The notes below the pieces were generated by a model that was not told the DNA's origin, did not search any database, and saw nothing but the letters and a program-made list of their open reading frames with translations. Position numbers and translations under genes: made by a program. DNA of 64,000 nt. Source: Winslowiella toletana (GTDB taxonomy: Bacteria > Pseudomonadota > Gammaproteobacteria > Enterobacterales > Enterobacteriaceae). Shown here piece by piece: positions 1 through 64,000 of this stretch (position 1 is the stretch's first letter; every line of letters begins with the position of its first letter). The stretch is taken from the NCBI RefSeq assembly GCF_032164335.1, contig NZ_CP134152.1, positions 806,001 through 870,000 of the forward strand, read 5' to 3'.

Positions 1-606
1 GTCAGCAATGATAACAAAAAGCTGCCATTTTTAGCCCAGGCCTGGATTAAAGACAGTAATCATAACAAAGTGAGTTCTCCGCTGGTGGTATTACCGCCGT
101 TGCAACGTATCAATATGGGTGAACGCAGCCTGGTGCGTATTGCACAGTCTGGCGGAGTCAGTGCATTACCACAGGATCGCGAAAGTTTATTTTATTTCAA
201 TTTGCGTGAGATTCCACCGCGACCAGAAAAATCTAATGTTATGCAAATCGCGCTACAAACTCAGATTAAGTTGTTCTGGCGGCCATCAGCCATTCGGGCT
301 GAAAGAAATGCTGTCTGGCAGGATAAGCTTATATTCAAAAAAACAGCACAGGGTTTCACAGTGGAAAATCCCACGCCGTACTACGTCACTCTCACCACGA
401 TAAAGCGCCAGATGAAAAAAGACGGTGGTAAGGAGATGAAAGAATTCAGGCCACTCATGCTGGCGCCAAAGTCCAGTGAGAAAATAACTCTCCCGTCAAC
501 CGGACTGAACAGTTTTGTGGTGACTTATATTAACGATTACGGTGGGCATCCTGAACTCAAATTTGTCTGTGACAGTAACCAAATCTGTCGTGCCGGCAGT
601 CATTAA
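1..606 (+). CDS. Fimbrial periplasmic chaperone, PapD/FimC family (5' end outside window)
   Basis: The frame is open from base 1, so the true start lies upstream and the visible 201 codons are the C-terminal four fifths of the protein. The fragment has the chaperone signature of an AQAWI-type G1/F1 strand region followed by the SPLVVLPPLQRI segment, then FYFNLREIPP and a conserved hydrophobic C-terminal domain ending in a Cys pair (VCDSNQIC). Family role: donor-strand complementation of pilin subunits in the periplasm before delivery to the outer-membrane usher. It is followed 26 nt later by a pilin-like gene, consistent with the distal part of a chaperone-usher operon whose usher and major subunit lie to the left. 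A GTG at 70 is an internal codon, not the start. Confidence 0.9.
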   Translation, partial: VSNDNKKLPFLAQAWIKDSNHNKVSSPLVVLPPLQRINMGERSLVRIAQSGGVSALPQDRESLFYFNLREIPPRPEKSNVMQIALQTQIKLFWRPSAIRAERNAVWQDKLIFKKTAQGFTVENPTPYYVTLTTIKRQMKKDGGKEMKEFRPLMLAPKSSEKITLPSTGLNSFVVTYINDYGGHPELKFVCDSNQICRAGSH

Positions 607-632
607 TAATACACTATGCAGGAGGCAATATT

Positions 633-1271
633 ATGCGAGTTCAATTTTCTGTTATAAATATCATCCGGGCGGTGCTGCCGCTATTATGCGGATTACTGCC
701 TGCCGCTGGGCAGGCGTCGTATAAGCCTAAAGAAATCGCACAACCTCGCAGTCAATTTGCCGAAACGGCCAAAGTGCATTTTGTCGGTGGGCTGCTCAGT
801 ACCCCTTGCGCGTTATCCGTGGAGTCAGAGCAGCAGTGGGTCGATCTCGGAAACACGCCCGCCAGCCAGTTTCGTCAGCAGGGCGATCGCGGCCCGGAGG
901 TCAGGTTTAGCCTGAAGTTTCAGGATTGCCTGATGGGAGCCAGCAACTGGCAGCCAGCAGCAGAGCAGCTGCAATTCCCGGGCAGCACGTCAGGGTATAA
1001 CAGTGGCGAGCAACTGGTGGCTTTTTCCTTTGCCGGAGTACCTGACGATCAGAACGCCGAGCTGCTTAAGCTTAATGGCGCTGTTGGGGTAGGCTTGCGC
1101 CTGCGTGATGCGCTATCCAGACCGCTGCCACTGAATCAGAAGATTAATAATGCTGTGCTCCAGCCCGGCGATAATACGCTGACCTTTAGTGCCAGCCTCG
1201 AGTCGACGGGGAAATTTGTTCAGGCAGATTATATCGATACGGTTGTTAACGTGAATATTTACTATTTTTAA
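633..1271 (+). CDS. Fimbrial minor subunit (type 1 pilin-like)
   Basis: 212 aa. An N-terminal hydrophobic signal region ends around AAGQAS (residues 24-29). The mature part has the type 1 pilin layout: an early Cys (STPCAL) paired with a later one (FQDCLM) about 40 residues on, alternating beta-strand sequence, and a C-terminal aromatic end (VNVNIYYF) typical of the beta-zipper recognised by the chaperone. A strong Shine-Dalgarno AGGAGG at 620-625 sits 7 nt before the ATG. The stop overlaps the next start by one base (TAATG), indicating translational coupling. It is probably a tip or adaptor pilin; which one cannot be told without the rest of the operon. Confidence 0.85.
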   Translation: MRVQFSVINIIRAVLPLLCGLLPAAGQASYKPKEIAQPRSQFAETAKVHFVGGLLSTPCALSVESEQQWVDLGNTPASQFRQQGDRGPEVRFSLKFQDCLMGASNWQPAAEQLQFPGSTSGYNSGEQLVAFSFAGVPDDQNAELLKLNGAVGVGLRLRDALSRPLPLNQKINNAVLQPGDNTLTFSASLESTGKFVQADYIDTVVNVNIYYF

Positions 1272-2311
1272 TGGGGGCAGTGGTGAAATTAAAACAATTG
1301 AGTCAGCTGTTGAGTATCGCGATGCTATATAGCGGATTGTCCACTGCGGCGGCGGCATTTGAGCAGGGAGAGGTTCGGCTGACCAATGGCACCCAAACCA
1401 GGGAGATAGAATTAACCGACAGCGATATCATTGATAACCGTCCCGGCGCAGAAGTCACGCGAACCTGGAGTGTCTCAGAAAGATATCCGGGGCAAGTTTA
1501 CTGCGAGCAAGGCAGTATCCCCGCGCGAAAATCGATATTTTTTCAAACCACATCGGCGCTCCCTTCTTCTGATATCAACCCTGGATTTATGAAAATCAAT
1601 GATTTTATTGATGTTAAAGTTGAAATCATCGTGGCGGGATACAACCAAAACTACTATGCAGTGCCATTCTTTGACGTCGACAATCTCGATCGGGATTATT
1701 ATTGTCAGTCTTCTCCGCAGAATATTCATAATCCTTTTGAATCGGCCTCAAAGGGCAGGGTGACGTTTAAATTAAGAAAGAGCATTACCAATGGTGCGGT
1801 GATTGACGACCTGGAAACCTTCGATATGTTCGGACGCATGGATGGCGGAAATGGGCGTTATGGTAGTGAACCGATGTTTAAGGTGAAAATCAAAACCGCC
1901 ATTATTGGCGTGCCGGAAAAATGTATCTTTAATGGTGGAAATCCCATTGAGGTTGATTTTGGTGATGTGGGTAATGAAGGGCTGGATGGCAGCCGTTATA
2001 TCCAGGATCTACCGATTCAGTTTGTTTGCAGCGGTGGTGATTTCGATAACGGGTCCAGAAATATTCGGTTAACCATCAAAGGAATTGCCAGTGATTTTTC
2101 GAGCGATTACTTTAAAACCGATAAGCAAGATTTAGGCATCAGGCTGACCAGCAGCACAGGGACTGTCAGGCCAAATATTACTTATCCGGTGCAGAGTAAC
2201 CAAAATAGTGGTAGTTGGCCGTTGCGTGCGGCACCGTTAGCAAAAACAGGTGCAAGCATTAGCGATGGGGAATTTAATGCCAGCGCCACCGTTATCGCCA
2301 GCTTTGATTAA
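1271..2311 (+). CDS. Fimbrial tip adhesin, two-domain (FimH/MrkD-like architecture)
   Basis: 346 aa with a signal peptide ending near AAAAF (residues 26-30). At twice the length of a pilin, it splits into an N-terminal putative lectin domain (about 30-210, Cys at YCEQG and YYCQS) and a C-terminal pilin domain (about 211-346) that begins at KCIFNGGNPIEVDFGDVG, the junction motif common to tip adhesins. The receptor cannot be predicted; the lectin half does not resemble FimH by eye. The ATG at 1271 has little ribosome-site support, whereas GTG at 1283 lies just behind a GGGGG run, so translation may start there and lose four residues. It sits between two pilin-like genes, as tip adhesins often do. 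Confidence 0.75.
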   Translation: MGAVVKLKQLSQLLSIAMLYSGLSTAAAAFEQGEVRLTNGTQTREIELTDSDIIDNRPGAEVTRTWSVSERYPGQVYCEQGSIPARKSIFFQTTSALPSSDINPGFMKINDFIDVKVEIIVAGYNQNYYAVPFFDVDNLDRDYYCQSSPQNIHNPFESASKGRVTFKLRKSITNGAVIDDLETFDMFGRMDGGNGRYGSEPMFKVKIKTAIIGVPEKCIFNGGNPIEVDFGDVGNEGLDGSRYIQDLPIQFVCSGGDFDNGSRNIRLTIKGIASDFSSDYFKTDKQDLGIRLTSSTGTVRPNITYPVQSNQNSGSWPLRAAPLAKTGASISDGEFNASATVIASFD

Positions 2312-2323
2312 GGAAATTCAGCA

Positions 2324-2845
2324 ATGCAGAGCAGAATTATCAGCCTGATGGCAGTTATTATCTTTTTTACCACCCGTGCACAGGCAAATATTATTATGGA
2401 GGGCGGTGAGATCACCTTCAGTGGAAGAATCGTCTCTCAGCCCTGCGTGGTCGCTCCTGATTCAGAAGATATTGAAGTCGATATGGGCAGTATCAGCAGG
2501 CAAGATTTGCAGCAACATGGTAAAGGACAGACGAAGAACTTCACTATCCGGTTACTTAACTGCAGCGTGCCCACCGGCCAGTCGGTGGTGGTGACCTTTA
2601 CCGGCAATGAGGACAGCAAGCTCCCCGGACGGCTGGCCGTGGTTGGCGATGCCGGTGGAGCGGCCATCCGTTTGCTGAATCAGGATGGAAGCGCGATCGG
2701 TATTAATAATCCGGCGCAGGGGATTAGCCTGCAAGACGACGAAAACATCCTGAATTTCGGCGCCTATCTGGAAGCGCAACCCGCGACGGAAGTGGTGGCA
2801 GGAAACTACAGCGCCAACGCAAACTTTCTCTTACGTTATCCGTGA
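2324..2845 (+). CDS. Fimbrial minor subunit (type 1 pilin-like)
   Basis: 173 aa, the usual pilin length. It has a signal peptide ending at RAQA (residues 18-21), then the pilin pattern GEITFSGRIVSQPCVV with the partner Cys in LLNCSV, and a C-terminal NANFLLRYP zipper. A Shine-Dalgarno (AAGGAA) precedes the ATG, 12 nt after the adhesin stop. It is the last fimbrial gene; the next 165 nt hold no gene and separate this operon from the T6SS locus. Its position after the adhesin suggests an adaptor or terminator pilin, which is inferred from place only. Confidence 0.85.
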   Translation: MQSRIISLMAVIIFFTTRAQANIIMEGGEITFSGRIVSQPCVVAPDSEDIEVDMGSISRQDLQQHGKGQTKNFTIRLLNCSVPTGQSVVVTFTGNEDSKLPGRLAVVGDAGGAAIRLLNQDGSAIGINNPAQGISLQDDENILNFGAYLEAQPATEVVAGNYSANANFLLRYP

Positions 2846-3010
2846 TAACAATGAGTAAAGTTTCGGATTTCCGCAGGTTAAAGTGTAGTTAGCCAGCGTT
2901 CAATCGCCTGAGAGCATCACAATGGCGATAATAGCCGGGTCGATTAGCGATGTCATTAGTATCAGTCTAAAGACAATATCAAATAATACTTATCACCAGG
3001 GTTAATGATA

Positions 3011-3982
3011 ATGAGTGAAATCGTCTTTAATGAACGTGATGGTGTTGAGTTTGATCCTCTTTACAATGAAATTTTATTTATTTTGGCTGAATATGATAAT
3101 TCAATCGATCCGTTAAATGATCAGCAGGCGGTAGAGCAGATCAACTGGCTGGATATCAGAGAAAAGAGTGAGCGCTTATTAATGGCTTGCAATGACCTGC
3201 GGGTAATTATTTGGTTTATGCGCGCCGGGTTTCATACTCTGGGGGTCGCTGCTCTCTGGCAAGGTATTAAGTTAATTGATGACCTGCTGACCGCAAAAGA
3301 AAAAATTTATCCACTGTTGGCGGATGAACCTGAAGGCAGCGGCCATGCTGCGGCATTAGGATGGTTATCTACGCCCTCCTGCCTGTCTGATTTAAAAAAG
3401 ACCAGGTTATCAGCAGACATTGGTTTAACGTTTGAAGCGCTGCATGAAAACGCGCTGCACAGCGCGGATTCAACCATCGGTTTCGCCGAGCTTATTGTGA
3501 TGCTTGATAATGCCGACAGTTATTATCAGGCACAAAATATGCCTGTATTATTTAACCAGTTAGTATTTGCTGGTGACGCGCTGGAGCGAATTGAACAATA
3601 TGCCAATCAAAGCAGCGATGGCTATCTGCTGGAATGCAGGAATCTTCGACTGGCAATCAGCAAACTGGCCGCGCAGTTATCCGGGCTTAATCTTGCTGTT
3701 GAAAAACCGTTTTCCGATGCTGTTTACGACGATAACTCGCTTGCAGATATCGCGCAGGTCACTGCTGATAATGCCCGATTTGATGGAAAAATCAGAACGC
3801 GGCAGGAAGCGATTTTAATGCTGGATAAAATTATTGATTATTTTAAAACCTATGAGCCGAGTCATCCCGCGCCTATTTTTATCCGGCGCTCGCAGAAAAT
3901 GATCGGCATGGAGTTTGAAAATATTGTTGAAGAATTAATGCCGGATGCCATGAGCTCTCTTAAGCAGTTTATTGGCAATTAA
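3011..3982 (+). CDS. tssA: T6SS component TssA (ImpA N-terminal family)
   Basis: 323 aa from the ATG at 3011; an in-frame ATG at 3005 exists, but the AGGG at 2998-3001 spaces better to 3011. The N-terminal ImpA-type region includes an FDPLYNEI start, WLDIREKSERLL and DLRVIIWFMRAGFHTLG, followed by helical sequence and a C-terminal segment rich in EAILMLDKIIDYFKTYEPSHPAPIFIRR, a hallmark of TssA proteins. Family role: cytoplasmic coordinator of baseplate and tail assembly, placed at the membrane complex and then at the distal end of the growing sheath. It is the first gene of the T6SS operon and is followed 27 nt later by tssB. Confidence 0.9.
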   Translation: MSEIVFNERDGVEFDPLYNEILFILAEYDNSIDPLNDQQAVEQINWLDIREKSERLLMACNDLRVIIWFMRAGFHTLGVAALWQGIKLIDDLLTAKEKIYPLLADEPEGSGHAAALGWLSTPSCLSDLKKTRLSADIGLTFEALHENALHSADSTIGFAELIVMLDNADSYYQAQNMPVLFNQLVFAGDALERIEQYANQSSDGYLLECRNLRLAISKLAAQLSGLNLAVEKPFSDAVYDDNSLADIAQVTADNARFDGKIRTRQEAILMLDKIIDYFKTYEPSHPAPIFIRRSQKMIGMEFENIVEELMPDAMSSLKQFIGN

Positions 3983-4009
3983 TGGCATCAGGCTATCAGG
4001 GAGTGAATT

Positions 4010-4570
4010 ATGGCAAAAGATACAAGTTCGCAAAAGTTTATAGGTAAGAACAATGCTCCTCGCGTACAAATTGAATACGATGTGGAGATTTATGGTTCGC
4101 AGAAAAAGGTTGAACTGCCGTTTGTCACCGGCGTGATGGCCGATTTATCGGGCCATCGGGTAGAGCCTCTGGCTGCTGTTGCCGATCGTAAGTTTCTCAC
4201 CTTCGATCAGGACAACTTCGATTCGCGTATGCGCGCAATTAAGCCACGGCTGGCGTTGAATGTTAACAGTACTCTTGATGACGACAACGATACCTTGCTG
4301 AATATTGAGCTTGAGTTCGAATCGATGGACGATTTTTCTCCAGGCGCTATTGCTAAAAACGTGCCGGAACTGACTCGCTTACTGGAAACCCGCACCCGCT
4401 TAGCAGAGCTGATTACCTATATGGATGGTAAAGCCAGTGCTGAAGAGGTGATTAAAAATCTGCTCGAAGATCCTGAGTTTCTGCATCGTGTGGCGCATCA
4501 GAATAAAAAACCGCTTAATGGCCCCAATCTTAATGCCGGAACGGAAGGGAAACCGGAGGAGCAAGCATGA
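4010..4570 (+). CDS. tssB: T6SS contractile sheath small subunit TssB (VipA)
   Basis: 186 aa, usual family length. Diagnostic TssB elements are the N-terminal SSQKFIGKNNAPRVQIEYDVE, then ELPFVTGVMADLSGH, the FDQDNFDSRMRAIKPRLA stretch and LNIELEFESMDDFSPGAIA. TssB pairs with TssC to form the cytoplasmic contractile sheath that drives the Hcp tube outward. The stop codon overlaps the tssC start in an ATGA, so the two partners are translationally coupled, as expected for an obligate heterodimer. Confidence 0.97.
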   Translation: MAKDTSSQKFIGKNNAPRVQIEYDVEIYGSQKKVELPFVTGVMADLSGHRVEPLAAVADRKFLTFDQDNFDSRMRAIKPRLALNVNSTLDDDNDTLLNIELEFESMDDFSPGAIAKNVPELTRLLETRTRLAELITYMDGKASAEEVIKNLLEDPEFLHRVAHQNKKPLNGPNLNAGTEGKPEEQA

Positions 4571-6081
4571 TGGAGAATATGTATGCACCGGCGAGTATCA
4601 GCACCGTTGAGCTGGACGCGGAGCACGATGAGAATCATCTGGATCAAATTTTAAAACGTTCTTTCCGTCCACGCACCGATGAAGCCAGTGATGCGGTGCG
4701 CCGTGCGGTCAGTACGCTGATGGATTATGCCAGCAGTAATAAGATGACGGTCAGCCGTGATGTCGTGCTTACCGTTGAGTCACTGATTGCCGAAATTGAT
4801 GACAAGATCGGTCGCCAGGTGAATGAAATTCTGCATCATGCTGAATTTCAGAAGCTGGAATCATCGTGGCGCGGGCTTGATTATCTGGTGACCAATACTG
4901 AAGCGAATGAGCATCTTAAAATTCGCGTACTCAATATCAACAAAGATGAACTGGCACGTAATTTACGCCGCTATCGCGGTGCTGCATGGGATCAAAGTCC
5001 GATTTTCAAACAGATTTATGAGTACGAATATGGCCAGTTTGGTGGCGAGCCTTTTGGCTGCCTGATCGGAGATTTTGAGTTTGACCATAGTCAACAGAGT
5101 GTTTCACTGCTGACCGAAATGGCGAAAATTGCCGCGGCTTCACATTGCCCGTTTGTCTCTTCTGCCTCACCGTCACTGATGCAGATGAGCCACTGGAACG
5201 AACTGGCTAATCCACGTGATATCGGCAAAATTTTCTCCACGCCGGAATATGCGGCATGGCGCAGTCTGCGTGCGAGCAATGACTCACGTTATCTGGTGCT
5301 GACACTGCCCCGGTTTTTATCACGCCTGCCGTATGGTGCGATGGCTAATCCAGTGGAAGAGTTCGCCTTTGAAGAGACGGTGCGCCCTGAAAGGGTTGAG
5401 GATTTTGCCTGGGCGAACTCCGCTTATGCGATGGGCGTTAATATTAACCGGGCTTTCCATCAATATGGCTGGTGCTCGCGTATTCGCGGCATTGAGTCTG
5501 GTGGTGGTGTTGAAGAGCTGCCAGCCTATGCCTTCCCTTCAGATGAAGGCAGCTATGAGCTGATTTGCCCGACTGAAGTCGCGATTTCGGATCGCCGTGA
5601 GCATGAGCTTTCAGAAGCCGGTTTCTTGCCGCTGGTCTATCGTAAGAATACTGATTTCGCGGCCTTTATTGGCTCCGGAACGCTGCATCAGGCGGCAACC
5701 TATGATGATCCTGATGCCAGCGCTAACGCAAAATTGTCAGCGCGCTTGCCCTATATTTTTGCCACCTGTCGTTTCGCGCATTATCTGAAATGTATTGTGC
5801 GCGACAAAATCGGTTCTTTCCGCTCACGTGCAGATATGCAGAGCTGGCTTAATGACTGGTTGATGAATTATGTTGATGGCGATCCGTCAATTTCAACCGA
5901 AGCCACCAAAGCAATGCGCCCACTGTCGGCCGCAGAAGTGAATGTGGAAGAAGTCCCTGAGGATCCGGGTTATTACCGTGCGCATTTTTATTTGCGTCCG
6001 CACTATCAGTTAGAGGGCATGACCGTTTCATTACGGCTGGTCTCTAAATTACCTTCAGCCAGAGCGGATGTGCGAATCTAA
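4567..6081 (+). CDS. tssC: T6SS contractile sheath large subunit TssC (VipB)
   Basis: 504 aa, full length. It shows the conserved family sequence LESSWRGLDYLV, the EYEYGQFGGEPFGCLIGDFEFDH region, LPRFLSRLPYG, and the C-terminal EDPGYYRAHFYLRPHYQLEGM stretch involved in sheath handshaking. It starts with two consecutive ATG codons (4567 and 4570), the first overlapping tssB. It makes the outer layer of the sheath and carries the ClpV-accessible helix region with TssB. No frameshift or missing block was seen. Confidence 0.97.
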   Translation: MMENMYAPASISTVELDAEHDENHLDQILKRSFRPRTDEASDAVRRAVSTLMDYASSNKMTVSRDVVLTVESLIAEIDDKIGRQVNEILHHAEFQKLESSWRGLDYLVTNTEANEHLKIRVLNINKDELARNLRRYRGAAWDQSPIFKQIYEYEYGQFGGEPFGCLIGDFEFDHSQQSVSLLTEMAKIAAASHCPFVSSASPSLMQMSHWNELANPRDIGKIFSTPEYAAWRSLRASNDSRYLVLTLPRFLSRLPYGAMANPVEEFAFEETVRPERVEDFAWANSAYAMGVNINRAFHQYGWCSRIRGIESGGGVEELPAYAFPSDEGSYELICPTEVAISDRREHELSEAGFLPLVYRKNTDFAAFIGSGTLHQAATYDDPDASANAKLSARLPYIFATCRFAHYLKCIVRDKIGSFRSRADMQSWLNDWLMNYVDGDPSISTEATKAMRPLSAAEVNVEEVPEDPGYYRAHFYLRPHYQLEGMTVSLRLVSKLPSARADVRI

Positions 6082-6252
6082 ATATAATCCTGCTTGATAA
6101 ACTCATTATTTTATCTTTTTATTTCCGGATTAATTTTACGGTCAGTGTCATTTAATTAATTAACCGATAGTTTTACTTTTATATTTTTTCTATTGACGTG
6201 TGCGCTTTGAATCAGTGGTTATGTGAGTTGTTAATATCTTAAGGAGAAGTAG
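6082..6252 (+). promoter_or_regulatory. AT-rich leader before hcp, possible separate promoter
   Basis: This 171-nt gap is the longest inside the first half of the T6SS operon and is strongly AT-rich, unlike the tight spacing elsewhere. A TTGACG (6193-6198) is a fair -35 hexamer, but the -10 opposite it (around 6216-6222, TGGTTAT) is poor, so the promoter is only a candidate. The Shine-Dalgarno AAGGAG at 6241-6246 is strong. A dedicated promoter or long leader would suit Hcp, which is needed in many copies. Confidence 0.3.
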
Positions 6253-6798
6253 ATGGCTTCAAGTAAGTTCGATGAAAATATGTCTGGATTAGTAGACTAC
6301 TTTCTGAAAATAGAGGGTGTGGACGGTGAGTCGCAGGACAGAAAATATAATGGCTGGATTCAGCTGCAAGCCTGGCAGTGGGCGCAGGAGAACTCTGGTC
6401 GCCTGGCTCATGGCAGTGGCGGCGGTGCCGGCAAAGTCAATATGAGCGATTTTGAATTTCGCATGGCAAGCAACAAAGCGTCTCCGAAATTATTCCAGCT
6501 GTGTGCAACCGGTGAACATATTAAGCAAGCCCAGCTTGTCTGCCGTAAAGCCGGTAGCGGACAGCAGGACTTTATGACCATCACCTTTAAGCAGTGCCTG
6601 GTCTCTTCTTATCGCGTAGTGGGCAATATGCCGCTGGGTATCGGTGCAGCAGCAGGAAACGATATGGTGCTGCCAACCGAAATGCTGAGCCTGAACTTCG
6701 CGCAAATTGAAATTGAATACCGCGAGCAGAATGCAGACGGCACCATGGGGCCAGTAATCAAGGCCGGTTACGACCTGAAAGCAAACACCCGCATTTAA
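6253..6798 (+). CDS. hcp: T6SS inner tube protein Hcp (TssD)
   Basis: 181 aa. Hcp features: an N-terminal VDYFLKIEGVDGESQD strand, the WIQLQAWQWAQEN segment, the central MSDFEFRMASNKASPKLFQLCATGEHI, and the LNFAQIEIEYREQNADG C-terminal strand. Hcp hexamers stack into the tube that is propelled out of the cell and also chaperone small effectors. It is preceded by an unusually long leader with a strong ribosome site and followed by a hairpin, so its message may be produced or stabilised separately from the rest of the operon. Confidence 0.95.
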   Translation: MASSKFDENMSGLVDYFLKIEGVDGESQDRKYNGWIQLQAWQWAQENSGRLAHGSGGGAGKVNMSDFEFRMASNKASPKLFQLCATGEHIKQAQLVCRKAGSGQQDFMTITFKQCLVSSYRVVGNMPLGIGAAAGNDMVLPTEMLSLNFAQIEIEYREQNADGTMGPVIKAGYDLKANTRI

Positions 6799-6810
6799 TG
6801 GTAACAGACT

Positions 6811-6835
6811 GACCGGCTGGCTTTTTCAGCTGGTC
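6811..6835 (+). terminator. Hairpin between hcp and tssE (attenuator or 3'-stabilising stem)
   Basis: GACCGGCTG (6811-6819) pairs with CAGCTGGTC (6827-6835) with one G-T wobble, around a seven-base loop rich in T. No T-run follows the stem, so full termination is doubtful. It may be a partial terminator or an RNA-stabilising stem that raises hcp message over the downstream genes. Confidence 0.45.
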
Positions 6836-6855
6836 AATTATTCAGGAGCGTAATA

Positions 6856-7302
6856 GTGAAAACGTCACTGCCCGCCATTTTCGATAAATTAAGTTCGCGC
6901 AGTGATAAACGAAAAGGTGGAAACTGGCGGGAGATATTATTACGTGACATCGAATGCCTGTTAAATGATGCCTCGCGCGGTGCGGACTTAAAACTTTCCG
7001 CCGGATCGAATGCGGAATCATCGGTAATTAATTTTGGATTACCTTCACTGAGTAAAAGAATTCCCATTGATATCGACCCGATATTACTGGCAAAACATAT
7101 TCAGCGGATTATCTCGACATTTGAGCCAAGGCTGGACTCCCGAAGTATAAAAGTTATTCCGTTAATTGATGGCGAGCAGTGCTATGTACTGGCAATTCTG
7201 TTTGATATCTACGGGGTCTGCCTGTTCGCAGAAGGAGAGGAAAGAGTCAATCTGCGCATTGCTCTGGATTATTCATGTGGCGCAGTACGTGTTTTTAAAT
7301 AA
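6856..7302 (+). CDS. tssE: T6SS baseplate protein TssE (gp25-like)
   Basis: 148 aa from a GTG start preceded by AGGAG. The gp25-like lysozyme-fold family is recognised from WREILLRDIECLLNDASRG near the N-terminus, the SVINFGLPSLS segment, and the C-terminal run ending in LRIALDYSCGAVRVF. TssE nucleates the sheath at the baseplate together with TssF and TssG and has no enzymatic activity. It lies 14 nt upstream of tssF. Confidence 0.9.
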   Translation: MKTSLPAIFDKLSSRSDKRKGGNWREILLRDIECLLNDASRGADLKLSAGSNAESSVINFGLPSLSKRIPIDIDPILLAKHIQRIISTFEPRLDSRSIKVIPLIDGEQCYVLAILFDIYGVCLFAEGEERVNLRIALDYSCGAVRVFK

Positions 7303-7316
7303 TAAAGGGTTGAATA

Positions 7317-9161
7317 ATGCTGAGTGCGCGTTTTCTGGATCGTTACAATGAGGAGCTGCGCTTTTTGCGTGAGTCCGGCATGCAGTTTGCCGAGCGACAC
7401 CCTCAAATTGCCCGGCATTTAGGTATGCATGCCGACGGCATTCAGGATCCTTTTATTGAACGCCTGTTGGAAGGTACGGCATTTCTCAGCAGCCGGGTGC
7501 ATGAACGCATTGATAATGAATATCCTGAGTTTGCATTGCAGATGCTCTCTCGTCTGGCACCGCTTTGGTATACGCCGATGCCGGCGATTGCTACCGTTGA
7601 TTTGTCGCCAGATTTGACCTCACCGCAATGGCAAAGTAGCGCCATATTGCCCAAAGGCAGCGTACTCAAACTTAGCGACAGCACACTCAATAATAAACCG
7701 GCCATTTTCACCACCGGGCGTACAGTTAACCTGCAACCGGTCACGATTTCCGAAGCTGAATGCTCGACTACCCTCGCTACGCGACTGCCGGATGCGGTCG
7801 CCAGTCTGTTACAGGGGACGCCAGCGTGTATCCGTCTGAAACTGACCACGCACGGCGTTAAAGCCCTGTCTGGGATCGGTTTTGACCCGCTACATCTGTC
7901 ATTTACCGGCGATGCAGTGCGGGCGAATCAGTTACTCAGCGCGCTGCTCAGCCAGTGTCGACACGTGGTGCTGTGGGCTAAAAATAGCGTATTGCCGGTG
8001 GTACAACGTCTGAATCCGACAGCTTTGCAGCCTGGCGGAGTGAAAGAGACCGAGTCATTGCTGCCTGGCAGTATCGGTGAATTACCCGGTAGCCGTTTGC
8101 TGCGCGAATATTTTGCCGCGCCTTCGCGTTTTTACAGCGTTGAACTGCATCAGCTGAATGCTTTCCTTGCGCAGTGCCGGAATCTGCATGAATTTGAGAT
8201 CGTCTTTGCCCTGGAGCAGTTGCCTTACAGCTTAGTCGATCGTATTAGCGCCAGGGACTTCAGCCTGTTTGCCACACCGGTCATCAACCTCTATTCGCGT
8301 CGTTGCGATCCCGTGGTTTTTGATGCGGATCGTACTGAACATCAGTTGATAGTGGATCGTCTCAATCCCGCACAGTATGAAGTCCATCACCTTAGTCAGG
8401 TGCAGGGGACGCTGAAAGATGGCACCAGCCTGCAGTTTTCCACGCTACCGGAAGAGGTCTGTTTCGACCAGCATCAACCGCAGGCGGGGTATGCCGTGCG
8501 CCGTAAAGCGATTCGCTATGACAAAAAATATAAAAAGTCAGCTTTTGGCCACAATGAACTGTTTATCACGCTCTCTTCAGGAAGCTCGGGGGTATCGCTG
8601 GATGAAGTTAAGTCGCTATCGGTCAATGCCATGATTTGCGATCGTCACCTGTTCCCGGAGCAGTTACAGAACCCGGTTTTCCATGCGGAAGTGGCGCTGC
8701 CGGTGAAACAGATCGGTTTACTGCGGCCGCCTTCGTTACCGCGACCTGTCCCGGATATCAGTCTGGTGTGGCAGGCGGTGCAGATGGTATCCGTCAATCC
8801 GCTGCGCTATGCCCGGCCGCAGGTGATCAATGCTGCCGCACTGCTGCGCAGCTGGTTAACCCTGTTTGCCTGGCCGGATGATGTCAGCCACAGCAAACGC
8901 ATTGCCAGCCTGGCTGAGGCCGAGTTTTTACACTGTTTCGAACATTATCGGGGCGCAGGCCCGATTGCCTGGAATCGTGGCGTAGCGGCACGATTAAATC
9001 TGCGTGGCGATCATCATGCCGATCAGGGCGCATTTTTGTTCGGACGTATCGTTCATTATGCCCTGTCTGAATATTGCCAGCTCAACCAGACGTTACGTAT
9101 GTCGCTGAATATTGATGGCGAGTCAGCGGCCCAATGGGGGCCGCTGGGCAATGATGTATAG
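7317..9161 (+). CDS. tssF: T6SS baseplate protein TssF
   Basis: 614 aa, typical of the family. It opens with the diagnostic LDRYNEELRFLRESGMQFA and ERHPQIARHLGMHADGIQDPFIERLLEGTAFLSSRV, and ends with a LFGRIVHYALSEYCQLNQ segment. TssF forms a 2:1 wedge with TssG in the baseplate that docks on the TssK and membrane complexes. Its last 11 bases overlap the start of tssG, so the two are probably coupled. Confidence 0.95.
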   Translation: MLSARFLDRYNEELRFLRESGMQFAERHPQIARHLGMHADGIQDPFIERLLEGTAFLSSRVHERIDNEYPEFALQMLSRLAPLWYTPMPAIATVDLSPDLTSPQWQSSAILPKGSVLKLSDSTLNNKPAIFTTGRTVNLQPVTISEAECSTTLATRLPDAVASLLQGTPACIRLKLTTHGVKALSGIGFDPLHLSFTGDAVRANQLLSALLSQCRHVVLWAKNSVLPVVQRLNPTALQPGGVKETESLLPGSIGELPGSRLLREYFAAPSRFYSVELHQLNAFLAQCRNLHEFEIVFALEQLPYSLVDRISARDFSLFATPVINLYSRRCDPVVFDADRTEHQLIVDRLNPAQYEVHHLSQVQGTLKDGTSLQFSTLPEEVCFDQHQPQAGYAVRRKAIRYDKKYKKSAFGHNELFITLSSGSSGVSLDEVKSLSVNAMICDRHLFPEQLQNPVFHAEVALPVKQIGLLRPPSLPRPVPDISLVWQAVQMVSVNPLRYARPQVINAAALLRSWLTLFAWPDDVSHSKRIASLAEAEFLHCFEHYRGAGPIAWNRGVAARLNLRGDHHADQGAFLFGRIVHYALSEYCQLNQTLRMSLNIDGESAAQWGPLGNDV

Positions 9162-10191
9162 AATCGATCCGCTTTATCCCAGCGAGATTTGTTATCACAG
9201 CCCGCTGACGGCGAAATCCGTCGCGGACGGTGTGATTTCTCAGCGGGTTGTGCCCTTTAGCGGGCTGTCGAACCGGCAGAACTTTTTTGAGGTGCTGCGG
9301 CGAATCGAACGTGACAGCGCGATGCCAGTCCGTCTGGGGGATGTGAATCAGCGGGCTTATCTGGATTTACGCATTATCCAGCCTGCGGATATGTCTTTCG
9401 CTACCCGCGAGGTGGTTGATATCAGCCACGCGCGGCAGGATAACCATCCGACGCAAATATTCATTATCTGTCGCCATTTCGGCTTATTTGCCCCTTACGG
9501 GCCGTTACCGATTCATATTACCGAGCATGCGCGACAAGAGTTGCTGGTGCAGCGCAGTGGCGCATTCGAGGCGTTTATTAACATCCTCAGCCAGCGGCTG
9601 GCGCTATTTCACTACCGCGCCTGGGCGCAACTGAATGTCGCGATAGGGCATGAAAAGCCATCGCTGAATTCGTTTTTGCTGCACCTGAAACAGCTGGGCG
9701 GATTAAGTGAAATTCTTGAGGTTGATCAGCATGTGCAGCGAGTGAGAAGCCGGTTTTGTGCCGCTTATCTACCAGGACGTCGCGGGCTAAATACATTGTG
9801 CCAGATCCTTAAGCACTATTTTGCCGTACCGATATCGCTGATACCCCGCCATGCCCGCTGGATTGATGATATGCAGGGCGAGGTGCATCAGCGTCTGGGC
9901 TACCTGGGAAAGACGCGGGTGGGAAAGCGTTTTTATGATGTTCAGCACCAGGTCAAGTTGGTGATTGGCCCGTTAACGTCACCCGAGTATATGGCGTTCC
10001 AGCGCGGCAGTCAGAAGCTGAAAGCATTAGTCGCTATCAGCCAGGATTATGTCGAACATCAGTTGTTGTTTGAGATCGACTTAATTATTGAAACCACACC
10101 TGAAATATCGGGATTGTTAGGCAAAGCTCGCTTGGGCAAGGATGGATGGCTTAAAGCGACTCGCGGCTATTTTATAAAAAATTTATGTTAG
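9151..10191 (+). CDS. tssG: T6SS baseplate protein TssG
   Basis: 346 aa from ATG 9151 (a second ATG follows at 9154). A longer reading from 9112 would run well into tssF and adds residues unlike the family, so it is rejected. Family signs: FFEVLRRIERDSAMPVRLG near the N-terminus, the FAPYGPLPIHITEHARQE motif, FHYRAWAQL, LCQILKHYFAVPISL, and KLVIGPLTSPEYMAFQRG. It partners TssF in the baseplate wedge. Confidence 0.93.
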   Translation: MMYRIDPLYPSEICYHSPLTAKSVADGVISQRVVPFSGLSNRQNFFEVLRRIERDSAMPVRLGDVNQRAYLDLRIIQPADMSFATREVVDISHARQDNHPTQIFIICRHFGLFAPYGPLPIHITEHARQELLVQRSGAFEAFINILSQRLALFHYRAWAQLNVAIGHEKPSLNSFLLHLKQLGGLSEILEVDQHVQRVRSRFCAAYLPGRRGLNTLCQILKHYFAVPISLIPRHARWIDDMQGEVHQRLGYLGKTRVGKRFYDVQHQVKLVIGPLTSPEYMAFQRGSQKLKALVAISQDYVEHQLLFEIDLIIETTPEISGLLGKARLGKDGWLKATRGYFIKNLC

Positions 10192-10206
10192 CGACAGGGG
10201 TTTGTT

Positions 10207-12780
10207 GTGTATCAACGTGAGAGACTTTTTTCCCGGCTGGGACATTATGCTTATCAGTCGGTGGTAAAAGCCACCAGGCTTTGCCGCACTTTTCGCCATG
10301 AAGATGTTGAATTAGAACACTGGTTAAAAACAGTTATCGACAGCAGTGAAGGGGATATTCCGCTGTTACTGGCGCATTACGACATCAATATTGCCAAACT
10401 GAACGAGCAACTGGATAAGGTTATTTGTCATATGCCGACCCGTACCCGTTCAGTGCAGGATATCTCTGCACGGCTGGAAGAAGCGGTAGAGCGCGGCTTA
10501 TTAATGAGTCAGATCGGTGACGACAGTACTTCAGTTCGCACCGCACATATTCTGCTCGGGATATTGCAGGATAAGGACCTGCAGCGCTGGCTGTATCGCC
10601 TGAGCAGCGAATTTGAACAAATCCCGACGCCGCAGGTGATGACGGAATTTAACGAATTAGTGGAAGGATCGTGCGAGCAAGGGGCAGTGACCTACTCGCA
10701 GGACGCGCGGATGCAGGATGGCGGCGATCAGGCTGGTGAGATCCTGACTAAATGGTGTAGTGATTTAACCCTCAGCGCACTGGAAGGTAAGATTGACCCG
10801 GTGGTCGCGCGTGATAGCGAGCTGCGCCAGGTGATTGATATTTTACTGCGTCGTCGTCAGAACAATCCAATTCTGGTTGGCGAAGCCGGTGTGGGTAAAA
10901 CGGCGGTAGTGGAGGCGCTGGCCAGTAAAATTGCTGCCGGTGATGTTCCCCCCTCGCTGAAAGGGGCGCGCTTACTGTCGTTAGATCTTGGGCGTATGCA
11001 GGCCGGATCCGGCGTACGCGGTGAGTTTGAATCGCGGCTTAAATCATTAATTGATGCCATAACTCAATCCAGTTCGCCGATTATTTTATTCTGTGATGAA
11101 GCGCATACGCTGGTCGGTGCTGGCGGACAGGCTGGAACGGGCGACGCCGTTAATTTACTCAAGCCGATGCTGGCGCGCGGGGCGCTGCGCATGATTGCCG
11201 CCACGACCTGGTCAGAATACAAACAGTTTATTGAGCCTGATGCGGCCTTAACGCGCCGTTTTCAACGGGTGCTGGTCGGCGAGCCGAAGGAGCAGGATGC
11301 CATCAGTATGCTGCGCGCCATTGCACCGGCACTTTCCCGTCATCATGGTGTGATTATCCGCGACGCGGCGATTCAGGCGGCGGTGCGCTTGTCTTTGCGC
11401 AACCTGCCTTCGCGCCAGTTGCCTGACAAAGCCATCAGTCTGTTAGATACCGCCTGTGCCAGGGTGTCATTAAGCTATCATGCTACTCCACAGCGTATGG
11501 AAATGCTCAACGCCACCATGAATATGCAGAATAGTGAAATTGGCGCACTGAACGCCGAAATTTCGTTGGGGGGTAATGTGCTGGAGCGGCTAAAGGGATT
11601 GCAGCTCAATGTGGCGTGTGCTGAAGCTGAGCTGAAACTTTTGTCGCTGCGCCGCGAGCGCGAGCAGCAGCTGGTGGCTGAACTTCAGGCGACAGAACCG
11701 AAGCAACCTGAGCAGATCCGCCAGTTGCTCGGTGAGCTGGAAGGCGTGCAAAATCAGGATCCGCTGGTCTATCCATGGGTGGATGAGCAGGTGGTGGCCG
11801 AAGTGCTGTCAGACTGGACCGGGATTCCCGGTGGACGCATGATTCAGGACGATTTAGATAATGCGCTGCAGCTGGAAAAACTGCTGGGAGCACGGGTGTT
11901 CGGCCAAAAAGTCGCGATGGCGGAAATCGCGCAGGCAGTTCGAATCAGTCGGGCAGGTATTCACCAGCCTGAACGTCCGCTGGGCGTGTTTTTGCTGGCT
12001 GGCCCGACCGGGACTGGCAAAACAGAAACCGCGATTGCGCTGGCGGAAGCGATGTATGCCGGTGCGCATAATCTGATTACCTTTAATATGAGTGAGTTTC
12101 AGGAATCTCATGCGGTATCGACGCTGCGTGGTGCACCTCCGGGTTATATCGGCTATGGCAAAGGCGGCAAACTCACCGAAGCGGTAAGGCGCAAACCTTA
12201 TTCCGTCATTCTGCTCGATGAGTTTGATAAGGCGCATCCCGATATTCACGATCTGTTTTATCAGGTATTTGATAAAGGCACGATGGAAGATGGTGAAGGG
12301 CGGCAGATCAGCTTCCGTCACTGCTTTATTCTTATCACTTGTAATCAGGGGGCTGAAGAGATTGAGCAGGCGATATTGCGTGAGCCAACTCTGCCGCTGG
12401 CACAACTGCGGCCACTGGTTTATGACGCTCTACAGCGTAAATTTGCCCCTGCATTACTGGCTCGTATCAATATTATTCCCTATTTACCATTGGGCGAGGA
12501 GGCGCTGGTACTGATAGCGCGTAAAAATCTCAGCAGTTTACAACGCCGACTGAAAAGTGAAATTAACGCTGAATTTGCCTTTGAGTCAGAAGTCGAACGC
12601 TGGGTAGCAAACCGGGTCGTCTCACACCCTAACAGCGGAAGGGCGGTTGAAGATCTGTTACGTCAGACGATATTGCCGGCTATGGGTAATGAAATTCTGC
12701 GTCGTAAAAAGAACGAAGAGGAAACCAATAATATTCATCTTATCGTTCAGGATGGTGAGCTCAGCATGGCTTTTGAGTAA
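10207..12780 (+). CDS. tssH: T6SS AAA+ ATPase TssH (ClpV)
   Basis: 857 aa from a GTG start with AGGGG 6 nt upstream. It has an N-terminal ClpN-like domain (about 10-160), then two AAA+ modules: Walker A GEAGVGKT at about residue 225 with a CDEAHTLVGAGG Walker B region, and Walker A GPTGTGKT at about residue 599 with LLDEFDKAHPD. Between them is the coiled-coil middle domain. ClpV extracts and unfolds contracted TssB/TssC sheath in the cytoplasm so that subunits can be reused. Both nucleotide sites look intact. Confidence 0.97.
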   Translation: MYQRERLFSRLGHYAYQSVVKATRLCRTFRHEDVELEHWLKTVIDSSEGDIPLLLAHYDINIAKLNEQLDKVICHMPTRTRSVQDISARLEEAVERGLLMSQIGDDSTSVRTAHILLGILQDKDLQRWLYRLSSEFEQIPTPQVMTEFNELVEGSCEQGAVTYSQDARMQDGGDQAGEILTKWCSDLTLSALEGKIDPVVARDSELRQVIDILLRRRQNNPILVGEAGVGKTAVVEALASKIAAGDVPPSLKGARLLSLDLGRMQAGSGVRGEFESRLKSLIDAITQSSSPIILFCDEAHTLVGAGGQAGTGDAVNLLKPMLARGALRMIAATTWSEYKQFIEPDAALTRRFQRVLVGEPKEQDAISMLRAIAPALSRHHGVIIRDAAIQAAVRLSLRNLPSRQLPDKAISLLDTACARVSLSYHATPQRMEMLNATMNMQNSEIGALNAEISLGGNVLERLKGLQLNVACAEAELKLLSLRREREQQLVAELQATEPKQPEQIRQLLGELEGVQNQDPLVYPWVDEQVVAEVLSDWTGIPGGRMIQDDLDNALQLEKLLGARVFGQKVAMAEIAQAVRISRAGIHQPERPLGVFLLAGPTGTGKTETAIALAEAMYAGAHNLITFNMSEFQESHAVSTLRGAPPGYIGYGKGGKLTEAVRRKPYSVILLDEFDKAHPDIHDLFYQVFDKGTMEDGEGRQISFRHCFILITCNQGAEEIEQAILREPTLPLAQLRPLVYDALQRKFAPALLARINIIPYLPLGEEALVLIARKNLSSLQRRLKSEINAEFAFESEVERWVANRVVSHPNSGRAVEDLLRQTILPAMGNEILRRKKNEEETNNIHLIVQDGELSMAFE

Positions 12781-12863
12781 CGGGCCTGAATATACCTGCC
12801 ATTCGCCAGATAATGATGTTGCCAGAGTCTGGAACATAGTTAATTTAAAAAAGGGAGTTTTTT

Positions 12864-15143
12864 ATGTCTCTTCCATTATCAGAGAGTAGTAAGGTTTTTA
12901 CTCTGGAAATAAAGAATGATTATCTGGCGGATGTACAGGCCTGGCCAATCAGCTTTACGACAAAAGAAGATATTTCGCACAATCAGGAATATGTTCTGGC
13001 ATTTGAATCGCCGTTACCTGATGTTGACCTTGATTCACTGCTGGGACAGGTGGTGCGGATTAAAATACGTTATATCAGCAATGTCTTACCTTTCGCGGTA
13101 ATAAGCGATTTTGATAGCTTCCGTCATCGTTATTACTATGCCTATGTTACCGCCGGTTATGATGATGGTCAGAACGGCAATAATTTTGTTTATAAACTTG
13201 AGCTGAGTACCTGGCTGTGGTTTTTGATGCAGAATCGCAATAGTCGTATCTTTCAGGAGAAAAGTGCGCCTGACGTCGTCAGGGATATTTTTTCTCGCTA
13301 TAACCAGATTGCCGATTTTAGCCTGGAGCTTGATGGCGACTATCCGCAGCGCGAATACTGCGCGCAATTTGGTGAAACCGACTTTACGTTCATTAGTCGG
13401 CTGCTGGAGGAAGAGGGGATCTGGTACTACTTCCGTCATCAGCAAGATAAACATGTCATGGTGATCACCGATCGGCAGGCGTTTGAAACCATGCCGGAAG
13501 GCTATGATGTAATTGACTTTATTCCTGATGATGAAGACGGCCGTGCAATTCGTGAAGGAATTCAGGAGCTTAAACGTTCGCGCAAGGTGCGACCGAATGA
13601 AATCGTGCTACGCGATTATGATTATTTGCATCCGAGCAATAATTTGCAGGCCGCTGTCGATGAGCCGGATGGTGGGCTGGATAACGTCCAGCTTGAATGG
13701 TACGACTATGCGGCGGGATATCAGGATACCCGTCGCGGCGAACATATTGCGCGTTTACGACTGGAAATGATGCAGAGCGATCGACAGCTACTGCGTGGTA
13801 AAAGCAGCGCTATGGGCATGGTTCCCGGCTATGCATTTCGGCTGATGGGGCATCCTGACAACGCGCGTAATCGCAATTATAAGCTGCTGGGCGTGCATTA
13901 CCGCTACCTGCAAGGTACGGCTGACAGCGGTAATGATATTTCCGCCAGCGGTGAGATTTCCTGCACCCTGACCACACTCAATGATGATGTTTCCTGGCGT
14001 CCGTTACTGAAAACCCGACCGCCGCGTGTCTCCGGCCTGCAAAGTGCCACCGTCGTGGGTACGCCAGACTCAGAGGTCTATACCGATCAGCATGCGCGTA
14101 TTCGCGTGCATTTCCACTGGGACCGCTATAAGAGTACCGAAGAGGACAGTTCCTGTTGGGTGCGGGTAGTGCAGGCCTGGGCCGGTAAAGGATGGGGAGT
14201 GGTTGCGATGCCGCGCGTCGGCCAGGAGGTGTTAATCACCTATGTTGACGGCAATCTTGATCGGCCATTGGTGACCGGCATTGTTTATAATGGCGAAAAC
14301 CCTCCGCCGTATAACTTGCCGCAGCAGATTGGCCACACGGGTATTGTCTCGCGTTCGTTGCAGCAGGGGCTGCCACAGAATGCCAGCCAGATTACGCTGG
14401 TGGATGACCGTGGCGGTGAGAAGGTTGTTATTCATGCTGAACGCGATATGCACACTTCGGTCGAACAAGATCAGTATAATATTATTGACCGCCACCGCTG
14501 GGAGTGGATCAAGGTCATTCATGGCAATCTGTATAATACCCATCTTTATTATACCAATATCCACTTTAGCGTAACCGGTTTAGGTGTTCATCTTACGGGT
14601 GTGCAAGCCGAAGCCAAAGGTATCCATACCGGTGTTACGATGGTGGACGTCCTGTTTACCGGCGCAAAAACGTCGTTCACCGCGCTGGATACCTCATTTA
14701 CCACCATCAGCACCCACTTTACCGGCATTGAAAAGAACTTTACCGGTCTGAAAGTCTCGTCGACCGGCATTGATAACCTGATGTTGGGTATCAGAAATAA
14801 AGTTGTGGTGATGGAAAATGACTTAACCGGTAATAAAAATAGCTTTATCGCATTTAATAATGAATTTGTTGGCATGGATAACTCTGCGGTGGTGAATCGT
14901 AATCAATTAATTGGGGTCGGAAACAGAATTGTCGGCGTCAATACCGAGCTTTGTGGCATCAATACCGTACGCACCGGTAATGCGCTTAATTTTACCGCCT
15001 CGGAGATTAATGTTACCGAGGCCAGAGTTGAGGAGTTCGGTAATTTGGTCACCAGCAGCAAATCACGTATTGAGAATAATGGCACTGTGGTTAACAGCAC
15101 TGATTTTGAAAACCGGACGGTTGGATTGTTGTTGATCAATTAA
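12864..15143 (+). CDS. vgrG: T6SS spike protein TssI (VgrG) with a long C-terminal heptad-repeat extension
   Basis: 759 aa. Residues 1 to about 370 are the gp27-like body (DFTFISRLLEEEGIWYYFRHQ is diagnostic). The gp5-like OB region begins near residue 404 (DQHARIRVHFHWDR, SCWVRVVQAWAGKGWG, MPRVGQEVLITYVDGNLDRP). From about residue 547 to the end the sequence falls into 30 consecutive seven-residue units without a gap, with a hydrophobic residue at unit positions 3 and 6 and often Thr-Gly between (for example TSFTALD, THFTGIE, KNFTGLK, NRIVGVN). This is probably the beta-helical needle, though classical gp5 needles repeat every eight residues. No toxin domain was recognised. It is followed by chaperone/adaptor-type genes and a PAAR-like tip protein. 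Confidence 0.93.
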   Translation: MSLPLSESSKVFTLEIKNDYLADVQAWPISFTTKEDISHNQEYVLAFESPLPDVDLDSLLGQVVRIKIRYISNVLPFAVISDFDSFRHRYYYAYVTAGYDDGQNGNNFVYKLELSTWLWFLMQNRNSRIFQEKSAPDVVRDIFSRYNQIADFSLELDGDYPQREYCAQFGETDFTFISRLLEEEGIWYYFRHQQDKHVMVITDRQAFETMPEGYDVIDFIPDDEDGRAIREGIQELKRSRKVRPNEIVLRDYDYLHPSNNLQAAVDEPDGGLDNVQLEWYDYAAGYQDTRRGEHIARLRLEMMQSDRQLLRGKSSAMGMVPGYAFRLMGHPDNARNRNYKLLGVHYRYLQGTADSGNDISASGEISCTLTTLNDDVSWRPLLKTRPPRVSGLQSATVVGTPDSEVYTDQHARIRVHFHWDRYKSTEEDSSCWVRVVQAWAGKGWGVVAMPRVGQEVLITYVDGNLDRPLVTGIVYNGENPPPYNLPQQIGHTGIVSRSLQQGLPQNASQITLVDDRGGEKVVIHAERDMHTSVEQDQYNIIDRHRWEWIKVIHGNLYNTHLYYTNIHFSVTGLGVHLTGVQAEAKGIHTGVTMVDVLFTGAKTSFTALDTSFTTISTHFTGIEKNFTGLKVSSTGIDNLMLGIRNKVVVMENDLTGNKNSFIAFNNEFVGMDNSAVVNRNQLIGVGNRIVGVNTELCGINTVRTGNALNFTASEINVTEARVEEFGNLVTSSKSRIENNGTVVNSTDFENRTVGLLLIN

Positions 15144-15152
15144 GGAATAAAA

Positions 15153-17387
15153 ATGCGGATTGTAAAACCTCAACAACTTATTTTTCTTAATGGACGATAC
15201 CAGCTTGCTCAGCAGAGTTATCTGGGTGTCAGTGTGGTGGCGGGAGTCTATTTATCAAAACCACAGCATTTTGCCAATGAGGCGGAAATTTGGGCGGGTT
15301 GGGAAAAAGCACCGCTGGCTAATCGAATCATGGATTTAGCTGAGCCAAAGCCGTTTGCTGAGTATTTGCTGGCGGGGCATGCCGCTACGGCTAAACCGGT
15401 GACATCACTGAATATCAGCGTGTCGGTCGGCGAATTGCAGCGGCGCTGGCGCGTACAGGGAGAAGCGAAGCTGTCCGCAATGCAGATCGCCCCTTTTACG
15501 CAGATGGCGCTGGATCATCAGCACAGTTATGGCGGCGAAGGATATGCGGAAAATCCGACCGGACGAGGGTTTCAGGATGGTCTCTCCCCACGTTTAATGA
15601 CGCTGGGTGCAGACGATCTACCACAGGTGAATTCACCGCTGGCCGCGCCGGGTCCGCTGCCGCAGCATTTCCTGCAGCGTAAACGTTATCTCGATCGCGT
15701 GGCGGGGGAAATGGCTGGAGAAGGCTACCTGAAGACCCTATTTCCCGGCTATCCGCAGCAACTTGACCGACAATATTTTCAGCTGGCGGCTCCAGCGCAA
15801 CGTTATCATCAGACGGAGTGGCCGGACGATGTACCGTTTGAACTGAAGGGTTTTCGTGCTGACGGTATGCAGATTCAGGGACATTTCCCTCGCGTGCGCG
15901 CCCGGGTGTTTTACAGCCTGAAACAGGCGGAGGCTCGCCTGATCCCCTTAAATATGGCGCGTAAAACCCTGTGGCTGTTACCGGACAGCGATTTGGGATT
16001 GCTGATATTTACCGCGGCCATTCCACTGGATTACTTAATGCAGGAGCCTGTAGCGACCATGGTCATTGGCTTAGATGCTGTCGATAATCCGCGTGACGAC
16101 CACCACTTTCGCGATGTGCTCGACAGACGGCTGGCAAAGGATGGCAGTGATTTCGAATTTCTCTACGATCCCGATTTGATGCCGAAAGGAATGGGTATGA
16201 ACGTGATTAATGCCCGTCAGCACAATCCTGACTCACTGCGTTATCGTGCCGGGCCACGGGAGGATTATCTGGCCTACTTTCTCGATATCCGTCAGAAACT
16301 CAATCAGCATCAGCAGCGTATGGCGCTAAAACAGGAGCCGGCGCTGGAAAAAATTCAGTGGGAGGTCTTTCCCCAGGTGAATCAGAAGAGCCTGAACCAG
16401 CTGCTGTCCGGTAGCGGTAGCCACTGGACTGAGGGAGAGATTTTTACCTGTCAGTCGGTAGAGCAACTAAATCCGGCCAATATGCGCTTTCAGCAATGCC
16501 AGTTTGTCGACTGCTCCTTCTCTGAGATGGTGCTGGATAAGTGTATTTTTGAATACTGTCAGTTTGAGAATTGCACCTTTTCCTCGGTGACATTTAAGCA
16601 TGTCACGCTGAATAAATGTCGCTTTACCGACGGACAATTCTCGCAGGGGAGCTTTAATAATGTTCAGCTTGAGCAGACCAGTTTCAGCCGACTGCGGGCC
16701 ATCGGCTTAGTCAGTCATAGCAGTCAATGGAAAAGCTGCCAGTTTGAAAAAGTCAGTCTGGAAGGTGCCGTGCTGAATCATAGCCTCTGGGATCACTGCA
16801 CTTTTGCTGAGACCGATCTTTCCCTGATCAAGCAACAGGACGGGATGATCACCGCGTCGATCTTTAATCGCTGCCAGCTGCGGCAGGCATATTTTATCAA
16901 CAGCCAACTGGATAGCGGATCGATTCTCGACAGCGACTGCCGTGGGCTGTCCTTTGCGCAGTGCAAAATTGACAGCACCACCATCCAGCAGGATTGCTGG
17001 CTGCCGGAGGCGAAATTCGAACACTCGGTGCTGAATCAGGTCGGGCTGCGTGGCGTGACGCTGGAAGGCAGTGAGTTTACCCGTTGCGTGGTGAGGGAAA
17101 CCAGTTTTGAGAGTGCCCAACTGGCTAATGCGCAGTTTATTTTATGCGATATGACCGGCGTAGGCCTGAAGGACGCCATGATGCAACATGCCCGATGGGA
17201 TCGATGCAGCCTGCAGCAGGCGATGCTTTACCATGCCGATATCAGAAATACGGTTTTTTATCGCTGTAACCTGGTGGCCGCGAATCTGTCGATGGTCATT
17301 CGCGATGTGGGGGAGCCTTTTTCAGAATGTTTACTGAGTGAGGTGACCTGGTATCCACTTTATCAGGCTGTGGAAGGGAAGGGATAA
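15153..17387 (+). CDS. DUF2169 domain protein with C-terminal pentapeptide repeats (T6SS cargo adaptor-like)
   Basis: 744 aa. The N-terminal half (about 1-310) resembles DUF2169 proteins, which act as adaptors or chaperones loading effectors or PAAR proteins on VgrG; the SVSVGELQRRWRVQG, AGEGYLKTLFPGYP and LWLLPDSDLGLLIFTAA segments support this. From about residue 430 to 735 it is a pentapeptide-repeat domain with the A(D/N)LXX-like pattern rich in Cys and Phe (for example CQFVDCSFSEM, CIFEYCQFENCTF), predicted to form a right-handed quadrilateral beta-helix. It starts 9 nt after vgrG. The direct partner is unknown; the fusion suggests a scaffold that holds a cargo protein against the VgrG tip. 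Confidence 0.75.
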   Translation: MRIVKPQQLIFLNGRYQLAQQSYLGVSVVAGVYLSKPQHFANEAEIWAGWEKAPLANRIMDLAEPKPFAEYLLAGHAATAKPVTSLNISVSVGELQRRWRVQGEAKLSAMQIAPFTQMALDHQHSYGGEGYAENPTGRGFQDGLSPRLMTLGADDLPQVNSPLAAPGPLPQHFLQRKRYLDRVAGEMAGEGYLKTLFPGYPQQLDRQYFQLAAPAQRYHQTEWPDDVPFELKGFRADGMQIQGHFPRVRARVFYSLKQAEARLIPLNMARKTLWLLPDSDLGLLIFTAAIPLDYLMQEPVATMVIGLDAVDNPRDDHHFRDVLDRRLAKDGSDFEFLYDPDLMPKGMGMNVINARQHNPDSLRYRAGPREDYLAYFLDIRQKLNQHQQRMALKQEPALEKIQWEVFPQVNQKSLNQLLSGSGSHWTEGEIFTCQSVEQLNPANMRFQQCQFVDCSFSEMVLDKCIFEYCQFENCTFSSVTFKHVTLNKCRFTDGQFSQGSFNNVQLEQTSFSRLRAIGLVSHSSQWKSCQFEKVSLEGAVLNHSLWDHCTFAETDLSLIKQQDGMITASIFNRCQLRQAYFINSQLDSGSILDSDCRGLSFAQCKIDSTTIQQDCWLPEAKFEHSVLNQVGLRGVTLEGSEFTRCVVRETSFESAQLANAQFILCDMTGVGLKDAMMQHARWDRCSLQQAMLYHADIRNTVFYRCNLVAANLSMVIRDVGEPFSECLLSEVTWYPLYQAVEGKG

Positions 17388-17390
17388 ACC

Positions 17391-18548
17391 GTGTCTGAGA
17401 GCAAGCAGCAAAGCGCATTAAGCAGAATGGTCAGTAAAGCGTCTTTTGAGATGAGCCAGTTCGATATTCCGCCAGCAGCGGAACAGAACGAAAAAAAGGA
17501 TTACCGGCATCGCCGAATTCAGGCAGTTGATAAAGCAGATTGCCGTTATATTGAATGTGATTTTTCAAATGCAACCATTGAAGCATGTAATTTCAGGAAA
17601 CTATATTTTGAGCGTTGTGTAATGGACAACGTTAAGGTTATCGCCTCTAATATCGATGAACTGACTTTTATTAATTGTAATATTAATCAGTTTATTATGC
17701 AGGATTGTCTGGCAAAGAACTTACGTTTTCAGCAGGGAGAATTACGCGCCTCTCACTGGCAGCGATGCTTAATCGAGGGCATGGTGCTGGAAAAAACGCA
17801 GATCGCCAAGATGAGAATCAGCGATGTACAGCTGGCTAATTGGGTGGCGCTCTCATTACCCGCTACGGATTTTACTGTCTCCGGCGGTAAATTTAAGGAC
17901 GCAAGCTGGTTCGCCAGCCGAATTGAGCAGGGGCGATGGCAGCAGGTTGAAATTCATCGCTTAGCGATGAGCCAGTGCGAGCTTGAGGATGTGGTATGGC
18001 AGGATATCAGCGGTGGACACGCAGTCTGGAACCAGTGTGAGTTAAGCCAGGTCGTGCTGAGTGGGCTTAGCCTGCCGGGCAGCAGTTTTTATCGTTCGCG
18101 CCTGACGCATTGCGATCTCAGTGGCAGTAATTTGGCCCACGGCGTATTTACCCGTTCACAGTTAAGCGATTGCCAGCTGTCTGGAGCCAATATGACGGCG
18201 TGCATGGCGGATAACGCGCAGTTTGTTCGCTGTAATTTCGTCGGGGCCACCATGGCAACTGCACAAATGGCGGGGTGTAGCCTGCAGCACTGTCGTGTAT
18301 CGGGCTGCGATCTTTCTCAGGCCGATTTGCGCGCGGCGGATGTATCGACCACGCCGTTACACGAGGCAGCGCAAACGGCCGGCGTTCGTTTGCATGGGGC
18401 AACGCTCGGGCCAGCCGAGCAGACTGTCGTCAAAGAAGAGCCGGTACTGACCACTGTCGATGCCTGGTATCAGTATTACCAGCCGGGGATTCCGTCAGAT
18501 TCACCGTTGTCATCGCAAGTGTTACCGGGAGGAAGCCGCAATGTCTAG
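17391..18548 (+). CDS. Pentapeptide-repeat protein in the T6SS cargo module
   Basis: 385 aa from a GTG start 3 nt after the previous stop. Residues about 40-320 are continuous pentapeptide repeats (CDFSNATIEACNF, CDLSGSNLAHGVFTRSQLSDCQLSGANM), forming a second predicted beta-helix after the one fused to DUF2169. The N-terminal 35 residues and the last 60 are non-repetitive. Such proteins occur with DUF2169/DUF3540/DUF4150 genes in other T6SS loci. Whether it is a structural partner, a chaperone or the secreted cargo cannot be decided from sequence. Its last 8 bases overlap the next gene. Confidence 0.75.
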   Translation: MSESKQQSALSRMVSKASFEMSQFDIPPAAEQNEKKDYRHRRIQAVDKADCRYIECDFSNATIEACNFRKLYFERCVMDNVKVIASNIDELTFINCNINQFIMQDCLAKNLRFQQGELRASHWQRCLIEGMVLEKTQIAKMRISDVQLANWVALSLPATDFTVSGGKFKDASWFASRIEQGRWQQVEIHRLAMSQCELEDVVWQDISGGHAVWNQCELSQVVLSGLSLPGSSFYRSRLTHCDLSGSNLAHGVFTRSQLSDCQLSGANMTACMADNAQFVRCNFVGATMATAQMAGCSLQHCRVSGCDLSQADLRAADVSTTPLHEAAQTAGVRLHGATLGPAEQTVVKEEPVLTTVDAWYQYYQPGIPSDSPLSSQVLPGGSRNV

Positions 18549-19146
18549 AAGATTATCCGCAGGTGCGCCATTAAGAAATCCTTTGCCGTTCAGAGATGAG
18601 CCACCGGCCTTTTGTGCGCTTCCTTCTGGTACTCAGGTGGTTGCTGAAATTAAAACTGATAATCAGGGCAAGCTGTATCTGGCTGCCTGGTCAAACTATG
18701 AATTGCAGGTTGCGGCCAGTTGTTTACTGAAACCGCTGGAAGGCGACCGTGTCAGAGCCACTCTCGATCAAAAAAGATTATATATCACCGATATTTTAGT
18801 GCGGCGGCAGGCAGGCGAGTGGATATTAAACAGCGGCGAGCATGCTTTACACATTATTGCGCCTCAGCTGATCTTAAACGGCGGCAAAAAAATAGTGCTG
18901 CAAGCGGAAAGTATCTCACTGCTATCACGGACCTCACGCTGGGTCGCCGAACGTATGGAGCAAATGACTAAACGGTGGTTTGTGCAGGCGGATGATGCTC
19001 ACCGTAAGATTAAATATAACGAAAGTATTGAAGCGGAAAATATCACTCACCACGCTGAAGAAATGATGACAGTAAAAGGACGCATGACTTCGATAAACGG
19101 CTCTGCCGTGGTGAAGGTCGAGGGTAGCCAGATCCATATGGGGTAA
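18541..19146 (+). CDS. DUF3540-type protein of the T6SS cargo module
   Basis: 201 aa from ATG 18541, chosen because GGGAGG sits just upstream; a longer in-frame reading from 18460 would overlap the preceding gene by 89 bases. The middle part has alternating beta sequence (GTQVVAEIKTDNQGKLYLAAW, RVRATLDQKRLYITDILVRR), and the C-terminal part (NGGKKIVLQAESISLLSRTSRWVAERMEQM) looks like a short beta-helix followed by helix. This layout matches DUF3540 proteins, found beside DUF2169 and DUF4150 genes and thought to take part in spike/cargo assembly. Function is otherwise unknown. Confidence 0.65.
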   Translation: MSRRLSAGAPLRNPLPFRDEPPAFCALPSGTQVVAEIKTDNQGKLYLAAWSNYELQVAASCLLKPLEGDRVRATLDQKRLYITDILVRRQAGEWILNSGEHALHIIAPQLILNGGKKIVLQAESISLLSRTSRWVAERMEQMTKRWFVQADDAHRKIKYNESIEAENITHHAEEMMTVKGRMTSINGSAVVKVEGSQIHMG

Positions 19147-19150
19147 GGAA

Positions 19151-19528
19151 ATGCCATCAGTCAATATCAGTGCTGGAGGGCTCAGTACATCAGGAAGTGA
19201 TGTGCTGAAGTCAGGGTTAATTATTGTTGTGGCTGAAAATACCTTACCGAACAGCAGTGGCGGCGTTAACGTGCCCAATGTGCTGATTTGTGGCGGATAT
19301 GTTCAGACTTTATCCACGCAGTTTTATCATAGCGCGACCAAAGGGGCGGGGATCGGTATTTGTTCCTCTACTCACTCGGGTAAAGGATCGCATATGATGT
19401 CGTCAAGCGTACTGATTGTAAAAGGTAATGGCGTAACCTATCTGGGTTGCGCTGGCGTCACTAATTCTGGCAATACCGCTTGTGTTCAGTCTGCGCCTGG
19501 TCAATATACCGTTCATGTTAATCGCTAA
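19151..19528 (+). CDS. PAAR-like (DUF4150-type) spike-tip protein
   Basis: 125 aa. It is Gly/Ser/Thr-rich with beta-strand character. NVPNVLICGGYVQTLSTQFYHSATKGAGIGICSS, then SSSVLIVKGNGVTYLGCAG and GNTACVQSAPGQYTVHVN are compatible with the PAAR-like fold that caps the VgrG trimer. There is no C-terminal extension, so unlike many PAAR proteins it carries no toxin domain. Position between the DUF3540 protein and tssJ fits a dedicated tip protein for this VgrG. The family assignment is by general resemblance and context. Confidence 0.6.
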   Translation: MPSVNISAGGLSTSGSDVLKSGLIIVVAENTLPNSSGGVNVPNVLICGGYVQTLSTQFYHSATKGAGIGICSSTHSGKGSHMMSSSVLIVKGNGVTYLGCAGVTNSGNTACVQSAPGQYTVHVNR

Positions 19529-19529
19529 T

Positions 19530-19997
19530 ATGAAGAAGTTTAGTTTTATTTTTCTGGCGGTAATGATCAATACCGGCTGTAGTCATTTTTTTGATCGCGC
19601 AACTGAGCAGGAAGCGCGGAGTATCGAAGTCAGCCTGTCTGTCGCAAAGCAGGTGAATCCCGACATGGCGAATAATTCACAGCCGGTAAAAATCTGCATT
19701 ATTGAAACGCGCAGGGCGGGATGGTTGCCACAACAGCTCTATGAAGGAAGAATTTGTGAAGGATTGAGTGCTTCGGCAGATGTGGTCAATTTCGAGCAGT
19801 ATATTCTGGCGCCGGGGCAGAAAAAAACCTACAGAACGATAAGCCATGATTACGATAGCGGCAGCCGTTGGATATTAGTCGGGGCTGAATTTCAACGAGG
19901 AATCGGTGAGTATTCTCTTATCGAAAAAATCATCCCCCCTGACGGGGATTTTAAAATAGACGTGGTTGCTGAATATACCGCGCTAACTTTTTTATAA
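19530..19997 (+). CDS. tssJ: T6SS outer-membrane lipoprotein TssJ
   Basis: 155 aa from ATG 19530; the reading open from 19482 overlaps the PAAR-like gene and is rejected. A short signal peptide (MKKFSFIFLAVMINTGCS) ends in a slightly unusual lipobox with Cys at residue 17, predicting a lipoprotein. The mature domain (SIEVSLSVAKQVNPD, KICIIETRRAGWLP, GQKKTYRTISHDYDSGSRWILVGAEF) has the TssJ transthyretin-like pattern. Role: anchors the TssL-TssM membrane complex to the outer membrane via the TssM periplasmic domain. Confidence 0.9.
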   Translation: MKKFSFIFLAVMINTGCSHFFDRATEQEARSIEVSLSVAKQVNPDMANNSQPVKICIIETRRAGWLPQQLYEGRICEGLSASADVVNFEQYILAPGQKKTYRTISHDYDSGSRWILVGAEFQRGIGEYSLIEKIIPPDGDFKIDVVAEYTALTFL

Positions 19998-20028
19998 AAT
20001 AAATATCCTGCATTTCAGGGCGGAGCTA

Positions 20029-21432
20029 ATGTGCCTGCAACATGAAATATTAAGGGTATCAATATGGAATGTTGATATGTTGCCCACACAGCGTGTTGCT
20101 TGGGTTGAAGGAATGCTAATGGAACCACAGCATTTCCAGCAGCAAGAGCGTTATTTAGAAAACTTAATTTATGCTCAGGCGCGAAGCTTTGGCGCTTATA
20201 CCTGGGGTATTTGTGAGCTGGAGATCGACGAGGGGCTGCTTGAACAAGGCAAGCTGGCGATTAGGCGGGCAAAAGGCATTTTTCCTGACGGCACTGTTTT
20301 TGATATGCCAGCACAGGACCCTTTGCCATTGCCGCTGGAATTGAACGACAGTTGTCAAAATAAAATGGTCTGTCTGTCGGTGTTATCCGATATGCCGGGT
20401 AATCCATGGATTGATTTAACGCGCGGTAACGCGGGCAGCCGCTATCGTGCTATTGATAGCGAAATTCAGGATCGTAATGTATTCCAGCAGGCCGAAGGTA
20501 ATCCGCGAAATGCTATGTTGCAGTTGGGGCAGTTGCAGACGCGCCTGAGCCTGCGGGACAATCTCAGCGCCAATGAATCAATGTTGCCGCTGGCGATGAT
20601 TGGCGAACGAAGCGCCGAAGGCAGTCTGGTGTTAAACAGTAAAATTCTGCCACCGATGCTGGATTTTCGCGCCACCGGCTGGCTTAACAGTGCCGTTTCT
20701 GAATTGCAGGGGCTGATCTCGCTTCGCCTGAATAGCGTACGCCTGCCGGATGCCCACTACGCGGGCGGCGGGATGTCGGAAGTGCTGGAACTGATGCTGG
20801 TGCAGCTGCTTGGCGAGTATCATCTGGTGCTGACGCATTTATTGCGCCGTCCGCGCGTGCACCCTGAAGAGCTGTATCAGCTGCTGCTGGGGCTGCTGGG
20901 CCGACTGTGCATTATTCCGGGCAGTGAAGCGATCCGCGAGCGCAACGATCTGCACTATAGCCATGAACGTCCGGACATTGGCTACTTCCAGCTGTTTGCG
21001 GCGCTGCGTCGTGCGCTCTCGTTGGTCATTGAATCTCCGGCAGTCGCCATGCCGTTTAAAAGTAGCGGCGATAATCTTTATTTATGTCAAAACGATGGAC
21101 AGCTGCGGCTGGAACGCCTGATCTTCGCGGTGAGTGCCGATATTCCGGCAGAAGTGCTGCGCCGTGATTTCCCGGCACAGATCAAGCTGGGGCCGGTTGA
21201 GAAAATCATCAAGTTAATTGATTTGCAGTTGCCGGGCGTGCGCCTTGCGGCGCTGGGAGCGCCACCGCGTCATATTCCCTACTATCCCGACAGCGTCTAT
21301 TTTGAAGTGGATCCCTCTGACGCGCTGTATAAAGAGATGATGGCCGGTGCGGCTATTGCTTTCAGCGTCGTCGGTGATTTTCCAGCATTGCGCTTTGATG
21401 TCTGGGGGCTGAGGCCGGGGAGAGGGAGATGA
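20029..21432 (+). CDS. tssK: T6SS baseplate-membrane connector TssK
   Basis: 467 aa. The family signature VAWVEGMLMEPQHFQQQERYLE is near the N-terminus, and LVLNSKILPPMLDFRATGWL and ERLIFAVSADIPAEVLRRDFPAQIKLGPVEKI lie further on. TssK trimers link the TssF/TssG baseplate to the TssL/TssM membrane complex on its cytoplasmic side. The start at 20029 has an AGGG 8 nt upstream; an ATG at 20077 would give the more typical short N-terminus and cannot be excluded. The last four bases overlap tssL (ATGA). Confidence 0.95.
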   Translation: MCLQHEILRVSIWNVDMLPTQRVAWVEGMLMEPQHFQQQERYLENLIYAQARSFGAYTWGICELEIDEGLLEQGKLAIRRAKGIFPDGTVFDMPAQDPLPLPLELNDSCQNKMVCLSVLSDMPGNPWIDLTRGNAGSRYRAIDSEIQDRNVFQQAEGNPRNAMLQLGQLQTRLSLRDNLSANESMLPLAMIGERSAEGSLVLNSKILPPMLDFRATGWLNSAVSELQGLISLRLNSVRLPDAHYAGGGMSEVLELMLVQLLGEYHLVLTHLLRRPRVHPEELYQLLLGLLGRLCIIPGSEAIRERNDLHYSHERPDIGYFQLFAALRRALSLVIESPAVAMPFKSSGDNLYLCQNDGQLRLERLIFAVSADIPAEVLRRDFPAQIKLGPVEKIIKLIDLQLPGVRLAALGAPPRHIPYYPDSVYFEVDPSDALYKEMMAGAAIAFSVVGDFPALRFDVWGLRPGRGR

Positions 21433-22952
21433 ACGAGTTTGAACAAAAAATCCGTGATGCCATGTCCTCCTCACGCAACGGGCTGAATCAGATAAATGGC
21501 TTGCTGAATTCGCCGGTGGTTCAGGCTTCGGTGGGCACCATGGCTGCCTTTGCCGCCACAGCACGCCACGACGCGGAAGATTGCCGTGGGGAGGGATTTA
21601 CCCGTTCCACAGAAGAAGCGCCGCCCTTCCATTCGGGAGCGGTTACGACTGGCGGCGAAAGTTATTTTTCGGCACCTGCGCGTAAGGTGGTTAAGTCGGC
21701 CGCACTGACCCGGCCGGGTAGTATTGCCGGCAACTGGGCCAATCCCTGTGTTGCCGCAGCGATGCCTGCCCTGTTAATGATGGAGCGCATCCGCGGACAG
21801 CAAGGCATTGATAACCTGCTGATTCGCGCCCAGATGGTCAGAGAGCTACAGCACTTTAGCCAGACGCTGCTGAAGCAACAAACGCTGCCCGAAGATGTGC
21901 GCCGCATGTCCTATCTGCTCTGCACTTATCTGGACGGGATGTTTGCTGAGCTGCGGGAATATGGCCTGACGGCGATGAATTTGCTGATTGAGCTTCATCG
22001 CGACTCCTGGGGAGGTGAAAAATGTTTCGACGATCTTGAACACTATATGCAGAACCCGCATCAGTTTCGCAATATCCTCGGACTTTATCATTTGATCTTA
22101 TCGATGGGGTTTAAAGGCAAATATCACGTACTCGAAAGAGGAGATGTCTTATTAACGGATCTCTTTATTCGTCTTAACTCGACACTGTATGAAAAAGGGT
22201 TTACTCAATCGCTGAGCAGGGTAAAGACCAATGTGGTTACCGGCTCACTGACGTTATTAACGCCGCTGAAAGTACTGAGCTATGGGTTAATATTATGCCT
22301 GATTGCCTATGGCGGGGTATCGCTATTTCTGCATGATAAATCACGCGAGATTCGCAATGCCATTATGGTATGGGAACCGCCGGTGCCGCGTAAAATTAAT
22401 ATTATGGAAACCCTGCCGCAGCCTTTGCCGCAAATTTTAAATGAGGGCTGGCTGCAGGTACGCGAAGACCCGCGCGGTTGGTTATTACTGTTTACTTCTG
22501 ATGGTGCATTCAGTACCGGTAAATCAGTGCTGTCAGCGGAGTTCGTCAAAAAACGTAATATTGAGCGTCTGGGGGAAGCACTGGCCGGCTGGCCGGGCGA
22601 TCTCGAGGTGATTGGTCATACCGACGCCCAGCCATTCCGCAATAACACTTCTGGCGATCCTAATATGCGGCTGTCGCAGGAGCGCGCCAGCATGGTGGCG
22701 GATAAGCTGGAAGAAGGTACCCTGGTGAACAGTAAATATCAGCGAAATATTTTGGCCGTGGGTAAAGGTGACACCGAGCCGCTGGCTGATAACAGTACTG
22801 ACGAGGGGCGCCGTAAGAACCGGCGTGTTGATATTCTTTGGAAAGTGGGAGAGCGCAGCGAAATAAAAAACAAAATGACTGAAAGTCATCTCAGTGAGCA
22901 GACTCCTGGTTTATTAAACAATAAAAACTCGACAGCAACGTCTGCCCGTTAA
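21429..22952 (+). CDS. tssL: T6SS inner-membrane protein TssL with C-terminal OmpA/MotB-like domain
   Basis: 507 aa. After a low-complexity, Ala-rich N-terminal stretch (about 1-100), the cytoplasmic DotU/IcmH domain covers about 105-260 (CTYLDGMFAELREYG, LHRDSWGGEKCFDDLEHY). A single membrane segment lies near residues 285-300 (VLSYGLILCLIAYGGVSLFL). The periplasmic part carries an OmpA-like peptidoglycan-binding domain (about 365-475) with LEVIGHTDAQP, LSQERASMVAD and NRRVDI. Role: membrane-complex protein that also anchors to peptidoglycan. The extended TssL-OmpA form replaces a separate TagL protein. Confidence 0.95.
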   Translation: MNEFEQKIRDAMSSSRNGLNQINGLLNSPVVQASVGTMAAFAATARHDAEDCRGEGFTRSTEEAPPFHSGAVTTGGESYFSAPARKVVKSAALTRPGSIAGNWANPCVAAAMPALLMMERIRGQQGIDNLLIRAQMVRELQHFSQTLLKQQTLPEDVRRMSYLLCTYLDGMFAELREYGLTAMNLLIELHRDSWGGEKCFDDLEHYMQNPHQFRNILGLYHLILSMGFKGKYHVLERGDVLLTDLFIRLNSTLYEKGFTQSLSRVKTNVVTGSLTLLTPLKVLSYGLILCLIAYGGVSLFLHDKSREIRNAIMVWEPPVPRKINIMETLPQPLPQILNEGWLQVREDPRGWLLLFTSDGAFSTGKSVLSAEFVKKRNIERLGEALAGWPGDLEVIGHTDAQPFRNNTSGDPNMRLSQERASMVADKLEEGTLVNSKYQRNILAVGKGDTEPLADNSTDEGRRKNRRVDILWKVGERSEIKNKMTESHLSEQTPGLLNNKNSTATSAR

Positions 22953-22965
22953 GTGGAATGATATT

Positions 22966-25900
22966 ATGATTCGTAGAACACTGGTGATATTTGTCGCCAT
23001 CGTTTTAAGCCTGCTGGTTTGGTGGGTGGGGCCGCTGATTGCGATAGGCACTTTTTATCCTATGGTGTCGGTGCTGGTGCGTGGAATTATTATCGCGCTG
23101 ATTTTAACCTGGGCGCTGTGGCCTCTGGTGGCTTCAGCGCTGGGGTATCTGTTTCGGCACTTCCGCGCACCGAAAATCAGTAATAAAAAATCCCGCCAGC
23201 GCGACCGGGTATCAGCACGTTTTTTTGATGCTATTCGCACGCTGAAATATATTGGCATCGCCGGGCAAAAAACGCTGTGGCAGCGTTTACGTTATCGGTT
23301 AAGAAATGATTATCTGAATGAAAAACCCTGGTTTTTAATTATCGGCCCGTCGGGTAGTGGTAAAACCTCACTGGTTAATGAGAGCGGCAAACGCTTTTTA
23401 TTATCGGAACAATATGGCTTCACGCAGACCGCCGATATTGGCCCAACCCGCGACTGCAATCTGTGGCTGACGGATAAGGCGGTATACATTGATACCGCTG
23501 GCGAGTGGACTCAGCTACACGGCCTGAGTGATGAGGCCAGCAAAGCGCAGGGACGGCTATTCTCGCTGATTCGTCGTTATCGCCAGCATCCCGGCATCGA
23601 CGCGATTGTGCTGTGTCTTGATGCTCACTGGCTGTTACATGCCTCGTTAACCGAGCGCAAGTCGCTGGCTGATGCGCTGCGCGCCCGCATGCTGGAGGTG
23701 GCGTCTTATTTTCGCAACGATATCGCCGTTTACCTGGCGGTCAATAATCTCGATTCGTTATCGGGCGGCAGCGCATTTTTATCGATGATGAGCGAAGAGA
23801 TTCTCGCACAGGGTATCGGCTTTACCATTGTGTCAGACAGTGCTGGCAAGCTGGATTTCCCGCAGAGTGATGCGGAGTACAGTTATCTGCTGGCGCGGGT
23901 AAGTCGCTACGTGCAGGAGATGCTGCATTCCACCCACAGCAACGAATTACGCCAGCAGCTGCTGTTCTTTACCGAGTCACTCGGCAATCTGCGCAAACCA
24001 TTATTCAATCTTCTCGAGCAAATCGTCCCACAATCGCCGGTAGGCTACTCGGCGCAGGTGCGTCAGATTTGGTTGGGCAGCACCCAGGTATTGCAGCTGG
24101 GTGACTCACCACTGACTGAGGTGGAGCCGCGTCCAACCGGCCAAATCTATTCGCCAATGCTGGACAATGCCATTGTCGAGCGCGGCACGCTTAATTCCCG
24201 GGCGTTACCTCTGCGCGCGCGCATCGGCCGTACTTTGCGCTATTCGCTGGTGTTTCTGCTGTTGGCGTTTGCCGTCAATATGCTGGTGACCCGCTATTTA
24301 TGGGAGGAAGAGTATATAGCTTATATGAGTGCCAGCTTTGATGAGACCAAAAGAATGGTGCGCGAAATCCCGGCGACCAATCGCATCAGTGACGATCTGA
24401 TTTCTGCCTACGAACAGCTGGGGTATATGAATGCACAGTTATCCAACAGTGCATCACTGATAGTCAATCCCTACTTTGAGCATCGGTTGATCAACCAACA
24501 GGCTGAGCAGACTTACCATCGTCATCTGTTTAAGTTTTTCTGGCCCGCGCTGGAGCGTTACGTCTCTGAAGAGATGGAAAGGGATATTTCATCGAGTGAC
24601 GCTGACGTTTATAACACGCTAAAAATCTATCTGATGATGGGGAAACCTGAGCATCGCTCAGCAACAGAATTAGAAAACTGGTTTTTAGCCCGCTGGAGTC
24701 GCTTTGCCCCACAGGGCTATTCGGATGCCGATAAGCGGTTATTTGGCCTGCATTTGCGCACTATCTTTAAAGAGAGCCTGCAATCCGAGGCTCCGGTCAC
24801 CAAACTGAATTCTGAACTGATTCGCATGGCACGGGTTAAGGCCATGGCGATTCCTGTTCATGTGCGCGTGCTACAGGATTTGAAAATTAAGGTGCCGTCT
24901 AACATCGAAAACGTCTCATTAGCGAGCGCAGCTGGTGCCAATGTTTCCCTGATGCTGCGGCGTAAAGGGCAGGCGACGGTAACCGATATGGCCGTGCCGG
25001 CGTTCTACACCCTCGCCAGCTACCATGATGTGTTTAAGCCTCAGCTTAATAGCGCGGTGACCTCAATGATTCGTGAAGAGGCATGGGTATTGCGCGACAG
25101 TGACGGCAACGTCGATAAAGCCAGAGCGCTGGACTACGGTCAAAAACTCAGTGATGAAGTGCGTAAACTCTATCTGCTGGAGTATGCCGATAGCTGGGAG
25201 TCGTTCCTGAAGGATGTGCACGTACGCCCGGTCAGTAATCTCGATGATGCGGCACTGCTGGCACGGCAATTTAGCGATCCTTCTTCGCCGCTGGCCAATT
25301 TACTGCGTTTTGTCACCCGACAAACAGGACTGAGCCAAACCGACGGTAACGATGTTTCTGGCTGGATGAGCAAGCGGCGTATGGAGCTGGAAAATGCCCG
25401 CCGCGATATCGTCGGTGAAATTTCCGGTGAACGCTCGCGTTTTCGCATTACTCCGGAAAAGTCACTGGAGCAACGCTTTGAAGTGGTACGGCGTCTCGGT
25501 GCTCAGCTGATGCAGCCCGGTGGCAATAACGATCCCTTAGCACGCGGTTTTGAAGAGCTGTATAACCAGCTCTCTTCACTGGCGGTGTCGCTGCGTGCGG
25601 GCGAAGTGATGCCGCAGAACTCAGCGATCAGTCGGCTGCGCATTGCCGCGGCACAGCAACCGGAACCGGTGCGCAGCATCATGCTGGATCTGCTGGAAGT
25701 CGGTAATCATCAGAGTTTGCAGCAGAGCCGTAACAACTTAAATAACAGTGCGGCAATCTTTGCCACCGATGTGTGTAAAAACGTGCTGTCCGGACGCTAT
25801 CCATTTAATCGCCGGGCGCGGGATGAAGTTGGCATTGGTGATTTTGCGCGAATGTTCGGTCCAGCGGGTTCAATGAAACGCTACTTTGATCAGCATCTTG

Positions 25901-26421
25901 CGCCTTATGTTGATAACACCGCTGGTAAGTTACGTATCCGCGAGGGAAGTCGCGGCCTGCTGAGTGCCAGCACGCTGAAGGCATTTGAAAGCGCGATGCT
26001 GATCGGCGATACCTTCTTTAACGGTGGCGATAAAGTCTCTTTCTCGCTGTATCTGCGTCCTCTGTCGCTGTCACCGAATATTATGGAAGCGGTGCTGGAT
26101 ATTGATGGCGAGGTGATTCGTTATAGCCACGGCAGCATTCAGCCGGTCGCCGTGCAGTGGCCCGGTAAGAATGGTGGCGCTTATGTTCGCCTCTCTTTCA
26201 AAGATATGAACGGTAAAATTGAATCAGTCAGTTTTAACGGGCCATGGGCACTGTTCCACCTGTATGACAAAAGTAATCCACTGCAAATTGATCGCGACCG
26301 CCGTGAACTGACCATGGGTATTGCCTCGATCAGCGGATTTTTCAAAATGGAATTACGTTCGACAATAAATGATTTTCCTCTCTGGTCCCGGGCGTTGAGC
26401 CAGTTCTCATGTCCTGGTTAA
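22966..26421 (+). CDS. tssM: T6SS inner-membrane protein TssM (IcmF)
   Basis: 1151 aa, full length. Two membrane segments lie near the N-terminus (residues about 5-55) and a third near 425-445 (YSLVFLLLAFAVNMLVT). The cytoplasmic GTPase-like domain has an intact Walker A GPSGSGKT at about residue 127 and a DTAGEW motif (residue about 176). The large periplasmic region (about 450-1151) ends in the beta-rich TssJ-binding domain. TssM forms the trans-envelope channel with TssL and TssJ. It starts 13 nt after tssL. Confidence 0.95.
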   Translation: MIRRTLVIFVAIVLSLLVWWVGPLIAIGTFYPMVSVLVRGIIIALILTWALWPLVASALGYLFRHFRAPKISNKKSRQRDRVSARFFDAIRTLKYIGIAGQKTLWQRLRYRLRNDYLNEKPWFLIIGPSGSGKTSLVNESGKRFLLSEQYGFTQTADIGPTRDCNLWLTDKAVYIDTAGEWTQLHGLSDEASKAQGRLFSLIRRYRQHPGIDAIVLCLDAHWLLHASLTERKSLADALRARMLEVASYFRNDIAVYLAVNNLDSLSGGSAFLSMMSEEILAQGIGFTIVSDSAGKLDFPQSDAEYSYLLARVSRYVQEMLHSTHSNELRQQLLFFTESLGNLRKPLFNLLEQIVPQSPVGYSAQVRQIWLGSTQVLQLGDSPLTEVEPRPTGQIYSPMLDNAIVERGTLNSRALPLRARIGRTLRYSLVFLLLAFAVNMLVTRYLWEEEYIAYMSASFDETKRMVREIPATNRISDDLISAYEQLGYMNAQLSNSASLIVNPYFEHRLINQQAEQTYHRHLFKFFWPALERYVSEEMERDISSSDADVYNTLKIYLMMGKPEHRSATELENWFLARWSRFAPQGYSDADKRLFGLHLRTIFKESLQSEAPVTKLNSELIRMARVKAMAIPVHVRVLQDLKIKVPSNIENVSLASAAGANVSLMLRRKGQATVTDMAVPAFYTLASYHDVFKPQLNSAVTSMIREEAWVLRDSDGNVDKARALDYGQKLSDEVRKLYLLEYADSWESFLKDVHVRPVSNLDDAALLARQFSDPSSPLANLLRFVTRQTGLSQTDGNDVSGWMSKRRMELENARRDIVGEISGERSRFRITPEKSLEQRFEVVRRLGAQLMQPGGNNDPLARGFEELYNQLSSLAVSLRAGEVMPQNSAISRLRIAAAQQPEPVRSIMLDLLEVGNHQSLQQSRNNLNNSAAIFATDVCKNVLSGRYPFNRRARDEVGIGDFARMFGPAGSMKRYFDQHLAPYVDNTAGKLRIREGSRGLLSASTLKAFESAMLIGDTFFNGGDKVSFSLYLRPLSLSPNIMEAVLDIDGEVIRYSHGSIQPVAVQWPGKNGGAYVRLSFKDMNGKIESVSFNGPWALFHLYDKSNPLQIDRDRRELTMGIASISGFFKMELRSTINDFPLWSRALSQFSCPG

Positions 26422-26440
26422 TGCAAATAATGGAGTTCCT

Positions 26441-26794
26441 ATGCTAGATCCTAATAAATTACTGGCAATGCTGACTGATTTAAACAGCATGGCGCAAACC
26501 ACACAAAGTTCCCTGTCACAAAATTTTATGTCCGGTGTTTCGGGTATGAATTTAAACGGCAGTGCGGAAATGGAAAAAATGATGGCGCTTATGACCGATA
26601 TCAATGGTAAAGCCACGGCTGATATGAGCGGCATTATGCAGAACTTCCAACAGAATGCTGATATGCAACAGCAGAGTGCGGCGCAGCAAACGGCTGAAAA
26701 CAATAATGAAGGCAAGCAGTCTGATCCAGCAGCACCACAAATGAGTTTCCCGCAGGGGGCGATGGATTTCTTCTCCAGCTTGCAAAAGAAATAA
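26441..26794 (+). CDS. Small hydrophilic protein of unknown function, last gene of the T6SS operon
   Basis: 117 aa, not recognised. A GGAG ribosome site precedes ATG 26441, only 19 nt after tssM, so it is very likely co-transcribed. The first 75 residues are Met/Asn/Ser-rich and look amphipathic and helical (LDPNKLLAMLTDLNSM, MEKMMALMTDINGKATADMSGIM). The rest is Gln/Asn-rich and probably disordered, ending with MSFPQGAMDFFSSLQKK. No signal peptide, membrane segment or catalytic motif is visible. It could be an accessory structural protein, a small secreted protein, or an immunity-like factor; position is the only clue. A stem-loop follows directly. Confidence 0.75.
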   Translation: MLDPNKLLAMLTDLNSMAQTTQSSLSQNFMSGVSGMNLNGSAEMEKMMALMTDINGKATADMSGIMQNFQQNADMQQQSAAQQTAENNNEGKQSDPAAPQMSFPQGAMDFFSSLQKK

Positions 26795-26802
26795 CATCAG
26801 AT

Positions 26803-26832
26803 GATTAACCAGCTCAGAGGAGCTGGTTAATC
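26803..26832. terminator. Perfect 13-bp stem-loop between the T6SS operon and a convergent lysR gene
   Basis: GATTAACCAGCTC (26803-26815) pairs perfectly with GAGCTGGTTAATC (26820-26832) around an AGAG loop. It lies 8 nt after the last T6SS-operon gene and 40 nt from the 3' end of the convergent LysR gene, so it can serve both strands. There is no T-run, so termination may be imperfect or assisted. Confidence 0.6.
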
Positions 26833-26872
26833 TGATAAGCTCAGATGCCGGTGAAGGTGGCTGCCATTTTCT

Positions 26873-27778
26873 TTACACGCCTGCGCTGACTTTTTTCCGC
26901 AGAAAATCTTTCGTATTATCACGTAGCCACTTATGCGGCGGTGAGTTGTCATGTCTGGGATGCCACGCCTGAATGATATTCACCTCAGGTAGTGTTATTT
27001 GTGGTTCGAAAGCAATCACATCGATGTTAAAACTCTCCAGCGCACTGAGAAAGAATAATGGCACTACCGCCAGTGAACTGGTACGCATTACCGTTTCGAT
27101 CGTCGAAAAGTAGCTGGGATTGATACCAACAATTTTACGCTGAAAGCCTTGTAGCGTGAATAAGTTGTCTACGTCATCATTAAGTTTACTGCGCGTGCTG
27201 ATAAATCCAAAACTGGCTATGTTTTCAAGGGTTTTATTCAGCCCGAGGATTTCATGATTTTTATTGGCAACAATGATACATTTATCCCGGTGTATGGTGC
27301 GAATTTTGATCTCCGGGCTGAGCTTACGTGACTCCCCGATGTAGAGATCAATATTATCTTTCCGTAAGAAATCAGCGGCACCGTGGTCGTAGGAGAAATC
27401 CAGCACTACATTCGGTTCTTTATCCTGCATCTCTTCGAGAAATCCAGAATTTAATAGTGAGATAAGTAAATCGTTCGAGACGATATTGAACATCAAGGAT
27501 GAGCTTCCAGCATCAAACGAGAGGTTATGATTGAGTACGGCATCAATATTTTTTATCAGATTATGAATTTGTGGTTTTAATTCAATGGCTAAGGGCGTAA
27601 GCATTAACAAGGAGCCAGAGCGAACCAGAATTTGGTCCTGAAAAGCCTCTCTTAATTTATTCAGTGACTTACTTATCGCAGGAGGAGTGACATTTAATTT
27701 ATTTGCTGCTTTACTGACGCTGCACTCCTCCAGTAAAGCATCCAGAACAATTAACAAATTCAAATCTGTGCGTGGCAT
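26873..27778 (-). CDS. LysR-family transcriptional regulator
   Basis: 301 aa, normal length. The N-terminal winged helix-turn-helix is clear (LNLLIVLDALLEECSVSKAANKLNVTPPAISKSLNKLREAF), followed by VRSGSLLMLTPLAIEL and a periplasmic-binding-protein-like effector domain (about 90-300). The helix-turn-helix is of the SKAANKLNVTPPAIS type close to NodD/LeuO-like members. It converges on the T6SS operon and is divergent from a small unknown gene. Whether it controls the T6SS, phoX or itself is not shown. Confidence 0.92.
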   Translation of the reverse strand: MPRTDLNLLIVLDALLEECSVSKAANKLNVTPPAISKSLNKLREAFQDQILVRSGSLLMLTPLAIELKPQIHNLIKNIDAVLNHNLSFDAGSSSLMFNIVSNDLLISLLNSGFLEEMQDKEPNVVLDFSYDHGAADFLRKDNIDLYIGESRKLSPEIKIRTIHRDKCIIVANKNHEILGLNKTLENIASFGFISTRSKLNDDVDNLFTLQGFQRKIVGINPSYFSTIETVMRTSSLAVVPLFFLSALESFNIDVIAFEPQITLPEVNIIQAWHPRHDNSPPHKWLRDNTKDFLRKKVSAGV

Positions 27779-28101
27779 ATCAAATCAAATCCTTATGTTG
27801 ATACATAAAATTTTTGAATGTAATCCTTTGGTACATACTGGAGGAAAAGGCTTTTTATCATTATTATGATTAAGGACGTAATTTTACACGCTTTCAGGGG
27901 TATTTAATGCTGAAACCGCGCTGGCTGAAACTTAAATATAAATGCTATTATTTTTATTAATTTACCAAATTTTCAGCGCATACACATGGATTATCCGTTT
28001 CTCTACGTGGTTAAAATGTGTTTAACCAGCGTTCATTGTCTCAAAGATGTCCTCTTCAGCTAAAATGTACTAAATTCAGTATGCCAATGGAAGTGGTAAG
28101 C
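27779..28101. promoter_or_regulatory. Divergent AT-rich intergenic region upstream of lysR and a small unknown gene
   Basis: A 323-nt gene-free stretch, strongly AT-rich, that must contain the promoters of the leftward lysR gene and of the rightward gene at 28102. No confident sigma-70 pair or LysR T-N11-A palindrome could be fixed by eye. An open frame continues from 28018 into the small gene, but its first 28 codons lack a ribosome site. Confidence 0.5.
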
Positions 28102-28398
28102 ATGAAAAATATTTCTGAATCGATAATTAAGACAGTCCACTATCAGTGGAATGAAATTATGCGCGATAATAGTAATGGCGCGATAATTTTTCGCGTGGTG
28201 TGCAGTATTTCGACCAATTCAGGTCTCAGTGTTGAAGGAAGTCATATATTTACCATTCATGATATTACTCATGCTGAAGATAAAAACTCGCTGGCTCTGA
28301 CTTCTGAAAGCGCGGCTTATAATAACGCCATACAGTGCCTGACGGCGGCAATGGCCTATAGCGGGCAGGCAATATCGCGAATTGAGAATAACGAATAA
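28102..28398 (+). CDS. Small protein of unknown function
   Basis: 98 aa from ATG 28102, preferred because a purine-rich stretch (GGAAGTGGTAAG) precedes it; the same frame is open from 28018 but its added residues are Cys/Arg-rich and look non-coding. No signal peptide, membrane segment or known motif. The sequence reads as a small alpha/beta protein (MRDNSNGAIIFRVVCSISTNSGLSVEGSHIFTIHD, then an Ala-rich helix). It stands between lysR and phoX with gaps on both sides, so no operon partner is evident. Confidence 0.6.
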   Translation: MKNISESIIKTVHYQWNEIMRDNSNGAIIFRVVCSISTNSGLSVEGSHIFTIHDITHAEDKNSLALTSESAAYNNAIQCLTAAMAYSGQAISRIENNE

Positions 28399-28563
28399 TC
28401 GTTAATATACTCTTTGATAGTTATATTGTTTTAATAGGCTGTAGCGAAGATCATTTCTCTGAAAGCCAGAACCCCCTGCCGCCGTTGCCGCTGAAACATT
28501 ACTGACATCTTCGCGCTTTAACATGCGTTATCTCTGGGAAAAAAATAACAGGAAGTAACGGTT

Positions 28564-30450
28564 ATGAGCGATAAAATCAAAGAGTTAAATGTCGATCGTT
28601 TGAAAGACCCTGCACGTCGCAAATTGCTGGCGGGCACTAGTGCTATCGGCCTGACCGGCTTTCTGGCTGGTGGTGTCTGGAGCCTCCCTGCGGACGCACT
28701 TGCCAAAGGAGAACCGGCAGGCAGCCAGTTATTAGGCTTTAAAGGTATCGCTGCTTCAACTGCCGATAAGATCGTGACTGCCGATGGCTATCAGGCTGAG
28801 GTATTGATCTCCTGGGGAGATCCGCTGGTAAACGGCGCTGCGGCATTTGATCCGAATGGTAAAAATAGCGCCAGCGATCAGGAAAAGCAGTTTGGCGATA
28901 ATAATGACGGTATGAGCTTTTTTCCGGTAGATGAAAATCGTGGTGTGCTGGCCATTAATAATGAGTATGTTAATGAGCAATACTTGTTTGCTCACGGTGG
29001 CAGCAAGGCAATCAGTGAAGAAGATGTCCGTAAATCTCAGGCGGCGCACGGCATCTCGATTGTTGAAATTCAACGCGGTGCAGACAACCGCTGGCAGGTG
29101 GTGCGCCCGTCACGCTATAACCGCCGTATTACCGCGAATACCCCGATGGTTTTCTCCGGCCCGGCAGCCGGTGACAAAGCGCTGCAAACTGTTGCCGATC
29201 CCAGCGGCACCCGCGTACTTGGTACGTTTGGTAACTGTGCCAACGGTAAAACCCCGTGGGGAACCTATCTGACCTGCGAAGAGAACTTCGATACTTACTT
29301 CGGCACCAGTAAAAGTGACTATCAGGTTACCCCGGCGCAGAAGCGTTACACGCTGAATCCGAATGAAGCAGAGCGTAATTGGGCAGACTTCGATGCGCGT
29401 TTTGATATGGCGAAAAATCCCAACGAATTTAATCGCCATGGCTGGATCGTTGAGATCGATCCGCTCGATCCCACCTCGACGCCGATCAAGCGAACCGCGC
29501 TGGGACGCTTTAAGCATGAAAATGCTGCCGTTACGGTAGCGAAGAACGGCCACCTGGTGGTGTATATGGGTGACGACGAGCGCGGCGAATATATCTATAA
29601 ATTTGTCTCTGACGGCGTGGTCGACAGCGCCAATCCGACAGCGAATAGCACGCTGCTGGATAACGGCACCTTGTACGTTGCGGAATTTAATGGTGATGCG
29701 CAGGGTACGCCGTTGAAAGGCAGTGGCCGCTGGCTGGAGCTGACCCACGGTAAACAGGGGCTGACGGCAGAAAATGGTTTTCACAGCCAGGCCGATGTGC
29801 TGATTAATGCGCGCGGCGCGGCAGACCGGGTCAATGCGACGCGGATGGACCGCCCGGAATGGATTGCGGTTAACCCGCATGATGGCCGTGCCTACTGCAC
29901 TCTCACCAACAACAGTAAGCGTGGCGATGAAGGGATGCCGGTCAATCCGGCAAACCCGCGGCCAAAAAATGTTTATGGTCAAATCATTCGCTGGGATGAA
30001 AACGGCGATGCCACTGCGCGTCAGTTTGACTGGGATATGTTTGTGCTGTGCGGAAATCCGATTGCTCATCCACAGGGGGTGAATCGCGGTACGCCCAACA
30101 TTACGGCAGAGAACACCTTTAACAGTCCTGACGGGCTCGGTTTTGACCGCGATGGACGCCTTTGGATTCTGACCGATGGAAAATACAGTAATCAAGGTGA
30201 TTACGCGGGGCAGGGGAATAACCAGATGCTGGTAGGCGATCCGGCGAGCGGTGAGATTCGCCGCTTTATGGTTGGACCGAAATCTTGCGAGCTGACCGGC
30301 ATTGCTTTCACCCCGGATTACAAAACGATGTTTGTTAACGTTCAGCACCCAGGGGAAGAGGGTGATTCAACTTTCCCGAATAACAGCCCACGTCCACGCT
30401 CATCGGTGATTATGGTGACGCGTAAAGACGGTGGTGTGCTGGGAGCATAA
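28564..30450 (+). CDS. PhoX-family (DUF839) alkaline phosphatase-like protein with a Tat-type signal
   Basis: 628 aa. A twin-arginine-type leader is visible (DPARRKLLAGTSAIGLTGFLAGGVW, Arg-Arg at 18-19), so export by Tat as a folded metalloprotein is likely. The rest matches PhoX-type proteins: GDNNDGMSFFPVDENRGVLAINNEY, then GTFGNCANGKTPWGTYLTCEENFDTYF, GRFKHENAAV, YIYKFVSDG and FNSPDGLGFDRDGRLWI. In the family, Fe/Ca-dependent phosphomonoesterase activity in the periplasm releases phosphate from organic esters. AGGAAG precedes the ATG. No clear Pho box was found upstream, so phosphate control is unproven. A short GC-rich hairpin follows. Confidence 0.88.
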   Translation: MSDKIKELNVDRLKDPARRKLLAGTSAIGLTGFLAGGVWSLPADALAKGEPAGSQLLGFKGIAASTADKIVTADGYQAEVLISWGDPLVNGAAAFDPNGKNSASDQEKQFGDNNDGMSFFPVDENRGVLAINNEYVNEQYLFAHGGSKAISEEDVRKSQAAHGISIVEIQRGADNRWQVVRPSRYNRRITANTPMVFSGPAAGDKALQTVADPSGTRVLGTFGNCANGKTPWGTYLTCEENFDTYFGTSKSDYQVTPAQKRYTLNPNEAERNWADFDARFDMAKNPNEFNRHGWIVEIDPLDPTSTPIKRTALGRFKHENAAVTVAKNGHLVVYMGDDERGEYIYKFVSDGVVDSANPTANSTLLDNGTLYVAEFNGDAQGTPLKGSGRWLELTHGKQGLTAENGFHSQADVLINARGAADRVNATRMDRPEWIAVNPHDGRAYCTLTNNSKRGDEGMPVNPANPRPKNVYGQIIRWDENGDATARQFDWDMFVLCGNPIAHPQGVNRGTPNITAENTFNSPDGLGFDRDGRLWILTDGKYSNQGDYAGQGNNQMLVGDPASGEIRRFMVGPKSCELTGIAFTPDYKTMFVNVQHPGEEGDSTFPNNSPRPRSSVIMVTRKDGGVLGA

Positions 30451-30466
30451 TTCTGTTTTTTCTGCT

Positions 30467-30486
30467 GGGCGGAGCGATTGCCGCCC
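30467..30486 (+). terminator. GC-rich hairpin after phoX
   Basis: GGGCGG (30467-30472) pairs with CCGCCC (30481-30486) around an eight-base loop, followed by ATTTAAAT. It lies 16 nt after the phoX stop. The T-run is weak, so it is a plausible but not strong intrinsic terminator. Confidence 0.5.
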
Positions 30487-30623
30487 ATTTAAATCATCCA
30501 CTTCAAGCCCACGGCTACCTCCCCGCACGTTATCTCCTGCAATTTCAATATTTCAAATGAGCTTATTAGTTTAAAACAGATTATTCTCTAAACAGGTCTG
30601 GTAAAAGTTTGAGTCGCAAGCTT

Positions 30624-31883
30624 ATGAAAATAAAAATGATGCTAATCGGCTGGCTGGCATTTATCTGCTGCGATTTTTTTCTGGCTATGATGAGCCTGCA
30701 GGCCAGGGACGTCTGGAGTTTGTCGTCACTGGTCTGGTTCCCGGCCGGTCTGCTGCTCGGCACACTCTGTACTCTGCCTCCGCGTTACTGGCCGATCTGG
30801 TTATTGAGTTCTGCCTTAGTGCATCTGGTCGCCAGTCAGCTTTATGGCCGCCCGGTCAATGTGTCGTTAATTTTCTGCTTTTTTGATGCGTTATCGTTAA
30901 CGGTGACTGCACTTATCTGGCAATTCTTTTATGGCGTGATGGCTCGACCCGTGCGGGAGCGTGACATTATCGTGCTGGTAATATTGTGTATTGTTAGTGG
31001 CATTATTGAGCGCTTTGTCACTACCTGGGCGCTGCTTTTGCTGGATTATCCCATTGACCAGTCGATCTCAGTTATTCATACCGTGGGTTATGTCATCAGC
31101 GCCTTACCTCTGACCTTTTTTGTTTTTTATCTGATTACCAGGGTGAAAAGAGAAAGAATTGATACCCGTGGCTACCTGATAATGCTGTCGATGCTGGTGG
31201 CAATGCTGGCACTGTTCTGGCGAACATCTGACATATTAAACGAAGCGCTGCGCTGGCAGGATCTGGCGCTGATATTCTCGCTGGCTTTGCCGGTTTTATT
31301 AGCGATGCGCGGAGATTTGCTGATGCTGAGCGGCTTTTTATCGCTGTGCTCGATTATCTCTGTTGGCGCAACACTGTTTGGTTACGGGCCGTTTTATCAG
31401 ATGTTGCTTGTCCAGCAGGAGGATGTGTTGGTTGCCGCCTGGTACAGCGCCGTATTGAGTTTACCGGCGCTCCTTTGTGCCAGCCTGGTCAGCCAGAAGT
31501 CTGCGCTGCTGGCACGGCATCGCTGGCGCGAACAATTAATGGATAATGTGTTACAGCATGGCTGCTACCACCGTTTTCAGCTGGGCAGCAGTGATGATTT
31601 GCGCTGGCTTTACCAAAGCCGCTGGCCGGAGTCTGGCCACGCGCCGGTCAGCTGGCAACAATTTATTGGCTGGTTACATCCGGACGATCGGCTGGCGGTG
31701 GAGCAGCTGAAAAATAGCGCTTCCGCGACACCTCAGGTGTTACCCATACGGCTGGCCGATCGATATGGCGAGTTTCATCAGAGCAGTATGGCGCTGGTTG
31801 CCTGTCAGGAAGGGCAGGTATTTTGGTTTGAAGGCGTGATTTTTCCGCTACAAGTATTATTGCCGCCTGAGGGGGACATATGA
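30624..31883 (+). CDS. MASE1-like membrane sensory protein with a PAS-like C-terminus and no output domain
   Basis: 419 aa from ATG 30624 (a TTG at 30609 is an alternative start; neither has a strong ribosome site). Residues about 1-300 hold roughly eight hydrophobic membrane segments with a MASE1-like opening (LSSLVWFPAGLLLGTLCTLPPRYWPIWLLSSALVHL). The C-terminal 120 residues look like a PAS_3-type domain (WLHPDDRLAVEQL, PIRLADRYGEFHQSSMALV, FWFEGVIFPLQ). MASE1 proteins usually end in a GGDEF, EAL or kinase domain; none is here. The stop overlaps the response-regulator start in an ATGA, so it is coupled to that gene and likely feeds the same signalling pathway. Confidence 0.75.
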   Translation: MKIKMMLIGWLAFICCDFFLAMMSLQARDVWSLSSLVWFPAGLLLGTLCTLPPRYWPIWLLSSALVHLVASQLYGRPVNVSLIFCFFDALSLTVTALIWQFFYGVMARPVRERDIIVLVILCIVSGIIERFVTTWALLLLDYPIDQSISVIHTVGYVISALPLTFFVFYLITRVKRERIDTRGYLIMLSMLVAMLALFWRTSDILNEALRWQDLALIFSLALPVLLAMRGDLLMLSGFLSLCSIISVGATLFGYGPFYQMLLVQQEDVLVAAWYSAVLSLPALLCASLVSQKSALLARHRWREQLMDNVLQHGCYHRFQLGSSDDLRWLYQSRWPESGHAPVSWQQFIGWLHPDDRLAVEQLKNSASATPQVLPIRLADRYGEFHQSSMALVACQEGQVFWFEGVIFPLQVLLPPEGDI

Positions 31884-32506
31884 GCACGCGAGTGATTATT
31901 GCTGATGACCATCCGGTGTTTCTGCTGGGATTGCGCGGTGTGCTGGCCACACTGCCAGAGGAATATCCGGTGATCGCTGAGGCGCATGATGTCAGCAGCC
32001 TGTTTGAGCAGCTGAGCGTCTGCCAGGCCGATATGTTGATTACCGATCTTAATATGCCTGGCGATGATCAGGTCGATGGTGTGCGGATGATCGGCAGGAT
32101 CCGTGAGTTATATCCCGATCTGACCATTGTGGTGATCACCATGTTAAGCGACCAGCGGATTCTTGAGCTGCTGGCGGGATACCGGATAAAAGCCATCCTG
32201 AACAAGAGTAGCCTGTCACATGAGCTGGCGGATGGCCTGAACAGTCCGCAGAGTGACGAGCAGCCGTGGTTGAGCGACGCGTTTCGCAGCGATCCGCTGA
32301 TTCAGGTGGAAAAAGCGCTGTCGGTGAAGGAGATGGAAGTGATACGGCTGATAGGCCAGGGGCTTAGCGTCAATGAGATAGCCGCACGCCTGTTTCGCAC
32401 CAAGCAGACCATCAGCGCGCAAAAGCTGAGTGCCATGAGAAAGCTGGGGCTGGAAAATGATGCCGCCCTGTACCTCTATCTCAGCCAGTGTGGACTGGGA
32501 CAATAA
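31880..32506 (+). CDS. NarL/FixJ-type response regulator (EvgA/RcsB-like)
   Basis: 208 aa. The receiver domain is intact: acidic pair in RVIIADDHPVF, phosphoacceptor Asp in MLITDLNMPGD, a Thr in VVITML and a Lys in AILNKSSL. The C-terminal LuxR-type helix-turn-helix is VKEMEVIRLIGQGLSVNEIAARLFRTKQTISAQKLSAMRKLG. It lies between the MASE1-like protein and the hybrid kinase genes with overlap or near contact, matching the EvgA-EvgS/BvgA-BvgS arrangement. It should receive phosphate from the HPt domain of that kinase, but the kinase is now split by a stop codon. Confidence 0.92.
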   Translation: MSTRVIIADDHPVFLLGLRGVLATLPEEYPVIAEAHDVSSLFEQLSVCQADMLITDLNMPGDDQVDGVRMIGRIRELYPDLTIVVITMLSDQRILELLAGYRIKAILNKSSLSHELADGLNSPQSDEQPWLSDAFRSDPLIQVEKALSVKEMEVIRLIGQGLSVNEIAARLFRTKQTISAQKLSAMRKLGLENDAALYLYLSQCGLGQ

Positions 32507-32508
32507 CG

Positions 32509-34497
32509 ATGTGGCGTAAGGTCTGCTGTCTGTGGTGGCTGGGGCTATTGCTGGCGCTGTCCGGGCTGACGCTGGCGAGCGAGCCGCCGTTTACGGCGCA
32601 TAACAGTGCGCCCGGGCAGATCGAAGGGCGTCCGGTCGAGCTCTATTCCAATATGACTCAGGATTTTTTGCCGCTGGCTGAAACGCGTTCCCACGCGCTG
32701 GCGCAGTATCCGGTGCTGAAAGTAGGAATGTATTGCTGTTCAGCCGCGCCGCTACAGATGCCGCGCTGGGACGGCAAACTGGAAGGCATTTATCCCGATT
32801 ATCTGCAACTGTTGCAAATGGTGCTGAAAAGGCCGGTGCAGGCCATGCTGTACAATAGCTGGGAGCAGGCTTATCAGGCGTTGCAGCGCGGGGATATTCA
32901 ACTGCTGACCCAGTCTGATTTTTTACAATCGGCGAATCGCGATAATGAAACCGATCCGTTACTGGTGCAGCCACTGATGCTGATGGTGCGTAAAAATCAT
33001 CAGACTACGCCACTTTCCAGCCTGCATATTCTCGCCGCTCCTGATATCAGCCCGACGGTGATTGAGCATCTGCGAACCCTGTATCCCCACCTGGAAGTGG
33101 CACGCAGTTCAACGCTGGCGATTCAGTCGGTGGTCAATGACCAGGCTGATGCTTATCTTGATGGTCAGAGCCAGATTACCTTGTTCAGCGCACTGCGGCC
33201 TGTCGCTGGCGTGGTCTGGCGGCGCGACCCCGCACTTGATGAACTGCTGTACGGTTTTGTCGGGCGCAGCGGCGACGGGGTGTTGGAAGTGATAAATGAC
33301 ATCCTGACCAATATTCCGCATTCGATTAAAAATGAGATTTATCAGCGCTGGGTCTCTGGCCTGTCGCAGTCCGCTAACAATGATGCCTCGATTTTTACGC
33401 CGCAGGAGATCGACTGGATTAAGCAACATCCGGTGATTAACGTGGCGATAGATATTGATATCCCCCCTTACTCTTTCCTGGATAAAAATGATGAGATAAC
33501 CGGCCTGGATGTCGATATTTTGCAGCTGGTGGCGGAAAAAAGTGGCCTGAATCTAAACTTTATCCCGGCATTCGAGCCGGCGGGCGTAGAGCAGGCGCTA
33601 CGGGCCGGGAAGGCGCAGATGACGCCATCACTGATGGATTCGCCCGACCGGCGCGGCTGGCTGTCATACAGCGATCCTTACGGCATCGTCGAGTGGGTGA
33701 TGATTACCCGTAACGAGCGCAGCGCCCCCTTTACTCCGGAGCAACTGGCTCATAAGCGAGTGGCTATCCAGCGTGGTCATGCGCTGCTGGCGGCAATGCA
33801 GCTTTATCCCTCGCTGTCGATTGTTGAGGTGGCTTCCGTGCCGGAGGCGGTGGATATGATGCTGGCTGGGGCAGTGGATGCCACTTTTGCCAGTATCGGT
33901 AGCGCTAATTATCTGCAGTCCAGCCGCTATGGCAGCCGCATCGCCGTTCAGCCGCTGGATAATGCCTTTCAACCAGAACGATTCGCCGTGTTGCCGGCTT
34001 ATCCGCAACTGACTGAAATTTTGAATAAAAGCCTGCATGTCGTGGCACCGAATGAAATACGTGCTTTGCGTATGCATTGGTTTTCAGTGGCGAATCTGGC
34101 TTCTTATAACACCATGATTTCGCCGTGGATAATCGTATGGGGTGGAGCACTGTGCGTGATTGCGCTCAGTTCAGTATTCTGGGGAACCTATCTGGCGCGT
34201 CAGATCGGACTGCGCAAAAAAGCCGATCGCCGCTTACAGGAGCTGTTGGCCTGGTGGGAGACCTTATTTAATAACGTGCCGACGCCGATGTTTGTCTGCG
34301 CGCCAGATATGACGGTGACGGCAGCAAATCTCTGGTTCTGCCGCGTGATGGGAAAAACGCCACCGGACATTGTCGGCAGCAATCTGTTTTCTCTTCGTTT
34401 TTTATCACCGGCCGATGAGCAAGATATCCGCGGTATTTTTCTGCGCTGTCTTTCCGGCGAAATGCCGCATTTTTCCGACCGCCGGGTGTTTTTGTAG
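32509..34497 (+). CDS. Sensory half of the split hybrid kinase (up to the amber codon)
   Basis: 662 aa if translated alone. MWRKVCCLWWLGLLLALSGL forms the signal peptide; Venus-flytrap 1 begins at LKVGMYCCSAAP and Venus-flytrap 2 at VINVAIDIDIPPYSFLDKND. A membrane segment (PWIIVWGGALCVIALSSVFW) leads into about 100 residues of a PAS domain (MFVCAPDMTVTAANLWFCRVMG), cut at RRVFL. Translated alone it would be a periplasmic receptor with a truncated cytoplasmic tail and no kinase. Confidence 0.7.
   Translation: MWRKVCCLWWLGLLLALSGLTLASEPPFTAHNSAPGQIEGRPVELYSNMTQDFLPLAETRSHALAQYPVLKVGMYCCSAAPLQMPRWDGKLEGIYPDYLQLLQMVLKRPVQAMLYNSWEQAYQALQRGDIQLLTQSDFLQSANRDNETDPLLVQPLMLMVRKNHQTTPLSSLHILAAPDISPTVIEHLRTLYPHLEVARSSTLAIQSVVNDQADAYLDGQSQITLFSALRPVAGVVWRRDPALDELLYGFVGRSGDGVLEVINDILTNIPHSIKNEIYQRWVSGLSQSANNDASIFTPQEIDWIKQHPVINVAIDIDIPPYSFLDKNDEITGLDVDILQLVAEKSGLNLNFIPAFEPAGVEQALRAGKAQMTPSLMDSPDRRGWLSYSDPYGIVEWVMITRNERSAPFTPEQLAHKRVAIQRGHALLAAMQLYPSLSIVEVASVPEAVDMMLAGAVDATFASIGSANYLQSSRYGSRIAVQPLDNAFQPERFAVLPAYPQLTEILNKSLHVVAPNEIRALRMHWFSVANLASYNTMISPWIIVWGGALCVIALSSVFWGTYLARQIGLRKKADRRLQELLAWWETLFNNVPTPMFVCAPDMTVTAANLWFCRVMGKTPPDIVGSNLFSLRFLSPADEQDIRGIFLRCLSGEMPHFSDRRVFL
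34495..34497 (+). other. In-frame amber codon splitting the hybrid kinase
   Basis: TAG in phase with the reading frames on both sides. One base change from CAG, TGG, TCG, AAG or GAG would create it. No shift or deletion is needed to rejoin the two halves. Confidence 0.9.
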
Positions 34498-34554
34498 GGC
34501 GAGGAGCGCGAAGGTTATCTGTGGTTTGAGGGATATCGAAATACCGAGGGCGTT

Positions 34555-36126
34555 ATGCTGGGTGTGATGGGCGGCTGGTTTGATGTGACCGAGCGTAAAT
34601 CACTGGCGCGTGAACTTCGCCTGGCACGTGACAAAGCCGAGCAGGCCAGCCACGAGAAGTCGGAGTTTCTGGCGCGGATGAGCCATGAAATCCGCACGCC
34701 GCTGCATGCGATTATTGGTATTCTCGAGCTGGCGGTAAAACAGCAGCGGGAGAGCGATGCTCCATTGCATATTGCCTGGCAGGCAGCAGATTCCCTGCAG
34801 GGCATTATTGGCGATGTGCTGGATTTCTCCAAAATCGAAGCAGGCAATATCGACATTACGCTTCAGCCAGCCAGCCTGACGCAGTTACTGGAAAATTGTG
34901 CCGCGACGTTTCGCATCAGTGCGGAAGATAAAGGGCTGGAGCTGTTAACCGCGGTCAGCATACCGCAGAGCGCGCTGCACTGGCTGGACAGTATTCGCCT
35001 GAGCCAGGTCATCAATAACCTGTTGCTCAACGCAATAAAATTCACCGCGAATGGAAAAATACAGTTGCGGGCGGCTATCCACTATCGCGCCAACGATCCG
35101 CGCGACCGGATAACGATTGAGATTGAGGACAGCGGCTGTGGCATTCCCCCGGATATGTATCAGGCGGTATTACAACCCTATGTCAGAGTTGAAACGGCGC
35201 AGGGCGTACCGGGCACCGGGTTGGGTTTACCGATCTCCGCAAAACTGATCGCGCTGATGGGGGGAACCTTACAGCTGTGCGGCAGCGAAAGCGGCGGAGT
35301 CAGGGTAACGGTGGAATTGATGCTGAAAAGAGCGGCGACTCAACTGTTAATCCCGCCTGCGCAGGGAGCGGCTGACGCTACGATGGAAGAGGAGTCATTA
35401 AATATTCTGGTGGTAGATGATTTAGCGGTTAATCTGCAAGTGCTGGCGCTGCAATTTGCGACTTCCGATCATTATGTTGAGCTGGTGGGCAGTGGCGACG
35501 AGGCTTTGCAGGAAGTGGAGCAGCACTATTACGACGTGGTGCTGACTGACTGCCAGATGCAGGGAATGGATGGTTACAGGCTGACGGCCCATTTACGCCA
35601 GCACCAGCAGCGTCATCAGTTGCCACCTTATGCCATTATTGGTTGTACAGCGAATGCCTTTGCCACCGAGCGCGATCGCTGTCTCGAAGCCGGAATGGAT
35701 GAGGTGCTGATTAAACCGCTTTCGCAAACTACGTTGCTGAACGGTATTACGCAAGTCTGGCAACAAATAAGCAGCAGGGGTGTAGCAACTGAGCCGTTTG
35801 CTGAAATACAGGCGCTGGCTCAGGCGGATGTTCAGCAGGAGCAAGCGTTGCTCACCTCTTTATTACAAGGAATGGAGCAGGATCTTGAGGGAATAATAAA
35901 AAACCGTGATGGTGACCATGTATCGCAGCTGGCTCATTACGCGCATCGTCTGCATGCCGCCTTTGCTTTGCTGCCCTATTATCCGGGAATGCGCGTGTGT
36001 TTGCGTATTGAGAAAACTCAGCGTTTCGATCGGCAAACAATAGAGGCTCTGGAGAAATACACGGCTATTATGATTCAGCTGATTAAGCAGCGCCTGTTAT
36101 CTATAAATAGTGAGGAACCGCGTTGA
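34555..36126 (+). CDS. Kinase half of the split hybrid sensor (HisKA-HATPase-receiver-HPt)
   Basis: 523 aa from the first ATG after the amber codon. The HisKA H-box is FLARMSHEIRTPLHAIIG; the ATPase domain has an NNLLLNAIKFT N-box, DSGCGIPPD and GTGLGLPISAKL; the receiver has ILVVDDLAVNLQV, the phosphoacceptor in VVLTDCQMQGMDG and a Lys in VLIKPLS; the HPt has AHRLHAAFAL. All catalytic residues appear intact. No good ribosome site is visible before 34555, so independent expression is doubtful. Without membrane and sensor parts it would be a soluble, possibly unregulated kinase. Confidence 0.65.
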   Translation: MLGVMGGWFDVTERKSLARELRLARDKAEQASHEKSEFLARMSHEIRTPLHAIIGILELAVKQQRESDAPLHIAWQAADSLQGIIGDVLDFSKIEAGNIDITLQPASLTQLLENCAATFRISAEDKGLELLTAVSIPQSALHWLDSIRLSQVINNLLLNAIKFTANGKIQLRAAIHYRANDPRDRITIEIEDSGCGIPPDMYQAVLQPYVRVETAQGVPGTGLGLPISAKLIALMGGTLQLCGSESGGVRVTVELMLKRAATQLLIPPAQGAADATMEEESLNILVVDDLAVNLQVLALQFATSDHYVELVGSGDEALQEVEQHYYDVVLTDCQMQGMDGYRLTAHLRQHQQRHQLPPYAIIGCTANAFATERDRCLEAGMDEVLIKPLSQTTLLNGITQVWQQISSRGVATEPFAEIQALAQADVQQEQALLTSLLQGMEQDLEGIIKNRDGDHVSQLAHYAHRLHAAFALLPYYPGMRVCLRIEKTQRFDRQTIEALEKYTAIMIQLIKQRLLSINSEEPR

Positions 36127-36145
36127 ATTTTTTTGACCTGTTTCT

Positions 36146-36172
36146 GCAGCCAGCTGTTAATCAGTTGGCTGC
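36146..36172 (+). terminator. Rho-independent terminator after the sensor-kinase operon
   Basis: GCAGCCAGCTG (36146-36156) pairs with CAGTTGGCTGC (36162-36172) with one G-T wobble, five-base loop TTAAT, followed by TTTTAAAA. It lies 20 nt after the kinase stop and ends the MASE1-regulator-kinase operon. Confidence 0.8.
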
Positions 36173-36393
36173 TTTTAAAAATCATTTTTGAAACCATTTT
36201 GCTATTTAAATAATCCAGCGTTGGCTCTCTGTTTACTGAGTCTTATTACGTTATTTCTTAAATTCAACCAGAATTATCTTCTTGTTGTGGATCGCAGCGT
36301 GACTCATTATTAATAAGTTAGCATTAAGCTAAAGTCATTTTTATCCGGCATTAAACGATGCGTTTACCGATATTTATTTACGAGAGACTAATT

Positions 36394-36585
36394 ATGAAAA
36401 CTAAGATTATTGCATTAGCCGTGATGATGTCAGCGCTGTTCTCTGTCCCTTCATTTGCCCATGAAGGTCACGATCATCAGAGTGACGAAGCCGCAGAAGT
36501 TTCGCAAAATCCTGAGGTAAAGCCAGCGGAAAAAGCACATGATTGTGAGGGTGCCGCCATTGCTGATGATGAAAGCACTGATTAA
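36394..36585 (+). CDS. Small exported His/acid-rich protein, possible metal binder
   Basis: 63 aa from ATG 36394 (the frame is open from 36358 but a GAGAG element favours 36394). A clear Sec signal peptide (MKTKIIALAVMMSALFSVPSFA, 22 residues) ends in AFA-type cleavage. The mature 41 residues begin HEGHDHQ and are rich in Asp and Glu with one Cys (HDCEG). Such His-acidic peptides can bind divalent metals, but no family was recognised and the role is unknown. It stands alone, convergent with a LuxR-type regulator. Confidence 0.65.
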   Translation: MKTKIIALAVMMSALFSVPSFAHEGHDHQSDEAAEVSQNPEVKPAEKAHDCEGAAIADDESTD

Positions 36586-36606
36586 TTTATTTAATTGCTG
36601 CCATCG

Positions 36607-36643
36607 GAGATTACCGCCCGGTACTAAGCCAGTCGGTAATCTC
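36607..36643. terminator. Inverted repeat between two convergent genes
   Basis: GAGATTACCG (36607-36616) pairs perfectly with CGGTAATCTC (36634-36643) around a 17-base loop. It lies between the His-rich peptide gene and the convergent LuxR-type gene. No T-run on either strand, so it may be a factor-assisted bidirectional terminator. Confidence 0.45.
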
Positions 36644-36692
36644 AACCTGGGATAATCCGCAGAAGAAGATGGCGAAATCAATGAATTAAGCA

Positions 36693-37382
36693 TTACAATC
36701 TGATATCGAACAGGCTGGATCGGCTCAACAGGAAATAGAGCTGACAGTCATTGTCTACATCCAGTTTATCCATCGCTCTGAGTTTATGTGCGCTGACGGT
36801 CTTAATGCTGAGGTTCATCCGCCCGGCAATCTTCGTCAGGCTTAAACCTTTACACAGCAATCGTAATACCTCTAACTCTTTAGGCGTGATTTCGTTAGTA
36901 TTATTGTGCGAGTTAAGTAAGCTGCACATCAGGTCATTTTCTACATAAACTTCGTTATTCAGCACGGTGCTCAATACCCGCTCCAGTGTTCTGTCACAGA
37001 TATCCATACTGATATAACCTGAAACGCCCGCTGCCAGCATCATTCTCACCAGGCTGGCATGACGGTGTGGTGACATGACCACAATCTTCAGTTTAGGATA
37101 TTTGTTACGTAACCACTTCACCAGATTATAGCCATCCATTGTGGCGATAGGGCTATTTTTACTTTCATCGGTTTGCAATGAATAGCCTAATAACAGAATA
37201 TCGACACTGTTATTCGTCAGATTCGCGACCAGTTCTCCTGGTGTGGAAACATCATTTATAATATTATAACAAGAATACTCTTTACTCGATGACAGCTTTT
37301 TGCTGGTCATGTTTTCAATCAGTGACTTAATACCACTGCGGAACAGCTTATGCTCGTGTGCAATTATAATGTTTAGATTCAT
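36693..37382 (-). CDS. LuxR/RcsB-type regulator with a degenerate receiver domain
   Basis: 229 aa. The C-terminal helix-turn-helix is intact and RcsB-like (TPKELEVLRLLCKGLSLTKIAGRMNLSIKTVSAHKLRAMDKLDVDND). The N-terminal receiver is recognisable in outline (NIIIAHEHKLFRSGIKSLI, MDGYNLVKWLRNKYPKLKIVVMS) but lacks the phosphorylation residues: the acidic pair is His-Glu, the phosphoacceptor position reads LLLGYSL with Gly in place of Asp, and the conserved Lys is replaced in SGYISMD. It should therefore act without phosphorylation, perhaps as a partner of another RcsB-like protein as auxiliary regulators such as BglJ or GadE do. It is a lone gene with convergent neighbour. Confidence 0.85.
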   Translation of the reverse strand: MNLNIIIAHEHKLFRSGIKSLIENMTSKKLSSSKEYSCYNIINDVSTPGELVANLTNNSVDILLLGYSLQTDESKNSPIATMDGYNLVKWLRNKYPKLKIVVMSPHRHASLVRMMLAAGVSGYISMDICDRTLERVLSTVLNNEVYVENDLMCSLLNSHNNTNEITPKELEVLRLLCKGLSLTKIAGRMNLSIKTVSAHKLRAMDKLDVDNDCQLYFLLSRSSLFDIRL

Positions 37383-37623
37383 TGAATATATCCCCGAATG
37401 TTTTCAGACTAAAAATCAAGTTGGCCGGATAGTAACCAGTTATCTCGCTTTCAGGGAGAAAATTCTTTCTGAATAAGAAAAACTCATTTTATTAATTTTA
37501 AGTTATTGCTACGGATAATTCTGCATTTTCTGACTGGTCAGATTTAATTGTGGTGAGGGTTGCGATTAAACTTCGTCTCGCTGTGGGTCCACAATATATT
37601 TTAATACAATTCAGGTAAAAGTG

Positions 37624-37899
37624 ATGAGAGCGGGCTTTAAAAAAATTAATACATTTCTGATGGTGGTTGAGACGGGAAGTTTTGAAGAGGCGGCCAAGCG
37701 GCTGTATATCACCCCTTCTGCGGTATCATTACGCTTAAGCTCACTGGAAAGTGAAGTCGGCGAGAAACTGGTATTACGCCGTCGCCCTTGCGTTCCAACG
37801 CCTAAAGGGGAAATATTTTATCAACATGCACTGGCACTGCGTGAGGTGAAAATGCAGTTGGATGATGCATTTAGCAATAAAGCTACTGATAATAAGTAA
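37624..37899 (+). CDS. Mini-LysR protein: helix-turn-helix domain only
   Basis: 91 aa from ATG 37624 (GTG at 37621 also possible). It consists of the LysR winged helix-turn-helix (INTFLMVVETGSFEEAAKRLYITPSAVSLRLSSLESEVGEKLVLRR) plus the start of the linker helix, then stops. The usual 200-residue effector domain is absent, and the next 4 nt lead straight into a convergent pseudopilin gene, so no decayed remnant follows. It may bind DNA constitutively or hetero-oligomerise with a full-length LysR protein; or it is a truncated relic. Confidence 0.75.
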   Translation: MRAGFKKINTFLMVVETGSFEEAAKRLYITPSAVSLRLSSLESEVGEKLVLRRRPCVPTPKGEIFYQHALALREVKMQLDDAFSNKATDNK

Positions 37900-37903
37900 G
37901 GTG

Positions 37904-38401
37904 TTATGGGGTAATGCAGTTAGCAGGTAGTGGCGCATTCGCATCTTCATCAACTTTGAATTGCCACTCAGCATAGCTGCTCGCTTTTTTAAAGTTCTGA
38001 TAAATATGCGCAAATCCTTCTTTCTTAATCGGTTTTCCAGCACCTTTACTGTAAACCCCAGTCCAGCGTCCTTTATCATCATAGATCATTCCCCAGTCGC
38101 CTTTCTGACTGAACGGATCCCGATAGTGCTGGCGCAGCAGATAACGATGGGGCGTGAAGCGGCGATCGCTCAGCAATTGCTGAATATTTAATGGGAAGCA
38201 TCTATTCCCGGCGGGGTTATCCCGATATTTCTGGATGGCTTCACGAATCTGATCGCCAGCAAACAGTAGCTGTGCCTCTCGTTCCTGACGCCATTCGGTG
38301 CGCAGATGATCCTGACTGCGCAGCAGCATCAGAGCCAGTATACTCAGCCAGGCCAGCAACAGCAGATAGCTGAATCCAGCCTGATGATTACCAGTCGGCA
38401 T
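37904..38401 (-). CDS. Atypical T2SS pseudopilin lacking the conserved Glu5
   Basis: 165 aa from ATG 38401, 14 bases inside the previous gene; a longer frame from 38467 would overlap further and is rejected. The N-terminus (MPTGNHQAGFSYLLLLAWLSILALML) has a G-F prepilin cleavage site and a hydrophobic helix, but the fifth mature residue is Leu, not Glu, as in GspK-like tip pseudopilins. The rest (EAQLLFAGDQIREAIQKYRDN, HYRDPFSQKGDWGMIYDDKGRW) resembles the globular part of G-type pseudopilins. It is the last gene of the operon and a candidate tip subunit. Confidence 0.65.
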   Translation of the reverse strand: MPTGNHQAGFSYLLLLAWLSILALMLLRSQDHLRTEWRQEREAQLLFAGDQIREAIQKYRDNPAGNRCFPLNIQQLLSDRRFTPHRYLLRQHYRDPFSQKGDWGMIYDDKGRWTGVYSKGAGKPIKKEGFAHIYQNFKKASSYAEWQFKVDEDANAPLPANCITP

Positions 38402-38756
38402 AAGCGCTGCCTTCCAGCGATTTCTTTTCGGAACCGCTATGAACATCAATAATCTGACCGTGCTCATCTTGTTGAGTTTTCCAGCTGTTATTTTTATCGG
38501 TAATCGGATCGAGCGGCAGCTGGCGCAGATATCCCTTGTCTATCATCTCTTCCAGCGTGGTTGGGCTGTTGATATTGTCGCGACGGAACTGATCAATAGA
38601 CAGACGCAGGGTGTTCAGATTGTGCTTTAACACCACCTCTTTTGCCCGTACGGTTTGCTGAAAGTAGCGCGGTGCCACCAGCGTCATCAGCGTGGCGATA
38701 ATTGCCATCACCACCAGCAGTTCAATCAGGGTAAAGCCTTTTTCACCATTGCGCAT
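38388..38756 (-). CDS. T2SS pseudopilin, GspG/H-like
   Basis: 122 aa from ATG 38756. Class III prepilin leader with cleavage at EKG-FTLIELLVVMAII, Glu at mature position 5, followed by the amphipathic helix and an IDQFRRDNINSPTTLEEMIDKGYLRQLPLDPIT segment typical of G-type pseudopilins. It overlaps both neighbouring pseudopilin genes, a sign of tight co-expression. Confidence 0.8.
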   Translation of the reverse strand: MRNGEKGFTLIELLVVMAIIATLMTLVAPRYFQQTVRAKEVVLKHNLNTLRLSIDQFRRDNINSPTTLEEMIDKGYLRQLPLDPITDKNNSWKTQQDEHGQIIDVHSGSEKKSLEGSAYADW

Positions 38757-39222
38757 AAGGCACTCCATTCAGTCCATAAGCCTGGCTGGATGAGACAACG
38801 TCGTAAATATCGCTGCCTGGAGAAAAATTACCGGCATCATTAGTACTGCTGCGCACGCGCCAGGTCTCCTCGTCCGCTTTGCCTTCACAATCACACATCG
38901 GATCGCGCGGCAGGCGTCGCATAAAATAGATTTTGCGTTTATTCGGTGAGGTTTTATCGACCACCCCCTCGGTTAGCGCTTTAAGGTTTTTTGGATAGCC
39001 AGGCTCGTCGGCTTTTTTTTCTATTCGCCCTTCAATCGCCGCGCGCTGGTAGTCATCCAGCGCCTGACGTATTTGTCGCAGTGCCGTTTGTAGCTGCTCC
39101 TCTTTATGCCGCTGACCCTGTTTTTCGAGCAGCGGCAGTGAGGCGGCAGCCAGCGTCGCCAGCAGGCTTAGGGTTACCATCATCTCAATCAGGGTAAAAC
39201 CCTGCTGCCTGATCCGCTTCAT
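38743..39222 (-). CDS. T2SS pseudopilin, GspG-like
   Basis: 159 aa. Leader MKRIRQQG-FTLIEMMVTLSLLATLAAASLP with cleavage Gly and Glu5, then the Gln-rich helix and the LPRDPMCDCEGKADEETWRVRSS region of G-type pseudopilins, including a CDC pair unusual for the family. Its start overlaps the secretin stop (ATGA). Confidence 0.8.
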   Translation of the reverse strand: MKRIRQQGFTLIEMMVTLSLLATLAAASLPLLEKQGQRHKEEQLQTALRQIRQALDDYQRAAIEGRIEKKADEPGYPKNLKALTEGVVDKTSPNKRKIYFMRRLPRDPMCDCEGKADEETWRVRSSTNDAGNFSPGSDIYDVVSSSQAYGLNGVPYAQW

Positions 39223-41105
39223 CTGGTCAGTTCCGGCAGAGGTTCAGCCGCCGGATTCGGTGACGGCAATGCACCGCGCTGTTCAGGGAAATGCGCCGGT
39301 GGCACCAGCTGTGGCGCAATAAACGCTTCTCTGCCGACCTGAATACGGCCCGGTGCTCGCAGACGCATATCCTGCTCACCCGGTAGATCTTCGGTGCCGA
39401 CCGCAATGGCGCTGACATGCGCGCCTGGCAGATCAATGTTGCGGGCAATACGCGGCGTAATCAGCAGTACCACTTCCGTTCGTTTACTCTCTTTATCCGA
39501 GGTTCTGAACAGCGAACCAATCAGGGGAATATCGCTTAGCCATGGCAGGCCGCTTTTCTCATCTTTTTGATCCTCTCTGATCAAACCGGCCAGCATTTGG
39601 GTTTCGCCATCAAGACTGCTGAGAATGGTTTTCGCCATGCGGTTGTTGGTACTGTAATATTTCAGCCCGTCTTTACTCTCCTGCGACTGCCCAAGGCTGC
39701 TGAGTGTGAACTCCACATCCATACTGATTTCACCATCAAGGCTGATCTCCGGCGTCACATTAAGTTTCAGGCCAACGTCCTGATAATCCACTTTCTGATT
39801 GGTGACGCCATCATTGGTGGTATTGGTCAATACCGGCATTTTTTCGCCAATTTCAATCAATGCAGGTTTGTTGTTTTTCACATGAATTCGCGGGTTAGCC
39901 AGCACTTTAGCGTTATTGCGTATTTTACTGATGTCGACTTTGATACCGCGATTCCCCCCGAGATTGATAAACATATTGTCGCGGTTAAAGCCATTCAGCG
40001 GGATATTATTGCCGGCATCGGTCGTACCGAAGCCAATACCCACTTCGCCTGGATAACGAATGCCCAGTTTGGTGGCGTCGCTACTGCTGATCTCCAGCAC
40101 TTCTACTTCCAGCGTCACTTCTGCTTCTGGTCGATCCAGCGTCATCAATAAGCGCTCGATCATTTCAATGCTTTCGCGCGGACTACGCACCGTGATGGTA
40201 TTGGTGCGCTCATCAACGTGAATATCTTTTAGTTTCAGAATATTGCGCAGCGCGACGTTGATATCTTTGGCTTTGGCATAACCAAGGAAGAAGGTCTTCA
40301 CCATCATATCGCGGTACAACTTCTCTTTGCTTTGGCTGGCCGGATAGATCAGCAGGGTATTACTGTTCAGCACTTTTTTGCGCAGTTGATTGGAGATCAG
40401 CAGTAAGTTGATTGCATCTTCAGCGGTGGTGTTATTGGCAATAATGCTGGTGGTAATACTGCGGGTAACGTCATTATCAAAGATAAAGTTCACGCCTGTA
40501 ATTTTGGAAATGGTGGCAAAGATCTCCATCAGATTATGGGAGCGAAAGTTAAGTGATACTGGCTTTTGCAGTTCCACATGCATACGTTGCGACGGCATTG
40601 AGCTGGAAGAGAGTCGGCGTAGCAGATGGTCGCGCAGCGCGACGGCCTGTGGCCAGCCCGGCTCTTCCTCCAGCACTTTGCGGATTTTTTCCAGCGCCGC
40701 TTCCGGATTATCAGCCGACAGCTTGCTGGCCTGCTGGTACATCACGTCCAGAGAGCGATAATTGTTAATGCGGCGTATTCCTTGCTGAGCGCGCATATTA
40801 CCGGGTTGATACTCCAGCGCGGTGTGCCACAGACGTGATGCTTCCTGGTAATTGTTTTCGCCAACGGCACGTTCAGCTTGTTTCATATACAGATCGACCA
40901 GCTGGTTACTTTCCAGCTGTTCGCGGCTCTTCAGCGCCATATCATCAGGAGCGACCTGACGCTGTTTTTTCAGCTTATCCAGCGAGGTGACTAACTGTTG
41001 TTGTTGGTTTTGCACCCGGGCGGCATCGTGATCGCGAGTGTCTGAAGCGCAGCCTGCCAGCAGCAGCAGTCCGATGACCACTGAGAGATTTTTTTTAATA
41101 AACAT
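39219..41105 (-). CDS. gspD: TPR-containing lipoprotein secretin, GspD/PilQ-like
   Basis: 628 aa. The signal peptide ends in a lipobox (LLLLAGCAS, Cys 19), so the secretin is itself a lipoprotein. Residues about 65-150 form a TPR-like helical region (DLYMKQAERAVGENNYQEASRLWHTALEYQPGN), followed by an N0/STN-like domain (PVSLNFRSHNLMEIFATISKITGVNFIFDNDV), a secretin N domain (DINVALRNILKLKDIHVDERTNTITV) and the secretin core (VEVLEISSSDATKLGIRYPG, LANPRIHVKNNKPALIEIGEKMPV, VGLKLNVTPEI, GLPWLSDIPLIGSLFR, LLITPRI). A TPR-bearing, self-lipidated secretin differs from the classical GspD and fits the atypical T2SS or PilQ-like subgroup. Confidence 0.85.
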   Translation of the reverse strand: MFIKKNLSVVIGLLLLAGCASDTRDHDAARVQNQQQQLVTSLDKLKKQRQVAPDDMALKSREQLESNQLVDLYMKQAERAVGENNYQEASRLWHTALEYQPGNMRAQQGIRRINNYRSLDVMYQQASKLSADNPEAALEKIRKVLEEEPGWPQAVALRDHLLRRLSSSSMPSQRMHVELQKPVSLNFRSHNLMEIFATISKITGVNFIFDNDVTRSITTSIIANNTTAEDAINLLLISNQLRKKVLNSNTLLIYPASQSKEKLYRDMMVKTFFLGYAKAKDINVALRNILKLKDIHVDERTNTITVRSPRESIEMIERLLMTLDRPEAEVTLEVEVLEISSSDATKLGIRYPGEVGIGFGTTDAGNNIPLNGFNRDNMFINLGGNRGIKVDISKIRNNAKVLANPRIHVKNNKPALIEIGEKMPVLTNTTNDGVTNQKVDYQDVGLKLNVTPEISLDGEISMDVEFTLSSLGQSQESKDGLKYYSTNNRMAKTILSSLDGETQMLAGLIREDQKDEKSGLPWLSDIPLIGSLFRTSDKESKRTEVVLLITPRIARNIDLPGAHVSAIAVGTEDLPGEQDMRLRAPGRIQVGREAFIAPQLVPPAHFPEQRGALPSPNPAAEPLPELTR

Positions 41106-41107
41106 AA

Positions 41108-41620
41108 TCAGAATTCTGGTTTCGATTTCATATCATCCAGCGATAAATGCTGGTCGTTTTTTAGCGGCAGCCAGCGGAACGTCAGCGAATCTGTCGCGAT
41201 TTCCATCAACTGCCAGTTGTTATCCAGCTTGTCGCCGGGGCGGATGCTCTCCTGCAATTTGCACTGTCGACAGACAATCCAGCTTTCGCGGCCATCAGTC
41301 AGCACCAGCAGGCGCTGGTTATTGCTCCACCAGGCACCGACCACCTTAAAAGGAAGCTGTGGTGCGCGTGGCTTTTCTGGCCTGGCGGTGGCGGGTGCAG
41401 AAGCAGGCTCGACGGGGTTACCCTGATAAGGAAACAGGTCATCAGACGCATTGCCGGCGATCGCGGGCGGCGCGGGAGTCGTCGGGATATCACGCACCGG
41501 ATGGGGCTGGCTTACCGTCAACAGACTTTCTTCTTCCTGAGCATCGCCACTCAGTGCACTCCACAGGCTGATGACCGCGGTCAGCAGCAGCATCACCTGT
41601 AGGTAACGCGGCAGCTTCAT
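41108..41620 (-). CDS. GspC/PilP-like T2SS inner-membrane component
   Basis: 170 aa. One N-terminal membrane segment (MKLPRYLQVMLLLTAVISLWSAL), a Pro/Ala-rich linker (about 35-85), and a small C-terminal beta domain (PFKVVGAWWSNNQRLLVLTDGRESWIV, NNWQLMEIATDSLTFRW) resembling the HR domain of GspC or the beta domain of PilP that contacts the secretin. Starts in an ATGA overlap with the upstream gene and ends 2 nt before the secretin. GspC proper is larger; the C assignment is by architecture and order. Confidence 0.65.
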   Translation of the reverse strand: MKLPRYLQVMLLLTAVISLWSALSGDAQEEESLLTVSQPHPVRDIPTTPAPPAIAGNASDDLFPYQGNPVEPASAPATARPEKPRAPQLPFKVVGAWWSNNQRLLVLTDGRESWIVCRQCKLQESIRPGDKLDNNWQLMEIATDSLTFRWLPLKNDQHLSLDDMKSKPEF

Positions 41621-42171
41621 CGGCCTTCTCCGGTTAATGTGACGCGCAGCGACATCGTCAGCTGAGTGCTGGCGGGGGAAGTCCGCGCCATCGCCAGCGA
41701 TTCAAACTGCAACGGCAGCGTGCCTGACATCTCACGCAGCGCGGCTTGTAAGCGCGGATAGTCGCCGGTTAACGGAATATCGAGGATCATCTGCTCACTC
41801 TTTGAATCATTACTGTCAGAGAGCAGCTGGTAACGACTCTCACGTGCTTCAAGACCGTGTTTTTTCAGAATGGCAAACAGCGCCTTGACCTGCTGATACT
41901 CTTTAACGCTCAGCGAGCTCAGCGCTTCTTCCTCCTCCGGCGTACTGACGGGCAGCGGCACAGCAAGCTGCTGATGCACGGATTGCAGGCGCAGGCTATT
42001 TGCATGCAGCTCCGGGCGCAGCTGGGCGCATAAATACATCAGCAGTACCAGCCATAATCCGACGATTAACAATGGCAGCGGGCCGAACATTTCATAACTC
42101 TTACCGGCCCACCAGCGCAGGCGCGGCAGCAGATCTTTCATCGAAGGCAGCGTGCCAGCATTAAGACGCAT
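41617..42171 (-). CDS. GspM/PilO-like T2SS assembly protein
   Basis: 184 aa from ATG 42171 with GGAG 8 nt upstream. A short cytoplasmic N-terminus, a membrane segment (GPLPLLIVGLWLVLLMYLCA), a helical stretch with STPEEEEALSSLSV and a small ferredoxin-like domain at the end (MILDIPLTGDYPRLQAALREM, LTMSLRVTLTG). The layout is that of PilO/GspM. It overlaps the preceding gene by 11 nt and the next by 4 nt. Confidence 0.7.
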   Translation of the reverse strand: MRLNAGTLPSMKDLLPRLRWWAGKSYEMFGPLPLLIVGLWLVLLMYLCAQLRPELHANSLRLQSVHQQLAVPLPVSTPEEEEALSSLSVKEYQQVKALFAILKKHGLEARESRYQLLSDSNDSKSEQMILDIPLTGDYPRLQAALREMSGTLPLQFESLAMARTSPASTQLTMSLRVTLTGEGR

Positions 42172-42652
42172 GGGAATACTCCAGATTGAGCGTGGCGCGT
42201 ATCTTCCATGGTTCGGTCAGGCTGGTTTCGGTGTGATGATGTTCCAGGCCAACCCTGGCTCTGGTGTCTTGTAAGCGCGAGACGAAATCCAGCAACGAGT
42301 CCAGCGAATGGGCGACCACTTCCACCCGCATCTGCTGTTGACGTGCATCCACTTGCAGCGACATCAGCGCAATATCTTTGCTCAGGGCCTGACCAATAAG
42401 CGCCAGCCCGGCCAACTGCTGCGGTTCTTGCTGCTGGGGCTGGCTGGCGTAAGCCCGCTGCCTGGCCAGAATGACCTCCGCGGCCTGACTGTGCGCATTC
42501 AACTTCTGCATCTCTGCGGCCAGCTCTGTCTGCAGTTGGTTTTGCTGCTGATGGCTGAAGAAAATCGCCGTCAGCAGCGGAGTCATCAGCACAATCAGTA
42601 ACGCCGCATTAACCGGCATTGCCCGGCGGGATATAAACTGGTGGTTAGTCAT
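42161..42652 (-). CDS. PilN-like T2SS assembly protein
   Basis: 163 aa from ATG 42652, overlapping the upstream gene by 8 nt; a longer frame to 42925 runs through that gene and is rejected. A membrane segment (NAALLIVLMTPLLTAIFFSH), a coiled-coil-like helical stretch (QLQTELAAEMQKLNAHSQAAEVILARQR) and a small beta-alpha domain (QQMRVEVVAHSLDSLLDFVSRLQD) match PilN. It forms the platform with the PilM- and PilO-like neighbours. Confidence 0.75.
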   Translation of the reverse strand: MTNHQFISRRAMPVNAALLIVLMTPLLTAIFFSHQQQNQLQTELAAEMQKLNAHSQAAEVILARQRAYASQPQQQEPQQLAGLALIGQALSKDIALMSLQVDARQQQMRVEVVAHSLDSLLDFVSRLQDTRARVGLEHHHTETSLTEPWKIRATLNLEYSHAS

Positions 42653-43346
42653 CACGATTATTCTCTGCCGCAATCTTGGTGCTGGCGGTCTCACTGTGCA
42701 CCACATAGCGCTCCAGTGGTGGCAATCCTGCCAGGCGATTTGCCGTATCCAGTTGTTGTAATTCGTCACTGTGTGGCAGGCGCAACGTAAAGGTACTGTG
42801 CCAGCGATGCTGCCAGCGAAAGGCAAAGCTGCTTTGCTGCTCACCGATGCTGGCAAACAGCGCGTTCTCCGGCAGGCTGCGACCACAGCGAGCCAGCAGG
42901 TTACTGAATGGCGTGCTGCAGCCAATCAGCCGCAGCCGATGCTGGCTGCTCAGCTGTTTCAGACTGACCAGCAGCGTTTTATTCAATAACGCTGCAAAAG
43001 CATCTTCACCGAAGCTGCTGCGCAGAAAGCTGACCTTCATCTCATGCTGTTCACCCTGCTGCTCGGCCAGCAATAATCTGGCGTACTGCCTTAGCTCGCG
43101 TGGCCGCGTAATCCCCTGTGGCCAGGGAACCAGCAGGTAACTGACGTGTGGTGCATCAACGATAAATTCCAGCGAATCGCGCCAGGCGGGGGCCGCAGGC
43201 AGCGTGCTGAACAGCTGCTCCAGCTGGGCTGGCAACGGCAGGTCGGGCTGCCACTGGCACTGCGCATGCAGGCTGCCGCCCAACCATAGCTGCAACTGGT
43301 GTTGGTAGAGCTTGCAGCACCAGTGATTAATGAAGGGAAATAACAC
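42645..43346 (-). CDS. PilM/GspL-like cytoplasmic assembly protein
   Basis: 233 aa. The start is set at GTG 43346, where AGGAGG lies 6 nt upstream inside the end of gspE; the frame is open further but the added residues are unsupported. Sequence outline: FINHWCCKLYQHQLQLWLGG then a mixed alpha/beta protein with VDAPHVSYLLVPWPQG and a C-terminal LERYVVHSETA. No membrane segment is seen, so together with the next gene it replaces a classical GspL as a separate PilM plus PilN pair. Sequence similarity is weak; order in the operon carries much of the weight. Confidence 0.6.
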   Translation of the reverse strand: MLFPFINHWCCKLYQHQLQLWLGGSLHAQCQWQPDLPLPAQLEQLFSTLPAAPAWRDSLEFIVDAPHVSYLLVPWPQGITRPRELRQYARLLLAEQQGEQHEMKVSFLRSSFGEDAFAALLNKTLLVSLKQLSSQHRLRLIGCSTPFSNLLARCGRSLPENALFASIGEQQSSFAFRWQHRWHSTFTLRLPHSDELQQLDTANRLAGLPPLERYVVHSETASTKIAAENNRDD

Positions 43347-44964
43347 GCCTGACCTCCTGTAAAGTGGTGAAGCCCTGGCTGGCGGCTTCAATTGCGATTT
43401 GATGCAGCGGGATAAAACCCTCTTTCATCGCCAGTTCGCGCAGCTGGCGCAGTGGCGCGCGCGCCAGCAAGGCTTCTTTCATCGCATCGCTAAAATGCAG
43501 GACTTCGGCCAGCGCCAGTCGCCCGTGGTAGCCGCTGTGACGGCAATGCTCACAACCTGCGCCAACGTGCCAGCAGGCGTGGCTGAACGGCTGTTTATCC
43601 AGCTGCCAGTGCGTAATCTCTTCGGCTGTCGGTTGATGAGGTTGTTTACACGCCGGGCACAGCTGGCGTACCAGCCGCTGCGCCACCACGCCATTCAGTG
43701 CCGTAATCAGGCTGGCTGGCTCCACCTGCATATACATAAAGCGTTCCAGCACGCTGAACACGCTATTGGCGTGTACCGATGACAACACCACGTGCCCGGT
43801 CAGTGCTGCCTGAACCGCAATGCCCGCCGTCTCACCGTCACGGATTTCGCCGACCAGGATAATGTCTGGGTCATGGCGCAGAATGGCGCGCAGACCGCGG
43901 GCGAAAGTCAGCCCTTTTTTATCGTTAACCGGGATTTGTAATACCCCTTCCAGCTGATATTCCACCGGATCTTCAATGGTGATGATCTTGCTTTCACCGC
44001 TGTTCAGCTCGCTGAGCGCGGAGTAGAGCGTGGTGGATTTGCCGCTGCCGGTCGGTCCGGTCACCAGTACCATGCCGTGTGGGATTTGCGTCAGCTTGCG
44101 GATCGCCTGCAGTGTCTGGCCGTCGAATCCCAGCGTTTCCAGCCGCAGTTTTTTGTCGTGGGATTTATCCAGTACGCGCAAGACCGCATCCTCGCCGTGA
44201 ATGCTCGGCATGATCGAAACGCGGAAATCGACGTTGCGCTGCTGAATGTGCGCTTTGAAACGTCCATCCTGTGGAATGCGGCGTTCAGAAATATCCATAC
44301 AGCCCAGCACTTTCAGCCGTGAAATGATCTGTTCCGCATTCTGTGAACCGTTGCAGCGGGTAATGGCGTGCAGTACGCCATCGATCCGGTATTTCACCAC
44401 CAGCCCATCGGGTACGCTCTCCAGATGGATATCACTGGCACGGCTTTGAAGTGCGTCGTACAGCGTGGAGTTGACCAGTTTAATCACCGGGCTTTGCTCC
44501 TCGGACAGGCTAAGCAGCGAGATCACCAGCGCCGTTTCTTCCGTCTGGCCGTCAAAATCCTGCGGTTCGAGGTGATCCATGGTGCGCTGCTGGCGCGACA
44601 GCTGATCCAACTGCTCATTCACCCAGCCCGGACGACAAAGCGCGATGCGATCGCTGTAACGCTGCGCCCACTGACGCTGCGTCAGTGAAAACGGATCGGC
44701 CATCAGCAACCAGCTTTTTCCGTCCAGCGTAATTGGCAACAGGCGGCGTGACAGCGCCTGCGGCAGCGAGATACGAGAGAAATCCTGCCCGGCCTCAACC
44801 AGCTGCTGCTGTGATAACGGGTATAAACCCAGTTCAGCGGCGAGCGTTGTCAGCTGTTCAGGCTGCGATGTCAGCAGCTGTTCCAGCCAGTCGGTTCGTT
44901 GCTCCGGCGTCATGGTTAACCATGGCGAGGATGCGCTGTCGGCATGATGTGTTAGTTGAGTCAT
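43327..44964 (-). CDS. gspE: T2SS assembly ATPase GspE
   Basis: 545 aa. N1E/MshEN-like N-terminal region (LAAELGLYPLSQQQLVEA), then RASDIHLESVPDGLVVKYRIDG, Walker A GPTGSGKSTTLYS at about residue 302, Asp box EDPVEYQLEGVLQIPVN, Walker B IILVGEIRDGETA and a tetracysteine zinc motif (CPACKQPH ... CEHCRHSGYHGR). Role: powers pseudopilus extension on the cytoplasmic face. All nucleotide-binding motifs are intact. The start overlaps the gspF stop by one base. Confidence 0.96.
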   Translation of the reverse strand: MTQLTHHADSASSPWLTMTPEQRTDWLEQLLTSQPEQLTTLAAELGLYPLSQQQLVEAGQDFSRISLPQALSRRLLPITLDGKSWLLMADPFSLTQRQWAQRYSDRIALCRPGWVNEQLDQLSRQQRTMDHLEPQDFDGQTEETALVISLLSLSEEQSPVIKLVNSTLYDALQSRASDIHLESVPDGLVVKYRIDGVLHAITRCNGSQNAEQIISRLKVLGCMDISERRIPQDGRFKAHIQQRNVDFRVSIMPSIHGEDAVLRVLDKSHDKKLRLETLGFDGQTLQAIRKLTQIPHGMVLVTGPTGSGKSTTLYSALSELNSGESKIITIEDPVEYQLEGVLQIPVNDKKGLTFARGLRAILRHDPDIILVGEIRDGETAGIAVQAALTGHVVLSSVHANSVFSVLERFMYMQVEPASLITALNGVVAQRLVRQLCPACKQPHQPTAEEITHWQLDKQPFSHACWHVGAGCEHCRHSGYHGRLALAEVLHFSDAMKEALLARAPLRQLRELAMKEGFIPLHQIAIEAASQGFTTLQEVRRVISLH

Positions 44965-46133
44965 CAGGCTAATCCTCCGGCCATTTCAAAAATCGGCATA
45001 TACAGCAGAAATACCACCAGGCCGACCAGTCCACCGACGATCAGCATCAGGATCGGTTCAAACACCTTGCTGAAGGTTTCGATGGCACGTTCGAGGTTTT
45101 CGTCATAAAACGCCGCGATGCGTTCGCACATGGCGGGCAATTCACCACTGCGTTCACCGACCACCAATAGCCTACTGGCGACCGGAGTGGTCAGCCCCTG
45201 AGTTTCCAGGCAGTGCGAAAGCGCCTTGCCCGCCTGCACATCCATCAGTGCCTGCTGTAGCCGTGGCTGATACGAATTCGGTAGCAGGCTGCCGGTCAGT
45301 TGCAGCGCTTCGACGGCGGCCATTCCGCCCTGCAACAGCAGGCCAAGGGTGCGGTAGAAGCGCACCAGTATCGCCAGCTGATATTGTTGTTTAAGCTGTG
45401 GCACGCGCATCAGCTGGTTTAAAGCGGACTGCCGCAGGCTTTTGCTGCGCACGGCGGCGATCAGCAGCACGACCGCAGCGGCGGTCAGCATCATTAATAA
45501 CGCGCCATAGTTCTGCGTCAGGTGCCCCCACCAGACGATAAACTGCGCGCTGCCCGTCAGGTCTTTCATGCCGGTGAACACCACGGCGAAGCGCGGGATA
45601 ATAAAGCCGAGCAAAAAGAACAGGATCAGGCAGCCGACGCTGATCACCACGCAGGGATAGAGCAGGGTGCTACGAATGCGCTTACGCAAGGTTTCCATAC
45701 GCTTTTCGTAATGCAGGAAACGCCCGAGCGCGACGGGCAGCTGTCCGGTCTGTTCTGACGACGCTACGGTGCTGACCAGTAATGGCGGGAACAACAGCGG
45801 CTGGGCGACAAGCGCCTGAGAAAGCTGCTGACCGCGATAAAGTTCTTTCAGGATTTCCCCTAATACCCGGCGCTGTTCTGCATCAGCGCTGCTTTCACAC
45901 AGTGCTTCAATCGCTTCGACAATCACCAGACCGGCCTCGAGCAGCGCGATTAACTCCTGGATAAACAGCGTCAGCGGAAAAGGGCGCACGCGTCTCGTCA
46001 GCCGGCTGGCTTTGGCCTCAAGTACCAGAGCACCTGGCGCCAGCTGGGCTTTGGCTTCTTCGACGCTGTTGGCACACACCTGCTCCGTGCTGCGGACACC
46101 GTTACGCAATAAAGTAATTTGATAGTTTTTCAT
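44964..46133 (-). CDS. gspF: T2SS inner-membrane platform protein GspF
   Basis: 389 aa. Two T2SSF domains (about 55-180 and 255-385) with membrane segments at about 155-180 (LYPCVVISVGCLILFFLLGFI), 205-230 and 355-380 (ILMLIVGGLVGLVVFLLYMPIF). Conserved motifs include FIQELIALLEAGLVIVEAIEAL, VASSEQTGQLP, and VVGERSGELPAM. It forms the platform under the pseudopilus for GspE. Confidence 0.95.
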   Translation of the reverse strand: MKNYQITLLRNGVRSTEQVCANSVEEAKAQLAPGALVLEAKASRLTRRVRPFPLTLFIQELIALLEAGLVIVEAIEALCESSADAEQRRVLGEILKELYRGQQLSQALVAQPLLFPPLLVSTVASSEQTGQLPVALGRFLHYEKRMETLRKRIRSTLLYPCVVISVGCLILFFLLGFIIPRFAVVFTGMKDLTGSAQFIVWWGHLTQNYGALLMMLTAAAVVLLIAAVRSKSLRQSALNQLMRVPQLKQQYQLAILVRFYRTLGLLLQGGMAAVEALQLTGSLLPNSYQPRLQQALMDVQAGKALSHCLETQGLTTPVASRLLVVGERSGELPAMCERIAAFYDENLERAIETFSKVFEPILMLIVGGLVGLVVFLLYMPIFEMAGGLA

Positions 46134-46147
46134 GATTTCTTACTGGC

Positions 46148-46594
46148 TTACGGCCGGTTTTCTTGTTTGAGCCGCGCATAGTGAGGCTGGACGCGCATAA
46201 CGTAACGCTGGCGCAGATGTTCACGGGCGGCCGATCCGCCGGCGTTATACGCGCCAACCGCGTCCCAGCTGTAGCCGTAGCTACGCATAAAACCGGCCAG
46301 TACCCAGGCTCCCGTCATTACGCTCAGACAGGGATCATCGAGCAGCTTTCGTTCTGATATCTGAAAGTTGCGCAGCCTGGGCAGATGCCGACTGTTAATC
46401 TGCATCAGCCCGATGTCATAGCTACCATCGCGGTTCTGATTGCGCGCCGAGGCTTGCAAATTGGACTCTACAATGGCGATAGCCTGTAGCAGCTCCGGCT
46501 CAATGCCGTAACGCTGCCCGGCCTGATCCCAGCAGGTGGCGTAAACGGGCAGTTGCACAAACCAGAGCAGGAGTAAAAGCAGTGAAGTACGCAC
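46148..46594 (-). CDS. Lytic transglycosylase (SLT/IagB-like) within the T2SS operon
   Basis: 148 aa from a GTG start. A signal peptide (MRTSLLLLLLWFVQLPVYA) is followed by an SLT-type lysozyme fold: the catalytic Glu in IAIVESNLQ, GLMQINSRH, AYNAGGSAA. Small periplasmic transglycosylases of this kind (IagB, PilT-associated proteins) open peptidoglycan for secretion machines. It lies between gspG and gspF with 2 and 14 nt gaps, so it is integral to the operon and presumably clears a path for the secretin or pseudopilus. Confidence 0.9.
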   Translation of the reverse strand: MRTSLLLLLLWFVQLPVYATCWDQAGQRYGIEPELLQAIAIVESNLQASARNQNRDGSYDIGLMQINSRHLPRLRNFQISERKLLDDPCLSVMTGAWVLAGFMRSYGYSWDAVGAYNAGGSAAREHLRQRYVMRVQPHYARLKQENRP

Positions 46595-46596
46595 AA

Positions 46597-47019
46597 TCAG
46601 AACCCGTAACTCACCTTTTTCCCGTCATTACCGGTGGCAATCAGCTCCACTTCATACACCACATTCTTGTTACGGGTCGGTTTGTGCCATTGGTAAGGAT
46701 TGCCCCAGGGATCGGCGGGCACTTCTTTACTCAGATAAGGGCCGTGCCAGTTCCTCTCGCCGCTCGGGCGCTCTGTCAGTGCTTTCAGCCCCTGCTCTTC
46801 GGAGGGATATTGACCGACGTCAAGACGGTACTGGCTCAGTGCCTGTGACAAACTCTTCATCTGGCTGGCGGCGGTTTTATCTTTGGCCTGATCAACCTGT
46901 GAAAAAAGACGCGGACCAACAAAGCCAGCCAGTAAGGCGATAATCATTAACACCACCAGTAATTCGAGCAGGGTAAAACCTTGTTGCTGGCGATAATGGG
47001 ATAATAGATATTTGTTCAT
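46597..47019 (-). CDS. gspG: T2SS major pseudopilin GspG
   Basis: 140 aa from ATG 47019, placing the cleavage site at QQQG-FTLLELLVVLMIIALLAGFVGPRLF; an upstream ATG at 47046 would lengthen the leader to 23 residues. Mature protein has Glu5 and the diagnostic GspG end: QYRLDVGQYPSEEQGLKALTERPSG, GPYLSKEVPADPWGNPYQW, VELIATGNDGK. It is the main subunit of the pseudopilus and the first gene of the leftward operon. Confidence 0.95.
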   Translation of the reverse strand: MNKYLLSHYRQQQGFTLLELLVVLMIIALLAGFVGPRLFSQVDQAKDKTAASQMKSLSQALSQYRLDVGQYPSEEQGLKALTERPSGERNWHGPYLSKEVPADPWGNPYQWHKPTRNKNVVYEVELIATGNDGKKVSYGF

Positions 47020-47335
47020 GAGGTTCTCACGGTAGCCATATTTCATTCATTGCAAATTCATTCGATTATTCTTAAACATTTAATGATGAATTTGTAGGCT
47101 ATTGCTCTTTCGTTTATTAAGAATATTGGCGGGCTGGCGGAGAATATTCTTTATCTGCTGATTGCCTTTAACTTTCATCACTCTTTGTATTATCTTTAGA
47201 GAAAATTAAGCTTTCGCCGTTCAGTTTTAGAAAATTAAAAAACATAATGGTTTATTAATAACGTTTTGTTTCTGATAAAAAAGTAGACTCAACCTGTCTG
47301 GCGGTGTGTTAAATAATTAATAAATGAGATGATAA
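47020..47335. promoter_or_regulatory. Divergent AT-rich promoter region between gspG and gspO
   Basis: 316 nt with no gene, very AT-rich (long A and T runs around 47180-47330). It must drive the T2SS operon leftward and gspO rightward. No confident sigma-70 hexamer pair was fixed by eye. A GAGATG ribosome-site-like element precedes the gspO ATG. Confidence 0.5.
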
Positions 47336-48094
47336 ATGCAGATTGCTCTGGCTCTGCTGCTTGGTGCAGTTTTCGGTAGTTTCCTCAACGTGGTGATTTA
47401 TCGCCTGCCGCTAATGATGGCAGGTGCGCAATGTTGTTTAAGTTTTCCTCCTTCTTCATGCCCTTGTTGCCAGGCACGTATCCGCTGGCGGCACAATCTG
47501 CCGCTATTCGGCTGGTTGCTGCTGCGCGGACGCTGTGCCGATTGCCAGCAGGCAATTCACTGGCGCTATCCGCTGGTGGAAGCGGTGACGGCAGGATTGT
47601 TTGCGCTGATGCTCTGGCGCTACGGCGTAACACTGTATTGCGCCATGTTACTGATTGCTATCTGTCTGATGATTGCGCTGGCAGCGATTGACTGGCAGAC
47701 CATGCTGCTGCCGGATTGTCTGGTATTGCCGCTGTGGGGGCTGGGAATTGCCGCCGCCGGATTGGGCCTTGAAACCGTCAGCTTAACAGAAGCGTTAATC
47801 GCGTCTCTGCTGGGGTATCTGCTGCCGTGGTTATTGGATCGCGGATGTTACCTGCTGCGTGGACGCGCCGGAATGGGGATGGGGGATATGAAGCTGTTTG
47901 CTGCGCTGGGGGCCTGGTTTGGCGTGGAAACGCTGTGCCAGATTATGGTATTTGCGCCTTTGCTGGCGATAGCGACTGCCATACTGTTGTTACGGGTGAA
48001 ACCGAATCAGCCCTTTCCTTTTGGCCCTTATCCGATTGTCGTGGCGCTGATCTGCCTGGTTTTTGGACGCCAGGATTATCCTGCTTTTTTCTGA
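47336..48094 (+). CDS. gspO: Prepilin peptidase GspO (PilD family)
   Basis: 252 aa. The N-terminal GSFLNVVIYRLP motif, two CxxC pairs (CPCCQARI and CADCQQAI) of the methylase-type zinc domain, and the catalytic aspartates in AIDWQTMLLPD and GMGMGDMKL are all present. About seven membrane segments. It cleaves and N-methylates the G-F junction of prepilins and pseudopilins, so it should process the four pseudopilins on the opposite strand. It is divergent from their operon and 143 nt before the chitinase-like gene. Confidence 0.96.
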   Translation: MQIALALLLGAVFGSFLNVVIYRLPLMMAGAQCCLSFPPSSCPCCQARIRWRHNLPLFGWLLLRGRCADCQQAIHWRYPLVEAVTAGLFALMLWRYGVTLYCAMLLIAICLMIALAAIDWQTMLLPDCLVLPLWGLGIAAAGLGLETVSLTEALIASLLGYLLPWLLDRGCYLLRGRAGMGMGDMKLFAALGAWFGVETLCQIMVFAPLLAIATAILLLRVKPNQPFPFGPYPIVVALICLVFGRQDYPAFF

Positions 48095-48237
48095 GCATTA
48101 AAACATTTTATTTAGAAGTATCCTGGAACTGCTGGGAATTTTCCACAGGCTGGCTGTCATGCCTCTTATATTTATCATTAATGTCGGAATATATTATGCG
48201 CCGGGTTTTCCATCCTGAAAATAAAGAAAAATGAGCC

Positions 48238-50199
48238 ATGAAAAATAACATTAAGAAACTAAGTTTATTGATTAGTGTGCTCCTGTCCCCCGCACTTTCT
48301 GCTGCGCTTCCTGGTGAAGCGGTGATTTCTGATACGGATAATTTGACCGCCTCGCTGGTTGATATTGATTATAATGCGCAGTCTTATCAACAGTTAGTCA
48401 CCGTTAAATCCGCAGCAAAGGTGACGGTTAAGTGGAATATCTGGAGTGGCGACGGCGGTACACGTGCAAATATATTAGTCGATGATATTGTTCACTGGAG
48501 CGGAAGCAGCGCCGAGCAACGCGCCAGTTTTATCATCAAGAAAGGCGGACATTATCAGCTACAGATTGAGCTGTGTAATGTCGAAGGCTGTAGTTTCAGT
48601 AAAAGACATCCGCTGATCGTGGCCGACACAGACGGCAGTCATCTGGAGCCGATAGACCTCCCGCTGCCGGATAACCATCAGCCTTACCAGAACCGTTCGG
48701 CTAAAGTCATCGCGGCCACGTTCACCGAATGGGGCGGTGAGGATGGCTATTTTCCGGTGAGCAGCATTCCGGCACAGAATCTGACGCATCTGCTTTATGC
48801 AGAGCTGCCAATTTGTGGTGGCGAGATGATAAATCATACCCTGAAAATACGTCAGCCACAGCGCTATCAGGCTTTGATGCGTAGCTGCGCCGGACGGCCA
48901 GATTTTAGCGTCGGCTTACTGGATCTTTACGCTGCGGTGCAGAACAGTGAGGGAATAAGTGGCCAGAGTAGCTATCAGGGCCATTTTGGTCAGTTGATGA
49001 TGCTGAAAAGAAGTTTGCCACAACTACAAATCCTGCCCTCAATCGGCGGAGCGACGCTTTCTGATCCTTTCAGCCAGTTGGACGATCCGCTTCGTCGTCA
49101 GCAGTTTGTCGATTCGGTAAAAGTACTGCTGCAGACGTGGAAGTTTTTTGATGGGATTAATATCGACTGGCAATATCCAGGCGGGGGCGGCGTCGGTGCA
49201 AACCCCGGTAAGCCAACCGATGGCGCAATTTTCACCGCATTAATGAAAGAGCTGCGGGCCATGATGGATGAGCTGGCCATCCGCAACGGCAAACAGTATC
49301 AGTTAACCGCAACGGTTGATGGCGGCGCACGGCGTATTGCCAGAGTGAACTATGCTGAGGCTCAGCGCTATCTGGATCATATTTTCCTTAATGGCGACGG
49401 CAGCGTCGCGCCGGGTGAGCAGCAATACCCCTGGCATCAGAGCGCGCTGTATGACGAACGTCGGCCGGCCGTTGATAACAGCGTGCGCGCGTTGATTAAT
49501 CAGGGAGTCAGTAGTGATAAAATTGTACTGGGTTTTGCCAGTTACGCCCAGGGCTGGCAGGGAGTCGACACTCATCAGCAAGCAAACCCTTTCACCGGAC
49601 GCGCCCTGGGGCCGCTGAACGGCAGCAGAGAAGCGAGCCTGATCGGTTATCGTAATCTGACGCAGCAATTGAACGATAGCCACTGGCAAGCGGGTTATGA
49701 CGAAAAAGCCGAGGTGCCTTTTCTGTTTAACAAATCGTCCCGGCAGCTGCTCAGCTATGAGAATCCGCGCTCGGTGAAAGCAAAAGGGCAGTATGTTTAT
49801 GCTCAGCGACTGGGTGGACTGCTGCTCAGCGATATCAGCGCTGATAACGGTGATTTGCTGAATGCGATGCATGAAGGTCTGGGAAACGGTGATAGTTTGC
49901 AACTGCCCGAAAACCGACCGCCGATCGCCAACGCTGGCTACACGCAGCACATTAGCGGAGCGGAGCGGGTGACGCTGGATGGATCGCAGTCAAAAGATCC
50001 GGAAGGTGGATCTCTGAGCTGGCGCTGGGAGCAGTTATCCGGGCCGCCTGTCACGCTTGAAGATGATGATCAGCAGCAGGCGCATATTAGTTTAATGGCG
50101 GTAGATCAGCAGACAGAATACAGTTTTATTCTGACGGTCACTGACGATCATCATCAGTCGTCAATAGCCAAAGTGAAAGTTATTGAATATCCACAATAA
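48238..50199 (+). CDS. GH18 ChiA-like protein with the catalytic Glu replaced by Gln, plus C-terminal PKD domain
   Basis: 653 aa. A signal peptide ends near LSAALPG. Residues about 25-130 are the ChiA-type FnIII-like N-domain (VTVKWNIWSGDGGTRANI, GGHYQLQIELCNVEGC); about 155-550 is a GH18 barrel close to Serratia ChiA (AQNLTHLLYAELPICGG, LQTWKFFDGINIDWQYPGG, LMKELRAMMDELA). The DxxDxDxE motif reads DGINIDWQ: Asn 308 in place of Asp and Gln 312 in place of the acid Glu. The Tyr-Asp catalytic segment after DHIFL is also gone (NGDGSVAPG). A PKD domain (about 560-650) ends the protein. Hydrolysis is unlikely; chitin binding or another carbohydrate role is inferred. Confidence 0.88.
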   Translation: MKNNIKKLSLLISVLLSPALSAALPGEAVISDTDNLTASLVDIDYNAQSYQQLVTVKSAAKVTVKWNIWSGDGGTRANILVDDIVHWSGSSAEQRASFIIKKGGHYQLQIELCNVEGCSFSKRHPLIVADTDGSHLEPIDLPLPDNHQPYQNRSAKVIAATFTEWGGEDGYFPVSSIPAQNLTHLLYAELPICGGEMINHTLKIRQPQRYQALMRSCAGRPDFSVGLLDLYAAVQNSEGISGQSSYQGHFGQLMMLKRSLPQLQILPSIGGATLSDPFSQLDDPLRRQQFVDSVKVLLQTWKFFDGINIDWQYPGGGGVGANPGKPTDGAIFTALMKELRAMMDELAIRNGKQYQLTATVDGGARRIARVNYAEAQRYLDHIFLNGDGSVAPGEQQYPWHQSALYDERRPAVDNSVRALINQGVSSDKIVLGFASYAQGWQGVDTHQQANPFTGRALGPLNGSREASLIGYRNLTQQLNDSHWQAGYDEKAEVPFLFNKSSRQLLSYENPRSVKAKGQYVYAQRLGGLLLSDISADNGDLLNAMHEGLGNGDSLQLPENRPPIANAGYTQHISGAERVTLDGSQSKDPEGGSLSWRWEQLSGPPVTLEDDDQQQAHISLMAVDQQTEYSFILTVTDDHHQSSIAKVKVIEYPQ

Positions 50200-50354
50200 T
50201 ATTAATTTATTTTTCCTGTTTATTAAAAACGAAACCTAAATCAAACACTAATAAAAGAAATTTCTGCGTCATTCCGGGAAGTCGCTTATTTTATTGATGG
50301 CGGAGTGATATTAACTTGTTTGGATAAAGTATCATCTATCTGGAGTATTATTCG

Positions 50355-52142
50355 ATGAAATCCTTGTTCAAAAAAAACATTATCACCGCCAGCCTGCTAA
50401 TCGCGGGAGTACTTTCCGGTTCTGCGAGTTTTGCTGCTGCCAATGATGCCGCATCAGTTTTTCCTGATATTAGCGGGAAAAAAATAATGGTGGGGTTCTG
50501 GCATAACTGGGCTTCAAAATCAGATGGTTATCAGCAAGGTAGCGCTGCCGATGTTGAACTGACCAGTATTCCTGCCGAGTATAATGTTATTACCGTCGCT
50601 TTTATGGAAGGCAGCGGTATCCCAACTTTTAAACCCTATAATATGACGGATGCACAGTTCCGTCAGGCGGTCGCCACGCTGAATAGTCAGGGGCGTGCGG
50701 TATTAGTATCACTGGGGGGGGCTGACGCGCATATTGAGCTTAAAGCCGGAGACGCGCAGAAATTTGCTGATGAAATTATTCGTCTGGTTGAGCTGTACGG
50801 TTTTGATGGTCTGGATATCGATCTGGAAGGCAGCGCAATTAAGGCCGGCGCTAACCAGACTGAAATTCCGGCGGCACTGAAACTGGTCAAGAATAAATAC
50901 CCGCACTTTATTATTAGTATGGCACCGGAATTCCCTTATTTGCGGAATGGCGGAGCCTACGAAGGTCTGATCAAAAATCTCGAAGGCTATTACGACTTCA
51001 TCTCTCCTCAGTATTACAACCAGGGTGGCGATGGCGTCGCGGCCGGAAGCGGCTGGTATGCGCAAAATGATGACAGCAAAAAAGCGGAGTTCTTGTACTA
51101 TCTGACAGATTCGCTGGTTCACGGCTCGCGTGACTTTATCCGGATTCCTGCCGATAAGTTTGTCATCGGCCTGCCGAGCAATCCGGATGCCGCCGCAACC
51201 GGTTATGCCCGCAACGAAGCCGATGTGCGTTCTGCCTGGGAGCGCCTGACGGCGCAGGGTACGCCGATTAAAGGGCTGATGACCTGGTCAATTAACTGGG
51301 ACACCGGTCACAGCAAGGCGGGCAATGCCTACGGTTATGAGTTTGCCAACCGTTACGGCAAGTTGATTAACGAAGATTTCGTTGGCGAGCCGGATAATCA
51401 GGCACCGAGCCAGCCGGGTAAGCCAGAGCTGATCGCCTCATCGGGCCTGGTTGCATTGAGCTGGACGCCATCCACCGATAACGTCGGCGTTGCTCAGTAT
51501 CAGATTTGGCGCAATGGTGAAGAGATCGGTCAGTCCACTTCGCCGCAGTTCAGCGATAATCAGGTAACTAACGGCAATGCTTACGAGTATGTGATTATCG
51601 CCGTGGATAAAGCAGGCAATCTGTCACTGCCGAGCGAAGCGGCATCAGTGGTGTTGGATGATGATAAGCCATCTGAAGATAACGAGCAGCCGAGCACTCC
51701 GCAGGGTCTGTACGGTGAGGCGAGCGGAGCGCACGCGGTGAAACTGTCGTGGGAAGCCTCAAGCGATAATGTCGCGGTGCGTCACTATAATATTTATCGC
51801 AACGGCGCGTTGCTGACGAAACAGCTGCAGACCAGCTTTATCGATACCGGCCTGGCGGCAGGCACTTCCTATCAGTATCAGGTTGAAGCGGTTGATACCT
51901 CTGATAATCATTCTGATAAGAGCGAAATGATTTCAGTCACTACCGAAGCGGGTGAAAATCCACAGCCGGGCTATCCTGCCTATGTCGCGGGTACTGCTTA
52001 TAAAGCCGGTGATAAGGTCAGTTCAGCTGGCGGAGTGTATGCATGTAAGCCATGGCCGTATACTGCCTGGTGTGCAGGCGCAGAATGGGCCTATGCACCA
52101 GGAACGGGCAGCAGTTGGGCACAGGCCTGGGATAAGAAATAA
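50355..52142 (+). CDS. GH18 chitinase with two FnIII domains and a CBM5/12
   Basis: 595 aa with signal peptide (LLIAGVLSGSASFAAA). The GH18 barrel covers about 40-345; the active-site motif DGLDIDLE (Asp 151, 154, 156, acid Glu 158) is intact, with YYDFISPQYYNQGG and LMTWSINWD as further family motifs. Two fibronectin type III domains follow (about 355-440 and 450-535), then a CBM5/12 chitin-binding module (about 540-595: AYVAGTAYKAGDKVSSAGGVYACKPWPYTAWC). It should degrade chitin outside the cell and is a probable T2SS substrate. A CTGGAGT element precedes the start, and a strong terminator follows. Confidence 0.95.
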   Translation: MKSLFKKNIITASLLIAGVLSGSASFAAANDAASVFPDISGKKIMVGFWHNWASKSDGYQQGSAADVELTSIPAEYNVITVAFMEGSGIPTFKPYNMTDAQFRQAVATLNSQGRAVLVSLGGADAHIELKAGDAQKFADEIIRLVELYGFDGLDIDLEGSAIKAGANQTEIPAALKLVKNKYPHFIISMAPEFPYLRNGGAYEGLIKNLEGYYDFISPQYYNQGGDGVAAGSGWYAQNDDSKKAEFLYYLTDSLVHGSRDFIRIPADKFVIGLPSNPDAAATGYARNEADVRSAWERLTAQGTPIKGLMTWSINWDTGHSKAGNAYGYEFANRYGKLINEDFVGEPDNQAPSQPGKPELIASSGLVALSWTPSTDNVGVAQYQIWRNGEEIGQSTSPQFSDNQVTNGNAYEYVIIAVDKAGNLSLPSEAASVVLDDDKPSEDNEQPSTPQGLYGEASGAHAVKLSWEASSDNVAVRHYNIYRNGALLTKQLQTSFIDTGLAAGTSYQYQVEAVDTSDNHSDKSEMISVTTEAGENPQPGYPAYVAGTAYKAGDKVSSAGGVYACKPWPYTAWCAGAEWAYAPGTGSSWAQAWDKK

Positions 52143-52160
52143 TCTGGACTGACAGATAAC

Positions 52161-52188
52161 AGCGGAGACCGTAGCAACGGTCTCCGCT
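52161..52188. terminator. Strong stem-loop terminator between the chitinase and apaH (convergent)
   Basis: AGCGGAGACCGT (52161-52172) pairs perfectly with ACGGTCTCCGCT (52177-52188) around an AGCA loop, 12-bp GC-rich stem. It lies 19 nt after the chitinase stop and 8 nt beyond the apaH 3' end, so it probably works in both directions. Confidence 0.8.
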
Positions 52189-52196
52189 TACACCGA

Positions 52197-53027
52197 CTAC
52201 GCTTCAACCGCGCGTTCACGGTTGGACGGTTGGGTAAACAGCGAGCCATCTTCCCAGCGCAGCAGCGTCAGATTACCGCCCCAGCAACAACCGGTATCAA
52301 GCCCGATAATCCCCTGCGGTGTACCGCGGCCTTCTAACGACGCCCAGTGACCAAAGATAATGGTGTAGTCGCGTGCCACTGGCCCTTCAATGGCGAACCA
52401 GGGTTTCAGCGGTGGCGGGGCAGACTCCGGCGAATCCTTGCAGATCATATCCAGCTGACCGTTCGGGAAGCAGTAGCGCATCCGCGTCAGCGCGTTGGTA
52501 CTGAAACGCAGGCGGGATAATCCGCTCAGTTCCGGCGTCCAGTTATTAGGCATATCACCGTACATGGCATCGAGGAACAGCGGATAACTGTCACTGGAGA
52601 GCACCGCTTCCACTTCGCGTGCGCACATCTTCGCCGTGGCGATATCCCACTGTGGGGTAATGCCGGCATGCGCCATCACCAGCTTCTTTTCTTCATCAAC
52701 CTGCAACAGCGGCTGACGACGTAGCCAGTTAATCAGCTCATCAGCATCGGGTGCTTCCAGCAGCGGAGTAATACGATCTTTCGGTTTATTACGGCTGATA
52801 CCGGCGTAAACCGCCAGCAGATGCAGATCGTGATTGCCCAGAACCAGGCGTACGCAGTCGCCCAGAGTGCGCACAAAGCGCAAGACTTCTAACGATCCCG
52901 GCCCGCGTGCTACCAGATCGCCGGTCAGCCACAGGGTATCTTGCTGTGGATCGAAGGCGACTTGTGCCAGCAGCGATTGCAGCTCGTCATAGCAACCGTG
53001 GACGTCGCCAATCAGGTAAGTACTCAT
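52197..53027 (-). CDS. apaH: Bis(5'-nucleosyl)-tetraphosphatase, symmetrical (ApaH)
   Basis: 276 aa. Metallophosphoesterase motifs [26 protein letters not shown] and [10 protein letters not shown] are all present. It hydrolyses Ap4A to two ADP. It is the last gene of the lptD-surA-pdxA-rsmA-apaG-apaH operon, 12 nt after apaG. Confidence 0.98.
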
Positions 53028-53039
53028 TGAGTCTGTTTC

Positions 53040-53417
53040 TTAATGAATATGGGTTTGAACGGCCAGCCTGAAGACCGGGATATCGACGTGAAAGGTTTCA
53101 CCCTGCTGGTCGATCATCACGTAGTGGCCTTGCATGGTGCCCATCGGCGTTTCAAGGATCGCGCCGCTGGTATACTGAAATTCTTCGCCTGGCTCAATAT
53201 GTGGCTGTTCTCCAACCACACCTTCACCCTGAACTTCAGTTTCCCGACCGTTACCGTTGGTAATCAACCAGTAACGGCCAAGTAACTGCACAGGATTGCG
53301 CCCCAGATTGCGGATGGTAATGGTGTAAGCGAAAACGTAGCGCTGTTCATCAGGTGCTGATTGCGACTCAACGTAAACACTCTGCACCTGTACACAAACT
53401 CGGGGCGAATCAATCAT
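53040..53417 (-). CDS. apaG: ApaG protein
   Basis: 125 aa, the usual length. The ApaG/DUF525 beta-sandwich is evident from [59 protein letters not shown]. Function is poorly known in bacteria; it is co-encoded with apaH. It starts 3 nt after rsmA. Confidence 0.97.
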
Positions 53418-53420
53418 CTG

Positions 53421-54242
53421 TTAGTTCTCCTGCGGCTGAGGATGCGCAGTTAACCAGTTAGCTAACTGGCAGTATTGTGCGACAGAAATATTTTCCGCAC
53501 GCAGCGTGTTATCGATGCCCAGTTCATTAAGCACTTCAAGCGAAAACAGATGACCGAGGCTGTTGCGCAGGGTTTTTCTGCGTTTGCCGAAGGCTTCAGT
53601 GGTAATACGGCTCAGTGCGCGAATATCGTCAACCGGATTAGGCAGCGTGGTATGGGGCACCAGACGCACCACCGCTGACTCAACTTTAGGTGCCGGAGTA
53701 AACGACTCAGGCGGCACTTCCAGCACCGGAATGATATTGCAGTAGTACTGTGCCATTACGCTCAGGCGGCCATAGGCTTTGCTGCCCGGACCCGCAACCA
53801 GACGATTAACCACTTCTTTTTGCAACATAAAGTGCATATCACGGATTGATCCAGTATAGCTGAACAGATGGAACATCAGTGGCGTGGAGATATTGTAAGG
53901 CAGGTTACCGAACACACGCAGCGGCTGGCCTTGCTGCTCTGCCAGTTCGGCAAAGTTAAAGGTCATCGCATCTTGTTGGAAAATGGTCAGTTTAGGGCCG
54001 AGAAACGGATGCGTTTGCAAACGTGCCGCCAGATCGCGGTCAAGTTCAATGACGGTCATGGCATCGAGGCGATCGCCTACCGGTTCGGTCAGGGCGCCAA
54101 GGCCGGGACCGATCTCCACCATCGCCTCACCGGGCTGTGGATGGATAGCGGAAACAATGCTGTCGATGATGTACTGGTCGTTGAGGAAGTTCTGTCCAAA
54201 ACGTTTGCGGGCAAAGTGGCCCTGGTGGACGCGATTATTCAT
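53421..54242 (-). CDS. rsmA: 16S rRNA dimethyladenosine transferase RsmA (KsgA)
   Basis: 273 aa. SAM-dependent methyltransferase motifs: [41 protein letters not shown] (the NLPY catalytic motif), and [12 protein letters not shown]. It dimethylates two adenines in the 3' helix of 16S rRNA during small-subunit maturation. It overlaps pdxA by 8 nt. Confidence 0.98.
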
Positions 54243-55227
54243 TACTGCTCTTGATCATGGTAATGGCGAGATTAAGCGCCGTGATAAAGCTGCCCGCATC
54301 CGCCGTGCCCTGGCCCGCAAGTTCAAGCGCGGTGCCGTGGTCAACAGAGGTACGGATAAATGGCAGGCCAAGGGTGATATTCACCGCGCGACCAAATCCC
54401 TGATATTTTAGCACCGGAAGTCCCTGATCGTGATACATCGCCAGCACCGCATCGGCATTTTGCAGATATTTCGGCTGGAAAAGCGTATCCGCCGGCAACG
54501 GGCCGGTAAGCTGTAACCCTTGCAGGCGCAGCTCATTCAGAGCCGGGATAATGGTATCAATCTCTTCGCGGCCCATATGACCGCCTTCGCCAGCATGCGG
54601 GTTAAGGCCGCAGACGAAGATATGTGGGTTGGCAATGCCAAACTTATTTTGCAGATCGTGATGCAGAATACCTATAACTTCATGCAGGCTCTCACGCGTA
54701 ATGGCGTCGGCGACATCTTTAAGCGGCAGGTGGGTGGTGGCCAGCGCGACGCGTAACTCTTCCGTCGCCAGCATCATCACTACCCGCTCACATGCGGAAC
54801 GCTCAGCGAAATATTCAGTATGCCCACTGAAGGCAATACCGGCATCGTTGATCACCCCTTTGTGTACCGGACCGGTAATCAGCGCGGCAAATTCGCCGTT
54901 CAGACAGCCGTCACAGGCACGCGCCAGGGTTTCCAGTACGTAGTGGCTGTTATCCACACTTAGCTCACCGATTGTCACCGGCTGTGGCGTTGCCACCGGC
55001 AACACCGTCAGCGTACCGGCGCGTTGTGGCTGCGCGGCAGTACCCGCTTGATACTCTCGCAGCTCCAGTGGCAGGCCGAGCAGGGCGGCGCGCTCAATCA
55101 GCAGTGCCGGAGAGGCACAGACCACCAGTTCAACCGGCCAGTCGCGCTGTGCCAGTTGAATGGTCAGATCGGGACCAATCCCGGCGGGTTCGCCGGGAGT
55201 GATCGCCACACGCAGATTACTGCGCAT
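54235..55227 (-). CDS. pdxA: 4-hydroxythreonine-4-phosphate dehydrogenase PdxA
   Basis: 330 aa. [13 protein letters not shown] at the N-terminus, [55 protein letters not shown] and [12 protein letters not shown] cover the family motifs, including metal-binding His residues. It carries out the NAD-dependent oxidation step in DXP-dependent pyridoxal phosphate synthesis. Overlaps the end of surA by 11 nt. Confidence 0.98.
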
Positions 55228-56512
55228 TCTGATCGAGGATTTTCACGTAAGCGCTGGCACGTTGTTCCTGCATCCAGGTTTGTGCTTCTTCAGCAAACTT
55301 ACGGTTAAACAGCAGGCGATAGGCACGCTCTTTCTGCGCCGCATCAGTTTTATCAACCTGGCGGGTATCCATCAGCTGAATCAGGTGCCAGCCGAAAGAG
55401 GAGTGAACCGGCTGGCTGAGCTGGCCCTTATTCAGTTTCAGCAAGGCATCACGGAACGCAGGGTCATAGACTTCAGCTGACGTCCAGCCGAGATCGCCGC
55501 CCTGATTGGCAGAACCTGGGTCATCAGACAGCTGTTTTGCCGCGCTGCTAAAGTCGGTTTTTCCGCTTTGAATATCAGCAGCAACCTGCTCCAGTTTCTG
55601 GCGCGCCTGCGCATCGGTCAGTACCGGCGATGGCTTCAGCAGAATGTGGCGGGCATGCACTTCGGTAACCGAAATGTTCTGGCTCTCGCCGCGCAGGTCA
55701 TTGACCTTCAGGATGTGGAAACCGACGCCAGAACGAATTGGGCCGACGATATCGCCTTTTTTCGCCGTGCTCAGCGCCTGGGCAAACAGCGTTGGCAACT
55801 CTTCGATTTTGCCCCAGCCCATGTTGCCGCCTTTCAGCGCCTGAGAATCAGCCGAGTAAGTCACTGCTAACTTACCAAAGTCAGCGCCGCCTTTGATCTC
55901 GCCGACCAGCTGATTCGCCAGGTTTTCCTGATCATCAACCTGCTGCTGAGTCGGGTTTTCCGGCAGCGGTAGCAGAATGTGGCTAAGGTTCAGCTCGGTT
56001 CCACGGTTATTCTGTGCGCCGACCTGAGTTGCCAGCGTGTCGACTTCCTGCGGCAGAATGGTAACGCGACGGCGTACTTCGTTATTACGCACTTCGGCGA
56101 TCTGCATCTCTTTACGAATCTGCTCGCGATAAGTGCCGTAATTGACGCCATCATAGGCCAGACGGCTACGCATCTGATCCATTGACATCTGGTTCTGCGC
56201 CGCGATGTTAGCGATCGCCTGATCAAGCTGTTGATCGGTGATCTGTACGCCCATCTGTTTACCCATCTGCAGCAGGATGTTATCCATAATCAGACGTTCA
56301 ACAATCTGGTGACGCAGCGTTTTATCGTCAGGCAGCTGCTGCCCGGCCTGCTGCGCTTGCGCTTTGACCGATTGCATCATGCCGTTTACATCGCTTTCTA
56401 GTACCACGCCGTTGTTTACCACTGCGGCGACTTTATCAACAACTTGTGGTGCTGCAAACGCGGTATTGGCTGCCAGCGCCACACCAAGGATCAGCGTTTT
56501 CCAGTTCTTCAT
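55217..56512 (-). CDS. surA: Periplasmic peptidyl-prolyl isomerase and porin chaperone SurA
   Basis: 431 aa from ATG 56512, matching the usual MKNWKTL start; the frame opens earlier at 56557 but those residues do not belong. Signal peptide to about residue 20, SurA N domain ([19 protein letters not shown]), two parvulin domains ([15 protein letters not shown] and [13 protein letters not shown]) and the C-terminal helix. It assists folding of outer-membrane proteins, including LptD encoded just upstream. Confidence 0.98.
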
Positions 56513-56564
56513 ACTTTTTCCATTCTTTTCCGCACTGCGGGTTTGCATGCCAGACATTACAACA

Positions 56565-58928
56565 TCAGAAAGCGCGCTGGTAAGGCAGAATACCCTGACG
56601 CAGCATTTGACCGGTTCCTAAGCCGTAGTTAGAGCTCAGGCCACGCAGTTCAATGTTGAACGAGATTTGGTTGTCGTATTTACTGTTGTCGTTTTCCCAA
56701 CCGTTGATTTTGCGTTCATAACCCAGGCGGATAGCATAGCAGCACGAACTGTACTGCAGGCCGACCAGCTGATCGGCAGGCTGTTGTGCTTTGGTGTCGT
56801 AGTAGTATGCACCTACAACGGACCAGGCATCAGCAATTGGCCAGCTAGCCGTCATACCAACCTGAGAAATACCATCTTTGTAGATCGGGTTGGCCGAAAT
56901 GTTCTGTTGCAGCGCTGACGCAACGTACTCCGGGCTGCTGTAACGATAGTTAAGCTGTACCATGCGGTCAGCGTCACGACGATATTCCAGCACCGCATTT
57001 CCCTGCGAAATATTATCCAGACGCGTGTCGTACTGAATGCCGCCGCGGGTGCTCCAGCGATCGCTAATCTTCCAGTATGTATCACCGGCCCACACCAGGC
57101 TGCCAGTATCATCTTCATCGCTAACGGTATTCAGACCGGTGCGGGAAGGGGTAAACGAGTAGATTTGACCCACAGAAACGTTAAAACGTTCAACCAGATC
57201 GTTATCAAAAATACGCGACGTGACACCGGTGGTCACCTGGTTAGCGGAGGCGATACGATCGAGGCCGCTGTAAGTACGATCACGGAACAGGCCGGTATAG
57301 TCAGATTGCAGCAGCGTGGAGTCATACGAGTTGATATTACTCTGGTTGCGATACGGGATATACAGGTACTGGGCGCGTGGCTCCAGCGTCTGGGTATACC
57401 CTTCTGCCCAGTTCATCTCGCGGTCGAAGACCACCTTGCCGTCAACTTTAAACTGCGGCATCACGCGGTTAACCGACTCATCCAGCTGATTATTGGCATT
57501 GGCCGGCAGTGAGTTGAAATATTCAACATCATCCTGCTGATAGTGCGTCGCCAGCAGTTTTGCTTCGGTATTCAGGCTACCCCAACCGTTGGACATCGGC
57601 AGATTGATGGTTGGCTCAAGATGTAAGCGCGTCGCATCCGGATAGCGATCGTTTACGTTGGTAAACTTAACCGCCTGTGCATACAGATGGGTGTCAAACG
57701 GGCCGACATCATTCTGATACCAGTTAAAATCAAACTGTGGCTGCGCACGATAAACGTTTCTGGTGTTGTTAATTGGGAACACCTGGAAGTCTTTACTGGA
57801 AATCGTCGCATTCCAGTTCTCTTCCGCGTAGCCGATGCTGAATTTCTGCGTCAGATAACCATCGGTAGACGAATAGTAAGGCGAGTCGAGATCGTTGAAA
57901 TAGTATGGATCGCTGACCTTCGAGAAGTCGGCATTGAAGCGCCAGTGTTGATCATAGACGCCAGCATGACGCCAGTAGAAGAACCAACGATTTGAATCTT
58001 TGTCATCGGTGTTCCCGCGCTCGGCCTGATCTTTATTGTACTGATTGTCCGAAGGCAGATAGTCAAATTGCACCAGACCGGTGCCGGCAACGGTCAGATA
58101 GCGGAACTCGTTCTGCCACTGCACACCGCGCTTGCTCATGTAGTGCGGCGTCAGCGTCGCATCAAAGTTTGGCGCGATGTTCCAGTAATAAGGCAGCATA
58201 AATTCGAAGCCGTTATTACTGCCGTATTTTGCATTCGGGATCAGGAAGCCGGAGCGGCGACGATCGCCGATTGGCAACTGCAGGTATGGGCTGTAAAACA
58301 CCGGTACCGCGCCGATTTTAAAGCGCGCGTTCCAGATCTCAGCCACTTCTTCTTCGCGGTCCTGAATCACTTCTGAACCGACCACGCTCCAGCTGTTATC
58401 GCCAGGCAGACAGGAAGTAAAGGTGCCGTTTTCCAGAATAGTGTAACGATTTTCACCGCGCAGTTTCATCTGATCGGCCTGACCACGCCCCTGGCGGCCT
58501 ACCATCTGATAGTTGCCGTTCCAGACGTTAGTGTCTTTTGTATTCAGATTTGACCAGGCTTTCGGACCTTTCAGGATGACCTGATTGTCGTCATAGTGCA
58601 CATTTCCCAGTGCGTCGATGGTGCGCGTCGGCACAGTCTGGCCCGGCAGCATTTTCTGGTGAAGCTGAACTTCATCAGATTGCAGGCGACTGTTCCCTTG
58701 CTGAACATCAACATTACCGCTGAATACCGCATTGTCGGGATAATTGCCTTTCGCGTTATCAGCGTTGATCGTTACCGGCAATTGATCGGTTTTGCCTTCA
58801 ACCAGTGGCCGGTTAAAACTTGGCACGCCAAGCATGCACTGCGACATCAAATCGTCGGCAAGCACCTGCTGGCTGTATAGTGCTGAGCCAATCAGAGTGG
58901 CCAGCAAAGTAGGTATACGTTTTTTCAT
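56565..58928 (-). CDS. lptD: LPS-assembly outer-membrane protein LptD
   Basis: 787 aa from ATG 58928 ([24 protein letters not shown] signal peptide); the ATG at 58964 is rejected. The N-terminal OstA-like domain ([41 protein letters not shown]) is followed by a large beta-barrel and a Cys pair near the end ([13 protein letters not shown]) plus Cys near the N-terminus (SQCMLG) that form the required disulfides. It inserts LPS in the outer leaflet together with LptE. First gene of the operon, divergent from djlA. Confidence 0.98.
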
Positions 58929-59112
58929 ACGCGGTATCGAGAATTCCGTGATAACAGGCATCATGCCGACAAACGGTCAGAGACTAACTTACTCAACTGC
59001 GTTGCGCTAGTGTTAATCCTGCTCGTTTACCCGCGTTGCCGTTAGGCTCTGAGATAAATGACAGGTATGATAATGCAATTTTTAGCCTTGAGCATGGCGA
59101 ATTGAGGAGTAT

Positions 59113-59937
59113 ATGCGCTATTGGGGAAAAGTACTCGGCCTTGTGCTGGGTTTGATGTCAGGAGCGGGCTTCTGGGGTCTGGCAATTGGCCTGATTATTG
59201 GCCATATGGTCGATAAGATTCGCGGTGCGCAAGGGCAGGGCTATTTTGCCAATCAACAAACGCGACAAACATTATTTTTTCGCACCACCTTCCAGGTAAT
59301 GGGGCATTTAACCAAATCTAAAGGGCGTGTAACCGACGCGGATATCCAGATGGCATCACTGCTGATGGATCGGATGCAGTTACACGGTGAGGCGCGTACC
59401 GCTGCCCAGCGGGCATTCCGCGAAGGTAAGCAGGGTGAATATCCGTTGCGAAATAAACTGCGCGAACTGCGCAGCGCCTGTTTTGGTCGTTTTGATCTGA
59501 TTAGGATGTTTCTGGAAATTCAGATTCAGGCCGCCTTTGCTGATGGTTCACTGCACCCCAATGAACGTCAGGTGTTGTATGTGATTGCCGAAGAGCTGGG
59601 CATCTCTCGCACGCAGTTCGACCAGTTTCTGCGCATGATGGAAGGGGGCCAGCAGTTTGGCGGCAGCAATCAATCCTGGGGCGGCTCTTCGCACGGCGGT
59701 TTTCAGCAGGCTCCGCGTGGGCCAACGCTGGAAGATGCCTGCAGCGTGCTGGGAGTGAAAAGCAGCGATGACAGCACCACCATTAAACGTGCGTATCGTA
59801 AGCTGATGAGCGAACACCATCCGGATAAGCTGGTTGCCAAAGGGCTGCCGCCGGAGATGATGGAGATGGCAAAGCAAAAGGCGCAGGAGATTCAGGCGGC
59901 GTATGATTTGATCAAACGCGAGAAGAATTTCAAGTAA
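59113..59937 (+). CDS. djlA: DnaJ-like membrane protein DjlA
   Basis: 274 aa. An N-terminal membrane segment ([27 protein letters not shown]), a TerB-like central helical domain (about 55-190), a Gly/Gln/Ser linker, and a C-terminal J domain with the HPD motif (SEHHPDKL). It is a DnaK co-chaperone anchored in the inner membrane. Divergent from lptD, as in related enterobacteria. GAGGAG precedes the start. Confidence 0.97.
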
Positions 59938-59975
59938 TTCAGGCTGGCTTACTTGCCATTCCAGGCTTGGGCAGT

Positions 59976-60019
59976 GCGCAAAATCCTTATGTACTTTGTG
60001 TACGTTCCGGTTTTTGCGC
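59976..60019. repeat. Imperfect inverted repeat between djlA and rluA (possible dispersed intergenic element or terminator)
   Basis: GCGCAAAA with TGTAC (59976-59994) faces GTAC with TTTTTGCGC (60000-60019), a near-palindrome with internal mismatches in the 142-nt gap between two convergent genes. The outer sequence on both sides (TTGGGCAGT ... CTGGCCGCACC) gives it the look of a dispersed intergenic palindrome; whether it recurs elsewhere cannot be seen in this window. Confidence 0.45.
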
Positions 60020-60079
60020 GCTGGCCGCACCTGAACTGACGGCGCCACCGACGCCTGAATAAGCGAGAGTCTGGCGTAA

Positions 60080-60733
60080 CTAAAAATCTGCCGGCTGACG
60101 AAAGGTCATCGGCGTCTGATACTCAGGATGAGTAATCGTCAGCATTTCCGCATGCAGCTGTAATCTTGATGCCATTGCTCTGGCTTCCTCGTGCGCATAA
60201 AAATTATCGCCGAGAATCGGGTGGCCTAATGCCAGCATATGCACGCGCAGCTGATGCGAACGACCGGTAATCGGCTTCAGGCGCACGCGCGCGCTGTTGT
60301 CGCTGGCATACTCCAGTACTTCATACTCGGTCTGTGCGGCTTTGCCGGTTTCAAAACACACTTTCTGCTTTGGCCGGTTCGGCCAGTCACAGATCAGCGG
60401 TAAATCAACCAGACCGGTTTCCGGCTGCGGGTGGCCCCAGACGCGCGCCACATAGCTTTTCTGTGGCTCACGCTCACGAAATTGCCGCTTCAGCTCACGC
60501 TCAGCGGCTTTGTGCAGCGCCACAACAATCACCCCGCTGGTCGCCATATCCAGCCGGTGCACCGATTCGGCCTGCGGATAATCGCGCTGAATACGCGTCA
60601 TCACGCTGTCTTTATGCTCCTCAAGACGACCGGGTACTGACAGTAAACCGCTGGGCTTATTGACCACCATAATATGCTGATCCTGATACAGAATATGCAG
60701 CCAGGGATCCTGCGGGGGATTGTAAGGTTGCAT
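60080..60733 (-). CDS. rluA: Dual-specificity rRNA/tRNA pseudouridine synthase RluA
   Basis: 217 aa. The catalytic Asp is in VHRLDMATSGVIVVA; LYQDQHIMVVNKPSGLLSVPG and KPITGRSHQLRVHMLALGHPILGD are the other family motifs. It makes pseudouridine in 23S rRNA and in several tRNAs. Its start abuts the rapA stop codon (they share one base), so the two are co-transcribed. Confidence 0.97.
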   Translation of the reverse strand: MQPYNPPQDPWLHILYQDQHIMVVNKPSGLLSVPGRLEEHKDSVMTRIQRDYPQAESVHRLDMATSGVIVVALHKAAERELKRQFREREPQKSYVARVWGHPQPETGLVDLPLICDWPNRPKQKVCFETGKAAQTEYEVLEYASDNSARVRLKPITGRSHQLRVHMLALGHPILGDNFYAHEEARAMASRLQLHAEMLTITHPEYQTPMTFRQPADF

Positions 60734-63639
60734 TATTGGTGAGTCACCACTATCAGACGCAGTGCATCAAGACGCCAGCCGGCGTCGTTGAGGCTGGCCA
60801 GTACCTGTTCACGGTTGTTTTCCAGCGCCTCTACCTCATCATCACGGATGTTAGGGTTAACGGCTCTCAACGCTTCCAGACGTGACAATTCAGCACTCAG
60901 TTTTTCATCGGCTTCCTGACGCGCCGCATCGATCACTAAACGCGCTTCCGCTGCGGCCTGCTCTTCGGATAACTTCAGAATCGCATGCACATCCTGCTGA
61001 ACCGCATTGACCAGCTTACTGCCGGTATGACGATTTACCGCATTCAGCTGACGGTTAAAGCTCTCAAACTCCACTTTACCGGCAAGATTGGTGCCTTTAC
61101 GGTCAACCAGCATTCGAATCGGCGTCGGTGGCAGGAAGCGGGTCAGCTGCAGATGTTTCGGTGCCTGCGCTTCAACGACATAGATCATCTCGACCAGCAG
61201 CGTTCCGACCGGCAGCGCTTTGTTTTTCAGCAGCGACAGCGCACAGCTGCCGGTGTCGCCGGAAAGAATCAGATCCAAACCGTTACGAATTATCGGGTGT
61301 TCCCAGGTCACATATTGCGCATCTTCACGTGATAATGCCTGATCGCGATCGAAAGTGATGGTGCAGCCATCTTCCGGCAGCCCAGGGAAATCAGGCACCA
61401 GCATATGATCCGATGGCGTCAGAACGATCAGGTTGTCGCTGCGATCTTCCTGGTTGATCCCAACGATATCAAACAGATTCAGCGCGAAATTCACCAGCTC
61501 GATATCGCTGTCCTGCTCGCCAATCAGCCCGGCCAGCGCCTGCGCTTTTTCACCGCCGTTGGAGTTCAGCTCCAGCAGACGGTCGCGGCCCTGCTCCAGC
61601 TGCGATTTCAGCGCATCATGCTGGCTGCGGCACTCGGCAATAAATTCGTCCAGCCCTTCGGTATTTTCCGGCGCGGCCAGATACTCGATCAGCGGTTGAT
61701 AAACGCTGTCATAAACCGTACGACCGGTTGGGCAGGTGTGTTCGAATGCATCCAGCCCTTCGTGATACCAGCGCACCAGCACCGACTGCGCGGTTTTTTC
61801 CAGGTACGGCACCATAATCTGGATATCGTGCGCCTGGCCGATACGGTCAAGACGACCAATACGCTGCTCCAGCAGATCCGGATTGAATGGCAGATCGAAC
61901 ATCACCAGCCGGCTGGCGAACTGGAAGTTACGGCCTTCAGAGCCGATTTCTGAACACAGTAGTACCTGAGCGCCGCCCTCTTCGGTAGCGAAGTAAGCCG
62001 CTGCACGGTCGCGTTCAATAATCGATAAGCCTTCATGGAAGACCGCCGCGCGGATGCCTTCACGCTCACGCAGTACCTGTTCCAGTTGCAGTGCGGTTGC
62101 GGCTTTGGCGCAGATCACCAGCACTTTTTCATCGCGGTTGCTGGTCAGGTAACCCATCAGCCATTCGACGCGCGGATCGAAGTTCCACCAGGTGCCGGAA
62201 TCCCCTTCGAATTCCTGATAAATCTGCTCCGGGTAAAGCATATCGCGCGCGCGTTCATCAGCAGATTTACGTGCGCCCATAATACCGGAGACTTTGATCG
62301 CCGTCTGATACTGCAACGGCAGCGGCAGGCGGATCTGGTGCATCTCGCGTTTCGGGAAGCCTTTAACGCCGTTACGGGTGTTACGGAACAGCACGCGGCT
62401 GGTGCCGTGACGATCCATCAGCATGCTGATCAGTTCTTCACGCGCCTGCTGCTTGCCTTCACGATCGCTGTTAGCCACCTGCAGTAGCGGCTCGATATCC
62501 TGTTCACCGACCAGGTCGTTCAGCATATTCATCTCATCTTTAGAGATGCTTTTGTCAGCCAGCAGCATTGCTACCGCATCGGCGATCGGACGGAAGTTCT
62601 TCTGCTCTTCAACAAACTGGCCAAAGTCGTGGAAACGATCCGGATCGAGCAGGCGCAGGCGGGCAAAATGGCTCTCCATCCCCAACTGCTCTGGCGTTGC
62701 GGTCAACAGCAGTACGCCGGGAATTTGTTCGGCCAGCTGTTCAATGACCTGATATTCACGGCTTGGCTCACCTTCGCTCCACGCCAGGTGATGTGCTTCA
62801 TCGACAATCAGCAGATCCCACTCGGCATCGGCCATTTTTTCCAGACGCTGTTTGTTACGGCGCACGAAATCCAGCGAGCAGATAATCAGCTGTTCGGTAT
62901 CAAATGGATTATCGCTGTCGAGCTGTGCTTCGGCATAGCGCGCATCGTCAAACAGCGCAAAGCGCAGGTTAAACCGGCGCAGCATCTCGACCAGCCACTG
63001 ATGTTGCAGCGTTTCCGGCACCACAATCAGCACGCGCTCTGCGCGGCCAGCCAGCAATTGCTGGTGAATAATCATACCGGCTTCGATGGTTTTACCCAGG
63101 CCAACTTCATCGGCCAGCAGCACGCGTGGGGCGTGGCGACGACCCACGTCATGGGCGATATGCAGCTGATGCGGGATCAGGTTGGTGCGCATGCCGCGCA
63201 GCCCGCTGATCGCCAGGCGATACTGTTCACTGTGGTATTTGCGTGCGCGAAAACGCAGCGCAAAGCGGTCCATACGATCAAGCTGACCGGCAAACAGGCG
63301 ATCCTGCGGCTTGCTGAACACCAGTTTGCTGTCCAGCATCACTTCACGCAGCATGACACCGCTTTCGTCGGTATCGAGACGTCGGCCGACGTAAGCCATC
63401 AGGCCGTTTTCGCTGATGGCTTCTTCAACTTCCAGCTGCCAGCCTTCATGGCTGGTGACGGTATCGCCCGGATTAAACATCACGCGGGTAATGGGAGAAT
63501 CATTTCTGGCATAGAGACGGTTTTCACCGGTAGCGGGAAATAACACTGTCACCATACGTGCGTCCAGTGCAACAACAGTTCCCAATCCCAGTTCGCTTTC
63601 CGTATCGCTGATCCAGCGTTGACCAAGTGTAAAAGGCAT
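60733..63639 (-). CDS. rapA: RNA polymerase-associated Swi2/Snf2 ATPase RapA (HepA)
   Basis: 968 aa, the same length as in E. coli. Tandem Tudor-like N-terminal domains, then the Snf2 core: [16 protein letters not shown] (Walker A, about residue 175), [19 protein letters not shown], and helicase C motifs [13 protein letters not shown] and [12 protein letters not shown]. It recycles RNA polymerase by remodelling post-termination complexes. Upstream of it the gap to polB is 153 nt. Confidence 0.98.
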
Positions 63640-63792
63640 AGATAGTTGGCTCGATTCTCTTAAAAAAAATTTTTAGAACGCGCTCACAGGCAAAAAGTAT
63701 TGCGGCCGGACATGAATGTCTGGCGAAAGGTTCAGAGCGGTAGCGTTCAGGAAGGGCGCTATGGTACTGGAAGGTGGCGCGTTCGTCACCTG

Positions 63793-64000
63793 TCAAAACA
63801 GCCCTAATTGCCCGGTTATTAGTGTAGCAAAATCATCCTGAACAAAGGGCAAAATACCCTCGGCTACCGGCTGGAGCTGGCGCGAAAGATAATGATCGTA
63901 GTCGAGCGGCGTAAGCCGGGCTTCCAGCGGTTCCGGGCCAGAGGTGGCCATCACGTAGCGAATATAGCCACCGTTCTGATACTGCAACGGGCGGTCTAAT
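63793..64000 (-). CDS. polB: DNA polymerase II, C-terminal fragment (PolB; cut by window edge)
   Basis: The last 68 codons of polB are visible; the frame is open to base 64000 and the true start is beyond the window. LDRPLQYQNGGY and LTPLDYDHYLSRQLQPVAEGILPFVQDDFATLITGQLGLF match the C-terminus of enterobacterial Pol II, with the PCNA/clamp-type QLGLF end. The TTG near 63987 is an internal codon. Confidence 0.92.
   Translation of the reverse strand, partial: LDRPLQYQNGGYIRYVMATSGPEPLEARLTPLDYDHYLSRQLQPVAEGILPFVQDDFATLITGQLGLF

Follow-up and report, generated by a model that had tools for sequence, protein, structure and literature searches.

A stretch of 64,000 nucleotides from Winslowiella toletana (contig NZ_CP134152.1, positions 806,001 to 870,000; hereafter the window) encodes a relative of chitinase A (ChiA) in which the active site of family GH18 appears to have been dismantled. 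We consider it probable, at roughly 0.6, that this is an exported, non-hydrolysing binding protein made from a ChiA-type chitinase, kept by selection and encoded next to a type II secretion system (T2SS) that is linked to chitin. As far as sequence can tell, the protein lacks the catalytic acid, its cleft replacements are common to two species, and its frame is intact and under purifying selection at the same locus.

Catalytic motif and substrate cleft of the window protein

The window protein and its orthologue in a second genome of the genus (G010) were compared with 76 other distinct ChiA homologues, some of them from the family and order to which the window belongs and the rest from named records of Aeromonas, Shewanella, Photobacterium, Serratia, Providencia, and Vibrio (86 sequences, 78 after identical ones were merged). 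Columns conserved in at least 97% were called near-invariant, and there were 167 of them in the ChiA alignment. The rows dropped before counting cleft positions were L026 (the same gene as L002), L067 (partial), and L064, L066, L070, and L071 (remote or split); with the exception of L026, all of them have an intact motif. Matches short of E 1e-30 (L072 and the same-genus partials L003-L009) were left outside the ChiA set, and L051 was omitted from alignment A2 because its translation at the given coordinates contains a stop. A contig search with a single protein returned no loci, and with a two-row alignment it returned 45. In a survey of the order, a ChiA match (E 1e-60) was found in 100 of 394 genomes, and the motif was read in L073-L101 (29 loci) and in the family members fetched earlier. 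Among the sequences read, the form predicted to be dead was found in two Erwinia genomes only. The features of the window protein are as follows, with replaced residues in Serratia marcescens ChiA (SmChiA) numbering and "others" denoting the 76 homologues.

48238..50199, + strand: ChiA-type GH18 protein, predicted non-catalytic, 653 aa (ChiN + GH18 + PKD), without a C-terminal CBM
48238..48303, + strand: putative Sec-type signal peptide, residues 1-22, recognized by eye
48304..48696, + strand: Chitinase A N-terminal domain (Fn3-like; ChitinaseA_N), residues 23-153, Pfam PF08329, 3e-40
48721..49845, + strand: GH18 domain, residues 162-536, Pfam PF00704, 3.9e-57
48802..48804, + strand: Glu189 for Phe191; Phe in 76/76 others; common to the orthologue
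49051..49053, + strand: Ala272 for Trp275 (+1 subsite); Trp in 76/76 others
49150..49173, + strand: broken catalytic motif DGINIDWQ (Asn308 for Asp311, Gln312 for the acid-base Glu315)
49390..49416, + strand: NGDGSVAPG for MSYDFYGAF (Met388, Tyr390, Asp391, and Phe396 lost)
49627..49629, + strand: Arg464 for Trp472
49828..49830, + strand: Ser531 for Trp539 (-1 subsite); Trp in 76/76 others
49933..50184, + strand: PKD domain, residues 566-649, PF22352, 7.5e-18; the protein ends directly after it

The protein has the ChiN plus GH18 architecture of chitinase A, and among solved structures those of chitinase A are the nearest to it (8w96, 7.5e-159). The sequence GATGGGATTAATATCGACTGGCAA at 49150-49173 encodes DGINIDWQ (residues 305-312), where the expected family reading is DGVDIDWE. 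This motif, the Ala in LPSIGGATL, and an uninterrupted 653-residue frame with a PKD domain had all been described in the first-pass annotation and were found as described. The same annotation had called the Tyr-Asp segment lost. The nine residues that follow DHIFL are indeed NGDGSVAPG, but compared with Serratia ChiA the segment is replaced (M388 to N, Y390 to D, D391 to G) and not deleted. The catalytic Glu of DxxDxDxE, the Met-x-Tyr-Asp segment, and the cleft residues Trp275 and Trp539, which would be expected in an active ChiA, are therefore all missing. The role of Trp275 at the +1 subsite of SmChiA and the use of E315Q as an inactive SmChiA mutant in structural work are described in PMC5132251.

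Near-invariant columns are changed at 44 of 167 positions in the window protein and at 34 in the G010 orthologue, compared with a median broken fraction of 0.7% in the 76 other homologues. Among the columns changed in both species, 23 of 34 carry the identical new residue. The positions changed in both copies include Y163, F191, W275, D311, E315, M388, Y390, D391, W472, and W539. A list of 23 residues that we take to be substrate contacts has 18 near-invariant members. The window protein breaks 13 of these and the G010 protein 11, of which 11 are common to both (Fisher p = 6e-5 for shared broken contacts against other near-invariant columns); when each of the 76 others was left out in turn, 65 broke no contact, 10 broke one, and 1 broke two. 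A stricter list consisted of the 10 near-invariant residues named in PMC5132251 and PMC12239106. The window and G010 proteins break the same six of these ten positions, and at four of the six the new residue is identical in both (hypergeometric P = 5.4e-3 against the background of broken columns), while none is broken in 75 of the 76 others and one is broken in L058. The claim that losses extend across the cleft beyond chance is upheld by these counts, and most of the predicted ChiA substrate cleft is replaced in the window protein.

The L058 protein, the ChiA of Enterobacteriaceae bacterium RIT693, has an intact motif and an Ala at the Glu473 position, and it breaks one of the ten contacts. 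In a tree with 39 of the 78 rows its branch measured 1.31, and the stem leading to the pseudo-ChiA pair measured 1.27. Since a branch as long leaves the cleft nearly intact, L058 serves as a natural control for the pair.

Not every active-site residue is gone. The equivalents of Asp313, Glu473, and Tyr444 are retained and the new charged residues Glu189 and Arg464 are found in both species, as would be expected if a rebuilt polar pocket (Asn308, Asp310, Gln312, Glu189, Arg464, Glu465) catalysed another reaction. We consider a new enzyme of this kind very improbable, because it is backed by neither a model nor a known catalytic arrangement, and position 387, the old Tyr390, is Asp in one copy and Glu in the other.

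The replacements include the aromatic residues Y163, W275, Y390, F396, W472, and W539 and, at the less conserved surface positions, those at 33 and 245. Thus, the aromatic sugar platforms that chi-lectins retain are lost, although Trp69 in ChiN and Trp167 in the cleft are kept. The C-terminal region is also reduced. The 76 ChiA relatives comprise 62 proteins longer than 800 aa and 14 shorter than 650 aa. In the two Erwinia copies the first PKD domain is followed by the end of the protein, whereas the long relatives continue with a further Ig/PKD-type repeat and a CBM_5_12 domain; PKD-type repeats followed by CBM_5_12 above the Pfam cut-off were present in 9/9 long relatives scanned. A search past the stop, covering the gap of 155 bases in the window and the corresponding gap in G010, found no CBM remnant. 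The absence of the CBM is not in itself fatal to activity, since the short Serratia type (one tail read, L052) ends without PKD or CBM as well.

These observations bear on the proposal, made in the first-pass annotation, that the protein is a chitin lectin. A lectin that sequesters chitin or chito-oligosaccharide fragments uncut, in the manner of fungal chitinase-like effectors, would agree with the retention of Trp69 and Trp167 and with the same kind of Gln/Asn substitutions in the inactive GH18 effectors of Moniliophthora, as described in PMC13220806. On the other hand, most cleft aromatics are gone, and there is no CBM5/12. According to PMC3662789, chitin binding persists in YKL-39, in which the aromatics are retained, but has been lost in TCLL, whose cleft aromatics are replaced; by analogy the window protein may have lost it as well. 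Chitin binding is therefore the weaker half of that first reading, and a lectin of this kind is unlikely. Some sugar binding may nonetheless occur through Trp69 and Trp167. For the non-hydrolysing binding protein that we prefer, we favour a ligand other than the chitin polymer.

Orthologue, selection, and erosion

Some ChiA match was present in 8 of 37 genomes of the genus, and a full-length protein was encoded only in the window's own genome (G000) and in G010. The two proteins are 78% identical in a gap-free alignment, and the two loci are syntenic from a sensor kinase gene at one end through the T2SS to djlA. Alignment with ChiA homologues, a check that the first-pass annotation had proposed, showed that Asn308, Gln312, Ala272, and Ser531 are common to the window protein and this syntenic orthologue; the catalytic Glu is not restored there. 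The Gln codon is CAA in both. Since CAA is one base from GAA, a sequencing or assembly error could in principle have produced it. The same codon, accompanied by other cleft losses, in an independent genome at 78% identity excludes this in practice, in agreement with the earlier opinion, and the explanation was rejected.

The dN/dS ratio of the ChiA-type pair, another proposed check, was 0.204 (bootstrap 0.161-0.257) at a dS of 0.66 (Nei-Gojobori, 652 codons), which indicates purifying selection. Values for 12 other genes ranged from 0.031 (surA) to 0.236 (GspC-like). The frame is intact in both copies, with no stop or indel over this dS, and when half of the observed differences were placed randomly, about 7 stops arose on one lineage (minimum 1, 500 draws). 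The orthologue with its shared losses, the dN/dS ratio, and the intact frame together indicate that the gene has been retained since the loss of the cleft. The view of a maintained non-catalytic protein is thus supported, with a reservation for the window lineage. The features of a GH18 pseudoenzyme are all present, namely a GH18 fold that is predicted to be kept, loss of the catalytic acid, and maintenance by selection.

The reservation arises from an asymmetry between the two copies. Counted over columns with at least 95% conservation in the family, 11 changes are private to the window copy and none to the G010 copy (p = 0.001); the corresponding ratios are 19:7 at 80% columns (p = 0.03) and 28:18 at 50% columns (p = 0.18). 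In the same test, two of 17 other genes were nominally skewed: a GspM-like gene (10:2, p = 0.04), whose skew runs the same way as that of the ChiA-type gene, and the ChiC neighbour (13:30, p = 0.01), whose skew is reversed. The branch lengths are 0.29 for the window and 0.06 for G010, and the window row was flagged for unusual composition. The window lineage changes faster at family-conserved sites, through either weaker constraint or adaptation; the 11:0 losses and the longer branch fit weaker constraint. The replaced Tyr-Asp segment (residues 385-412) has a dN/dS of 0.56.

We counted the asymmetry, the longer branch, the value for this segment, and the presence of the gene in 2 of 37 genus genomes against our best explanation, together with a decayed GH18 gene in G029, one of the five genus genomes that share the T2SS (described below). 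Most of these points would also be expected if chitin digestion had lost its value and the copy were drifting toward decay. Such drift is nevertheless improbable in view of the upper bound of 0.257 on dN/dS, the frames that stayed open in both lineages, and the identical new residues at most of the near-invariant columns changed in both species.

The secretion locus and a second GH18 protein

The ChiA-type gene adjoins a T2SS cluster on one side and a second GH18 gene on the other.

37904..47046, - strand: T2SS cluster with pseudopilins, secretin, GspC/M/L-like proteins, GspE, GspF, lytic transglycosylase, and GspG
47336..48094, + strand: prepilin peptidase GspO (PF06750, PF01478), directly upstream of the ChiA-type gene
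50355..52142, + strand: ChiC-type GH18 with intact DGLDIDLE, presumed active, downstream neighbour

Pfam matches were obtained for the secretin, GspE, GspF, GspG, GspO, and the lytic transglycosylase, and two more proteins of the cluster have a prepilin methylation motif (Pfam). The GspC-, L-, and N-like reading frames have no Pfam match and were named by position. The lytic transglycosylase gene sits between gspG and gspF, an order also seen in the other Enterobacteriaceae loci fetched. With respect to export, the N-terminus of the ChiA-type protein is signal-like by eye and its gene adjoins gspO. The neighbouring ChiC (595 aa) has a C-terminal tail similar to the final domain of two chitin-binding proteins, GbpA and CbpD, although no CBM was identified in it by Pfam. 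A promoter and terminator scan gave counts near the shuffle expectation (9 vs 6.6 and 8 vs 5.6).

A close secretin homologue was found in 5 of 37 genus genomes and in 11 of 392 sampled family genomes. When the gspO side of ten such T2SS loci was inspected, a GH18 gene lay within about 20 kb in five (G206, G302, G784, G775, G068b), and none was recognised in the other five. In two genomes, G034 and G005, LPMO_10 genes are close to the T2SS, and in G029 they are at a distance of about 8 kb. On these grounds, this T2SS seems to be associated with chitin in roughly half of the cases. An outer-membrane-receptor-like protein of about 650 aa, of the TonB-dependent type by eye, also recurs near the T2SS; its gene is next to gspO in L169, L172, and L173 (G747, G254, and G325) and near the T2SS in G029, G206, and G068. 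It is perhaps involved in the uptake of released sugars.

In G034 and G005 the same T2SS occupies the same place, beside apaH. There, gspO is followed directly by a ChiC-type gene, with no ChiA-type gene between.

L136:13334-14977: ChiC-type GH18 of G034, motif DGLDISLP
L137:11777-13426, reverse strand: ChiC-type GH18 of G005, motif DGLDIHLA

In both proteins the catalytic Asp and Glu of DGLDIDLE are replaced. The motif was read in 38 distinct ChiC-type homologues (44 loci given, 43 rows including 5 duplicates of a gene already read), and it is broken in these two only; for G068b, whose ChiC is incomplete at the end of its stretch, it was read from L191. The open frames have 547 and 549 codons, and the pair has a dN/dS of 0.219 (0.167-0.280), which again indicates purifying selection. 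By Pfam search this dead ChiC is the only GH18 in either genome, and three LPMO_10 genes are kept in each. One LPMO_10 gene is located at the other end of the T2SS (G034:C1:3203630-3204178 in L136, G005:C23:113886-114434 in L137).

Both proteins lack the tail of the window's ChiC, and no convincing residual CBM coding was detected after their stops (best E 2.4). The tail may have been lost in G034 and G005 or gained in the lineage of the window and G010. Because ChiC-type open frames range from 353 to 876 aa (G068b excluded), the missing tail speaks less strongly for convergence than the loss of the motif does. The two proteins retain PQYYNQ/PQFYNQ and WSVNWD, so that they resemble a classical chi-lectin more than the window protein does; the lectin explanation discussed above suits this ChiC better.

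In G029, the remains of a ChiC-type gene, interrupted by six internal stops, are found next to a copy of gspO (G029:C1:3076056-3076421, at about 28.1-28.5 kb, L138+L139). Plain decay therefore does occur at such loci, and it is against decay of this type that the two pseudoenzymes stand out. A dead ChiA-type and a dead ChiC-type protein at one secretion locus suggest that two GH18 subfamilies became pseudoenzymes independently.

Proposed function and comparison with known systems

We propose that, in the Erwinia lineage, a ChiA-type chitinase lost hydrolysis and most of the cleft that holds chitin, and has no chitin-binding module, while selection would have kept the protein as a secreted non-cutting binder. 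Judging from the signal-like N-terminus and the locus, export would proceed by the Sec route and the neighbouring T2SS. The least certain steps are that a ligand of another kind, for instance a protein or a different glycan, might be bound at the former sugar site or on the surface of the barrel, and that the ChiN and PKD domains might act as spacers or adhesion modules.

Both the ChiA-type protein and the ChiC of G034 and G005 are most likely secreted non-cutting binding proteins made from chitinases. The dead ChiC-type GH18 at the same place in a related lineage suggests that the locus repeatedly uses a non-cutting GH18. A wider interpretation can be offered only tentatively, and we lean against it: one Erwinia T2SS locus may have independently converted ChiA-type and ChiC-type GH18 enzymes into secreted proteins that do not cut and have no chitin-binding module. 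This would be the bacterial equivalent of the convergent fungal chitinase-like effectors, and the window protein would have gone further and rebuilt its site for a non-chitin ligand. Two independent losses at one locus would constitute a natural experiment on what a chitin-linked T2SS gains from a non-cutting GH18. There is also a consequence for annotation, as such a protein scores strongly as a chitinase (here with the Pfam GH18 value listed above) and could be counted as active.

Inactive GH18 proteins are already known in plants, in animals, and, more recently, as effectors in fungi. What is new here is the second dead GH18 at the same T2SS locus of a related species, a bacterial variant of these known proteins. 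A search of the open-licence literature, so far as the texts were accessible, found no bacterial GH18 pseudoenzyme maintained by selection among the matches listed.

Chitinase A, as represented by Serratia marcescens ChiA and the Enterobacter/Aeromonas-type enzymes, is the nearest known system. It has the same ChiN plus GH18 fold, the relatives read are 36-50% identical, and the long members have PKD as the window protein does. In contrast, in the window protein the catalytic Glu and Asp, the Tyr-Asp pair, and most cleft aromatics are replaced, and CBM_5_12 is absent. The neighbour at 50355-52142 is of the same type as S. marcescens chitinase C1 (4axn, 3e-131). The ChiC proteins of G034 and G005 are relatives of that type and differ by DGLDISLP/DGLDIHLA and by the absence of the chitin-binding-like tail of the window ChiC.

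No ChiN or PKD domain is known in YKL-39, TCLL, concanavalin B, or XIP-I. These four are, like the window protein, GH18 barrels in which catalysis is lost, and TCLL shares with it the replaced cleft aromatics; they are eukaryotic, and no bacterial secretion link is mentioned in the sections of PMC3662789 consulted. In Serendipita indica, a paralogue lacking CBM5 suppresses chitin-triggered immunity and the CBM5-bearing one is antifungal, according to PMC13039781. In Moniliophthora perniciosa and M. roreri, inactive GH18 effectors of separate origin are reported to scavenge chito-oligosaccharides (Fiorin et al. 2018, cited from PMC13220806). From that account, they resemble the window protein in the change of Glu/Asp to Gln/Asn in DxxDxDxE and the Erwinia case in their independent origins in related plant-associated microbes; they are fungal and bind chito-oligosaccharides, whereas the window protein is bacterial, is encoded at a secretion locus, and has a largely replaced cleft. 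By this analogy, the Erwinia proteins may parallel the fungal effectors.
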